Of a DNA stretch of 64,000 nucleotides, positions 1 through 64,000 are shown piece by piece (the stretch's first letter is position 1; each line of letters starts with the position of its first letter). The notes beneath the pieces are model-generated. The model saw only the letters and a program-made list of their open reading frames with translations, made no database searches and had not been told where the DNA came from. The DNA comes from Nectonema munidae (taxonomy: Eukaryota; Nematomorpha; Nectonematoida; Nectonematidae): the NCBI GenBank assembly GCA_030549495.1, contig JAUIRK010000947.1:252001-316000 (forward strand), written 5' to 3'. The position numbers were made by a program, and so were the translations under genes.

Positions 1-17
1 CTTGTAATCTGATGAAG

Positions 18-78
18 TTAAAAAAGTTAAGTATCTAATATAAGGAAATTAAAAAAGTTAAGTATCTAATATAAGGAA
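18..78. repeat. two-copy tandem duplication, 31-bp period
   Basis: A 30-base AT-rich unit at 18-47 recurs at 49-78 with no mismatch that I can see. It is probably a simple local duplication. Confidence 0.8.
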
Positions 79-1204
79 TATACTATAGATATTCAAATAT
101 AAATAAAATGCATCCATCTATTACATTAAAAAGACTCTCTCTCTTTCTCAATGAAACACCACGAAAGAAGTGATAAATAGTGGCTTCTCTGCGAGTTTCA
201 CAACATGATAAGAATGAAATTGATTACGTGGAGAAATCATCTAGAAGAGTTCTTTATCGTCTTTATGGATACTAGGAGGTATGGACAATTGTGAACGATG
301 ATTAATGTTTTCGCTTGGCAGCGATATTAGTGATGAATAAGTGGTGAGTATGCAAGCAATGGTATAAGAGTAGGTTTATACATACGTGAGGACAAAGTGA
401 GTTGATTTTTCATTGCCTTGAGAGTAATTCAAAAGCGGTTTAATCATATAAAAGGATATAATATTAATACTATGAATTATAAATAATTCCGTGGGCCCAA
501 AAATATTTATTAGTAAATTTTCGCCCTCACTTGGCCTTACCCCAGCACATGAAAAGAGAAGTAAAAGTTAAGGGAGAATAAAATGAAACTCGATTCCTTT
601 AAGATTCATTCAAATAAAATTCATGGTCAACTCCAAATTTATGACGTGATTTAAATGGAAAAGAAAAAATTAATATACGACTTTCAATACACTTCGTACA
701 AAAGTGCGGCGTATCTAGAGCATCAACAGATTTTGATTTTTCGAGAAATTTTTGTTATTCTGGTTTACGAAGACATTTTTAGGAGAAATATATTGAAACT
801 TATATAAAGTTACCCTTTTCCACTTTAATTATGTTAGATCTATAATATTTTTACGAACATACAAATATTAGGTATTATATATAACTTATATAAAAAATAG
901 TTTCTACAATGTCTTCAAAGGTGAAAGTATTGTTGTGGTAAAAGCGCTAAAAATACGATAGTGAAGACTCTGGGGGATGCTCAGACAGTCGCTCAACCCA
1001 CCCACCCACTCCCTCGCCCCTGAATGTCGGCTTCTGTTCTGAAATCATTTTAACGTGTACCGCGCTTTTGATCTCACAAGCTACGCAAAATCAACACCTA
1101 CACTTTATATGCGAATTATTCATTCAATTTACTAACACATACTATTTGTCATCAGTAATATATTCATTAAGAACTTTAAACATTTTTTTAATAGAGAGTC
1201 CATT
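79..1204. other. no gene recognised
   Basis: AT-rich sequence with a short GC-richer patch near 960-1030 that contains CCCA runs. I see no long reading frame, no convincing terminal repeats and no RNA gene. Confidence 0.5.
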
Positions 1205-1330
1205 CAAGATATCGTTAAATCACGGGGTGAGTAAAGTTGGTTAGATACTGGCTTTCGATAACTCAAGGTCTCGGGTTCGATCCCCCATCAAGCCTACTTT
1301 CTTCATAGTTTGATACAAGCGGCGCAATTG
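1205..1330 (+). repeat. tRNA-derived SINE, family 2, copy A
   Basis: An A-box-like stretch (AGTTGGTTAGATAC, near 1230) is followed about 40 bases later by a perfect B box (GGGTTCGATCCC, near 1273). These are the two internal RNA polymerase III promoter elements of a tRNA. No paired acceptor stem is visible, so this is not an intact tRNA gene. The reverse complement of 36240-36370 matches over about 95 bases, including both boxes and the CTTTCTT..CATAGTT segment that follows. Two copies with different flanks point to a dispersed SINE. The 3' boundary is not resolved, because the two copies stop matching soon after the tRNA-like head. Confidence 0.6.
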
Positions 1331-2804
1331 TGCCTTTTCAATGAAAACACCCCACGATGCCTTTACCTTATCACCGAAAAAAAGGCTTCACGTGATAGAA
1401 ATTAGCGGTGCAAATTCTGCTTTCTCATTTCTCATGTTAACCTCCAGTAATTTAATGAATACAGCGTTCTATATTTGAAATAATTCTATATAAAAAGAAA
1501 TAGTTCTAACAATATAATATAAATATATATAAGAAAGAAATAGTTCTATATTTCTATAATTTGAAGAGGATCACGTGAAAAAATCGTGTATAATCATTTA
1601 AGAAAAGAAAAATTGTCCCTAGATCATATAGTGCCAGAAGGGCAGCGTCTTGATCCGATTGTAGTGAGTTCAAATCCCAATCCTCACATTCCGATATGTC
1701 CAATCATGGAAGACATTATTCCCCTGAGCGCGATATCAACAACTAAAAAAATCAGGCATACCACGTTTTCGCATTTTATAGCAACATACTGCATCGGCTT
1801 TATAATTCGTTGGCACATGCTCTGATCCAAGAGGGAGTTGGAAGCGCTCAAGAGTTCAAAACAAGTGGAGCAGAGTAGCAAGGGAGAGCACTTGTGCCCT
1901 AACTCATAAGTGATGGAAAAGTCCCAAATTTTGTAGGATGAAATTTTGTCTTCAGAGGAACACGTCAAGTTTTGACAGGAGAGAGGAGACCAGGAATAAA
2001 ACTTGAAGTGCTTCTTGTCCGAAGTGGATGGGAACAGGCAGGGCGAGTAGTGGAACAAAAGGTGGCACGCGGTGATAAAAACTTTTGGTTGGGAATACGC
2101 AATCAGAAGGAAGAGATCCTTGAAAATGGAATTATTTTGGAAAAATTATAAATAGACCACTTCAAACGTTTATTTGAGAGCTGGAGAAGTCGGTGACTCC
2201 GACTACTAACACTTAAAAAATCCGCCTCTAAAATGCTTAGAAAAAATTATTAAAAATAACCGACTGCAATATTTTATTAGATGCCGACTCGGACTCCCAT
2301 CCCTTTAAAATCTCAGAATCCAGTCTCTTCGCTACAACACTACTTCCAATACTATTATTCCATTCATCTACTATAAGCCTGTTTATTATATTACGCAATA
2401 CTATACATGCGAAATAGATAGTCTTTATAGACAAAAACACACATTAATCTTTTTTTTTAAATTAAGCATACAATACAGAAGACATTGTGATATAAAAGAG
2501 CATTATAAAATTTTTAATAAATGTGTTAAATAAATGAGCTCATTTTTTTGGATAATTCTAAGCCAAGAATATCCACCAATTTTGAGTGTGTGTTTGAAAG
2601 CTAAGACTGCAGGGCAGCTGTGGATCTAAAACCAAAAATGCACGGCAAGTTAAAGCAATTTTATTTTTATGACATGTTGGAGGAGGGGGTCCAAAATATG
2701 GAAGAGAAAAAATTATTACAGCCCGCACAGGTCTCTAGTTTATACATATGTTATATTTTATCATTCTTGATTAGTCCTCTCTCGTCTCCTTTAGTTTATT
2801 AAAT
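1331..2804. other. intergenic; GC-richer tract without recognised gene
   Basis: Positions 1580-2100 are less AT-rich than the surroundings, but every frame is broken by stops and I recognise no domain. A GTTCAAATCC sequence near 1670 resembles a tRNA B box. Around 2165-2300, inverted GACTCCGAC-type motifs hint at another decayed repeat. No function is assigned. Confidence 0.4.
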
Positions 2805-3603
2805 CACTAGTTCCCAAAGTGGTCTATATCAGGGTTGGGTTCAATTATAATTGTAATTGTGTAATTGAAAATTAATTACAACTAAAATGTAATTCTAATT
2901 GTAATTGTAATTGAGAAAAAAAAATAGAATGTAACACTGTAACGAAGAACTTTAGGTGCAGTTCAGATTGGGGTATCAGCAGTTTTGGCTTCAAAAAGAA
3001 ATCCCTGTCGCTTATCCTACTTTATGGGCGATCGCAAGAAAGTTATTGCTTTTTCATATCTCGGGAAAAGGGGCTTTATCGCGGTTGCCAATCTTCTTAC
3101 CAAAAAAAACAAAATCGATTACACATCGTTGAACGAGGAGACTTGAGATTAAACATAACTAATTTGAAGCAAAATGTGGGCAAAATGCTATCAGAGCATC
3201 AAACTCACCCTTCTCATTAATGATTACACAAATTATTTTCTTGTAGTTTTATGTTTTTTTTTGCAGCATGGCTTTTATTGGATCAATAACAACATGATAA
3301 GACAGACAACAATCTTGTTAAAGCATGTAAAGCACAAAAATAATCTTCCTATTTTTTGATTTGCTTTGTCCCAAATCTAATATGTACTTGGATTTTGTGT
3401 TTTTCCAATAAAACTCTTTTATTTTTTATTAAAATTGTCCTATTTTAAAAGAACCCATTTAAAGTGAGAATCACTATGTAAGCAAGCTGTCAAAAATATT
3501 CAAAATTAATAATTTAAAGAAAATTTAATATTGAGGCAGGGGTCAACGGTAAACAAAAAAATCAACAAGTGGTTTATGGACTAAAAAAGTTTGGGAACCT
3601 CTG
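2805..3603 (+). mobile_element. decayed hAT transposon with transposase remnant
   Basis: The left end CACTAGTTCCCAAAG and the right end (reverse complement CAGAGGTTCCCAAAC) form the imperfect TIR typical of many animal hAT elements. The flanking octamers TATTAAAT and GTTTAAAT agree at 6 of 8 positions, as a decayed 8-bp TSD would. Inside, broken plus-strand frames near 3060-3225 read VANLLTKKNKI, then after a frameshift RGDLRLNITNLK and a QTHPSH terminus. That resembles the C-terminal end of the ZBED5/SCAND3-like group of hAT transposases. An AT-rich tract at 2845-2925 made of AATTGTAATTG motifs may be a separate insertion. The element is about 0.8 kb, so most of the transposase is missing. 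Confidence 0.6.
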
Positions 3604-6028
3604 GTTTAAATTAAGCGACAGGCCTTCAGTAAAAAATTTATCCTTTATCAAAGCTACATTATTAACTGCAATTAATCAAATAAAAATATAACATTATTGA
3701 ATGAAAAATCAATTAAATGCAATCGATCCATTTTGAATTTTACATTCATACAGCATTTTAAATTGTTTCTGAGATATACTTGTTTGCTTCTATCCCTTTC
3801 ATGGTTATAGTAACATAGACATGATTTATTTTGAAACATAGAAGGGAAAAAAATTATATCATAACAAGTTGGAAAACACTTTTAATACTAAAAAATAAAA
3901 ATGTATATAAAAATGTTTTTTTCAACGTAGGAGCTTGAAATATTTGATTCATTTTAACTGTCAAAAAAATTTTGATTAGGTATTAATTTTTTTTTACCTG
4001 AAATGTCTTCAATAATAAAATTATTATGGTAAAGTCAGAACAGTAAGATGAAAAAGGAGAAAAAGAAAATATGAATTAGAGGCTGAAACTCTCTCCGGCT
4101 CAAATTATATAATGACATTTCGCGCCCCTAAATTTACCATGTTTGTTTTATTAAATTGCAGGGATATTTTATATTTATGCATCATGTATATGATTCAGTG
4201 GACAGGATTGGCTTATGACAGGAATCTACAGAATTTTACGGGAATAAACAATTAAAGTAAGGAAATAGATGGCAAAGCGAAATGTGGCTAAGGAAAGTAT
4301 TGTAGATCGTGCATTGATCTGAAAAAACCTAGAAAAGAATTCAGGAATACAAGCTGAGATATCAGAAAATTCGAAACACCTAAAGGATTGCATTAATTGC
4401 AATGCAAAATAATTACAAGAAGAGCTTAAAAACCATGCAATGGTAAAATGAAAACTAAAAGCAATAGAAGAGAAAACATTTCAAAATGAATAGAGAAACA
4501 GAGACAGAACTTTACAAGAAACACATGGTAATAATAAAACATGCAAGGAAGTGTACACGTAAGTATCTGCTACTTGCCTCGTATATCCTTGACTTTAAAG
4601 ACAAGAGACACTCAAAAACTTCTGATCTAAGTTCTAAAATAAAAGTTCACGTGTAAAACAAACAACCTTTTAAGAGACTTGAAAATAACACGCATAAGGA
4701 TCTACAGATATTGACAGTAGCATTTGAATACTCAATCTTAATTCGTTTCTCAATTATTAAAAATGAATAAACTTTGATTAATTAGAGCAGCCATTTCAGA
4801 ATATTTTTTAAAAAATTGAACCTAAGTGATGATTTAAACTTTTATATTGAATGATCAAGTATTATGGAAGATCAATAAAATATTAGTACTTCCTAGAAAA
4901 TTCCTATATTCCATGCATCTAATAAAAGATTGATATTTTGAACATACAAAATTCTAGAAGAATTAACAAGAAAGTTCGTTGAACTAACTTTCCAGAGAGT
5001 TTAACAAGAATCAAAAGATAAACCATAATTAATTAGAAAACTGTTTTAAACAACGAGAAAAAGTTTGTAATCATTCGAAAAAAGTTTTCAAACGCTGACG
5101 AATGCTATAAATAAGGAACAAGATAGAGCTTTTAACAAAAAAATAAATAATTTAAAGCTCGTTTTAATGGCATAGCATGTTAAAATCTTTTGAAAGCAAG
5201 CTAAAATTAAAAGAAATTTTTATCTATTATAATTTGCTAAATGATGTAGTATTTTATTGAGAAAAAAAGAATTGTATTTTGATTTTTTGGATTCACATAT
5301 TGACATTTCTGCTTATTTATTATAGAAACTTAAAAGATTAACGTTTTATAATTAAACATTTTTTGTTGCATAAAGATGTCCATAATCAATTAAAAGTTAA
5401 AATTTTGCTTCAGATTATAAATTTAGCTTTGAAAATATTAAGATACATTAAAAAAATGATAAATACAATCCAAGAAAAAAATGTCATAGTAGAATTCATG
5501 AAATTCAAAACAGAAGATGTAGTTAATATGAGAGATGCTCTTACCAGGAAATATCGTGAATTGAAACACAAGAGAAAGAATCACTGGGATAGAGGCATGC
5601 GTAAGAGAATCTTCACAGTTGCTTTCATTGACATTCACTTCACAAAAAAGATATCAACAAGTTAATGGATAAAGGCATAAAAATATTCGGAATGTGTATG
5701 AAAACCATTACAGAATATTTATGGATAAGGAGTAATGACATAGTTAAATGGTCGTATTTCTGGATAAGTCTGTCCCTGCCAGATTTAAGAGAAGAATGGT
5801 GTAATATTATTATTAAGGCATTTCACGATATATGTGCAGCATTGTGTATCGAACTTTTGATTCATTATGTTTTTCCAAAAGGGTTTATTAAAAAAAATCT
5901 TTTTAAAAATATCTAATTTTTTTTAGAGAATTTTAGGTCTCATCAAGTCAGCGAAAATGTTTTTTTTTGTTTTTGGTGAGGGTCTTTAATGCAATGATAG
6001 TTTTCAATTTGGATCATCGTTCAAAAAA
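3604..6028. other. no gene recognised; probable decayed transposon sequence
   Basis: AT-rich with scattered short frames. The two longest, at 5363-5665 and 5665-5916 on the plus strand, have no domain that I recognise and no initiation or splice context. The segment ends at a hAT-like terminus (6029-6044), so part of it may be interior of a decayed hAT copy whose left end I could not find. Confidence 0.35.
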
Positions 6029-6044
6029 GGATTGAGAACCACTG
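6029..6044. mobile_element. hAT-type right terminus (solo)
   Basis: The reverse complement reads CAGTGGTTCTCAATCC, a common terminal motif of animal hAT elements. No matching left end was found upstream, so the element is truncated or its other end has decayed. Confidence 0.45.
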
Positions 6045-6199
6045 TTTCAAAGAGATAAACAAACAAAAACAAGTTTTTATGATGCAATTTTATAAAAGAG
6101 ACAATAATTAAAATGTGTAATTATGGCTTTGTAGAGAATTTAGGTTTAGCAAAGTTTTATTATTTGTTTTAAGTGTTCTTTCTTGATTTTTCTAAGTAA

Positions 6200-6560
6200 A
6201 TTACAGTTGTCATATTTATCTGTCGATCTTTGACTTCAGCGCAATCGCTTTCTTCGTCTTCTCTTTCTTCAGAAACCTTTTAACACAAATCTCTTAGAAT
6301 TGCAGATGTCAAATCGTTCACATTCAACATCTGGTAAAAAAAAGCTTCAAAATCATTAGTAACAGTGTCTATTTGTTGTTTAATTGCAACTACAAGATAA
6401 CTAAAATCATTTTTAGCAAACTATTTTATAATCAGTTCTGATTTGATTAAATCCCAGGAATCTTTGAGACAGGCAGTAGCATCAAAAGTATTAACTTGAC
6501 CATAAAATTCTGATGCATATTTTGATTTATTTCATTTTGATTAAAATATGATACATTTTT
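6200..6560 (-). pseudogene. probable Tigger/pogo transposase C-terminal fragment
   Basis: The minus strand reads a run resembling the region after the DDE core of Tigger/pogo transposases: FDATACLKDSWDLIKSELI, a stop, then FAKNDF. This fits the family pattern of an alpha-helical segment, Trp, then a Cys/Phe-Lys-Ala-Gly-Phe-like motif. The frame has stops and the catalytic core is not visible. The fragment lies about 1.5 kb from a pogo-like MITE at 8027-8798, which would fit a local autonomous relative. The assignment rests on a short motif. Confidence 0.35.
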
Positions 6561-6686
6561 TGAGATGCTTTAATGTTTCCTGCGTTACAAGATTGAAGTG
6601 AAGTTGTGTTTGGAGAAAGAAGATAAAATCACTTTGACGCTAGGTATATATGTTTTATATTTTTAAATTCTGTCCCTTACTGCTAC

Positions 6687-6710
6687 ACTCACCCCCCCCC
6701 CCCTCCCCGA
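6687..6710. repeat. poly-C tract
   Basis: A near-uninterrupted C run lies in otherwise AT-rich DNA. Similar C or G runs occur at 22149-22166, 30976-30996 and 46415-46429. Confidence 0.8.
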
Positions 6711-7566
6711 CGAGGAAATTATAGCTTAGCACGAATTCCAGTGGCAGATTAACTAATTTCACACTAGATAAAGTTTAGGCAAGATAAAGCATTGATCTAG
6801 ATTTATTTCTCATTATATATTTAAGTCTTTTATCCCGAAACAACAAAATGTTAGTTATTCATCCACGCTTTCCCATTATACTTATACTCAATAAAAAGCA
6901 AAGATTGAAACCCATGAGAACTACAACAGAAAAGAACATTTATTCTATTTTTTTATACCTTTACACATATCACTTTTTTTTCCTTTTGATTTTTTAGGCT
7001 TTAATAGAGATCTGCTATGCTATCGTACGGTATTCCTTGTTTTTATTTATATATTTGAGAAAACCACCCAAATTTGAGAATCGCAGAAACATATTTTTAC
7101 GCTCGCATATTGAAAAAATTATAGAGAACATTGCTAAAGAGTAAGGATAAAAAACAAATTAAAAAAATTACACAGCATGACAGGTAGGATATAAATCGAT
7201 AGAAGATTTATAATTGATGAGTGAATCGAACTTGGAAATATTTGGAGAAGAGATGCAATTTGGTAGGCCAAAGAATCTAAGTTTGGAAAACTAAGAAAAG
7301 GTATCAGAGCTTCATACAATTGCAGAATCGCATCTGCTAAATCTTTGTAAAAAAAGAATAAAAAAAATATTATTCAGATAGACCAAATTTTAAAATGTAA
7401 ACAATGCTAAGAAATTAGTTAAACGTTATAGGGGAATTGAAAGTATCTCTATATTTATTTGTTAAAATACTTTATACAAACATATATCATAAGATTATAA
7501 TCAAATCATAAAATAAATAGGTATTGACAGGATAGTTTAATAAATCTATATAGGGACAAGCGCTTT

Positions 7567-7622
7567 TCAAGGTACTATCAATAAAATCGATTTTTTTATA
7601 GATTTTATTTACAATACCTTGA
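7567..7622. other. imperfect hairpin (22-nt arms)
   Basis: Arms 7567-7588 and 7601-7622 are inverted repeats with four mismatches around a 12-base AT-rich loop. It could be a small foldback, a MITE relic or chance in AT-rich DNA. No gene lies nearby. Confidence 0.45.
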
Positions 7623-8026
7623 ATAGGACTTTACCACTAAAGTGTCTCATTATTTAAATATCATTACAGAAAACTAGTTTATATCATGTTAATATAGTTA
7701 GAAGTGTAAAGTTGATGTGAAGGTTTCCAATACTTATGAATATTACTATCAATGACTATTAATTAGTTTATAATTATCATATAAATAATCTCGCTATTAT
7801 TATCAATTATTATATATGACTTCCATAAAAATTTTTACTATCTTGCTACCAAAATTATAATGTCGCTCTAAAACCTCATTTAAAAAAAATATTCAAATTT
7901 ACGCAAAATAGTTAAACCTTGTTTGAAATAGAATAGATAATGAATATTTAAAAGAATTCCGATTTTATATCTTTAAGAATTTAGATCATAAGATTAAAAA
8001 TTTTTAAAAAATTTTGCATTATATTA

Positions 8027-8798
8027 CAGTAGACTCTCCACAAACCGAACTCTTTTGAAACCGGACTTCAAAAAAAACCGGAATTTTGTTGTGGTCCCAA
8101 AAATGGCCTATTTTTAATGCACTATGCTTGCTGATGAAAACCCGAGTTCCCAATTCCGGAAAATGATTTGTCTAAAACTACTAAAATGGTTTCTAAAAAC
8201 TGGTAATTTTTTTCGTTGATATAATTTTTGAATAACCTGAATCCAAGATAGATTTTTTCAAATACTTCTATAAAAGATTCTTTTATAGATTTTATAGACA
8301 TGATTCAACTAAAATTAATTTTATTTTTGCATGTTTTCAGAAATTGTTTTGAATGTTATTGAAAATAATTGTTAAGGTAAAATTTTTACATCACTTTTTT
8401 AATTGTCTCAAACATATGCTTAATGCAATAAAAAATGGATCCTTTATTGAATAAAAAATGATTTCATTGTTACCTAATAATTGAAAAGAAATTTATATAA
8501 AAATATGAAGAAATAATTAAATTAAGCAGTTTTTTTTAATATAAAGTTTAACAAAATTTTAATAACAAATTTTTTAATAATGTTTTCAATAAAAACTGAG
8601 TTTTTGATCATTTATAGTTGTTTAATTAATTCCTTTGCTTGTTTTGTTTGAAACATTGAACTTAGCTAAAACTACGTAGCAATTCGCTCGAAGGTTTGGC
8701 CATTTGTTGAAGTTGAAAAATGAGATTTTATTAGACTTTTCGAGAAACAGAAAAAAAAAATTCCGCCCTAAGGTGTACGGTTTCGAGAGAGTCTACTG
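8027..8798. mobile_element. pogo/Tigger-like MITE, 772 bp, TA TSD
   Basis: The left end CAGTAGACTCTC and the right end (its reverse complement with slight change) are each bordered outside by TA. CAGT(A/T)GACTCTC ends plus a TA target are typical of pogo/Tigger-like Tc1-mariner elements. Both subterminal regions carry GAAACCG-like motifs. No transposase frame is present, so the element is non-autonomous. Confidence 0.7.
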
Positions 8799-9964
8799 TA
8801 TAATGAAAAGTACACAATTAATATTTTTAAACCATCGAAATTATATTGGGGATAAAAAATCTGAATTCTTGATATTTTGCTAACCTATTACCTACTGATC
8901 ATATGAGATATAGCAAAAATAATAAAAATATAATACACCCAAATCAAGTAATTATATATTTAACCAAATGGTAAAATTTAATGCATTTAAATATATTAAT
9001 TATAAAGGAATTAAAAATACCAAAGATTCCAAGATTGATAAGAGAAAATATTTCAACAATATCTCCAAGGGTTTTAAACAAACAATCATAACTCAAGTTA
9101 GGAAAAAGTGAAAGTCTTTTTTCGGAATCATCCTTCCAAAAATATTTTATTTCAATTTTCGGAGCATCGCGAAGTATACTAATAAATTATAATTCATAAA
9201 ATTCAAAAAATAATAAAAAAATAATCAAATATTTCTATTACCTTTTAAGAGTATTTGTAAAATAGAGAAGTGTTGATGCGATATCAGAACCATTTGGTAA
9301 GGGATGAACATTTTGAAAAATTTTATAATGAAACTCATTTAAACAAGTTATCTTCGATTTGACTAATAAAATAAATTAATTAATTATTTAATATAAAAAT
9401 CAAACAAATATTAAAAGGTATTCATAAAAATATACATTTTAGCTAGGCTGAGCATACTTTTTGAGAAAACGCAATTTCAACAAATGGCAGCAAAAAATAT
9501 AATTTTAAATACAAGTTAAGTTGAAGATAAATTCAAAATAAACTTATATATGTTATTAATAACATATTGACATCAATTTAATGTATACGTAAAAAATATA
9601 CTAAAAAACCTTTTGATCAAATTTTTCGGATGAAGTAACTTTATGCCATAAATTTTAGTCTTTTAAAGTTAGAATAAACTATGCCAGATTCATAATTCAT
9701 TATTTTATTTATAAATAACAAAGAATATATGAACAAGATAAAAAAAATAATAAAAAACATGAGTTAAAAAAAGGATGGGATCTTCAAACACATGATAAAA
9801 ACGGAACTGTCCTATCTAAAGCGGTTCGTATGGTCAGCCTAATTATAGTTTTTATAATTAAATTTTACTAACATAAATTATATCTTTCAGACATATATAC
9901 TTAGAGTAATAAAAGAATCAAAATATTAATTAAAAAAAATGAACATATTAATGAGAATAAATAT
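8799..9964. other. AT-rich spacer, nothing recognised
   Basis: Very AT-rich sequence with no frame above noise and no clear repeat ends. Confidence 0.5.
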
Positions 9965-11117
9965 ATGCACAAGTACAATTTTTCCACTCTGTACTTTATT
10001 GTAGAACATTCCATGGGTATAAAAGTCTTCCAACTTATTAATGGCGACAAATTTTTAATTTTTTTTCTGTTTGATTACTTATTAAAATTCTTCTCAAGTT
10101 TTTTTGGAATTAATAAAACTACTTTTACTTTTGCTATCGTCAGCTCGTTGAACATCGTGGAGGATAATGATAATATTATCACTAAAGTTTTAACTTTGCC
10201 AAATGATAATGGCATTAAAAGTCTCTTGACAAATAAAGTATGTAAAGAAGACTTTACTAAAGCGGTCATGTTTCTAATTGAGGAAAATAAAGCTATAAAA
10301 AGTGATCCAAAATCAACTGTTTTAGATGAAAGCAGAAAGGATCTAAAAGAAATTAAATCACAATTTAGTAGTAGACCAAAGAGCTACAGCCAAACATTGA
10401 GCAACAAAGATCTATTTGTCCCAAAGGATGAACAAGATAATACTTTTGAAACCTTACAAACTTGTCTAAACAATATACCAGTTATCAATGCAATAAAGAA
10501 TTAAAGTTCAATTAAATTAAAATTTCCAAGTTCAGAAGCAATTGAAAATGCCAAGATAAAACTTGAAAGCAATAAAATCACCTGGAAAGAAGAAAATAAG
10601 TTGCTTCCCTCTCTTAGTTTTAAGTTCGGTGAAGAGTTAGATAACGAAGTTATCCTGGACAAAATTCTTTATAAAAATTCTGCAATCAAACAGTTGTATG
10701 ATAATGGATCATGTTTGAAAATTGTGTTTAAAAAAGAATGTAAGGATGGTAAATTTAATTATTTTTTGAGAATGCCTCCTAATATTTATAACTTTATCAA
10801 ACTTAGTAATTATCAAATTTATTTAGACTTTTGTTGTATTAAATGTTATGATTACTTCTCCCTGAAATGTTGTAAGTATGGGCACAAAAAAAAAGAATTG
10901 TAAAAGCTCAACTGTTGTTTGTTTGTATTGCACAGGTCTACATTCACCCGAGGCCTGTCAAATTAAAAATGACCTCTCGAGTTATAAATGTCATACATGT
11001 GTAAACCATGAAGTAACTGTCTTTAACCATAAGTGTTGTAGCAATACATGCAGGTTTTACAAAAAACAAATAGAAAATGGTAAATCTAAAACAAATTATG
11101 AAGAGTTTGAACAATGA
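9965..11117 (+). pseudogene. LINE-A ORF1 (zinc-knuckle nucleic-acid-binding protein), broken
   Basis: This is the ORF1/gag-like protein of a non-LTR retrotransposon, which in active elements coats the element RNA. The reading frame from about 9965 hits a stop near 10504, continues in the same frame to 10903, then shifts frame into 10878-11117. After a basic/polar N-terminal part comes a conserved-looking segment (LRMPPNIYNFIK, then CCIKCYDY). Cys/His clusters follow: KCCKYGHKKK, VCLYCTGLHSPEAC and KCHTCVNH. Spacing such as C-x2-C-x3-H-x4-C is that of the gag-type knuckles found in Jockey/I/CR1-group ORF1 proteins. It lies directly upstream of the endonuclease-RT frame 11260-13272, as expected for ORF1 and ORF2. 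Internal stops and the frameshift make it non-functional. Confidence 0.65.
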
Positions 11118-11259
11118 ATCTTCTATTTTGTTTAACAGCTTAGCTCAATGTAATTATGTTTCACAAGATTTTTTGTCTAATATGAATTTTCCAGTTTGCT
11201 TTAATAATCATTTTGAACCTGAGAAAATTGATTGCTTGAGAGAGTTTAATTAGCTCAGT

Positions 11260-13272
11260 TTGAATGTACAGAGTCTTCCGAGTAAGTATGATAGTTTATC
11301 AGTATTAGTTAACAGTTTGAACTCTCTTTGTGACAGAAAGGTCAGTGTAATTGCACTCCAGGAAACTTGGACTAAACCAATTTTTAGTAATTTGTTCAAA
11401 TTATCTAATTATAATTTATGCTTGAAGGAGGGCTTTCTTTCTACTCACTCTGGGCTTGGTTTTTACATCAATAAAAATATTAACACTAGAATTTTCAACC
11501 CTATTAATTGTGATGGTTCCTCTTTTGCAGTACCTCCTTTGAAATCTTTTTTTTGGAATATTCATCTGGTGTAAGAAAAATATATATTCACAATATTTAT
11601 CGGCCTCCTCGGAAAGATTCAGAAAATATCGATTTGTTTTTTACAGAATTTTCTTCATTTCTCTCTTTTCTCAATCAACGTGATGATAACATTTTAGTCA
11701 GTGACTTCAATTTTGATCTTTTAAAAATCAATAGTTGTAAATCTACTGAGGATTTCATAAATATTATTTTATCATATTCTTATCAACCCCTAATTTTTGA
11801 TGTTACGCGTTTTGAAAGTGGTACCCTACTAGATAATTTTTTTCATGAGTACAGATAACAAAAGGTTTAAGTCTATTGTTATTGATAATCATATATCAGA
11901 TCATTTTCCTATCTTACTATGTCTTACCCATTTTAAATAAAATGTAAAAACGTATTTTGACAAGTTTAATCTTGAATCATTTGAAAGTTTTGTTGTTAAT
12001 TTTGATTGGTTTGCTTACTTAAAAAACTATTTAGACTATCCTGATTTATATTTTGAACTTTTAAAAAACAAGTTGAAGTATTATGTTAATATATCAAAAG
12101 AAAGATTTGAAATTATAAAAATGGATAAATATTCCTTCTCATTCAATCCTTGGTTAACACCTGAAATCCTTAAATCATTGAAAATAAGGGATAAGCTCTT
12201 TAAAAAGCTTAAAAAAAATAATAATGATCTTTTACTTAAATAGAAATTTTTGTTTTATAGAAACAAATTAAAAGTGTTAATAAAAAGTTTGAAAGTGAAA
12301 TATTATGAAAAGTTGTTTGATTCAAATGATGATATGAAAACTATGTGGAAAAAGTTAAATAGTTGCATTGGTAAAGGTGATGAAAACAAAATAACAATAC
12401 GTGATGGAAAAGATGTTTTTTCTAATATTGAAGATTTAATTGATAAGTTTAGCAAATATAGTGCTCCTAAAAATGAAGATGTGCATAGTTCTTCTAATAA
12501 CTTTCATTCATACTTATCGAAAATAATAAGTAATTTTTCTTTCACAAAAATAACATTGAATGAGGTAATTAACTCTGTTTCCAATATAAAGCCCAGTAAA
12601 GTAACTGATATTTTTGGACTTTAAGCATAGACTTAAAAAGTCCTTTAGATGTTCTAGCTAGATTTTTCTTATATGGATTTAATTCTTGTCTTGAATTTGG
12701 GGTTTTTCCTAAAGTGTTCAAATATATTAAGGTGATTCAAGTTAGTAAAAGTAAATCCAATGACTCCATTGATAACTTTAGACCCATATCTATCATTCCA
12801 ATTATTTCAAAAGTTTTTAAGAAAGTCCTTTATTCTCAGTTATTCATTTACTTTAATCCTCTCATATATGAGTTTCAGTTCGGATTTCGTAGAAATTACT
12901 CTGCATCTTTGCTTCACTCATATTTCATTAATAAAATACAGTATTATTTAGATTCAAAGTTACTTTCAAACTAAATTACTATGGCCTTGATAACTTGCCC
13001 CTCAACTTTTTTTCTTCATATACGATTGATCGTGTACAATCAGTTAACATAGATGACTGTTCGCATCTTTAATTAGGATTGAATCAGGCGTGCCTCAAAG
13101 TTCTATACTCGGGCCAATTTTATTTTCTATTTACATAAATGATATAGAAAAATGTGATTTTCAGATTCGTTTTTTCTTATATGCTGATGAGCTCACCCAA
13201 GCTCAACTTTTTCTCATAATGGTATTGAAAAAGCTATTCTTCAAAAAATGTGGAAATAAGTTTAAACCATAG
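11260..13272 (+). pseudogene. LINE-A ORF2 (AP-endonuclease + reverse transcriptase), broken
   Basis: Decayed polyprotein of a non-LTR retrotransposon. The endonuclease part shows MNVQSL and ALQETW near the start, NIYRPP near 11603, SDFNFDLL (GDFN-like) near 11702 and ISDHFPILL near 11898; these are the blocks of the APE-type endonuclease. The reverse transcriptase part shows FRPISIIPIISK near 12777, FQFGFRRNYS near 12873, GVPQSSILGPILFSIYIND near 13087 and LYADELT at the catalytic site. The last changes the usual Tyr-Ala-Asp-Asp to Ala-Asp-Glu. The frames switch several times (11260, 11553, 12250, 12714 and 13090 start successive segments). The 3' third of the RT and the 3' UTR are missing or fused to the repeat at 13237-13372. 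It fits the Jockey/CR1 assemblage; the exact clade is unresolved. Confidence 0.75.
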
Positions 13273-13372
13273 TAAATAAGATTTTCTAAAAGTTTCATCA
13301 TAAATCTTCATGTAGATTTTTTTAATTCGATAAAATCACTTTTTTCTAGTTTTTTTATTTTATCCGACATGT
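13237..13372. repeat. segment shared (inverted) with 28555-28690
   Basis: About 135 bases match the reverse complement of 28555-28690 at what looks like about 90% identity. At 28.6 kb the segment lies just inside the terminal sequence of the second MULE copy. Here it directly follows the LINE-A RT frame. It may be the damaged left TIR of that MULE, or LINE sequence present in both places. Confidence 0.75.
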
Positions 13373-13440
13373 TTTTTAAATTATTTATCAATCTTTTAAA
13401 GGCAACTTTTTTTAACATTTAATTTTTAAAAGGACCAAGG

Positions 13441-14344
13441 TAGGTAGGTATGTATGTAGGTAGAGATATCAAAGCACTTTCCAAATTTAATCGATGTGCT
13501 TGCAAATTGCTTGATGGGGGTTGAAGAGAAGAATGCAAAGAAGAATGTTAGGAGTATTCTAGAAATAATAAATATATATAGAGAAGGATAATCGGTTTTA
13601 TTGTGGGCTGAGGTGAAGGATGGGTTCAATAGTGCCTATCAAGGCGGAGAGTAAGTTTAAGAGTTCTGGGTAAGTAATGATGTCGCTTAGATTAGTGGGA
13701 AAGTGGCCAAGGGTTGAGGCGCATGCATTGATAAGTTTGTGTCGGTGTGAGATGAAGAATGGGCAAAGGAAGGCGAGGTGATATGGTGTTTCGAAAAGTG
13801 CTTTGCAGAACCGACACGTCATGTTGTCTGAGAGTTTAATGCGAAAAAAGTAGGTTTTGTAGGGTCAATGACCCGAGAGCCACCTAATAATAGATCTCGA
13901 TGGAGTGTATTTGTGCGAAGCCCAAGATTGGTGTATGGTATTGATGTTTGATATGTGCGAAAGCAGGGTGTTTGTGGAGTTGGTGAGGGAGTTTTGCCAT
14001 TGGTTTTGAGTGGGCATGGAAATGTTGCGCAGTAAGACGTTGGGGTGTACTGAGGTCAAATGTGTTATGCAGGGTCTTGATAAAGTTCTTTTGGCGAGAT
14101 GGTCAACATGCAGGTTTTCATGTATGTTGGAGTGAGCGGGGCACCAGAAAATGGAGACAGTGAAAAGAGTTGAGAGGAGTCGTAGTTTTGAGAACAAGAT
14201 GGAAGCAAAGAAAGAACGTTTTTGATAAGGTGTAGATCGCGCGTGATGTTCAAGGAGTCTGTATAGAAATGAATATGAGTGAAACGTGTGAAGGTATTGA
14301 TGTGTTGTGTGATCTGATCGCATGAGGCGATTAAAGCTTGACAT
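13441..14344 (-). mobile_element. LINE-B 3' fragment with RNase H domain, 12-bp TSD
   Basis: A 5'-truncated non-LTR retrotransposon inserted on the minus strand. The identical 12-mer AAAGGACCAAGG flanks it at 13429-13440 and 14345-14356. The coding part reads an RNase H domain: FYTDSL with the catalytic Asp near 14265, then after a frameshift FWCPAHSNIHENLHVDHLAK, which matches the family's W-x-P-G-H-S-G-I-x-G-N-E-x-A-D-x-L-A-K block with some substitutions. An in-frame TGA at 13865-13867 separates this from a C-terminal segment with CRFC and a following HLAFLCP, a Cys/His cluster typical of I/R1-like LINEs that carry RNase H. The 3' end is a short tetranucleotide array (TACC units on the minus strand, 13441-13464). 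It is preceded by GAAAGTGCTTTGATATCTC, which is also found at the 3' end of the SINE at 28961-29148. Confidence 0.85.
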
Positions 14345-14356
14345 AAAGGACCAAGG

Positions 14357-14683
14357 AAGAATATAAAATTATTTATTTCTTTTATAACAATGTATTTTAA
14401 AATCTAGTTTTTACTTTTAATAAAGTATCTAGTTTTAAAAAATTATATTTGAGAAAGTATTTTGTGTTCTTCACTTTTAATAGTTTTCCTTTTTAATTCT
14501 TATAGATTAAATTTTAAGTTAAAGACATATTGTACCAAGCCAGCTATGCTTTTCTATCTTTTCTATATATCTTATAAACACATAATGTGTTAATAATATA
14601 CAGTTTTACATACAAACCATTGATAGATCCTATATTAATTAGCTTGTTTCATATTATCATCTTCATTGCTATCCTACTCATTC
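14357..14683. other. AT-rich spacer between LINE-B and MULE-1
   Basis: No frame or repeat recognised. It may belong to an older element, possibly MULE-2, into which both neighbours inserted. Confidence 0.35.
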
Positions 14684-14954
14684 GGGCGTGACTAATTTGT
14701 GCCAACCTCAATTTTTTAGTGCCAACCTCAAGAAAACTTTATTTTTAACACATAATTTTAATCTTATATATTAAATAATACTTTAAAACTAATATTCATT
14801 TAATTTCAAGAATGTTCTTTGCTTCAATTTTTTTTAATACTAATTAATAATGTTTTTTTCAAGTTTTTTGATTTTTTCAGGCATTTTTATACAAACTTAA
14901 CAATTCAACTAAAATTTAAATGCTCCTTCGTTTCGGTTATAATCGGAATTACAA
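14684..14954. repeat. MULE-1 left terminal inverted repeat
   Basis: Inverted match to 21208-21472. It contains two close copies of GTGCCAACCTCA-type motif near the outer end (14700 and 14720), possibly transposase binding sites. Confidence 0.9.
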
Positions 14955-15387
14955 AATTTATAGTAATATTTTAAAATACATATTTTAATGAATTTTATAA
15001 AAATTATAATTTATGTATTACTTTTGTAGTATGTTTTCCAATTCTTTATTAATATTCGCGTTGATTTTGATAATTCGAATATTAAAAAAAGTAGATTTAT
15101 TAAATTTGTTTCTTTTTAAGTAATTCTTTATAAATCTATCTCAATTATACTCTTCTTTATCTATTAGAAAACTTTTACCTTCTACCTGAGTTCAGCCTAT
15201 TTTAAGAGTTATCAGTTTTTATTAAATATAAAAAATTTGCATAGTTATTAGTAAATAATAGTTTTTTTGTACATAATACTTCAGATTTTTTTATATAAAG
15301 GTACGTTATGGTGTTATCATTTAGTAGGCACACTTGCTGCTTTGTGACGAGAGGAGGTTTGATGTTTATCTAAATCCACTATTTGAC

Positions 15388-15631
15388 CAGGGCGGATCTA
15401 GATGATAATAATTTACTCAAACGAGATTTAAAATTTTTTCTTTAAAATAAATTTTCTTTGTTAATGAATGCGTACCTATTATTTGTATTACATAAGCAAC
15501 ATTTACATATTTCATGTTATGGTTCTTTAATACAACTCTTCCTTCACAAAATGAAAGTAATTCTGTTTGAACTACACACTGATATTCTTAAAAATCGGTA
15601 AGGGAAAAGAAGACCCCCTGGATCCCTGCTG
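15388..15631. mobile_element. hAT-like MITE (244 bp) nested in MULE-1
   Basis: Left end CAGGGCGGATCTAGATG; right end reverse complement CAGCAGGGATCCAGGGGG. The flanking octamers TATTTGAC (15380-15387) and TATCTGAC (15632-15639) differ at one base, as expected for an aged 8-bp hAT target duplication. No coding capacity. The ends resemble those of the MITE at 60854-61127. Confidence 0.6.
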
Positions 15632-16510
15632 TATCTGACTAACTCTTTAAACGTTGTATCGTATGAATGCATAACATAAAAAAAAGTTGGTACAAATGCA
15701 TAACAAAAAAAAATTCTACAAATACTTAGCTCTATATAAATGTTATTTATCCATTTTTAGGTGTAATTGAACAATTCCAGATTGTTTTAAATCTTTCTCA
15801 GAACGGACAGTTGAAAAATAAAATTTAAGAGGAATGTACCAAAGGTTAAGTTGAAGAAAGAAAATTCGATATTTACGTTTCAATAAGCGATTTGAACTTT
15901 GTTTTTTTTAAATAAATTTAAGTTTTATTTAATTCCTATTAACATAACATTTCAAAAATTAATATGCTAGCAATTTAAATCGACATCTGAATTTTTTACA
16001 GATGAATCTTGTTTTCGGTTTATTTAATCAATAGTGATACAAATGGATCCCGTCTCATTAAGAAAATTTTTTACAATCTTAACTCAATAAAAATCAAAAG
16101 GAAATAAATATACACAAATATATCAATGTTATCCTTAAAGTTGATGTTTCTCACAAATTTTGATAAAGAGTTTTATATAACAAGATAAATTGTAATATTT
16201 TTAATGAAGTTATATTCAATATATTTCTTGATATATGAAATATAATTATATATATCATCGTCACATATTTTGATATCTTTCAAAACCTCAAGAGGTGGAA
16301 CACGGGAGACAACCCCTCAAATTTTTTGTTATCTTCTGAAATGTCAAAAGGATGAAGATATGCGACAAAAAAAGTATTTTATGCATTCAATAAACAGAAT
16401 TTAATGAGAGAAGAAAATATCAAAAAATAATGGATTAATATAGCAAATTATTAATTAGCTCGCCTCTTTATTTTTCGTGGGATGCTCAAAGTTTTTCTTT
16501 TTTCCGGTTT

Positions 16511-17980
16511 TCAAGCAACGTTAGGAGACTTTTTTAGCATTAATTTCTTATTAGTTGAAGATGTAAGTTTTTCTGAATTATTGTTTAAAAATTTTTGAAA
16601 ATATTCCTCCTGATCATTCTTGCTCATATCCCATTCTAGTTTTGTAAACACTTTGAATTGAGAACTTTCTGAAATTTTAAGGTCTCCATACCCAAACAAG
16701 GCATATTTAACTAAATATTCTTGATATTTTACTTCACTGTGTAAACTTTCAATCAGATCAATCAGTTTTTTACTTTTCCACTCTATATTTGATTTTAAAA
16801 CATTATTAATAACTTCACAATTATTATTCTTCCAATTTTTAGGAACAATTCCTCTTTTTTGTTTAGGTTCAAAAATGTAGTTTTGGATTACTGGTATAAG
16901 ATTTCCTTTCAAGTATTTACCTATCGTTTTCGAGTATTGACCGATTATTTTCTGTTTAAATCAATGTAGTTTTGAGCATTAGTCAAACCTGAATCTCCTA
17001 AAAAGCGAATTTAAGAATTTTTTACTATTTTTATCATCCATGCCTATTTTATTTTTAACATATCTCAATATATTCTTTTCTAGTTGCCTATGACATAATA
17101 CTAAGGGTACATCGGGAAAAAACAATTTGATTGCTTTAATTATCGCTTTTTCTTGATCACTGCCCAAAACTAAATCATCTAAAGATAATTCCAATTTGAC
17201 ATTTTTAAATATTATAGATAAATGAGAAAAAAATTTGGAATAAGATTCAAATTTCCCATCCCAATGTAAAAATAATGGACCAAGAAAAATTGGACAGATT
17301 TCTGTGAATTTTCTTTTTAAATCCCCATCATTGAAAACAGTGTCTGTCACAAAATAGGGACCTAAATTAAATGTCCTATCAATTCCCAAAATAGTTGATC
17401 CAGAAGAAATAGATTTTTTTATATGTAACAATTGTGTATCTGTATAGCAAATAAGGCAAGGAAGCCCGCGTGAAGTTATATTCATTTCCTTTATAAAAGG
17501 ATGTCCAGCAGTCATCATTGTAATAATATTTTGAATGCTATCTGCAATATTGTTGTTATAAATAAAAGATGAATTTGCTTTTTCTTTGTTGTATTTCAGG
17601 TTACGAATATACTTTGAATCCCTCAGGGGTTCACTTTCAGAATCAAAATAACTGTATATTTTTTACAAGACTTGATCGTTTCTAACTGAGACAAAGCATG
17701 TTTTTTTGTTACTACACTTGTTCTAATATATTCTTGATTTGTTTTGGCATTACCATGATGTGAGACTGTAGTCGGTTTAAATCCTATATATTCCCACAGA
17801 TATTTTTGGTCTTCATTATTCTTATAGTTTTCAATCCATGAAATTCTTCTCCTATAATCAATCTTGCGCTTTAGATTTGAATAATAATGTACTAATACAA
17901 CAATTTCTTCTTTTTTTGGTTGAGGGTTTAATGGAATAAATTTGTTATTATGTATCTTAACAAAAATATTTTTTCTTTTT
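16511..17980 (-). pseudogene. MULE-1 transposase (MULE DDE), broken
   Basis: In intact relatives this protein cuts and joins the element ends in the nucleus. The catalytic triad of the MULE family can be placed. First Asp: GIDRTFNLGPYF, near 17381. Second Asp: LGSDQEKAIIKAIKLFFPD, near 17155, followed by VLCHRQLEKNI. Glu: NNNCEVINNVLK, near 16815. Upstream, about 17520-17980, an N-terminal part reads LWEYIGFKPTTVSHHGNAK in another frame. The clear frame runs 17518 to 16979; stops follow, and the same frame reopens at 16912-16511. The GIDRTF Arg replaces the more usual Gly seen as GIDGTF in the second copy. A frameshift separates the transposase from the upstream OTU frame, so it is unclear whether the original was one fusion protein or two ORFs. 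It is inactive as it stands. Confidence 0.8.
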
Positions 17981-17982
17981 TT

Positions 17983-19230
17983 TTAAAATATATGTTCGTT
18001 GTTTTTTCTTATGAACTCCATTTTTTGCGAATTTTGAGTCCAAGCACCACAAACATCAAAAAAACCTTTCTTAAAGTTATCTTGTCTAGCGATATAATAC
18101 TTATTTTCCAAAAATTTAGAAACATTTTTGTTAAAGCATTCCAAGGGTGAAACCAGTCTTTTCACTATTTGATTACTAGATAAAAACCTGTTATTTAGTG
18201 GTTTTATAAGACTATCAATTCGTGAGGGTAACATTTTTAAAGTATTAGATTTACTACTTTCTGATAGGTTTTGACAGTAGTCATGTTCTTTCAGGAAAAA
18301 ATTAGGAAAACTTGTACAGCTAGTTTCATTAATGTCACTTTCTATTTCTTTTGGACATGAAAATTTAGAATTCTCAGTTAAATATTTAGAAAAATTTGGA
18401 TTACCCATGAGAACAATATTTTCAACTATCAATACAAAATGATTTGGTGTCCAAAATTTAGGTTTAATCAGGCCTAATCTGCTCCATAAAATATTTATAG
18501 TATTTTTGCTGCTTTTACACTCAAGAGGCTCAAATGTGGTATTCAAGATTTGGGCAGTTTTAACTGTTTTTGTATAAATTTGGAGATAAACACTTCTTAT
18601 ATTATGACCTATTGCAGAAGCTGCTACTTTCATTGTATAAGCAGATAACCATGAATAGTTCACGCAGCAGTTGCGTAATTCGTCTTGAATGAGAAGAGAA
18701 GCATATTCTATATTTTAATTTATCTGACAAATTTTGTATTTTTGAAAGTTAGAAATAAATTCTATAGAGGTTATTATCAGTCTTAAATATAATGATAACG
18801 TCTCATCACCCTTAAGAAAAATAGAAAGGCAATTAAAAAAACAGTTGCCATTTCCTGTAGACTTGATAGTTTTGAATCCTGTCTTAAAATCCGTTTTACG
18901 TAAAGTATCTAAGGAATTAAAATCAATCTCTACATCCTTGAAAGATTTAAAGTCAATATTTGAAGATTTGCTCCTTAAAAATATTTTTTCTATACTTGCT
19001 GCTTCTTGACTTCTATTGATGTCAAATGCTTTACTTAATCTTTCTAGAGCTTTTGAAAAATCGTATTTCCCATTTTCAGTTTTACATAAAGAGCAAATAA
19101 AAGGCAATGCGGAATCAAAAACATGAATTTCATAATCATAAATATTTTCACATTTTAAATAAAAATAAGATAAACAATTATAACACTTTATAGATTTCCT
19201 TTGTATAATAAATAACTTTACAATTTTCAC
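17983..19230 (-). pseudogene. MULE-1 zinc-finger + OTU cysteine-protease protein, one in-frame stop
   Basis: The N-terminal part has paired cysteines (KCYNC, then YLKCENI, then FICSLC), as in the second half of a PHD-type finger, with the usual His replaced. About 100 residues on comes an OTU (ovarian tumour) domain of the deubiquitinase superfamily. Its nucleophile loop reads STGNGNCFFNCLSIFL (Cys near 18842), with the usual Asp of D-G-N-C changed to Asn. It continues with GDETLSLYLRLI, WLSAYTMKVAASAIGHNI and the catalytic-His block FWTPNHFVLIV (His near 18440). The frame runs from 19230 to 17983 and is broken only by a TAA at 18715-18717. The MULE transposase follows on the same strand, and the same order occurs in MULE-2. 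Its role in the element is unknown. OTU proteases cleave ubiquitin-like conjugates, so protection of the transposase or host manipulation is a guess. Confidence 0.75.
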
Positions 19231-21207
19231 ATGAAAGATTCATTTGTATCTAAATTAAAAAAATATGTAAAATAACATTATTTTAAATTTATTGAACAGC
19301 CAAAGATAAATATAGTTAATGCCATTATAGCAATATCACCAACTAATTAATTAATTAACGCACCAACTATAATTATTTTTAGTTTAATTTATATACGTTT
19401 TTTAAAAGAACAGGTTTTATTTTTGATTAACTTCAGACGAAAAAAATTAACGAATCCTTTGGTTATAATCAGTCACTGAATTATTTAAAAGCAGATGCAT
19501 ACAAATTTTTTTCATAACATAATTTTTATAAAATAAAATTTGTTTCTTTTGATAAAAGAAAATTTCAAAGGTTAATGAAATGAATATAAACTATTCCGAT
19601 CTTTTAGCTTTATTTCATTCTATTTAGTTTAAAACGTTGATAAATATCATATTATGTTTAATTTATTTGAAAAAATAAGTTTTGTAAAAGTTTTGAGATC
19701 TTGGTTTATTTTAATTTTTCAACTAAAATAAAAGGTAAATAAATATTTTTCATTCTGAATAGTTAAAAAATATTAAAATACATTGCATTATTTCTAATTT
19801 TTTGAAATACTTCAGGATTGTTTATTTCGGCAAAAAATGACACCCAAAAATATAGATACGAATCAATAGAGTATTAGTTATAATAAATATATGGGTTTCG
19901 TGAATTTGTTAAATCAGTATATACTTCAGACCGATTTTCAATAAGGTTTTATGGCTAAATTATGATTGGATTAAATCCAATTATGGTGGAGAATAAGATT
20001 ATACTAAACCAAATCTCATAAATCCTTAGCCACTCTTTGTGAAAATTTAATTTAGACAAAAATCACTTAATATTGAGAACAATATAAAATGGCATGGACG
20101 ACAATGCAAAGCACACACAGAAATTTGAAAGATATTAGCTTAGCAATATCTAGCAATTAGCTTAGATATTAAATATTTCAAAAAATAAAATAATACCGTG
20201 TTTAGATTTGTAAATTCATTATATTTTTATTGTATTTCAACTCTCAATTGTTTGTGTCAAAACTTACATTTATGTCACGTTAATTGTTAACATCGACAAA
20301 TAAATTTTCCAAAGTTTTATATTAATTCCTTGCCCTTGTCGTAGATAACTTATTGAATTATCTGAATTTTACAATAAAAAATCTACGCTGGTAAAAATAG
20401 AAGTAGCTTGCATCGAATAGATTTTATTAATTGTCGGTATCTAAGGGATGAATAATCTTCCATACCTGGACAATGGGAAGAATTATTACAATCGGTATTC
20501 GATAGTTGTCTCAAAAGAACAAATTAACTTTTGATTAATTTTTGTGCCATAAGAATTATATGTATAAAATTTGGCTTTTTATCACACAGACTTAATATGG
20601 CTTAAAAGCTTAATACTTTGGCTAAAATCAATCGTTACTGGAAATTTTGCATTGTATTTAATTAAATATAGAGAGTTTGTATTTTTTTCGAAAAAAATAG
20701 GAAATTTATGTAAAAAATTGAAAAAAGAAAATCTATTTTTTTATTGATATTAACAACATATTTTGAAGTTATTAGGAAAAAAACTTATAAATATAATTTA
20801 AAATGTCAATATATATTAATTAATCTAAAGGAGAAACTTTATTAGGTTTTGGCATTGTTAAACGCCTATATATTAACAACAAAGAAAAAATTATCTCTTT
20901 ATTTTCTATAAATTATTTGCTTATATTATCTATCACAATTTTACGAATTTTGAAAATTTTATCATAAAAAAATTCCAACAAAAATTGTTTAATGTTTAAA
21001 ATTTTATTTAAAATAATAATATTGTTAAATCATAGTTAATCTGTTCGTTACATCAATTAAATTATTTATTCACTAACCAATATAATGTTAGAAAATAAGG
21101 TCATGAAATTTAGAAATTATAAATGAGTTATAATCACAACAAATATTATTAGATAAGAAAAAAGATAGTATTTATTATTAAAAGTTAATTTGAAAGCCTT
21201 ACTAATT
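19231..21207. other. MULE-1 5' non-coding interior
   Basis: AT-rich interior between the coding region and the right TIR. No frame is recognised; it presumably holds the element's promoter, which I cannot delimit. Confidence 0.45.
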
Positions 21208-21472
21208 TTGAAATTCCGATTATAAACGAAGGAGCATTTAAATTTTAGTTGAATTGTTAAGTTTGTATAAAAATGCCTGAAAAAATCAAAAAACTTAAAA
21301 AAACATTATTAATTAGTATTAAAAAAAATTGAAGCAAAGAAAATTCTTGAAATTAAATGAATATTAGTTTTAAAGTATTATTTAATAAATAAGATTAAAA
21401 TTATGTGTTTAAAAAAAAGTTTTCTTGAGGTTGGCACTAAAAAATTGAGGTTGGCACAAATTAGTCACGCCC
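21208..21472. repeat. MULE-1 right terminal inverted repeat
   Basis: Inverted match to 14684-14954. The outer end is GGCACAAATTAGTCACGCCC, next to CATTCGGG. Confidence 0.9.
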
Positions 21473-22883
21473 CATTCGGGCTTTTCTTTCCCTTTCCCAT
21501 TCTTTTCTTTGACTTAAGAAAGTAGCTTTAAGACCACTGACATATTTCTTAAATAAATACTCGTAAAAAAGTGCATTTGTAATACCTGATAAAAAATATT
21601 TAATTAACATATTTGATTTTGTTGAAAAACTTACAATTATATTCCCAATCAGTTAGATTTTAATAGCTTGGTCCTTCACTGAAATGGCAATACTAAGCAT
21701 ACTTTCTATATTCATAACTTGTGTGTTAACATACATATTTCTGTTTATTTAGATTCCAGTAAATTGTTTGTTTGAGTATATATTTTTTCTGCTCTTCAAA
21801 CTAAACGACTTAGGTATCGTTCTAAAGCCCTAAACCGTTCAAAAAATAATATCTGCATTTCTTTTTTGAGTATTCCTCGTTTTAGTGCATCAACCTAGGT
21901 TTACTTCTAGAATTCAGTCGTTGCGAAAATATCAAAATTCGCACAATTTTACGTCCTTGTTTCTACCACATCCGATGCCCTTATATCCTGCAAACTGATT
22001 TGGGTGTTACTTATCTGCATTTTGTTTATTTTAACCGAGTAGATATTACATAGATTTTTTCTTATAATAATAAATAAATATTGTTTAACTTTTTCCTGTC
22101 TTATTGTAAAACTTGTCTGATATTAATTCATCTTTTTATTACCCTCCCTTCCCCCCCCCCCCCCCCTCCCCCTAAAATGTGATGCGTTTTGGGATTACCT
22201 GTTTTTATACATTTATTTTATTAGGTTGTTTTTCTTATATTTTAAATTAAAAACTTATTGGCATTATCTTTATTTTTTATATTGAAACTCCCACCAAACC
22301 CTTCAGAAAATATATAGTCGTGCAAACCCGTGTGGTTTAATCCACAGCAAATCAAACATAGACAAATACACTGCGTATTGATAAATAAAAAATTGACTAA
22401 ATATGTTAAAATATTTTTTTTATTTTATAATATTCGAAAGTTGATTATAAAAATTGTTCCTATAAATAAAAAATGTTATACATTTTTAAATTTTTTACAT
22501 TTTTTTATTTTAATTTAACAAAAAGCATATATATAAAGCGCAGTTTATTGTTTTTAAGTAAAATTAAACAGAAGAAACTACATCATTAAAGAACTGAAAA
22601 TCGCTTTTTGAAAAATATTAAACCAGCATGTTCATATTTTTATAATATATCTTTGTAATAATGTAGTTGAAAGTAATAACTCTTTATTGGAATAATTTAA
22701 CTTTCCTGAGTCAGTTACTTAGATAATAAAAATAGATACCTGTGGAGGCGTGCTTGTAATAATTCTTTACAATTAGTTATAAATGTATTTTTTGATAATA
22801 TATTATAAATTTTGTTGGGTTTTGATATACTTACACTTTAACTTTACTATTTTAGGAGTTTTAACTGTTTTGTTCACTTTAAC
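21473..22883. other. non-coding stretch with poly-C tract
   Basis: No gene recognised. A C run of about 18 lies at 22149-22166. The stretch lies directly upstream of the MULE-2 coding region and may be its 5' part. Confidence 0.4.
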
Positions 22884-24240
22884 TTGAAAATGCTCAGTTG
22901 TTTTAAATGCCACAGTGAAATAAAAGATGAGGGTATTTTTGTTCTAAATGTTACAAGCGTTATGATTTGGAATGTGAAAATCTTTTCAGTTTTCAAGCAA
23001 ATGTTTTTAATTCTACATTGCCATATATATGCATTAAATGCAACCAAGTTGATGAGAAATACAACTACCTTGGGGCACTAAAGAGACTTGAAGTTTCATT
23101 TTCAAATATAGAAAATGAGAAAGCAGCTAGAAGAGAAAATTTTTTTTTGAGAAATACTGAAATAAAAAAAATATATTCAAGCAATAATATTCAAAACTTC
23201 ATTAATGACAATGTTTCTTCCTATCTCCTATATACACGAAAGGTGATGGAAATTGCCTATTCAATTCCATATCGTTATTTTTTAACGGGGATGAATCTTT
23301 TTCTTTATATTTTAGATTGATTACTGCAATCGAATTAATCCTCAATTATGAAGAACTTGTATCTTGTAAATTAAATCCTGGAATAGAAAAGGTTTCACCA
23401 ACAATTTTAGAAGAGAGTTTCAAATGTTGCTTAAATAGGTCATGGTCATCCGCTTATATGATTAAAGCGGCTGCATCAGCGATAGGAATGCGTATTAAAA
23501 GTATTTATCCTTATATGAATGGAACACATGATTAGGTAGCGGAAATATTAAATACTATTTTTATGCCTATTGGAGAAATAATAGTACCTCAAATAATGCA
23601 TATCTTGTGGACATGTACCCATGAACAAATATCCAAGTACTGGACTCCAAATCATTTTGTTTTTCTGATTTCCACTCAAAATGAGTACAGCAATGAAATG
23701 AAAAAAAACTAAGCCAAAGCCCGATTCACAGCATTTTTAATTATAAAATAACACCTTCTCCCTTAAAAGACCATACCTATCTTGCCTCTAATGAAGACAG
23801 CACTGAATTTATTGAATCTTTAAATATTTTTAATGGAAAACAACAACTGAAATCATTAAGTAACAAATTTTTATCTAGCAGGGTAGTTATAAACGAGCTC
23901 TTTTCTTCTGATTTCTGTTATTCAGACGTTATTCCAGACTATTTTATAGAAAATGTTTATTTTAAAACAAAAATAATTCATAAAGATAAAAATGATCAAA
24001 GAACTTTCTTTGATAACTTCGGAGTTTGGACTTAAACTACACAGAAAAAGGTGTATTTTTTAAACTTGAATAATGAATTGTTGTTTATTAAAAAAAATAT
24101 GGAACTTTTTGGATATATAAAGAACAAAAATTTTATTTCAATGAATCCACAGCCGGATAATGCAGAAATTATTACATTGGTGCATTATTATGCAGAATAA
24201 TGTGAACAGAAAGTTGAACATTGTCTCCCTAGTTATTTGT
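22884..24240 (+). pseudogene. MULE-2 zinc-finger + OTU protease protein, broken
   Basis: Same protein family as the minus-strand copy at 17983-19230, here more degraded. Paired cysteines (SCFKCHSE, then after a frameshift CSKCYKRYDLECEN and YICIKCN) form a more complete PHD-like finger than in the other copy. The OTU nucleophile loop KGDGNCLFNSISLFF lies near 23239-23285 and keeps the canonical Asp-Gly-Asn-Cys. It is followed by GDESFSLYFRLITAIELI, WSSAYMIKAAASAIGMRI and the His block YWTPNHFVFLI near 23640. Several stops and frameshifts interrupt it. The downstream transposase follows on the same strand, so domain order is conserved between the two copies. The intact DGNC in this copy supports the OTU assignment for both. 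Confidence 0.7.
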
Positions 24241-24251
24241 ACATGGAATAG

Positions 24252-24419
24252 AAACCATCGTAGTATACAGGTTGAAGATGAATCATCGTAGTATACAGGT
24301 TGGTGATGAATCATCGTAGTATACAGGTTGGAGATGAATCATGGTAGTATATAGTTTGGAGATGAATCATCGTAGAATACAGGTTGGAGAAGAATCATCG
24401 TAATATACGGGTTGGAGAT
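24252..24419. repeat. 28-bp minisatellite, about 6 units
   Basis: Imperfect tandem copies of a 28-base unit containing ATCATCGTAGTATACAGG. The array sits where the MULE-2 transposase N-terminus should begin. A 28-base period is not a multiple of three, so the array has scrambled the frame. Confidence 0.85.
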
Positions 24420-24469
24420 AACACGCAAGTTGTCTACCCGCGTTCAACCGTACAGGTTATGAGATATTT

Positions 24470-25847
24470 ATTTATTGGAGTATATTGGAACGAGGCCTTT
24501 AGAACGTTCTCATCATGGAAATTTAAAAATGAATACTCAAGAATATGTGAGAACCAATCCAGCAATAAAGGATCGTGTATTGGAACAATTGAAACAAACA
24601 AAATCATGTAAAAAATTTTATTCTAAAATGCTTGAATCTCAAAAAATATACCCAGAACCTCAAAAGTCATAAGAAATATAAAATATATATCTGAAAAAAA
24701 ATTCATTACATGCATATAATAACAATATCGCCGATAATATACAAAGTATATTATTATCTATGCTAACAACTGGACACTCATTTTTGAAAGAAATGACTCT
24801 TAATACTAATGGAATTCCTAATATAATTTGTTATACGCAAAATCAGCTATTACATCTAAGCAAATCTATCAAATCTGGGTTAAACATTTTAGGAATAGAT
24901 GGCACGTTTAATCTAGGCCCTCGCTTCGTTACCGTCACAGTTTTTGACAACAAAAATCTCAAAAGAAAAGTAAAGAATGTTGTACCTATTTTTCTTGGTC
25001 CCATATATTTACATTGGGATGGAAAGTTTAAATCATATTCAAAATTTTTCTCGCATTTATCACTTATATTGAACCAGGATTTCAACTTTGAACTTACTAC
25101 AGATAATTTAATCATAGGTTGATGAAGAGAAAGCTTTAGTTAAGGCTATTAAACATTTTTTTCCACATACTATTCTCATATAGTAAACATTAAAATTTTT
25201 AATGTCCAAAGTCATTTAGAAAAAAATATACAAAGGCATCTAAAAAATAAAATTGGCATGAATCATTGAGAAAACATGGCATTCGTTAATTTAATTTTTG
25301 ATAATTCATGTTTAGTTGATTCTGAAGAAAAGTTTACTGATAAAAATATACAAGAAAAAAATTGGAACTTATTTAACTGAAAGATTATTACCTATAATTG
25401 AAAATCATGTTTTTATCCCTAAACACAATTTCAAATATTCGACAGATAAATGGAAAAATAATAATTGTGAATCGATGAACCATGTACTCAAATCAAACAT
25501 AGAATGGAAGAAAGATACTAGATTTAATTGAAAGCCTGTATACCGAAGTAAGATATCAAGAAAACTGGATAAGATGTTCCCTTTATGGTTATGGAAATTT
25601 AAAAATATCAGATAAATGTAATTTCTATCAAAAATCATAATCCAAGTGTGATCAAATGAACAAAAAAGAAAGAGAAGAATACTTCCAAAATTTTTTAGAT
25701 ATTAAACCATCAAAAACCGCAATTAACCATAACAAGGGATTAATAGTTTCAACAAATAGACAGCTTATAGTAAAAAATGTTCAAATATTGCTTCAAAACC
25801 TGGAAGAAAAATATTCAGCCTTAAAAAAAGAACATCAAATAAGGTAA
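24470..25847 (+). pseudogene. MULE-2 transposase (MULE DDE), broken
   Basis: Homologous to the MULE-1 transposase along its length. The N-terminal part reads SHHGNLKMNTQEYVRTN near 24510. The core starts MLTTGHSFLKEM at 24760 and contains LGIDGTFNLGPRF (first catalytic Asp). The second Asp region, DEEKALVKAIKHFFP near 25126, is offset by a frameshift, and the Cys-His part after it is damaged. The Glu region NNNCESMNHVLKSNIEWK lies near 25460-25510. A C-terminal lysine/glutamate-rich part ends at 25847. Comparing the two copies is the best support for the family assignment. Confidence 0.75.
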
Positions 25848-28554
25848 AGCTTTAATACTATTCATTTTCCTTAATGATTTTTTTATTTAAGACAATTATA
25901 AAGCACTAACTCAGCAAATGTAGTTTTCTATGCGCAAGTCAGCCAAAACAAAGTGATATAACTTCAATATAAAAGTTTAATTTTAATATGTTCAATTTTT
26001 TATATAAAATTTTTTAAAATGTTCTTTATATAAAATTTTTTAAAATGTTCTTTATATAAAAATTTTTTTAATGTTCTTTATATAAAATTTTTTTCAATGT
26101 TGTTTATTATATGTTGATTGAAAACAATAAAATTTTGAAAAGTTTGATTATAAAAATTTTCTAAATTTGGAAAACAGAACTTATCAAAATTTTTTTAAAA
26201 CATTTAACTTGGTTATAACTGTATCCATGATTAAAAGAACGAATCCTTATAAAAAATTATTAATGTGCGAGAAAAAAATTCTATTTTTCCTAAACAAAAA
26301 AATTCTTCATATCTGCTATAAGCTAATCGGATAATGTTGCCGAATCCGTGTATGACCTCTTTCAATTTGGTAATTTTTTGAGAATTAAAATGAGAAAAAC
26401 TAACTGAGTGAAATTTAAAAGGATTGGATCTGTTGTGATGTTTTGCAAAAATGTTTTACCATATTGGATTCTCTTTTAAACATAAAAATAATGCGATCTA
26501 ACATGAATGTCAAAAATATGCTCTCGTATAATAAGCATTTCTATACTAATAACAAAAAAGTTCATCTTGACTTTGCGCATCCTAATATAAATACATAAAT
26601 TTTCTCTTTTTTAACAAAATTTTGTATTAAATAAAAATTTATTGACATGAATTAATTTTTATTTCATCTCTCATATTTGTTAATTAATCTTTTTGATACT
26701 TTCGGCATTAATTCAAAAATCCTTTCGTTACATTCAAGATTAGCACATAAATATTATAAATATATAATTTTGATATCACTTAATTGTCTTCATCATTCAA
26801 TTTCTTTTCAAATAAACATTATGAAATTTGAATCTTGTTTTACTTTAGCTTAAAATTGTATTCGATTTATATTTTAGAAAACTTTTTTTTTTGTTAATTT
26901 CAGGCTTTTACAGTTCTGATAAAATTTTAGCATAAATGAGCTAAAAAAGGCATAATTTATTTTATTTCACTAGAAATTCAATTTATAGTATTTTCTGGTG
27001 ATATTTTTGAACTGATTTTATTTTGCAATAATTCCTGTCTAGATTGCTTTTTTTCAATAATTGTTGGAAATAAGCAAGGCCTTTGGATGCATAATGTTTA
27101 GGCGTATAATTATGATATCAAAAAATATAAAATATGACATTGATAAATTACAGTACTCCAGTTTTTTTGAAACTAAAAAGATATTTTAGTCAATAAAAAT
27201 TATTTTATTTTGATTTAACGGAAAATGAAACAAAAAATAATATAAAAAATTTTAATTCATAAAAGTATAACATCAGTTTCTATATTTGAACAAAGTTTAT
27301 TGAAGATAAAAATTTTTGTTTTAATGCTTCCAAAAGACAGAACAAGTATTGCTAAAATCAAAATGTGGATAAAGTAGCATTGAACTGATTTGTAGAACCC
27401 AGATCTAGTATAGGCCTTTAACTGACCCGTAATTATGAGAAAAAAATTATTTGCCTGTGATTTAAAAACTATTTCAGACAAGAAGTCTTTCTTGGGATTG
27501 GAACTTTTGAATGAATAAAAAATTAATTTTTTTATACGAAAAATTACTAAAGATAAAAAGAAACATGTCCTGAATTTTTTATAATGAGTCAATGTAGAGT
27601 CGGATATAATATTTTCAATTTTTTTCAATGGATTTTTGTGCATGTTTTCCATTTCTACCAAGTTTTCAAGGATTAAAAAGTGGCCCTCAAAATCCCTTTG
27701 GATCAAACTCTATCTAAAATTTAAGAAATTCAAAAAAAAATATATTTATTAAATTATAAAAAAATTTAATAATTTTAATTCATCAATGGAAATCACTGTA
27801 GTAATAGATGTAATCTTTTACAATCTTTTAGAAATCAAGATTTGTTCTATTATCAAGCTTTGGAATTTCGGAAATCTGTGAGAATTTTATAAAAATATAT
27901 CCATCGAGAAAGGAAGAGAGAAAAGACGGATATTCTTAAAAATAATTTAATGTTATACAAATTAAATAAACAAAATTAATTTTTGAATTTTAATACTTTG
28001 TGAAATAATCTAAGAGAAAAATATTTGAAAAGAACCCCGTCTCATCATAGTGGGAACAAAAATTATCGAAAATAAACTAATATCCATGCATGAAAATACT
28101 TTTGGGTATATTTTACTATATATATTTGAAAAGTTTCATTATCAATTTTATAAAAAGAATTTAAAAAGATGGGATTTTGTCAATTTAGATTATGACCTGT
28201 GAAAATTGTTATGAAGATTGTTTGTTAGTTTGAGCCAAAAATTAAATTTTTATGAAATGGTATATATTCTTTAGAATTTAAATGTATTTTGTATATGGAT
28301 GCTAAATATAAGAATTAATAGAATATTTTTTCATTCCAAGTTATAACTTGGAAAAGAACGATAAAATAAGAGAAAAAATAAATGAATAAAAATTTCAAAA
28401 ATTTTATAATTTTTAAAATTGAAGTATTTTGGCACAAAAATAATAATCTTCAACCTTAATCTTCAATAGTTTTCAATAATACTTTTTTATCGAGAATTGA
28501 TAATTCCAAATCTAATGTGAAATTGAGAGCAAGAAAGCTTGGTGACCGAAAACA
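25848..28554. other. MULE-2 3' interior, non-coding
   Basis: AT-rich, no recognised gene. It holds the tandem array at 25985-26112. The longest frame (27257-27706, minus) has no recognisable domain. Confidence 0.4.
25985..26112. repeat. 26-27-bp AT-rich tandem repeat, 4-5 units
   Basis: Units of the form ATGTTCTTTATATAAAATTT recur head to tail with small length changes in the T/A runs. Confidence 0.8.
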
Positions 28555-28749
28555 TGTCGGATAAAATAAAAAAACTAGAAAAAAGTGATTTTATCGAATT
28601 AAAAAAAATCTACTTGAAGATTTATGATTAAACTTTTAGAAATTCTTATTTACTATGGTTTAAACTTATTTCCAAAATTTTTTGAAGAAAACTATATTTT
28701 TTACGTAGTTGGCACAAAATACCCTAGTTGTCACAAATTAGTTACTCCC
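28555..28749. repeat. MULE-2 right terminal region
   Basis: The outer 65-70 bases, read as reverse complement, begin GGGAGTAACTAATTTGTGAC and contain TTTTGTGCCAACTA. They resemble the MULE-1 terminus GGGCGTGACTAATTTGTGCC with its repeated GTGCCAACC motif. The inner part (28555-28690) matches 13237-13372 in inverted orientation. This places the right end of the plus-strand MULE near 28749. No matching outer left end is visible. Confidence 0.6.
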
Positions 28750-28946
28750 ATAAAGCTTCTAATATACAAAAGTCTCTTTTTACATCATATCACATACAGT
28801 ATAGAAAACTGGGGTGTAGATAACTGTTCCGAAATTTTTTAATTACAAAAAAAGCTATACGACTTATTTTTAATTTGAACTCTTGTTGTCATACGCCAAC
28901 ATCTTTTTAAACTATAGTTTGTTAAAGGTTAATGATTTATACTTTT

Positions 28947-28960
28947 ACAGGGTAGCCCTG
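28947..28960. repeat. SINE target-site duplication, left
   Basis: ACAGGGTAGCCCTG, identical to 29149-29162. Confidence 0.9.
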
Positions 28961-29148
28961 AGCCTCAATGGTTGTTTGGGTGTATCTCTCAGCCTAACAG
29001 TTGAAGGTCAGGGGTTCGATCCCCAAGGCTCCCAACTCTTAAAAACAAATCCACAAAAACTGTGATTAACTATCTTAAGCATAATGCGAGCATATAGCCC
29101 TACGGCTGAAAGTGCTTTGATATCTCCAACCAACCAACCAACCAACCA
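28961..29148 (+). mobile_element. tRNA-derived SINE, family 1, copy A (complete)
   Basis: The head is tRNA-like: it begins AGCCTCAATGG, has a perfect B box GGGGTTCGATCCCC near 29013, and closes with AGGCTCC, complementary to the start. A body of about 60 bases follows. The tail is GAAAGTGCTTTGATATCTCC, then six AACC units (29127-29148). A perfect 14-bp direct repeat (28947-28960 and 29149-29162) flanks it, so this is a recent-looking intact insertion. The tail matches the 3' end of the RNase H LINE at 13441-14344, its likely mobilising partner. A second copy lies at 49076-49225. Confidence 0.9.
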
Positions 29149-29162
29149 ACAGGGTAGCCCTG
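29149..29162. repeat. SINE target-site duplication, right
   Basis: ACAGGGTAGCCCTG, identical to 28947-28960. Confidence 0.9.
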
Positions 29163-29299
29163 TTTTTTTATAAATTTTTTTACAATACTTTACCTTCCTT
29201 GTTCAACTCCTGGTTTACAACATTTGAATTATGATATTTCTTTTTTTTCCTAGTGTTTTCAAGCTATTTTTTCCTTGTTTTATACAATGAATTTTCTTT

Positions 29300-30644
29300 T
29301 TCTTCTTCTTCTTCTTCTTCTTCTTCTTCTTCTTCTTCTTCTTCTTCTTCTTCTTCTTCTTCTTCTTCTTCTTCTTCTTCTTCTTCTTCTTCTTCTTCTT
29401 CTTCTTCTTCTTCTTCTTCTTCTTCTTCTTCTTCTTCTTCTTCTTCTTCTTCTTCTTCTTCTTCTTCTTCTTCTTCTTCTTCTTCTTCTTCTTCTTCTTC
29501 TTCTTCTTCTTCTTCTTCTTCTTCTTCTTCTTCTTCTTCTTCTTCTTCTTCTTCTTCTTCTTCTTCTTCTTCTTCTTCTTCTTCTTCTTCTTCTTCTTCT
29601 TCTTCTTCTTCTTCTTCTTCTTCTTCTTCTTCTTCTTCTTCTTCTTCTTCTTCTTCTTCTTCTTCTTCTTCTTCTTCTTCTTCTTCTTCTTCTTCTTCTT
29701 CTTCTTCTTCTTCTTCTTCTTCTTCTTCTTCTTCTTCTTCTTCTTCTTCTTCTTCTTCTTCTTCTTCTTCTTCTTCTTCTTCTTCTTCTTCTTCTTCTTC
29801 TTCTTCTTCTTCTTCTTCTTCTTCTTCTTCTTCTTCTTCTTCTTCTTCTTCTTCTTCTTCTTCTTCTTCTTCTTCTTCTTCTTCTTCTTCTTCTTCTTCT
29901 TCTTCTTCTTCTTCTTCTTCTTCTTCTTCTTCTTCTTCTTCTTCTTCTTCTTCTTCTTCTTCTTCTTCTTCTTCTTCTTCTTCTTCTTCTTCTTCTTCTT
30001 CTTCTTCTTCTTCTTCTTCTTCTTCTTCTTCTTCTTCTTCTTCTTCTTCTTCTTCTTCTTCTTCTTCTTCTTCTTCTTCTTCTTCTTCTTCTTCTTCTTC
30101 TTCTTCTTCTTCTTCTTCTTCTTCTTCTTCTTCTTCTTCTTCTTCTTCTTCTTCTTCTTCTTCTTCTTCTTCTTCTTCTTCTTCTTCTTCTTCTTCTTCT
30201 TCTTCTTCTTCTTCTTCTTCTTCTTCTTCTTCTTCTTCTTCTTCTTCTTCTTCTTCTTCTTCTTCTTCTTCTTCTTCTTCTTCTTCTTCTTCTTCTTCTT
30301 CTTCTTCTTCTTCTTCTTCTTCTTCTTCTTCTTCTTCTTCTTCTTCTTCTTCTTCTTCTTCTTCTTCTTCTTCTTCTTCTTCTTCTTCTTCTTCTTCTTC
30401 TTCTTCTTCTTCTTCTTCTTCTTCTTCTTCTTCTTCTTCTTCTTCTTCTTCTTCTTCTTCTTCTTCTTCTTCTTCTTCTTCTTCTTCTTCTTCTTCTTCT
30501 TCTTCTTCTTCTTCTTCTTCTTCTTCTTCTTCTTCTTCTTCTTCTTCTTCTTCTTCTTCTTCTTCTTCTTCTTCTTCTTCTTCTTCTTCTTCTTCTTCTT
30601 CTTCTTCTTCTTCTTCTTCTTCTTCTTCTTCTTCTTCTTCTTCT
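29300..30644. repeat. perfect TTC/GAA microsatellite, about 1,345 bp
   Basis: About 448 consecutive TTC triplets without a single visible interruption. The long poly-Ser, poly-Leu and poly-Glu frames across it are artefacts of the repeat, not genes. The plus strand is all pyrimidine, the type of sequence known to form triplex (H-DNA) and to be length-unstable in other genomes. Confidence 0.97.
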
Positions 30645-30961
30645 ATACAGAGGTCGGGCACAGTTAACTTCTTTTATTTGAAAAAAAGCGACATCTCTTT
30701 ATGATACACCTATATAGAATTTTATTTAGTAAAAGTAGGTGTTGTGAGCGGTTTTGTATATATTGTTTGAGAATAACAATAAGAGAAGATGAGCTGTTCA
30801 TCTATTTTCTTTATAGTCCCACAATAGAGAATGCGAAATGCAACCAGTTTAAATGATTAAGTGTCATTTTTGTGTAAAAAAAGTGATATGTTTTCAGTGG
30901 ATTTGAGATTATGAGAAAAGTTTAAAAGAATGGCATGTGTGTAGGACGAGAAATAATAGAA

Positions 30962-31247
30962 TTAACAGAAAATAAGGGGGGGGGGGAGGGGGGTTTCACC
31001 AAATAATAGCACAACTATGTACTCTTGAGTTAAGTGTTGATGAATGAAAGAAAAGTGTATAGATAATTTTATGATAATGCAGGTTGAATATGTTACTGGG
31101 GTAACGTGTAGTACAGTGTAATTTGTAGGAATTGAAGGGAAAGAAGAGTTTAGAGATCGCGTCAAAAGAATTTGAGTATAAGTTGTTGAGGAGGTTTGAC
31201 CAAACCCTTTTAGAGTGTTTAAGGTTTATGTGAAGGATCTTTATCAT
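30962..31247 (-). pseudogene. LINE-C ORF2, N-terminal endonuclease part
   Basis: Begins MIKILHINLKHSKRVWSNLL, which matches the start of APE-type endonucleases in I/R1-like LINE ORF2 proteins. After a frameshift, a further block reads YTVLHVTPVTYSTCIII. The start codon (31247-31245) overlaps the ORF1 stop in an ATGA. It stops at a G-rich tract near 30976-30996; I could not follow the endonuclease beyond it. Confidence 0.55.
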
Positions 31248-31451
31248 GATATTGTTTTGTGGAACTTTTGATGGTTTTCCTTTAAGTTGATAATGTTTTG
31301 TATTAGAAAAGGGCTTGGATGTTGTTTTTTGCAGTTATAGCATTTTAGTGCTTGGCCGTTATTTTTAAAAATAAACGAGGTAATATTATGGTCTATTTGA
31401 CTGCATTGACCGCAATCGGTAGATTTTGGTTTACAGTAAATAGTTGTTTGG
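31244..31451 (-). pseudogene. LINE-C ORF1 C-terminal zinc-knuckle part
   Basis: The minus strand reads DCGQCSQIDHNITSF and LKCYNCKKQHPSPF (C-x2-C-x4-H and C-x2-C-x3-H), as in the last knuckles of I/R1-type ORF1 proteins, and ends at TGA 31246-31244. The upstream part of the same ORF lies beyond the 3.1-kb insertion, starting at 34571. With one copy of the 9-bp TSD removed, the knuckle frame continues across the insertion site. Confidence 0.65.
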
Positions 31452-34400
31452 GGGTATTGCTAAAATATGGGCAGCACTAAAAATAACAAAAAAACACACG
31501 GATACAAAGTTTTTTTAAGTTATATCATATATACAAGGTAGTTTATCCATAAAAAATCAAGTTTAAATTTAATTAATAAATATTTATCTGTTTGACAATT
31601 TTTTTTGTTTTTCTTAAACTTCTTTCTGCTCTATTTTTTATGTAATTTTCTAATTGGTTTACCGGTTAGTTTAAAAAGTTCTGCACTTTTATTCTTTAAA
31701 TCACTTATCTGAATTAATAGTTTTCAAAAATTTTACGTAATTTTTTTTAATTCTATTTATTTTTATTAATTCATGTTATTTTTACATCTGTAACTTTAAT
31801 TTCGAATCTATAAAAAAATTCTTTATCAATTTTTAAAAAATTTTGTTACTAATTATGAAATTTCTAACCTTTGGTTTTTTATATCAATGAATTTTTTTCA
31901 AAATAAATATAACTTTGTAAATTTGTAAACAAAGCACAACTTGTAACATTTGTTATAATATGTGCACAATTGTAATAATTTATTGTAACAAGAATATAAC
32001 ACTGAATTTTTTGTTTTTTATTAAGTTTTTGTTTATATATTTTTATATAAATTGTATTGTTTTTAATTATGTACCCATGTATAAACTTGGTATTTTATGA
32101 TTTAAAAAAATAGATAAATATTTATAATTCAGTATTCTCTAACCATTCTTTTAATGCATGTCATATCTCTTGCGAGCAATTGAGTTTTTGTGTAGTGCTT
32201 CATCACTAAGAATTATTTTCTCTTTGGAGGTCTTCGTAAGAGGTTTTTTATAAACGTTGTTATTGTCAAAAAAAAATTTTTTTTTGATTTTTTTTAAAAC
32301 AGTTTTATTAAAAGTTATCTTGGGCCTGTGACAACTAACGCTTCACAATAAACACTAAGAAGACAGAAGTCATGTTTTAACCGCGCCCTAGCAAGACTTG
32401 CAAGTTCTATTTTAATAAAAACTCTGATAAAAGTGAGAAAAATTGATAAAATGCGAATCAAAAAATGTAAAATTTTTTATCATTATAAAAAATTAATTTA
32501 TTTCAATTCAAAAGGTTATTCGTAAGTTAATAATGCTGGTTATGCCATTGAAGTATTTGCATTGAAAACTTTAAAAAATTTTGCGATAGAAAGATATTTC
32601 TTTAAAGCTAATTCCAAAATTCAAGTGGGCTGACCTAAAAATAAAAATACATCTTTAAATTTATGAAGTTATTTCTACTGTTCAATAATAATCTTTCCTT
32701 AGCAGTGTTAGGAAAGTAATCATATGATCAAGACACAAAATCACAGACCTAAAAAATATAATAGTCAAACCTGCTGGACCCTCGATTACCCACATAAAAA
32801 TATTTGCGAAGCTATGCTGGTGTGGATAGAAGAATTTTAAGTGTTGGGTAATATTTGACAACATTTCTAAAAAATCAAAATGAAGTATTAAAAAAATAAA
32901 TCAGAAAACTTTCTAAGCATCCTTTACTATTAATAGTCCTTAGTTAAATGATATGCCAAATTTAATTGAAATATGCGCATGCATGGGAATAAGAATTGAG
33001 ATTGTGTTATGTAAAATCAAATAAAAAATAAGGAGATTAAGCACCACAAAAATTATTTACTTAAAAAAATTATAAAATAATACTAAAAAGCTAGGTGGTT
33101 GAAAATAAATTCTAACATGTACTTGGGGTTTTTAAGTGTTTCAAGTGAGAGTTAGATGTTTAAACCTTGGACTCTGCCTCCCTGAAGAAACGTAATAAAA
33201 TTACTGCTTTGTTAGCCCAGTGATTAGTTGATTCAATTTTTGTGTATTCAATAGTTTACTCAAAAATTTATTTCGAAATCTATGCGGGCAAAAAAATTAT
33301 TTGCAGGACTGGGGGTACCCAGAAAGTTTATTTTACGGGTATGGGCGGGTTCGGGTCCACGTTTTGCTCTCATATTTGTTGAAACAGCACGCATATATTA
33401 GGCCAAAATGTATTTCATACAACTTATTTGTTGTATATAATATGGCAACAAAATCTGAAAAATGGTTGAAATGGCATTAAAGAGAAAAAACTCACATTTC
33501 AAAAAAGGACAACGAAATCAAGCATCTTGATATAAAATAGCAGCCGTTCTTGTTGTTGGCAAGACGCAAATTCAAAATTTAAATAAGCGAAAAAATTTTT
33601 TTTGCATCTTTTGAGAAAATATATTCTCCTTCAATATAAAACTTTAAATTTTTCAAAAAAAAGAAGTTAAATGAAAAGGTTTGGTTAAAATAAAAGCAAC
33701 AAATTTTTCTATACGCTCTATGCTTTTAGAATAAGAATACATAGAAAAATTATTCACTAAGCAATAATAATTTAAACAATTATTTGAATGAAAAAGGCCC
33801 TGATGACTGGATAAACTTTGAAAGGGAAAATAGAAAAGGCCAGTACAATCAAAGCATTGTATCATTTCAAATAAACTGACGGCATATTTTATAGATCATT
33901 TTCACAAAAAATTGATATCAAAAAAAGTAGGTTGATAAAGCTTCAAATTAAGTTCAAAAAACATTATTTAAAAAAAAATAAGAAATTAAAATTAGTTACA
34001 TTACGTGTCTAAAAAGTAGAAAAGTTTAAAAAAAGGGATGAATAATCTATTTTTATAAAAGTAGGAAAATAATCATCCATTTTAAAAGGCAGACATTTTA
34101 TTAAAACCTGCTGCACTTTTTAACCCAGCCGCCATTAAAATCAGAAGGCCTTTATTTAAGGAACTTAGTTTAACACAATATTTTTAATTAATTAAATCAA
34201 GAAAGATTTTAAACAATAGAAAAGAACTTATATTTTATAAAAAATTTTACTTCAGCTTGAACTTTATTATTTAAAAAAAGATATTGCCAAATTAATCTTG
34301 CGGCACTTTCTGGGGCACTTTTTAACCGGACCGCTTTTTAAATAACCGGTAAAAAAATAGAGCAGAAGAAAGTTTAAGAAAAACAAAAAAAATTTCATAC

Positions 34401-34561
34401 AAAGATAAATATTTATGAATTTTATTTAAACATGATTTTTTATGGATAAACTACCTTGTATATATGATACAACTTAAAATATTTTTGTATGAGTGTTTTT
34501 TTTTTGTTATTTTTAGTGCTGCTTATTGCTACCTATTGCTGCCCATATTTTAGCAATACCC
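31452..34561. mobile_element. non-autonomous long-TIR transposon (MULE-like), 3.1 kb, 9-bp TSD
   Basis: The ends read GGGTATTGCTAAAATATGGG, and the inverted repeats run inward about 240 bases (31452 to about 31690; about 34310 to 34561). The right arm has an extra stretch of GCAATA/GGTAGCAATA-type units. The perfect 9-mer GTTGTTTGG flanks the element at 31443-31451 and 34562-34570. Long TIRs with a 9-bp TSD fit Mutator-like elements. No transposase is recognised inside. GCACTTTTTAACC motifs recur near 34114 and 34314 beside the right arm. The element splits LINE-C ORF1, so it is younger than that LINE. Confidence 0.85.
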
Positions 34562-34570
34562 GTTGTTTGG

Positions 34571-35229
34571 CTAATTTTGAAGCAGTTTTTAAATTGATGA
34601 AATTTGTGTTTTGATATATTAGAGGTTAGAATGAGGTTTTTACTATGAGTTTCAGGTTATCAATTAAGAATTTAGCAATTGATGAGTCTCTAGCACGAAA
34701 GGAAATGGTGTATAAATAAACACCATTTTTTATATTTTTTATGATTTGGAGTAGAAACTCAAAATTAATTTTTTTAGGGATACTTGGTAGAAGGAATGTT
34801 GGGTAAGAAGGTGGAATACCATTACATGTGATGCTGTTTTGCTTAGTTTGAAAACCAAATTTTTTTTTCTTTAGTTGAGGAGAACTGGAAATAAAGGTTA
34901 GGTTGATTAGATCTTCTATATGGTGTGATTTTGACCTTATTTTTTAATTATAGATTTTTTAAAGTTTACTATTTCTGTGTGGGATTTAGTTTATTTCTTA
35001 GGTGTTATTTGCTAGGATTTTTCCTGTAAACTAAGTTGGGTGTATGAGAGATAGATGGGTCTTTGACAATAGTTAGTTCAGAGATAGCAGCTGATTCATA
35101 ACTGATGGTATACGAATTGTATGACTTGGAGAGTGATATGAGTTTAAACTCTAGTTTTGAGACGATGTTTAGGAGAGTATACGATTTTAATTGGTAGAAT
35201 TTAATGGTGTCTTCAACGAAGGTAACCAT
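34571..35229 (-). pseudogene. LINE-C ORF1, N-terminal part
   Basis: Continuation of the minus-strand LINE-C upstream of the nested element. Broken frames read from MVTFVEDTIKF (35229) toward FLIDNLKL and then, at the junction, a Cys-bearing stretch that joins the knuckles at 31244-31451. The N-terminal portion has no domain I recognise; assignment is by position and continuity. Confidence 0.5.
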
Positions 35230-36239
35230 TAAAATTTTTTGAAAAAAATAGTAAAAACAAAAAAATGGAAAATAAGATAGCTAATGTATGAATCGTGCAT
35301 CAAACAACTTATAAAATAAAGCCGTTTTTTAAAGATCTAAAAACGTTATTTGTTCAAGTATTTTGATGTCATTTTTTTCCCGCTTTCACATTTGAATTTA
35401 GTAAATTATTTAAATGAAACTTTTTAAAATATTTGGTATCCAATATATTTTTAAAATTAATAATCTATAAATATTATTTATAGACTGATCATTTAAATAT
35501 TCTAATTTCGAATATTTCATTATTAAATTTTGTCAATTCTATATACAATTATACACTATTTGTTACGGTCTATTTTCGATTCTCTCTCTGAGGGGAAGGG
35601 AGCTATTCAGTTTCTTTGCTTTTAAATATTTTTAAAAATTTATCGTGATAACTTATTAAATAATCGATGATATTTATTTTTTAATGAAAATAATCAATGT
35701 TAAATATATAAACTTCAAAATAAATTCTACTTGCTTGATTTTTTTGTTTTTTAGTCAAAAATATTTTTGACTAAATTTACTTTCAAACGTTACTACGCCA
35801 AACATTTTCCCAATATTTTTAAATAAATTTCTCGAAACATAGTAAATCGCTCATGCTCAATTTAATTTTAAAAATATTATTCTCTCTCTAGATCTAACTT
35901 GCAGTTACTGTTTAATTCTGCCTAATTTGTGAACAGTTTTTAAAATTATTTTGAACAATTTTCGTATATTACAAGTTTTCATATATTTTGGTCAATAAAT
36001 TAATTTTCTAATTTCTTGATATATTTATTGATTCTATCCATGATATCAATAAGTATGGGACTAAATCTATACTCAAAACGACCTGAAATCAGATTTGTTT
36101 AGAGCTTTTAAAAAATAAAATTTATAAATTTTTATTTCCTAACAAAACTTTTCAATAATAACCATATAGATGAGTCATCTATTACAATTCAAAATGTATT
36201 CAATAATATGAGCGATAAAAATTGTTTTAAAATATCATG
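35230..36239. other. AT-rich spacer
   Basis: Nothing recognised. Confidence 0.45.
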
Positions 36240-36370
36240 GTAACGGTAAGGGTGTCGAACTATGGGGAAAGAAAGCGGCGTGATGCTGGATCGAACTCAA
36301 GACCGTGTGGTATCAATATGAAGTATCTAACCAACCGATTCACGTCTATTGCTGATTATCATTCTAACTA
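36240..36370 (-). repeat. tRNA-derived SINE, family 2, copy B
   Basis: The reverse complement reads GGTTGGTTAGATAC (A-box region), then GAGTTCGATCC (B box), and continues into CTTTCTTTCCCCATAGTTCG. It matches 1205-1330 over about 95 bases. Confidence 0.55.
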
Positions 36371-38179
36371 TATCGAGCTCTTCACTCCATTCTTGTTCCC
36401 TTGTTTATACATCCTTGCGTATACTAATAGAGACAACGTTGAATCAAATATCTTTATAGTACCTCCTTTGTTTTGGTTTCAAATTTATTATTGACTAGTA
36501 ATCTGTACATCATTTCTCTGATACTTTATATAGTCTTTAGAAAATGATTTTTCGCATGTGTTATGAAGGTACTTTCTTCAAAGATTTATTTAGCACAGAA
36601 TTTATCCGATTCCAGAGCTTTCTTTTTGAAGAGAATATTTTTGGTGGTCCTAAGCTTTTTTCAGTATCATTGGCTTGCATTATTATCAATGAACAGATAT
36701 CATTCTGGATATCTATTAACTAATCCTTCTCCAAAAGTTGTGTTATTCATGAAATCATTCATGATTCCTTTTCAATTAAAAAAGTTGTCCACCTTCTTCA
36801 TATATAAAGGACTTTATCTTTAACAACAATGGAAGAAGATGTGCGGTTACGTTTGAAAACTGCTTAAAACCTAATTCGTGTTATTAAATTATTGATTGTA
36901 ATCTTAGTTGATAAAATAATGCCAAAGATTTTTCATTCGCATAGGGGAGCTTCTTGTTCACGGTCAATATCTTTTTTGAAACTCTCAATATTAGATGATT
37001 ACTCCACCTTCTAGTTCATTCGAAAATGGCATATCTTTTGTGTAGAGATGAAAATACTTTTTACCTAACATTATATGGCTCATCAAACAACCTACTATGC
37101 TGACCATATAAAAGTGAGGCCTACATTTTTCTTTTGCTCACGTGTTCTCATAATTTTGTTTCCATTTTTTTTCTTTCTTCCCAATATATTTTATAATATT
37201 TTAATCCAATTTACCGAATGATACTAAACATGGAGATTTTGATATCCAGAAAGCAAGGCATAACAAAAAAATATAAAGAATTCTATTTCTCTTTTTCATG
37301 TTTGTTTTATAACTAAAGTGTTCTCTTTTCGAAATGTTAACTAATCCATCTATCAGAAGTGTAAAAATCAGAAGCTGACTATTCATCCAACAGGAGCATA
37401 ACATATAATCGCCATTATTTTTAGCTTCTAACTTTGTTGACTTAAGTCTCAAAAAATCTTTATTTTCGCAAATAGAATAATGAGAGTATTTCCCATACCT
37501 TCAATGATGTTTTGGTATCCTATTTAATGCATAATCTATGGTCGATCTCTAAAACAAGGAAATATATGAAAATAAATATATAGAAAGAAAAATCACGAAA
37601 ATGATTATATATGCCACGTTCTGACTACTAAATGTCTATTAACCACAATATTAGTTTGTCTTATTTTTGAGCTTGTGATGATGTGATATATATAATACAC
37701 AGCAGCTTATACAAGCATGTATCAAATAATGCTAAAGAAAGTAAGTAAACACTTTTTTCCAGTATGTGTGAAAATTGCGCATGGTTGTTCAATCTTCATT
37801 AACTTTATAATTTATCATGTGAAGAAAGCTCACCCTCAAAATGTTCATATGAAGAAAGCTCATCCCTTCACATGAAGAACAACCACCCTAAAATGTTTAG
37901 CGTGCTTGTTCTCCATGTGATCTGAAAATAGTTTTTAAAGATAGCATTCGTAAATAAAATAGACATGAGTGTAATTAGTATTACACTAATTAGTATTTAG
38001 TATTATGCTAATTAGTTAATTTTTTTGAATAAACTATCGTAGTTTTGAATATGTTACCTAGAAAAATTCACTTTTTACAGACGGCAAAAATTAGTTAATA
38101 TTTGCTTTGTATTTAACACTTCAAATATGTTATTTTTTAGACAATAATGCTTTATTTTTAGTTTCAAAAGCCAATTTGA
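36371..38179. other. intergenic; partial internal duplications
   Basis: No gene recognised. A segment containing GAAGAAAGCTCA is partly repeated at 37820-37870. A palindromic TAATTAGTATTA cluster lies near 37975-38010, about 200 bases upstream of the hypothetical gene. It may hold that gene's promoter, but no element can be named. Confidence 0.4.
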
Positions 38180-38200
38180 ATGGATGAAAAAGCTATTTAA
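38180..38200 (+). promoter_or_regulatory. possible short upstream ORF (6 codons)
   Basis: ATG at 38180 reads M-D-E-K-A-I then TAA, ending three bases before the ATG of the 290-aa ORF. If it lies in the mRNA leader it could reduce initiation at the main start. A TTTTTAG just upstream (near 38160) could instead be a splice acceptor. Confidence 0.3.
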
Positions 38201-38203
38201 AAA

Positions 38204-39076
38204 ATGATGCCCGATGTTCCAGAGTATTCCGATAGTGCTCTTAAAATTGCTGCTATTTTACAAACGATGAAAGATTGCAAGTGCGAGATAGATGACAAGA
38301 AGAGATCTATTAAGCGAAGAAAAAAAGTCCAAAGCTTAGATCGTAAAAATGATGCTAAAAATGAAAGCAATGACCATAAAGAACTCAAAAAACACGTCCT
38401 AAGATCTTTATTTTTTATAAGTGATCAGCCAGAAAAAAGTGTCAAACCCAAAGAAACTAAATGTGCTTTCACTCAAATCAGTAATGAGTATTTCAAGAAA
38501 AGGAGTCACATCTCGCAAAAACGCCTGGATGTGCTTCCTGATGTATCAGGTGTGAAAAAGGGAAACACCAAAGACTCTTTCATCTCTTCGATCAATTTTC
38601 ATGACACGCACGTTCGATTTCCTGATAAAAGGATTAAATCCTTGATTTCATCGCTGGAAAGTGAATTTCATGTTGATGCGAAGCAGGAATCTAACATTAA
38701 TGTTGATTTTCAGGAGGTTGTAGATTTCTCCATTTCAGGGATCAGTGATCAAAACTCTGAAAATGACGCTAAACATCCTCCAAGTATATCCTCAATCAGT
38801 GGAGTAGAATCAACGAACTTACCTAAAGATGCTAATACCATTGAAAGTGTTGAAAAGAAACTTCCTTCTCCGCCCTCCAAATTCAGCGAGGCTAAAAAGA
38901 TCAGCAGGAAAAGTGCTGTTGATGCCAATAATAGTCGAGGCAAAGTCAACTTCATTCCAAAGAAGCTCTCCTCAACGCGTGTTCCACTAAGTAGGAAGGA
39001 AAGAATCGCTCTTTATCCACCGGACTGTTGGAAAAAGGGCTACAGAAAAGTTATAAGGATTTTAAAAAATGATTAA
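38204..39076 (+). CDS. hypothetical protein, 290 aa, intronless
   Basis: I do not recognise the family. The frame is uninterrupted, with codon composition less AT-biased than its surroundings, and it is followed by an AATAAA signal 57 bases after the stop. Two adjacent ATGs (38204 and 38207) begin it. The N-terminal 25 residues look helical (SDSALKIAAILQTMKDCKC). A lysine/arginine-rich block (KKRSIKRRKK, about residues 32-41) could be a nuclear localisation signal. The middle is Ser/Asp/Lys-rich and probably disordered. The C-terminus is basic and contains a compact segment, LSRKERIALYPPDCWKKGYR, which looks more constrained than the rest. No signal peptide, membrane segment or zinc finger is seen. 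It lies 1.05 kb upstream of RNase H2A on the same strand. A nuclear or chromatin role is a guess. It could also be a fast-evolving member of a known family. Confidence 0.6.
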   Translation: MMPDVPEYSDSALKIAAILQTMKDCKCEIDDKKRSIKRRKKVQSLDRKNDAKNESNDHKELKKHVLRSLFFISDQPEKSVKPKETKCAFTQISNEYFKKRSHISQKRLDVLPDVSGVKKGNTKDSFISSINFHDTHVRFPDKRIKSLISSLESEFHVDAKQESNINVDFQEVVDFSISGISDQNSENDAKHPPSISSISGVESTNLPKDANTIESVEKKLPSPPSKFSEAKKISRKSAVDANNSRGKVNFIPKKLSSTRVPLSRKERIALYPPDCWKKGYRKVIRILKND

Positions 39077-39132
39077 CTCATTCTTTTGATCGAAACTCAC
39101 TTTGTGGTGGAGTGATCTAATGTCGTGCTTTT

Positions 39133-39138
39133 AATAAA
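39133..39138 (+). terminator. polyadenylation signal AATAAA
   Basis: Canonical hexamer 57 bases after the stop codon of the 290-aa ORF. Confidence 0.6.
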
Positions 39139-40121
39139 TTATTTTATTACAAGATTGATCTATCCTATCTATTGTTTATTTGAATCTAATAATTCGATTT
39201 CTTAACGTAGTTCATGGAGAAATATGCGAAACTTTTTTTCCAATCAATTAAATATCAATTTACCTGGATTTTTATATTAATTCAAGATTTCATCTCAAAA
39301 TGCCACTTTAAATTCAGATTTTTATTTGATATCACTATTTATTAACATAAATAAATTCTAAAAAATTTTTTTTTTATAATGCCAATATAAAAACTATAAG
39401 ATGCTATGGAATCAGGGACGTATCCACATGTGGTAAAAAAAACTCCCTCCAAACTGGATGGAAAGGGAAGAGAAGATTTTAGATGAAAGTAAAAAATTCC
39501 ATTATGCTGAGTGCATAGATGCATTAGGGGGACACATCCTCTTTTTTATAATTATTAAAATTTATTTTTAAAAGAATTTGTGCCTGAAACTCAACCGTAA
39601 AACAATTAAATTAATATGGAAAGTCTACTCTGATAAAGATTTAAAAAAGATGTAAAATTGAAAAAATCAAAATTATTGGTGTAGCGAAATGCTTTTTCAA
39701 CCCTCCCCCCTCCCTGGATGTGCTCAAATATGATTGCAAAATGTAAAAAACAATAAACTTGAAATTATAATAGTTCAAGGAGAGGTAAAACTTCTATAAA
39801 AGTTTGTATTAAGTTTTATTGCATAATACAATAGCAATGTTATTTTTAAGTGTTCATCAGTCTTATCGTAGTCTTTTTTTTATTATAGAAGATTGACCTA
39901 AACTTATTTTGGTATTTATTAATGAAACCAGGATATTCATTTATGTTAAAAGTTTAAATAATTTGAATAATTATATTTTACTATCTGTTTAAATAATAAA
40001 AAATATAAATAAATTTTTCTTTTTTTTAGTTCATTCAAAATTATCCACGCTCACATTTCAATTTAATTTTTTAACCTACATATTATTAGCTTTTTGAATA
40101 TTTAAGGGTTGACATTGATTA
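39139..40121. other. intergenic between hypothetical gene and RNase H2A
   Basis: A CAGGGACGTATCCAC sequence at 39413 and a C-rich CCTCCCTGGATG near 39715 suggest a decayed DNA-transposon end, but no TSD supports it. The upstream region of the RNase H2A gene is a plain AT-rich leader with no recognisable promoter motif. Confidence 0.4.
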
Positions 40122-41132
40122 ATGGAATTCAATTTTGAAAGTGAGGTAGAAAGCTTTCAATCCAACAACAATGAAAATTATATAATGAAGCATTTAAGCA
40201 AATTGGACCCTAAAAAAGAATACGTTTTGGGCATAGATGAAGCGGGTCGAGGTCCAGTTCTTGGTCCAATGGTTTATGCGATAGCAGTCGTGGAGAAAGG
40301 CAATGAGGCTATTTTGAAAGAATTGCAAATCGACGATTCTAAAGTGCTGAGCGAGCAGAAGAGAAAGTCGATCTTTGATGAACTGAACAGCCAAATCTCT
40401 TCTGCTTCTTGCTCTGCTAGTTGGATCGCCAAAGTTTTAACGCCACTTTTCATCTCAGATTCCATGCTCTCTTCGAATAAGTACAATCTGAACACCATGT
40501 CGCATGATACCGCCATCCACTTGGTTGCAATGATTGTGGAAATGGGGGTTAAAGTTGATTCTTTGATCGTTGATACTGTTGGCCAGCCCGGAAGTTATCA
40601 AGCTTTGCTAGAGAAAAAGTTTCCAAAAATTGGCAAGATCGTTGTGACTCCTAAAGCAGATTCCAAGTATTCGATTGTAGGTTGTGCCAGTGTTGTTGCC
40701 AAAGTCATTCGAGACACCCTCGTGAGTGAGTGGAGATTTAAAGAAGAGCATGTAAATGAAATCCTTTCTAAGAGTGAATCCCGTGAAGCTTACCAATGCT
40801 GGGGATCAGGATACCCGAATGATCCGGTCACTAAGAAATTTTTGCTGCAGATAATTCATCCTGTACTTGCTTTTCCAACATTTGTGAGATTTGGATGGTC
40901 CACCGCTTACAAATTGATTGACGAAAAATGTGTTAAAATTGTTTGGAAGGATGCACAAAGTTTCACTAGCGCTAAGAAGAAAAGTAAAAACTCGTTGCCT
41001 CTAACAAGTGACTCGATCAAGCGACGAAAAATAACAGAATTTTTCAAAGTCTATACCAATTCAAAGTCGAATTGCAATGCCACTCCAAACAAATCTTTTT
41101 TGCGTACTCTCACTTCCTTGGATTCGTTGTAA
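40122..41132 (+). CDS. RNASEH2A: ribonuclease H2 subunit A (type 2 RNase H), 336 aa
   Basis: Catalytic subunit of the nuclear RNase H2 complex, which cuts RNA in RNA-DNA hybrids and removes single ribonucleotides from genomic DNA together with subunits B and C. All signature blocks are present in one uninterrupted frame. They are GIDEAGRGPVLGPMVY (Asp39, Glu40), DDSKVLSEQKR (71-81), LNTMSHDTAIHL (123-134), VDTVGQPGSY (Asp151), PKADSKYSIVGCASVVAK (Asp180) and WGSGYPNDP (Tyr231, the residue implicated in ribonucleotide recognition). The four carboxylates Asp39, Glu40, Asp151 and Asp180 form the metal site. Length is slightly above the roughly 300 residues usual in animals; the excess is mainly a basic C-terminal tail after residue 280. 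That tail contains RRKITEFF (301-308), close to a PCNA-interacting motif. The gene is intronless here. The start is the first ATG, 39 residues before the catalytic block. Partners RNase H2B and H2C are not in the window. Confidence 0.95.
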   Translation: MEFNFESEVESFQSNNNENYIMKHLSKLDPKKEYVLGIDEAGRGPVLGPMVYAIAVVEKGNEAILKELQIDDSKVLSEQKRKSIFDELNSQISSASCSASWIAKVLTPLFISDSMLSSNKYNLNTMSHDTAIHLVAMIVEMGVKVDSLIVDTVGQPGSYQALLEKKFPKIGKIVVTPKADSKYSIVGCASVVAKVIRDTLVSEWRFKEEHVNEILSKSESREAYQCWGSGYPNDPVTKKFLLQIIHPVLAFPTFVRFGWSTAYKLIDEKCVKIVWKDAQSFTSAKKKSKNSLPLTSDSIKRRKITEFFKVYTNSKSNCNATPNKSFLRTLTSLDSL

Positions 41133-42197
41133 AGAGAAGAGAACCTTTTGATTGCCCTCTTTGAAAGATTTTACCCTCATCTCATGCTTGTGCATTTCTA
41201 CCTTTCCTGGTCATTTGTGTCCACATACACGCACATACACACTATGGTGGTAAAGGAGTGAAATTTCTTAGATTAAATTTTGCCTTAAGCGCATTTGTTT
41301 TCACGCTTCTTCAAAACTACTTTCTCAATTCTCTCAAGAAAAATGTCTCATTTCAACTTTTTCTGCTGTTTCTCTTTTTTTTGCATCCTTTTCTTTCGCC
41401 TTTGCTCCTGTTCGAAGCCTTCTACCTGCTTTCAAAGTACCATCTTTCAAATATTTTTTGTTACAGCTAAATCCTAAATGTTCTTAATTTTTTTGATGTA
41501 TGGATTTCATAAAAATTATAATTAAACATTTGCACTAGTGATAGGACGCTACCAAATTTTTTTGCGATATTTTTAATATATGTGATGATGATTATTCAAA
41601 TGAACTTCACAAAAATGTAAAGTCTGATTGGCTAAAATTTAAACAATTTCTATCATTTTAACTAAATACATTTAATAATATATAATATATATATGTACTA
41701 GCAACATGAGTTACAGCTTTTAGCTACCTTTATCTATGTTTATGGAAAAAACTTTCTCGGTTTACTAATCGATTTAGGTTTAGAATTTTCTTTATGAATT
41801 AATGTTGCATTACATTTTTGTCTATGCCTTTAGTAGTGCGTAACTACCACCTTTCAATCTTATTAATGCGTCCATATGATTGGTCAAAAATATCCAGATT
41901 TCTAAATACAAATAGTTTGACTGCGTATTGTGACATGAAGAAATCGAGACTTGAGGTGTAAAATAGTGAAATCAAAAAAATAATATCGAAGCAAAGTTGA
42001 TATAATATGAAATATATCAAAATTTCACAATTCAAAAAGATTTAATATGCTGTGTAAACTCAATTATATAAATTATCATGACCTTTTTTAGACTCTTTAT
42101 TAGATCCCTTTTGAGCCATTCGATGAGTGCTTCCTCTGATCCTGCATCTCTGAGACATTTTAAAAATTGCGATTGATTTATTAAAGGAACTTTGAGG
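41133..42197. other. 3' region of RNase H2A and AT-rich spacer
   Basis: A pyrimidine-rich stretch follows the stop. An ATTAAA at 41521 is a possible polyadenylation signal. Nothing else is recognised. Confidence 0.4.
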
Positions 42198-44170
42198 CAG
42201 GGCTGGTGTTAGGAATTGCGTGGCCCAATTAGAAATCTGATAGAGGGGCCTCGACTCTACATAGTAAAAGTTATCGGTGTTTATATTTAATATAAAAAAC
42301 ACATAAAAACCAAAATAATCTTTTTTATTTTTTTTTGAAAAATAAACAACTTTCATTGCTTTACTTTTAACATTGAGAGTCAAACTAGGCAATTACATAT
42401 ACTCCTTTAGAAATAAATTCTTCTAGCTTTTTTATTAGCAAAATCTTTCAAAATATTTTCCAATATTTTTGAGATATAATTCTAAAAATGTAGTTTATTA
42501 ATTTTTAAAAACCTTCTAAGACTTCAAGTAATAAAAAACTAAATTTTAGAACATACATTTTTGCTTTGAAAAGTAAAAAAAATTGCCATTCCTAAAGGAG
42601 GTGACATGACGATAATTTACAAAAATCATCATGCCCAATTTGATAACATCGTTCAAATCGACTTGAAACCGACCCTGCTTTGATGAACAAATATTTGCAT
42701 TATTTCTTTGGAATTTTTTGTTAAGAATTCTATATTTGAATATAACAGCCGCGTGAAGTGTGTAGAATAATTTTCTTACTGCACAAACAATTTTTTACGC
42801 TTAGATCTTTAAAAAGTCATAGAAAATATTGGCGCAGAATACTGATAAATAACTTGGATGAAAAATTTGACTAAAAAATAATTTATATTGATGAGTTAAC
42901 GGCTAAAAGAACTTATAACTAAGGCAGTAATCGATTATTCCAAAGAAACAAATATTTTATTTTTATTTCAAAACAAATTTTTTCAAGGGTTATTAAAAGA
43001 GTTTGGAGAACATGCAAAATATTTCGAAAATCACTACTGAAAAATGATATAGACTTCACGACTTTTTCAAAGAACTATCTCTCGGTAAAGGGATAAAATT
43101 AATTTTAGATTGATTGTAGAAGAATTAGATGGAGCTTTTTTTTGCTTAAAAAAATTTAATAAAATTAAAAATAAATTTTTTTTAGGCCAGATTCTCATGG
43201 ATCTTATCATTTTTATGAGTCGTATAATCGCTTCAACTGGAATCGTTTTTGAAAGGCCGCTTTCCATCCAAAAATTGGTGCGTTCTTTACTTCCTTCCAA
43301 GATTGCACTATCTCATCTAATGACGCCAATTTACTTAGAACAGACATTTTGATGTATATTGCTGAAAAATAATAAACATGAAATTTCTTCGTTTATCAGA
43401 AAATTGTTTGCATGCAAACACTAGAAATGGCAACTTTTTTAGCAGCTAAAAAGCCATTGCCTTGTTTGTATTGAAGTATTGAACTAACTTTATTTTTCTT
43501 TAAAAGAATATAGACTTAATTCTTTATGTATAAAAAGTATCTTACATCTAAATTAGTTGTTTTTTAAACTTTATGCTGATGGGATATTTCTATAAAAGCG
43601 CTGTGGAACATTGAGGTAAAAAAATTGAATGATCTTAATTTATAAAATTTTGTTAAATTTATCTCAAATCCTCAAAAATATCTAATGTGTGAAAACATCG
43701 CGTCTTGAAAATATTTCATTCTAACTAAAAAAAGTTTGAATAAATTTAAGCATTAAAAAGGCAAAAGATCTTTAAAATATTTATCTTATTAAAAAAAAAA
43801 ACTAACAAAAACCATACTTTCACTTTGATTTAATCTAAAGCAATCGAAAACATTTGTTAGAAAAATTACAGGAGAAAAAAATTTGAAAGAATATCATGGA
43901 GCTATAGAAAGATCGGATGTTGTAGATTTGAGCACAAAATTTAAAATTTTTGAAGCTGAAGATGGATAAAATTAGATGTGTTGTATTCTTCTTTGTGCCA
44001 AATCAAATCATCAAGTGTTGGTAGCGAAAGAGCTTTTTCTCTTGCAGAATTTGATTTAAGCCCTTCGTTCAAATATGCCTGAAAGAACAATGCTGCATAT
44101 TTTCTAAGAATGTAATCTAAGAAGGTGTTCCTTCAAAATAAAAAAATGTTAACAAAGTGAAAAGGAATGG
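42198..44170 (+). mobile_element. decayed hAT element with C-terminal transposase remnant
   Basis: A hAT-like left end CAGGGCTGGTGTTAGG starts at 42198. Near 44003-44110 the plus strand reads SSSVGSERAFSLAEFDLSP and, in an adjacent frame, RSNMPERTMLHIF. This matches the hAT C-terminal dimerisation domain pattern (T-S-x-x-S-E-R-x-F-S-x-A-G, then R-x-x-L). The intervening kilobase has only broken frames, and no right terminus or TSD was found. Confidence 0.5.
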
Positions 44171-45332
44171 CCCAGATGTATGCAAAAATATCTTCAATTT
44201 CATAAAGTTAAAAATTAAACTTTCTTCTTCATACTAAAAAAAAATTATATATGCAGTAAAAAATCTAAATGAATGAATATGAATGTGTAGGATCTTAATA
44301 TTCATTTTTATACTTTTTAGGACACAAAATTAGCGTAAAGTCATGTATAGAAATTCTTGTGGCTTTTTATATGGGGAAACAGGCATTAATTAAAGTATAT
44401 TAATTTTGAATCAATTTAATTCCTAGAAGTATATTAATTAAGATAAATACCCTGAAAGTTTCTTAGATGATGTAAGTATATAGAAAGAAAGTTGTAAAAA
44501 ATGCAGGAAACCATTCTTAGATTAATACTTTTTTAACTATAAAAGTCAAAAAATATCAAAGAAAAATATATTGTGCTTTTTAGACACAGATTTGAAAAAT
44601 TGATAAATACTTGGAAGCAAAAATATTCCAGGGAGCCAAAAGTGTAAAAAATTAGTGTTGAATTGAGGAAAACAAGAATCTTGGGAAATGGGCAAAAAAC
44701 TTTAGTTCCAAGACAGTACGTTTTATAGTTTTACTGTATTTACAAATGTTTATATTATTATGCAATGAAAAATCATCATTTTGCATCAAATTTTAAAAAA
44801 AAAACCTTATTTTAACAGGTTTGAAAATTTTTTATTGTAGTAAACTTGTTTTTATGATTTTCGGTTATTTTTCAAAACTAAAATGAGCTGAAAGTCCGTA
44901 AAAGCAACTAAAATTATAAAATATGAAAAGAACATTTTGAGAAGGTGGCTTAACCTACCAATTTCAAAACTCCGAAAGTGAAAGAATGGAAGGGTAAAGA
45001 TATTTTGTTGTTTAAACAAATTATCCTACTACAAAATCTATGCCGATTTCCATAAATATGGCATAAAACCGAGTTATACTTTTACTAATTTTATGCATAC
45101 ACCAATTTTGTAATTATTGACTTTAAGATTCCTACTTCTATGTTGTTTAGATTTTTTTTTGATTTCAACTCTAATAAAAGTAATTAAAAAAATTCTTGCT
45201 CCTTATCAGAATAGGAGATCTAGAGTTAAATATGTAGGTCATTTTTAAAACTGGCATCCATTAGAAATTGCCCTTAATATATATCTATATGAATAAATTA
45301 ATAACTTGAATTAAGTTTAACTCCCTCCAAAT
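44171..45332. other. AT-rich spacer
   Basis: Nothing recognised. Confidence 0.45.
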
Positions 45333-45760
45333 AGCCGGGAAATAGTGGCATAGTTTTTAATTCACAGGAAAACTAAAAGCATGGTAATTTATACGGAATT
45401 TAAAACACTTTTCTTTTATATCGCATTGAAACATGCTAGAAAAAAATTCAAAGTGGTATATGCATGCATTGTCTTAGCAACACGCTATGGACGTTTCAAT
45501 AAGCTCTAGCAAGAATAAACGTGAAACTTACCCGTTTTAAACGCAGCAAACACTCAACTATAGCTAATTACTGCTTTAAACTTGTGTGTTTTATAAAATT
45601 TTAAAACAGACAATTTTGCAAACAAACTATTTCGACTCACTTGAAAGTGTTAAATATTTCTATATAGACCAATGAAAAATATTTTATCGATTTTATTCAC
45701 CCAATGAAAATATTTACTGTAGTTCCGTAATTAAATGCCACTATTTCTGAGTCCCGGGTC
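45333..45760. repeat. candidate MITE: inverted repeats around AATAGTGGCA
   Basis: CCGGGAAATAGTGGCA at the left and an inverted counterpart (reverse complement CCCGGGACTCAGAAATAGTGGCA) at the right end, followed inward by similar TTTTAATT sequence. No TSD found. Confidence 0.35.
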
Positions 45761-46158
45761 GCTGGTCTCAAAGATTTTTAAGGGGATAGGATTTGGAGTC
45801 ACTATCTAATAAAATTATGAGCTATATTTTTGTGGTCTTATGCATAAGAATGTCAAACAATATAATTCAACTTGTTTTCTAATTGAGACCGCTTTCATTT
45901 AAGTGTGGCCATTTTGGTTAAGAAGTGTGGTGGTTTTGACTAAGAATCTGAATAAGAAAAAGAATAATAAGTCTAATTTTGTACGAATATGGCGTGGGCC
46001 TGAAGTAAGTGTTGGGCTTGAGTGTTTAAATTTTCCCATTTCAAGATTTTTGGGTCGGAGTCAGAAAGTTTTTGTTTGTACTTGGAATGGGAGGCGAATA
46101 TTTACTTGTATAGGTTTTATGTACAAAATTGAAAGTCAATTTTAATATGGTCCACATC

Positions 46159-46485
46159 GAGTGCCCGCGCTAAAGCTAAATTTCAAGGGGGGCTGAAATG
46201 GGGCAAAGAAACACATTTGCAAAAAATTTATTTCCTATATTACTTTATATCCTATATTACTTTGCTGAAAAGCATGAAGTACTTCTGTATAAAAACCTAT
46301 AGAAATCTCATATTATACATACACATACACCAGCATTTATATAAGATTATTGTGTACAATTTTTGCTTATTAGTTTTTCCTTTAAAAAGTGCATGGGGCA
46401 AAACCAAAAATTTTAGGGGGGGGGGGGGGCAAAGATTAATACAGGGGGCACGTGCCCCAAAATTATATAGGTAGCGCAGGCACTG
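46159..46485. mobile_element. hAT-like MITE, 327 bp, 8-bp TSD
   Basis: Ends GAGTGCCCGCGCT and (reverse complement) CAGTGCCTGCGCT. The perfect octamer TCCACATC flanks it at 46151-46158 and 46486-46493. An 8-bp TSD with CAG-type ends fits hAT. It contains a G run (46415-46429) and GGGGCACGTGCCCC near the right end. No coding capacity. Confidence 0.8.
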
Positions 46486-46662
46486 TCCACATCCCATGAT
46501 AACACATAAATAATAATAATGTTCATCTATCTGTTTTTGTTTATTTCAATCCCTCTTAAACGGTTGTATTCTGTTTGTCTTCCCATGGCATATAAATGAA
46601 TTGCTGAATTGATGATTGCCTACATTTTTTGAATAAATATTTCTACATTTTGATATTTGTTT

Positions 46663-47060
46663 TTGAGATGTATCGGATGTGAAATTTTTGGTATCCGCCG
46701 ATTCGAATGCGGATATCAAATTTGGCATCCTAACGGATTCGAATGCGGATGTCAGGTTTATTTTTTTACTGCATGCAAAAGCGGATATCATGATAGCTAT
46801 TGTTTTATACTTCTTAAAAATTTAGAGAGAAGATGTCAATGTCTATAGGTGTTTTCATAAAGGCAAATTTATCATGAAAATTTTTGGATAAAGTAAAAAT
46901 TGGGAAGATTCTGAAAAAAACTTTGCAAAAAGTAAAATGTCTTAAATTTCCGGTTGCGCATGTTGAAACTTAAATGATCCACGAATGAGGATGTTGAGAG
47001 GATGTAAAAATTTTTGCGGTTAATCCGTATCCGCGGATGCCGATATCTGATACATCTCTC
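46663..47060. mobile_element. hAT-like MITE, 398 bp, 8-bp TSD
   Basis: Ends TTGAGATGTATCGGAT and (reverse complement) GAGAGATGTATCAGAT. The octamer ATTTGTTT flanks it at 46655-46662 and 47061-47068. Both sides carry repeated GCGGAT(A/G)TC motifs, which look like subterminal binding sites. No coding capacity. Confidence 0.75.
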
Positions 47061-49075
47061 ATTTGTTTTAAACACTTTTCGCATAACATAACCTGCCACA
47101 ATTTGTTGAGTGTATTTATATATTTGCCAATAAAGTGAATTTAAAAGTGATATTTGCCAATAAAGTGAAGGTTTTATGAAGTTTGATAATAAGTAAGTAA
47201 GTGATTCATTTCCAAACGATCAACAAAATCAATATTATAAAATAAATTTATAGAAAAAAAACATCAAGGATGATCAAATATAGAAAGAAAAGCAGTGTTG
47301 ACAAAAAAGTCAAATCAAAGCCTGAAAGGCCACTCAAAGATTCAAACCAGTAGTGTAGGATTTTGGAAATTCTTTTCAAAACAACATGAGGATGCTTTAT
47401 AGAAGTTTGTGGGATAAGTTCAACAAGCCAAGGGATAAATGAAAAAAATCAAACATGGTGAAAAAACTGTAAAGAGTATAACAAAAATGAATTATTATTG
47501 CAAACAAAAGAATTTATCTTTTTATATTCAGAATCTAGTAATTTTAATCTAAAAGATCCAAAAAGAGCATGTAAGTGTAGGTTATTTAAAAAAAAAAGAC
47601 TAGTATTTTTATTATAATTATTTATGTATGCAAAAGATTCCTTAGATTTTACAAATTTATAAGATTATAAATAAGAAAAAAATATAGATAAGATTAATGT
47701 ACCAAACTTGTACGGCATCATACAAGTTAACATTTGTTGTCTCTTGGGAGCTGAATATATAGATTCTATTTACTCAAAATGCCTTTCATTCAACGCTAAG
47801 TTCATCGCATCTACAACTAAGCCATATGTTTATGTGGAATTAATTTGTTGAAATATAGGAGCATAATTTTACACCAATCATTATGAAACTTTCAAAACTC
47901 AAAAATACATAGAATGAGTTCCTTTTTTAAATTAAATTAGCCAACGTTATTATGGAAAACTTTGACGCAGAAAGAGAAAACTTTCAATGATATTTTCTTA
48001 TATACAAGAGTGATTTTACAATGTCCTATACTCTACTTTATTTCATTTTTTTAGATAACTTTTTTTCTTGGATTATTGATCAAGTTTTTTTGTCTTTCTT
48101 TGGTTTGTATATTTGCAAATTTTATATATACCCTGTGAGAAAATTGAAAAAAGGTTTAGTGGTTATTAATTAATTAATTCAGTTGTTTTGTGACGTTCGC
48201 ACCCATCCTTTCGGATATCGTGGCCCGCCCGGAATGCTGAGTCCAAGTCTAACTGGACTTTCCATCCCACTAAACATCAATCGGCCCTTGTTACAAAAGA
48301 ATAGCTCTATTATATATAATATTTTACAAGAATTTATGTGACAATATATAAATACAACTGAGTGAAAGATACAATCCTAACGCGAACGCTCCCAATTTGG
48401 GAAACAAACTTATTGTCTAGTGATAGCTTGATTACTAACCACGAAGAATCGCGTCGCTAGAGCACTACCTAACCGTAAAAACCTTTGAATTCTTCAGAGG
48501 AAGAAAACCAGGGTAAAAAACCGGATTATTTTAAAACGTAAACAAGATCATTCATAAAAGGCTTTAAAATTCAGAATGTGGATGTAGCAAATTTTGGAAT
48601 CAATGGAAGAATTTTGAGTTAAAAAAATTTACTTTCGAATTGTTTTCATAAAAGTTTTATTGTATAAAAAAATATACACTTTATTTCTATAAACGGCTTC
48701 TTAGATTTTGATTATATTCAGTCTAGAAAATTTTTAATTTTTATAGATGGCGTTAATATTAATCTATTTAATATTAATTATTTAATAAAAACAAAAATTT
48801 ATCTTGATAGATAAAACATGTATTTTTATAAATTTCAAATAATTTTGAACCTACTCTGAAAAAATGCATTGGTTGCCATCACATGAAATTTGAGTGAAAA
48901 ATGAGTAAATTTGTGACCCTATTAAACTTGAAACGGTAAAACTTCAGATTTTATTTAATTTTTTAAGCAAATAAATAATATCGTTTACTACTTTCAGGCT
49001 TCGAGCAGTTAATTTAAGTAGTTTTTTTGAACATTAAAATGTATTAAATAATATGTGCATATAACGCCATCTAAA
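47061..49075. other. intergenic; small repeats, no gene
   Basis: ATATTTGCCAATAAAGTGAA is duplicated near 47116 and 47150. A GC-richer patch at 48190-48300 and another at 48380-48500 stand out from the AT-rich background and may be repeat fragments; neither has a complete tRNA-like A and B box pair. Confidence 0.4.
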
Positions 49076-49225
49076 GGTTGGTGGAAGTTAAAGCTTGCTC
49101 GCATTATGCTTAAGGATTAATCACAGATTTTATGAATTTGTTTTTAAGAGTTGCGAGCCTTGGGGATCGAACCCCTGACGTTTAACTTTTAAGAAAGGTA
49201 CACTCTAACGACCATTGAGGCTAAA
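49076..49225 (-). mobile_element. tRNA-derived SINE, family 1, copy B
   Basis: The reverse complement begins AGCCTCAATGG, carries the B box GGGGTTCGATCCCC and continues through the same body as the copy at 28961-29148. An internal deletion of about 20 bases removes part of the 3' segment. The tail is a short CCACCAACC relic of the AACC array. The perfect 13-mer AACGCCATCTAAA flanks it at 49063-49075 and 49226-49238. Confidence 0.88.
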
Positions 49226-49238
49226 AACGCCATCTAAA

Positions 49239-49836
49239 TACAATAATTAAAATAAAAAAAATTAAATATTTTGGATTTAATATCTAGTAAGTATTGAAAG
49301 AAGTAAAATTATAACTTGCTTATTCCAAAATTTATTTCCCATTTTTAATAGTAATTTTTACTATGTAAAGAATACAACAATATTTTACTATCTATTTTAC
49401 TCTTTATATAGTAATATTACTATATATACCATTTTTATATAGTGATGGATATATTTAGTAAAAGTAAATTTGCTACCTTCTTTACTATTCAACTTTATTA
49501 TTCTCTATTAAATTGTTCTACATATGCGTTCCTTACGTGTTTGGCATTTGGTCGAGTAGGGAAATCTGGTTGATAACTGAAACAATTTTATCTAGATTTT
49601 TTTGGTCGAAAACCGCATTGTATGAGTACCAAGACGTTCGAACACCGAAGTACCACACTACCCTTTTCACTATTCAACTGGTAATATTGGTAATTATTTT
49701 TTTAGTGATAAAAAATTATCACCACATAAAAGTTAATGAAATTTATAATATTTAAATTGTTTTATTTATCAATAATGATTTATTTCTCTATTTATTTATT
49801 TCTCTTTATTATAACACATAATTTTTTTGATCATAG
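49239..49836. promoter_or_regulatory. 5' region of Kazal-like gene; first exon unresolved
   Basis: The downstream coding frame has no in-frame ATG near its start, but TTTTTTTGATCATAG ending at 49836 is a good splice acceptor. An upstream exon that ends one base into a codon is therefore expected. An ATG at 49445 opens a hydrophobic frame that could be a signal peptide, but no convincing donor follows it. A second hydrophobic frame is at 49513-49755. Confidence 0.4.
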
Positions 49837-51087
49837 AAAATAATGAAAGAGTTTTTTGTGGGTGTGCTGAAAACAACACATTCTACGAACTTTCTTCCTC
49901 CTTGAAAGTTGACATTTACATGTATCCAAAAAAGGAACAACAGAATCTTGTTGAGTTGTGGCTGAAGACGGGAAGAAGATTAAATATACGGAAGAATGAA
50001 CCAATCAAAAGAAAAGTGTTCACGATTTACCCGCACAACTTACTTCAATACCTAAAAGAATACAAAATACTTGAATCACTCATTGAGAGTGATTTGCAAT
50101 TTGAAGCAACTTTCACAAGTGGCGCAGGAAGTGTAATAGTGTATTTGACAGATTTGAAGGATTTTCGTCATGAAGAAGTCAGCTTTCATTTCCAACAAAG
50201 CTCAGCACAAGCAAATTTGAGCATTTGCAAAAATGAGATTGAGTGTCACTCCCAAAATGAGCAATTTTGTAAAAGCTTCAAAGATTTGCCCAAGGCAAAG
50301 CGTATAATCAGAAGTATTGAACTGAATACTGGAGATACTAGTTTTGCTTCTTCTTCACAATACAAACTTTTTATAAGTCACTACAACGCGTGGATTCTTG
50401 TAGATATTTGCCCAAACAAGAACTTCACCCATCGACTGCCAGTTAAGCTGGAAAATAATGAAGCTGACGGTGTTGTTGTTGTTGAAGGAGAAGAAGAAGA
50501 AGAAGAAGAAGAAGAAGAAGAAGAAAAAGAGGAAGAAGGTATTTGTACTGAAAAGGACAAGCTTGCAGCAAATGTTTGCGGCTCGGATCTAAGGATGTAT
50601 TCAACTCTTTGTGACATGAAGAGGAGTGAATTTTATCAAAAAGTAAAGATTTTCAATATTTCGCAAGCGTACTGCCGAATACTTAATGAAAAAATCAAAG
50701 CGACCAACATTGAATTAGACAACTCTTTGAGTCACGGTATTTTCTTGTATATATGCCACTCCGTGCTTAACTTGAGTGATGTGTAATTTAACGGATTTAG
50801 ATGCTGTTTTATTTGAAGTTGAGAAGAGTGACGAATGCACCATCAAAATAAACCTACTAACGATTGACACTGCCAGCACTTTTGACCTGGAGTTGGAGCA
50901 TCCAGTGTTCAAAGTTATCACTCACTTTCGAAAACTGAGTTATTTCAGATTTCCTTTTCGCTTGCAAGTCCGGAATGGCCGAAATGCATTAACACTCAGG
51001 ATGTACACTCGTGACGATCGCGAAAAAGTTCGGCGAGTTGTTATAAATGCGCGTAATTCTTCAATTTATTTACACTACGCATTTTAA
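49837..51087 (+). CDS. Kazal-like domain protein, two exons shown, 5' incomplete
   Basis: Coding exons 49837-50736 and 50801-51087 are joined by a 64-base GT-AG intron, and the frame is continuous across it (codon G|AT, Asp). Numbering the first exon from an in-frame TTG at 49827, it encodes a cysteine-containing region without a domain I recognise (FCGCAENN, CKNEIECHSQNEQFC, VDIC). A polyglutamate run follows (about residues 221-237, coded by GAA repeats), then a Kazal-like segment with Cys240 and VCGSDLRMYSTLC (Cys251-x10-Cys262), and a last Cys at about 285. The C3-x10-C4 spacing is that of Kazal protease-inhibitor modules. The position of the fifth Cys is Phe, and spacing before VC is longer than usual, so a standard three-disulfide fold is doubtful. 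The second exon (about 95 residues) is beta-rich looking and ends LHYAF. A secreted or extracellular protein is likely, but no signal peptide has been located. Confidence 0.6.
50737..50800 (+). other. 64-nt intron
   Basis: Donor GTATTT at 50737, acceptor GATTTAG ending at 50800, with a TTTAAC branch-point-like sequence 10-15 bases before it. Without removal the first frame stops at 50784-50786. With removal the frame runs on for another 95 codons. Confidence 0.75.
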
Positions 51088-54000
51088 GCATACCTTTTTT
51101 ATTTCTTTGATTCAGTGTCTACTCTTTTTACTAAGGTGGCTTCTCCACCATTCCTTTAATCCTCAAAATTTTGGAGACTAATCCCCTGCCTCCCTTTCGA
51201 TTGCAATTTAATATATTTAAAGAAGACTATTTGCATTCATTGAGACAACGGTGGCACACTACTGCTCTTTCTTAGGGTTAAAGGGCTTTTCTAAATTTTG
51301 TATACAATCTACACATGCTTCTATACTAAAACAGGCAAGAACAACCTTTCGCCATGTGTTGGCAGGATCGAGTTTTACGAGTCTTACCGAACTATACCGC
51401 TGTTTTTGTGATTTAAATTTTAGATTGTATGAGTATCGAATGTCAATATGTATGTAGCATGTAGGTATTCTTTGTATATATCAGAGATGTGCAAAATTCG
51501 GGTCGGTTATTTCGGGCACCAAAGATCTTATCTAACGGGTCTTACACGGTTTGAAAATTTAAATTTTATTTGGCTTCGTTTCGGATACAACTAGTATTCC
51601 ATTTTTAGAGCCTCTTTCATTAAAACATTAAATTTTAAGAGAATAAGAGTATGCTTTTTTGGGCCTTAATGACCCTGGATGTCTTTCTATTTCCTTCTCT
51701 TTATATAATGGGTTAAAAAATCCACTACTTTGAACATTTTTATGACAAATTTTAAATGGCGTTGAAATTCATTAATTCCTATGTTTTTAAAATTGCAGGG
51801 CCTACTAAATTTTTGAAATGGATATAAAAAGTAAAATTTATTTCAAAAAATAAAAGAAATTTTATACATTTCATCTTTATCTTATATCTAATTAATAAAT
51901 AATTGCAAGTAAATATGTATAAAATAATCGTTTATTCATTGGATTATAAATAATAATTTGAAACGTGCCTTAACGATTTTAAAAGTTTTCTTTAAAAATA
52001 GCATTACTCCCATCAAAAAATTGATTTATCGAGAAATGAAAAACATTTAAGCATAAATTAGTTAAAGGTACTGTGTCCAATTTTCATCAAAATGACACAA
52101 GTGTGCCACTTGTGTCAAACTATGAGCAAAGAACGTTTCATGCAAGATTCAAATCCTTCAATACCTTGAAAGATCAAGTGTAGTTAATTAACCCTTTCAT
52201 GACCAGTGTATCATATATGAAGCATAAACAATTTTACCTTAGTCTGCTTTTTCAAATAGTTTGTATATGAATCTTCTGCTTTTTAATAATTATTATCGTC
52301 TGATTTTTCTGGTCACAAAAGTGTAAATAATCGCAATTGTAATTTATCAAACTTTTTATATCATTCACCTTTTTTAAATAATTTTTTCTTGACACACCTT
52401 TATCTTTATATTTTTTATTTTTTTTTATATAGATGAAAAATGTGGTAAGATTTTTATTTTTTCCCATTTAGAGCATTTTTAATTTTAAAGTTGTTTATTT
52501 TGATCTGTAGTTTACAATGAATTATAATTTTAACACTTTGACTCAAAAAGTTTACGTAATTTTGGTAATTTTGGATTATGCAACTCATATATTATACCAA
52601 AATGCAAGACATAAATCAAAAAGGATGCCCGTATTCAGCTAGAAAAAGGTCAGTAGAGAGAGAGGGAGAGGACCGGTGTTTCACTCGGGTAAGAAACCCC
52701 GAGGATAAGCCTGAGTATGAATTTAACCCAGCACTCATTAGACATCATTTGTTTTATTATAGCAATTCCAGGAATTAAAACAACATATGTGAAATATAAC
52801 AGAGTTTACTTAAAAACAATTTTTGACAAATATAGTGTAAACTTTTAATTGGTTTTTCCAACCTGTCACTCATATATGTATATACGAATATGTAAACACA
52901 TATTTTACACAATTTTACAAATATTTATAGAATATAACCAATCCAACTTTTCGATGTTTTTCCTACTGAGGATGCATAAAAAGAGGAAATGAAGACAATA
53001 TATTTCAAAATACTCATTTTGTAACACCTATCTATATCACTTCATGAGTGCAATTTTTTCCATTATTTAAAAATGACGTTTAATTTAATTGTTAGTAGAG
53101 AATATTTGGAGAAAATGAAAATTTAAATAGGATATTAAAATAAAAAAAGAATCATTATATTGCAAAATATTGAATGAAGAGTAAATAAAATTAAATTTAC
53201 AAGATCACAAAATCTTTATTTAGGAAAAGTAAAAAATTGAAGAAATGAGAAAAGCACTGATACATCCTTTTCAATTCGTAGCAGAGAGAAATGGGAAGAA
53301 ATGGGAATTTTATAATAAATTCATGTAAAAATTCGACACCTTTTAGAAAGAAAACTTAAATATATAGAAATTTGAATAAAACTCAAAATAGTTCGAATGA
53401 AACTTTAAAAGCTATAAATAAAATCATTAGAATATTTCGCCACGCGTGTGCGTTTAACTGCGGGAAATCATTTTCACAGAAGTTAGAATTATGCGCTCAT
53501 TTGAGTGAATCTTAAATTGCTTTAAAAGCATAATTGCTATACCGTTTTTTCAGACTACCACCATATTTCTTTCAATGAGTTGTCAGATTTGATTTATCGT
53601 CCACTTGGACTTGTGTAAACATTTTTTAAGGAAAAATTTTTATTCGCCATTTTTTTGTCACACACCGACAAAATTTGTCAAACAGATATTATTTTGCAAT
53701 TAATGGTTGTTTTAGTTTTTTGTTATAAATAAAATGAATGCTTTAAGTTATTTATTATCGTCTTGAGTTTATTATTGAAATTTAATTAAATAGAAAATAT
53801 TTAGCGGCAAATAAAAATATATGGACCATTAATTAAATATATTTTTAATGACGTTCCTTCTTAAGTCACTATATTTATCAATGAAGCATTCTTCACAATA
53901 GAGATAGATGGCTTCAAGAGAAACTTCTTGCTATCTCTTTCATTAGAGTAAATTTTCTTTAATGGGCTTCACCTATTATTATAGGCATGTTAGCAAAATC

Positions 54001-55399
54001 CTTCTCACTGAGACAAAAATTAGTAATGTGGATTAATATGAAACAGATTATGCACTCATGCAGATACAGAGAATGCCTGCCTCATTTCAAGTATAAAAAG
54101 ACAAACTTAGATGGCGTTAATTTTAGAGATGAGCATATACGAGTGTAATAAAGAGTTCTTACGCATTATATTGACTAAGGCACTCAGAGTTTATAATTCC
54201 AGTTTGTTTTCAAATCAGTCGATCTATTTTCAAGTCAGTATAAGTTTATTTTACATTTTTTCTTTACTTTGGTTTGAGTAAAACAACGAAACTAATCGAT
54301 CTTTTTATCAACTAATAGGGCTAATAGCATCAAGGTTAAAGGCATGCATTGATTTGGTCTGAAAGTTGCTGATGAATAATCACTCAAGGGATGACAAGAT
54401 AGTTGAAAAAAATGTTAGTAATTTTTAATTATATCTAAGGAAAATTAGTTAGTTATTTGTAAATTTTACAAACTAATAATTTCAAATGTAATCACAATCA
54501 TTCACATTTAAATTTAAAATGTAGATGTGCACAAATTATAAGATTAACTTTAATGAGATACCATATTTTCTAAAAACTATTAGATAGTAAAATTACAATT
54601 TTATCTTGTTTTTTAATAGTGCTATTAACAATAAAACTAGTAAAATCCAACTTTGGTACTTTTATTTACTATAAATGTATACTTATATTCTCAGTTAATT
54701 TAACTCTTATTTAAAATTACGGTTTTCCAAATTTGCCTATTAAAACTTACACTCCTATGAAAAACGATTTTGTGTAAATGTAGGTAAACTATAAAATAAA
54801 TGTATTCAGGGTAAAGAAATTGAAGTGAAGGTATTCTGAAAATAATTCCATAGAATGTTTTGATCCATATTTACTCTATCTATATTGTCCTTGTGGATCG
54901 GATATATCGCTGTGTGCGGATTTGACCGTCGACATGCGCTAATGTCGGTTATATCGTGGGATATTTATATAAATAATCATTTTTAAAATTCATACCTCTA
55001 TTGCATAAACAAAATGTTGTGTTTAAGTTTGCTGCAACGTTCTCTGCAAAGCGCCTTGTAACAATACACCCCGTCATTGCAAACTTTGCTGAACGCGTAT
55101 ATGGAATCACATTTTTGTTTTTAGTCTCGAATAAATTGTTCCATTTTGAATCAATGCTTACTTTTTATTTTTTAGAATTGTAATTTTAAGAATTTCAAAA
55201 TTACTAAAAACTAAAGAGAGATAAAATCAAGATAAGAAAAGACAAGGACAAATTAATTGTGAAATCAGAAGGAAGAAAATAAGAATCCATAAACTGGGGT
55301 CTAAAAGTGGAGGTGAAAAAGGAAGTTATGATGCTTCATCGGGATTTCAACAGCTCTAGGTTGATAGACTATAAAAATTATAATACAAAAAAGAAAAAA
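51088..55399. other. long stretch without recognised gene
   Basis: AT-rich. A solo hAT-like end (CAGAGATGTGCAAAATTCGG) lies at 51484, in the style of the MITE at 46663-47060, with no partner end. A GC-richer patch at 52600-52740 contains an AG-rich run and has no domain. The motif TTAGATGGCGTTAA occurs at 54107-54120. The frame at 55001-55183 is not supported as a gene. Confidence 0.4.
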
Positions 55400-56561
55400 A
55401 ATTATGTATATCAAAATAAAGAATATAATATGAGAGACAAATATGTAAATTAATATCTAACTATTAGTTTTTATATGTATAATTAGATAGATTTAACAGA
55501 AGCTTTAAAACTTATAGAGCTATTGAGATTAAGTCTATAGGCTAGAAACAATTGACGAGGAAGAGCGCTCTTATCAGGACTGAGCGAAATAGTGATTTTT
55601 GAACAATTTGCGGAATATGAAATAAATGATTAGAGCGAGTGAAGTGTTCATGTATTAAGTTATTGAGTACAAAGTAAGAATTGAAGAATCCATATTTGTA
55701 GCAAGATTTATAATAAAAATCAAAATGTCGCAGTAGCTTAATATCATAAATATTAATACTAGAAAATGATTCAGTTAAATTTTGAGAAGTATTAATACAT
55801 TTAAAAAAAATTTTGATATGATTTCAATTTATTCAAGAATGTTTTTTACATTCAAAAGGTAAAGACTTGATAATTTTCCTGAAAATTCCTAGAAGTTGCG
55901 AAAGTTTTGTGTGTACAGAAGAAGACCAAAAAATATTATCCGTAAAAGTCAGGTCTAAGTAATTAAAATGATACACTCTACGTAATGGGAGGCCATTGAG
56001 AGATATACCAAAATTGCTCTCAATTTTTGTTTTAGAAAAAACGATGTAAGAATATTTGTTGAGATTTAATTTGAGTCTAAACAAGAATTTGTCGTGCTAA
56101 TGGCTGGTGAAACATCATCAAAATGGAAAGAAAGAAATGCATTATCAGCATATAAGATGAGAGATGTCTGTTTTTCTATGCTATAGTAAATATCATTTAT
56201 GAAAATCAGAAACAAAAGTGGACTCAGAATGGATCCTTGAGGCACGCCCTTTTCTATAAATTAAAGTTAGAGGAATTATCATAGAAAGAAACACAATAGG
56301 TTCTTCTGTGCAAAGAGCTACTTAACCAGTTCAAAACAGGCCCCTTATGTCAATTCTAAATAATTTATGAATAAGTAGTTGATGGTTAACATTATCCAAA
56401 GCTTTGGCTATGCCCAAAAACAAAACTATGCTAAATTTGTTCCCACAAAAGTGGTTAGAGATTGAAATACAAAGACAGCGTCGTCAGTCAATTTGTTTTT
56501 TGAAAATCCAAACTGATTATTATGGTTCATTAGATTATCTTTGTCAAGAAAAGCTGTAATC

Positions 56562-58026
56562 GACAACCTGCATCCACTTATTTTAAAAGAACTAGCCTTT
56601 CATTTGGCATTCCCAATTGCAAAGTTGTTCAACATTTCCTTAAAAGAAGGTATCTTACCAAATGCCTGGAAAACTGCATTAGTAGTCCCCATACATTAAA
56701 ACTGGAATTCAGAACTTCCTTCGAACTACAGGCCTATCAGCTTAACTCCTGTTTTATTAATGTTTTATTATTGGAGTTCCATGACGATGTTACTAACCTT
56801 CTCGAGAAGTACGACACAGTTGATGTTTTATGCTTTGATTTTCGCAAGGCATTTGACAGAGTTCCACAGAATTATTTACTAAGTAAATTAAAAACCTATA
56901 ACATTTATTCTGGAATTATTAAATGGATAGACAACTTCCTGACAAATAGAATCCAATTTGTCACTGTCAAGCTACTTATCACACCCAAGTAAAGTATCTA
57001 GTGGAGTAGTGCAAGGTAGTGTGATAGGACCGCTACTTTTTAATCTATACATAAACGAATTGGAAACGCAAATTGAGTCCAACTTGAAATTATTTGCTGA
57101 TGATCTTAAGTTGTACTCTGAATCCACCAAAAATTCTACGACCCAACTTCAAACTGACCTTTACACTCTATATCAATGGTGTACACATTCGGGTATGGAT
57201 GTAAATTTCGCAAAATGTTATCATTTACAAATTGGTTGTCAAAACAGCTACACTTATTATATTGGTGGTCATAATATCACACGTACTTCGCAAATAAACG
57301 ATTTAGGCATCATCGTTTATAATTCTTTGAAATTCAAGCCTCATTTTTCGAAAATAATCTCTAAAGCTTACGCTGTATTTCACTCAATTTATCGTTAGTT
57401 ATCCTTCTTTGAACCAGTATTAGCTACTCCTATATACAAAGCGTTAAAACGCCCTATTCTGAAATACGGTAATGTTACGCACAGCCAAGCTGTAAAAAAA
57501 AAGACATGAAAGCGTTAGGAAAATTACAGAAGCGAATAACCAAAAAAAATACAGGACTCAAAGAATTAACCTATAAAGAAAGACTGCAAACGTTGTCTTT
57601 ACCACTACTATCATATCGATATAGGAGAAACGATATGATTACAGTTTATAACATCATAAACGAAAATATCTTAGTTACCCATAGAATACTTCCTCAGTTT
57701 TCCTCAAGGATTCAAAGAAAGCGTCAGAGTAAGTTTATAAAGAGTCGCAACAAAAACGCTTTCCAAAAAACTTTTTCTCTAATGGAAAATGACTGGAACA
57801 GTCTTTCTGCCGATGTTACAAACTCACCCTCATTAAACGTATTCAAGAAACGCTTCGATAACTTCTGGAAAAATATGTTATATGATTAAGTCTTTACTTT
57901 TGTATTTTTCTTTCCCATATTTAGCAATTATAATGTTACGAGATCTATATGTTTTTTTCTTCCACACATTGATGCGATTACCAAAGGCAAAATGGCCTTT
58001 TTTCGCTAAATAAAATTATGTTATGT
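56562..58026 (+). mobile_element. LINE-E, 5'-truncated CR1-type LINE nested in LINE-D, 5-bp TSD
   Basis: The pentamer TAATC is at both edges (56557-56561 and 58027-58031). The coding part starts inside the RT fingers (DNLHPLILKELA), then SNYRPISLTPVLL, CFDFRKAFDRVP and SGVVQGSVIGPLLFNLYIN. The catalytic FADDLKLYS is near 57099 with both Asp present. The C-terminal segment LQKRITKKNTGLKELTYKERL and SLPLLSYRYRRNDMITVYNI is typical of CR1/Jockey-group ORF2 ends. The ORF end is TAA after NMLYD (57889). The 3' UTR of about 135 bases ends CTAAATAAAATTATGTTATGTT, a short direct-repeat tail. The frames switch at least twice, so it is inactive. Confidence 0.85.
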
Positions 58027-58332
58027 TAATCCTTGGAAAGATCATTTTCTCCAAGATTTTTGAAAAATTTGGACAATATAGATATGGGTCTGTAATTCGA
58101 TGATGGGGAGTATGTCAATAATAAGATGAAGAGTTCATCATCACCACAAGATTTTTTATTCGTTAAAGTAGTTAAGGCACATACAATATCATTATAGCTC
58201 ACGTCATGTAGATAAAATGAAAAAGAATTCAATGGAATAGATTCATTGATATAATTTAAAAAACGTGTGTCATAATAATTTTCAGAAGGGAGAGAAAAAA
58301 TGCGGCAAAATCACTACAACTAAAGGACGTAT

Positions 58333-58390
58333 GACATTTCTCTCACAGTGATTGAAGGGTGATTGATAGAATATAGGCCAATAGATTAGT
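58333..58390. repeat. dispersed repeat, copy 1 of 59932-59985
   Basis: Shares TCTCTCACAGTGATTGA, GATTGATAG and TAGGCCAAT in the same order and spacing with 59932-59985. Confidence 0.7.
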
Positions 58391-59931
58391 TATAAAATCG
58401 ATCTTTAAATTATCACTGTAACGATAGGAAATTCACATATGTTAAATTTTTTTCTTTTATTAAAAATAGTTTATCCCAAAATTAGCGCGAAATTTGTAAA
58501 TTGGTGAAAAATTTCACAAATATTTCAATTCATATTTTTTTGAAAAATTGTTCTAAATGTAAGATCTTCAAACGAATTATTTAATTATTTTAACTAAATT
58601 TTAATAGTTTTTCATGAAAATTTTGGGCTTTCTTTTATAACTTTCAAATCTTTACTACTTTATTGCCTATTATCGTTAAAAAAATTTCCTTTCAGCCTAT
58701 TATTTCTTGATAATGATAATAATACTAATAATCTTTCTGAAAGTTATTTCGAAGAAATCCGCGACAACATCGAATAGAACAGAAAAATTTCTTACTCTTA
58801 GTTTGCAACACAAAAATATAAAGGTCCTCTTTATTCACCTATAGGAAGTACTTTCATTCTTTTATTTTTATTTTTTTCTGTCGCTTGTATCGAATTTCTA
58901 TAAAGTTGGAATTTTGAGATACGAACCCTAGAGCAACAAAGATCAAAGCCAGATCCTAGGCAACCCTACTTACCTGGCATAGGTAATTTACAGAAAAAGT
59001 TAAATTAAGGATTAATATCGAAGTTCGGTACAATTTCGATCTTTTTACGTTTTGTTACATCAAACGTTTTTGAGTTGGAAATAGATTTAACAAGTTGAAG
59101 CGCATTTCTGGGAAGATATCCTATTCCAGTCATAAGGTTTTGTGATTTATTTGTTCACCACAAGCACATGTAATATAATCGATAAAGAATAACATATATT
59201 ATATATATATATATCAGTGATATAAAACCCAATCATACAAAAGATTGATTAGCTGATCATTATTTTGTTTCTTTAACCTCTTTGAGATTTTAATCTTTCT
59301 TTATAAATGCATCACTTATCGCAAAGAACTAAGAAAATCAAATATGTAAAAATATTTATTAGCAGTTATTAAAATTGAATGTGTTATTTTAAAAAGGCGT
59401 ATAAATATATCCATTTTAGCGCATATAAAAGGATCAAATTTCTCCAATGGAAAATTTCTTTATTTGTGCTTGAGCATTGATAGCATATGTTTTCTGAATA
59501 CGAAGGACAACCTAAAAACTGTCGGAATGATGAAACGCTTCCTTGAACTTCCATAAATTTTTTGCTAAACTTGTAGAGATGATCATTCTTCAGGAAATAA
59601 TTCACAGCTTAAATTTACGATATCAATATCAATTTTTAAAAAGATTTAAAGTATAATTGATGATGTAAAAGAAAAATTTCAAAAACACACTTAGGATATG
59701 TGTGATTAGAGTATGTTTTTTTAGAAATTAAAATAAATGTAAAACATATATTGAATTATTTTCTCTCGTTTATTGTGAACATAGAAATTATTGAAAATGT
59801 TTTTTAATTCAAATGATATTTTTTTAACTGGCAGAGATTTAAAACAAAATATTTTCAATTTATAGAGTTTTTAGGGAATTTTTTATTAGAAATTAAAAAA
59901 AGAAAAAAAAGTGTTTTCATTTCACACACAA
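58391..59931. other. AT-rich stretch, no gene
   Basis: Nothing coding recognised. A TA dinucleotide run lies near 59195-59212. A segment at 58915-58985 contains GGGTTCGTATCTC on the minus strand, a weak B-box-like sequence. Confidence 0.4.
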
Positions 59932-59985
59932 CATTTTCTCTCACAGTGATTGAGGCTTGATTGATAGGATCTAGGCCAATCAATT
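59932..59985. repeat. dispersed repeat, copy 2 of 58333-58390
   Basis: See the copy at 58333-58390. Matching stops outside about 50 bases on both sides. Confidence 0.7.
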
Positions 59986-60853
59986 TTTGTTTTTTAAGGA
60001 TACTGTAGAATTAGCGTACTCAAATTTACAGTGTTATTTAAGAAAGTTTAAATAGAAGAAATGAAACTTTACAGTTGTTGAGTAAAAAAGCGGAATTGAG
60101 ATTTGCTGGAACTCCTCTCCACACTCCAATGTGACGCGGATAATCTAAATCAACGTGATTGATCTCTTCATCAAATCTAAAACAAAGGAATACCATATGT
60201 CATTAAAAAGTAAAGTAGATCTGATTGAATGAAACATTGAAAACTTTAAAAGTGTAGTTATTTCCGATAGTAATATATAACGAATATAGAATAAACGAAT
60301 CCCAAAATATTTATTTAAGACATGCACGTTTTAACAAACTTTAGCGATTCCTATTCCATTAAAAGAGTCTGCATGCGTTCCTTTAAGCAACACTTGCCTT
60401 AAATGAGTAAAGAGCAAAGGTTTCTTGAGGAGACTTTAAAAATAATTTTCTATTTTTATTAAATGATGATGAAAAACACAAAATCTTTTTAAGAAATATA
60501 AGAATTGAAATGATTTATTCCTACTTTCCATTTTCAACTTGTAGGAGAGGAGTGCTGTGATTATTAAAATGTGTATTATTTTTGTTTTTCTAGCTACCAT
60601 GGAAGAGAATTCTTCCCTTACATCAAATAACAACAATAAAAAAAAATTATTTGCTCAATTTTATATATTAAATATAATAAATAAAAATGGGATTTCTCTT
60701 CTATTATTATTATTGGAGAGATGAATATAAGAGAATCTGCCAACGAGACCAAAGGAGTGGAGATCAAGGACTGATATTTAAAGATTTTTTCGTTCTGGGA
60801 TTTTTTTGGTCTGAAATATCTGTTCACAGGATTTCCTAGGATTTGAATAATCC
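59986..60853. other. AT-rich stretch, no gene
   Basis: No recognised feature. Confidence 0.4.
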
Positions 60854-61127
60854 CAGGAACGGATCCAAAACTATTTAGCCAAGGGTAGATTGAAGGCTAA
60901 AACTTTTTAAAATATTTTCATTATATAAAGTTTTAATCTCTTTTTATATGAGATTAATTTGGCATAATTATTATAATTAAATATTTATTTAATATATAGA
61001 GATACCAAATATTTTTTATTCTACCATATCAAGATTATTTAGATAAATTTCCAAAAAGATCAAGGCGAAAGGAGAGGGGGTGGGGTAGAAGGTAAGACTC
61101 TTCTTAGCTCCTCTGTATCCGCATCTG
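60854..61127. mobile_element. hAT-like MITE, 274 bp
   Basis: Ends CAGGAACGGATCCAAAAC and (reverse complement) CAGATGCGGATACAGAGG. Flanking octamers AATAATCC (60846-60853) and CATAATCC (61128-61135) match at 7 of 8. The ends resemble those of the MITE at 15388-15631. Confidence 0.6.
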
Positions 61128-61239
61128 CATAATCCCCTTTATAAATATTTGTTGAGTTTTAAAGCCAATAACCTTTATAACTTTTATTGAAATTGGAATA
61201 ATATTTAATAAACTTGAAAAATATATTATATAAAAAGGA

Positions 61240-62175
61240 ATTTTTTTTATTTTCCAGTATTGCATCCAAAGGAAGAATAAACTTACATGGCTGGACAGAT
61301 TGTAAGGATAGTCACGATTAGGTATCCAAGCCAGACCATCTGGATTGAGACCCCACTCTCCTAACTCTAGGCCATCTGCCGATAAATTTTTAAAAACTTT
61401 CAGGAATATATCTAATCCTCTTCTTTTTTCTTTTCTTCTTTGACCCCAAGTTGGAGTCGATAGCTGCAAATCGCTTTCTTCACTTTTCTCGGTTCTTTGC
61501 GTCACCTTCACCCAGACCAAGATTATTGAGCCGTTCATTTAGACCGTCCTTCCATCTTTCGCGTTGTCTTCCGCTACTTTTCGTTCCAAGTCACTTTCTT
61601 GCCCAGCGCTTGACGTACAACATCATCTTCGCTCTTTCTTAAAACATGCCCGTACCAGGCGTTTGCTACGCTTTTCGTAACTCCTTTTTCTTATCACTTC
61701 TTCAATTCTTATTCGATCCCTCAGTGTCCATCATCTTTCTAAGCATCTTAATCTCGGGAGTGGCTACCTTTCTCTCATGTCATCCATATATCAATACTGG
61801 TCGAATGATTGTTGTGTATATCTTCGCATTGAGCTTCATTGGGATTCTTCTATCACTGATAACCGTTTTCTCATCTTTCCACTTCAACCAGCTAGCAATG
61901 ACTCTGGCTTGAACATATTCACAACTTTCTCCATAGACAATTTATTAGCTCAAAGATTCAAAAATTTTACCTCTTTTAGCTTTCCTCCATGCCTATCTTC
62001 AAAGATTACCTGGTGTTCTTCTTTTTTGCTTCAATCCATAAATTCTGTCTGTTTGACATTTATCTTTAGTCCAAATTTCTTTAAACCTTCTTGCCACTTT
62101 AACATTCTCTCTTTAAGTTGTTGCTTGTTATCTGCCAAAATAACTAAGTTATCCGAAATTACAAGACAAAACTAA
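61240..62175 (-). mobile_element. RTE-type LINE, 3' fragment
   Basis: The minus strand encodes the end of an RTE-clade reverse transcriptase. From about 62165 it reads DNLVILADNKQQLKERM, then WQEGLKKFGLKINVKQTEFM. Near 61660 comes AWYGHVLRKSEDDVVRQALG followed by KKVTWNE. After a frameshift come RERWKDGLNERLNNLGLGEG and LQLSTPTWGQRRKEKR, the characteristic C-terminal block. The catalytic tetrad is degraded (SDN before LVILAD). Several stops and frameshifts occur. The sequence between 61440 and 61240 (TCTGGCTTGGATACC and onward, minus strand) is the likely 3' UTR. No TSD located. Confidence 0.75.
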
Positions 62176-63129
62176 TAAAATTACTAGTCATCTTAAGGAC
62201 AATTAACATAACTAATTTTCTCCATTAAACTACTAGTTTTTCTTTTCAGTGATCGTTGACTTGAGGTAGCAAATAATACGTGAAATAATGTCTTAAATAG
62301 CACGTTAATTTTTGACAAATTTGCTTTTCTTTGTGTTCAACCTTTGAACTTATAAGTAACAAAAAATTTTTTAAAACATTTTCATCTTTTATTAAAAAGC
62401 AGACGATTGATCCCTAAGATCGAGAAGACGGATTAACTGTGGAAGTTCTTGGTCTTGGTTCAATTCTTATGGGCGACATTACTTGCTGAATAATTATATA
62501 TGACTGTTCTTCCCTTGGATGCAATAGCAATAATAAAAAATAAACGAAACCTAAAATTTAGACATTTAAATGGACTATCTTTGATTCCGAAACCACTAAT
62601 CATTAATTAGGAATTTTAAAAATATTTTGTAAAAATATTAAAAAAATTAAAAGACAAATAGATTAGATTACGTCCTGATAAAATGAGATTAGCTTCGTAA
62701 ACTCTAGAGAAATATTCACAGAACAGAATAAAACCTTTCACTCAAGAATTAAAATGTCAATATAAGTAGGAATATACTGATGTTTTATTACTATGTTTTC
62801 AGTTAGGGTTTTGGTCCTATTAGTCCTAACTTACAGCAGATAAAGGAATAGCTGTAAAATTTGTTCCCGAATTTATCAAATTTGTTTATGATGAAAATTA
62901 AGGTCCTCATTAAATTTACAATAAAAAGAAAGAGGATTTGAAATGTAGGCAAAAGAAGTGTCCAAAAAACACTCTTCACCAAAAACATATTTTGAAAATT
63001 CTTTACTTTCAAGGTCTAATTAACTCGGATTTTCAATTTTTCCCCTTTTATCTCATTTAAATCCTTTATTTTTCAATAAAATAATATTTTTCTATTTAGG
63101 TTTAAAATTTTAAAGCAAATTTGTTGTCA
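62176..63129. other. AT-rich spacer
   Basis: No gene or repeat recognised. Confidence 0.4.
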
Positions 63130-63255
63130 AAATTAGATAAGTAATATGCTGAATCAAACAAGGTTTATTTTTGCTAACTGATAAACCGAAAAGATCAATA
63201 ATCCAAAAACAGACAAGTCGCGAAACATTTCGAATTAATCATAGTCTACTGTATT
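63130..63255. mobile_element. pogo-like right terminus (solo)
   Basis: The reverse complement begins CAGTAGACTATGATTAATTC after a TA and continues with GAAATGTTTCGCGAC and TCGGTTTATCAG. CAGT-GACT ends next to TA and repeated ATTAATTCG/GATTATTG motifs fit pogo/Tigger elements. No matching left end found. Confidence 0.45.
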
Positions 63256-63339
63256 TCAATTTTTGATAGCTATAGCCTTGAAAATTTGTAATGAATTCAA
63301 AAATTGCATCAATTTTTTATATATATAAAGCATAATATA

Positions 63340-64000
63340 CGGTACTCGGACATTTGGCCTATAGACATTTGAATGAAAGACAATTAGCCGAAAGACGTTT
63401 GACCGAAAGGACACTTGGCCAAGAGAGATATAGTGGAACACACTTTTGACGGAGGAGAAATTAGACCGAATCGACATTTGGCAGAACGAATATTTGTAGG
63501 ACATTTGGTCAAACAAAACTTTTACGAAACAGACACTTTGCGGAATAAAAATTTTACTGAGCGGACATTTGACCGAATAAACATTTTCTGAACGATTTCC
63601 AAAATCTGCAACCAAAAAAAAAGTTATTTTAAACTAAAAAAAATACAATTAGAAAGATGCTCATACTTGCATTCATATTTTTTAATGATAAAAATACACT
63701 TTTTGTCATAAAAAATTTATTGCAAAAAATTGATTAAACAAAAAATTTATTTAAAAAAAAGTGAAACATCTACTTTTAAATACTTAAATATTGTGAGCAA
63801 TTGCTTTTTATGAGGTATAGTATAATTAAAGTGTGTAATTAAGTGAATACATTCCATGCCCTATAATTCAATTAATTGTGGTGTTAGATCAAAAATATAC
63901 CATTGTATTAAATTGATGCATTTAGGCCAAATGTCTGTTTGGTAAAATTTTTTTTCAGCCAAAGGCCTGTTTGTTAAAAGGTTTTTCGGCAAAATTGACC
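63340..64000. mobile_element. foldback-like element with degenerate GACATTTGGCCGAA arrays, truncated by window end
   Basis: Positions 63345-63600 hold about a dozen diverged copies of a 16-20-base unit like GACATTTGGCCGAA. The same unit appears in inverted orientation at 63922-64000 (GGCCAAATGTCTGTTTGG and relatives). An AT-rich middle of about 300 bases separates the two arms. Inverted arms made of short tandem repeats are typical of foldback elements. The right arm runs off the window. Confidence 0.6.

What the first reader, a model, noticed from the sequence alone, without database searches (positions are those of the whole stretch)
14684..28749. Two MULE-type transposons encoding PHD-like finger, OTU protease and MULE transposase
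Two diverged copies on opposite strands keep the same order: paired-cysteine finger, OTU domain (G-D/N-G-N-C loop and W-T-P-N-H-F His block), then MULE DDE transposase (GIDxTF, SDQEKA, NNNCE). Plant Kaonashi MULEs are known to carry a different protease (ULP-like). An OTU protease conserved in an animal MULE family suggests the element acts on ubiquitin-type marks. Conservation of catalytic Cys and His in both copies is seen directly; the biological role is inference.
Basis: partly seen in the sequence, partly recalled or inferred. Interest (0 to 1): 0.75.

Follow-up and report, generated by a model that had tools for sequence, protein, structure and literature searches.

The report
Nested Mutator transposons carrying deubiquitinase-like domains
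Two decayed jumping genes, one inserted inside the other, each encode a cutting-and-pasting enzyme fused to a zinc finger and a domain shaped like enzymes that remove ubiquitin tags; this kind of fusion is already on record, but its anatomy and spread had been little described.

The parts
14684..14933 (.). left TIR of element 1 (250 bp, outer end GGGCGTGACTAATTTGTGCC)
   Evidence: inverted repeat; 40 scored TIR places of 126 candidates; termini; 245/250 identity
21224..21472 (.). right TIR of element 1
14684..21472 (-). element 1 (family 1), 6.8 kb, nested in element 2
   Evidence: empty site in family-2 copies L089, L085, L091
19084..19243 (-). PHD-like finger of element 1 (C-x2-C, C-x2-C, Y in place of His, C, C-x2-C); frame break inside
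   Evidence: sister copies read C4HC3
18400..18960 (-). OTU domain of element 1 (limits from the fold match, residues 94-280); Cys133 codon 18841-18843, His267 codon 18439-18441, conserved Asp106 codon 18922-18924; in-frame TAA at residue 175
16511..17662 (-). MULE DDE transposase part of element 1 (D1 in GIDRTF 17369-17386, D2 in SDQEKA 17144-17161, E in NNNCE 16814-16828), broken by a frame change
   Evidence: PF10551 E 0.0018; BLASTP to P0003 E 1e-35 and 4e-16
13237..13375 (.). truncated left TIR of element 2 (outer part lost, abuts RT-like sequence)
   Evidence: 135/141 identical to inverted right TIR
28549..28749 (.). right TIR of element 2 (outer end GGGAGTAACTAATTTGTG)
13237..28749 (+). 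element 2 (family 2), interrupted by a retrotransposon-like insert (13441-14344) and by element 1
   Evidence: other family-2 copies are continuous across both inserts
22890..23041 (+). PHD-like finger of element 2 (Asp in place of His)
   Evidence: PF00628 E 0.34 for sister ORF L038, far below cut-off
23145..23690 (+). OTU domain of element 2 (approximate limits, my estimate; GDGNC 23242-23256, WTPNHF 23641-23658), frame breaks inside
   Evidence: PF02338 E 0.0062, below cut-off
24225..24447 (+). 28-bp minisatellite in the coding region of element 2 (copy-specific)
   Evidence: about 210 bp extra against L035-L038
24463..25847 (+). HHG region and MULE DDE transposase part of element 2, broken
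   Evidence: BLASTP to P0003 E 5e-21

Best explanation
Two decayed autonomous-type Mutator-like DNA transposons of two related families, one inserted into the other. Each encoded one transposase protein of about 900 residues: an N-terminal PHD-like finger, an OTU cysteine-protease domain, a middle region, and a C-terminal MULE DDE transposase that acted on long TIRs and inserted the element with an 8-10 bp target duplication. The OTU domain most likely worked as a deubiquitinase on the transposition complex or on chromatin and repair factors at the site, with the finger placing the protein on chromatin or DNA. Shown: anatomy, nesting, copies with TIRs and target duplications, one reading frame in relatives, predicted OTU fold, conserved catalytic residues, lower non-synonymous than synonymous divergence between families. 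Inferred: deubiquitinase activity, its target, the role of the finger.
Against: No window copy is intact, and window pieces are below Pfam cut-offs; so is the L038 frame (OTU E 0.039, PHD E 0.34). Five of 11 paired family-2 elements, and nine places in all, match only from residue 277/278, one of 15 paired family-1 elements (C665) gave no finger/OTU match, and two family-1 copies share an internal deletion that cuts the OTU and removes the transposase: these parts are not needed in cis. dS is near saturation, so the ratio is rough. Within family 1 the variable sites are flat over codon positions (51/58/49, 21 rows), likewise family 2 (11/13/16, 5 rows), as for neutral decay. Asp106 is not at 90% in the 30-row alignment; P0013, P0014 and P0035 differ. 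The H+2 residue after the catalytic His is Val, not the Asp/Asn recalled for many OTUs. The finger lacks His in both window copies. The P0010 model has pTM 0.43 and the ISCth4 superposition is poor (TM 0.29-0.36 by target, rmsd 11-15).
Confidence: 0.68

Rival explanations
1. The OTU domain is a self-processing or polyprotein protease that cuts the finger/OTU part from the transposase, not a deubiquitinase.
For: The fold cluster that holds OTU in PMC10318531 also holds polyprotein proteases of plant viruses (passages); the OTU and later parts are joined by a low-confidence linker in the P0010 model (residues 294-407 under pLDDT 50).
Against: Best structural matches are deubiquitinases. A conserved cleavage site was not searched for.
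Confidence: 0.12
2. The OTU part is a captured host gene fragment (Pack-MULE type) carried as a passenger.
For: Mutator elements often capture gene pieces (established knowledge; passage of PMC6431247). Deletion derivatives without it have spread.
Against: Present in two families only 36% identical, in most TIR-paired copies, and in frame with the transposase in relatives; lower pN than pS between families.
Confidence: 0.05
3. The OTU domain is a non-catalytic ubiquitin- or DNA-binding module.
For: Vertnin, which shares this OTU type, has lost the Cys and is classed as inactive in print (passages); the Cys motif is found in 31 of 42 related proteins, fragments included.
Against: Cys and His are kept in both window copies despite decay, and D-G-N-C and N-H-F-V are at least 90% conserved in a 30-row alignment.
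Confidence: 0.13

Closest known systems
MuDR-6_HM, group 14 of Dupeyron et al. 2019 (Hydra)
   Same: cnidarian MULE with an 'Ovarian Tumour Gene' beside one transposase ORF (Table 1, section 6 read)
   Different: Table gives no TIR, no TSD and no zinc finger; here 250-bp TIRs, 8-10 bp TSDs and a PHD-like finger. Its sequence was not at hand, so the closeness of the transposases is untested.
Ginger1 transposons (Bao et al. 2010)
   Same: transposase with OTU or Ulp1 and sometimes PHD (passages)
   Different: Ginger has a Gypsy-integrase-type DDE and a C-terminal OTU; here a MULE DDE and an N-terminal OTU
Mutator elements with Ulp1 of hydra, lancelet and plants
   Same: Mutator element with a ubiquitin-like-protein protease (passage)
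   Different: Ulp1 there, OTU fold here
Helitron/Helentron OTU proteins
   Same: OTU domain in a transposon protein (passage; P0039 with Helitron_like_N)
   Different: rolling-circle element; no TIR/TSD cut-and-paste anatomy
Rehavkus
   Same: PHD finger in transposase, 9-bp TSD, long TIRs (Table 1)
   Different: no OTU listed; minisatellite there is a family trait near the 3' end (passage), here one copy's expansion
VCPIP1, Cezanne, A20, OTUD3, DUBA and TRABID OTU deubiquitinases
   Different: about 12-20% identity; host enzymes, not transposon parts

Membership tests
Mutator (MULE) superfamily | MULE-type DDE transposase | tested here: met
   window PF10551 E 0.0018, below cut-off; relatives P0003, P0007, P0008, P0012 above it; BLASTP window to P0003 E 1e-35
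Mutator (MULE) superfamily | 8-11 bp target site duplication | tested here: met
   9 of 12 family-1 elements, 3 of 3 family-2. The other three: C665 in a T run, C632 none, and the window copy only CATTC plus an extra GGGC
Mutator (MULE) superfamily | long TIRs | tested here: met
   250 bp and about 200 bp
OTU cysteine protease family | OTU profile over the curated cut-off | tested here: inconclusive
   window pieces 17.5 bits or less against 23.3; relatives P0001, P0002, P0007, P0008, P0010, P0012, P0035 pass, P0003 and L038 do not
OTU cysteine protease family | OTU fold | tested here: met
   predicted model
OTU cysteine protease family | catalytic Cys and His | tested here: met
   both window copies; alignments
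OTU cysteine protease family | ubiquitin cleavage | not testable with these tools
   needs protein
PHD finger | C4HC3 zinc ligands | tested here: inconclusive
   family-1 sister copies C4HC3, L016 PF00628 E 0.0049 below cut-off; window copy 1 has Tyr, family 2 Asp for His; among relatives only P0035 is over the cut-off
MuDR-6_HM group | transposase clusters with MuDR-6_HM | not tested
   its sequence is not held here
Ginger1 | Gypsy-integrase DDE and C-terminal OTU | tested here: not met
   MULE DDE, OTU at the N-terminal side
Helitron | Rep/helicase, no TIRs, no TSD | tested here: not met
   TIRs and TSDs present; no Helitron profile on the ten window pieces scanned

The most novel reading that the evidence does not exclude
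A widespread animal MULE lineage carries its own chromatin-reading finger and an active OTU deubiquitinase in the transposase chain, editing ubiquitin at the insertion site or on the transposase; and this transposon OTU type gave rise to the inactive OTU domain of the vertebrate regulator vertnin.
Probability: 0.15. Interest if true: 0.75.

Novelty: new member of a known kind. Interest (0 to 1): 0.42.

Why it matters
Several unrelated DNA transposons (Ginger1, Helitrons, Mutator) carry Ulp1 or OTU proteases, and I know of no demonstration of why (recall; the passages only suggest roles). Here the fusion is seen with TIRs, target duplications and nesting, in two families with signs of selection, with uninterrupted relatives elsewhere, and with deletion derivatives that spread without it. 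That makes a cis/trans test of the OTU part possible. The shared OTU type with vertnin is a lead on a transposon-related origin of a vertebrate gene.

Tried and rejected
Two separate side-by-side elements: rejected, nested. Pack-MULE passenger: disfavoured. Ginger or Helitron: rejected by DDE type, TIRs and TSDs. An A20-class label for the OTU: dropped, because A20, Cezanne, VCPIP1, DUBA and OTUD3 are tied in Z. Selection within families: flat over codon positions, no signal. Tree of OTU domains (27 rows: two window families and 25 of the 42 related proteins; P0043 dropped because no motif pair was found, 16 others never put in): MULE-type OTUs not one group, placement of vertnin weak (80/77), so single capture and vertnin origin stay open. 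The fold alignments used 29 of the 42 proteins (A4) and 23 (A5). Animal marker Wnt (PF00110): not completed. Own-genome search with P0010: not completed, so whether the 938- and 944-residue open frames at C688 and C142 also hold the DDE part was not checked. Species not identified.

Full report
What is there. The window lies in a 211.6-Mb genome and is itself AT-rich (G+C 22-35% per 2 kb). Its RNase H2A gene (40119-41129) gave 120 listed hits at 37-52% identity; of the 28 with an organism name, 26 are animals and 2 chytrid fungi. An animal host without close relatives in that database is likely; the species was not identified.

Element 1 spans 14684-21472. Its 250-bp TIRs are 245/250 identical and begin GGGCGTGACTAATTTGTGCC. 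A genome search with the left TIR scored 40 places of 126 candidates. They form 15 pairs in opposite orientation; 14 of the 15 hold a match to the finger and first half of the OTU (150 of 271 candidates scored), though the match in C641 carries many stops; C665 holds none. Of 12 pairs with both flanks read, 9 show clear target duplications of 8-10 bp; C665 lies in a T run, C632 shows none, and the window copy shows CATTC on both sides plus an extra GGGC on the right.

Element 2 ends at 28749. Its left TIR is cut at 13237, where RT-like sequence begins. The family has 11 TIR pairs among the scored places, and 3 of 3 pairs with both ends fetched show 9-10 bp duplications. Other family-2 copies run without a break across the points where the window carries a retrotransposon-like insert (13441-14344, 12-bp duplication AAAGGACCAAGG) and element 1. 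So element 1 jumped into element 2.

The protein. Family-1 copies read MNLSCENC...CYNC...H..C...C..C, a C4HC3 PHD-like finger, then an OTU domain with GNGNC and WTPNHF, then a DDE transposase with GID-TF, SDQEKA and NNNCE. Family 2 is 36% identical over 331 aligned positions and has Asp for the finger's His. Copy L038 has one open frame of 562 residues through finger, OTU and middle region. Copy 1 in the window has two in-frame TAA and frame breaks. Pfam scores for window pieces are below cut-offs.

Relatives. A protein search with L038 gave 5 hits; a profile search gave 38, with only the 7991 best candidates scored. Of the 42 different proteins, 35 match OTU, 9 MULE and 3 PHD at E 0.01 or better. 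By motif, 6 of 42 hold both OTU motifs and all three DDE motifs in one protein and one (P0010) also the finger; many are fragments. Seven rows bear an organism name: three molluscs (Mercenaria, Pinctada, Dreissena), two bacterial MAGs, a rotifer (a Helitron protein) and a fish (vertnin). The two MAG rows are probably host contamination, since such bacteria live in clams (recalled; inference).

Selection and derivatives. Between families the OTU shows pN 0.372, pS 0.729 (dN 0.51, dS 2.66, near saturation). Within family 1, variable sites are spread 51/58/49 over codon positions, and 11/13/16 in family 2, as expected after death. Five of 11 paired family-2 elements match only from residue 277/278, as do four further places (77 of 739 candidates scored); the junction was read in one, C642, where finger, OTU and start codon are gone. 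C299 and C632 of family 1 share one internal deletion. The finger, OTU and transposase are thus dispensable in cis.

Literature. Dupeyron et al. 2019 (PMC6446971; passages and section 6 with Table 1) list group 14 MuDR-6_HM, Cnidaria, with 'Ovarian Tumour Gene'. Bao et al. 2010 (PMC2836005; passages) report OTU in Ginger1, cite OTU in Helitrons and Ulp1 in Mutator elements, and suggest roles in repair after transposition. PMC6431247 (passages) names OTU in Helentrons; PMC6875170 (passages) uses OTU for operational taxonomic unit. In the listings of searches I saw no paper on PHD, OTU and MULE in one protein (open-licence papers only; Repbase reports not held; most listed papers not opened). 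Vertnin as an inactive OTU-like protein is in PMC10318531 (passages), whose main text has no word beginning with 'transpos'.

Reading. Most likely a transposase that brings its own finger and deubiquitinase. Which protein it deubiquitinates is unknown; transposase stability, chromatin and repair are all open.

Noticed in passing
P0040 (vertnin of a toadfish) residues 56-245: Vertnin's N-terminal domain aligns to the transposon OTU profile (hhalign prob 98.9, 28% identity) with Cys replaced by Arg; its inactive OTU-like nature is in print (passages), a link to transposons was not found in that text. Tree placement is weak.
   Followed up: partly
window 13429-14356: Retrotransposon-like insert (minus-strand RNase-H-like frame, label recalled) with a 12-bp target duplication AAAGGACCAAGG and a short tetranucleotide-rich tail, inside element 2; empty site in L089.
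   Followed up: partly
window 11941-13236: RT-like reading frames on the plus strand directly abutting the truncated TIR of element 2 (label recalled from motifs, no profile run).
   Followed up: no
window 29290-30670: about 1.4 kb of trinucleotide repeat with open frames in all six directions.
   Followed up: no
window 21473-21481: After the right end of element 1 the 5-bp duplication CATTC is followed by an extra GGGC, equal to the first bases of the element.
   Followed up: no
window 24225-24447: 28-bp minisatellite in the coding region of element 2; sister copies L035-L038 lack about 210 bp here.
   Followed up: partly
G000 C688:161145-162767 and C142:241064-242602: distant OTU families with uninterrupted frames of 938 and 944 residues in the same genome; letters not read.
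   Followed up: no
P0036-P0038: short OTU proteins (P0038 stands for 82 member sequences); P0036 and P0037 have a Cys/His-rich stretch after the OTU; P0036 groups weakly with vertnin.
   Followed up: no
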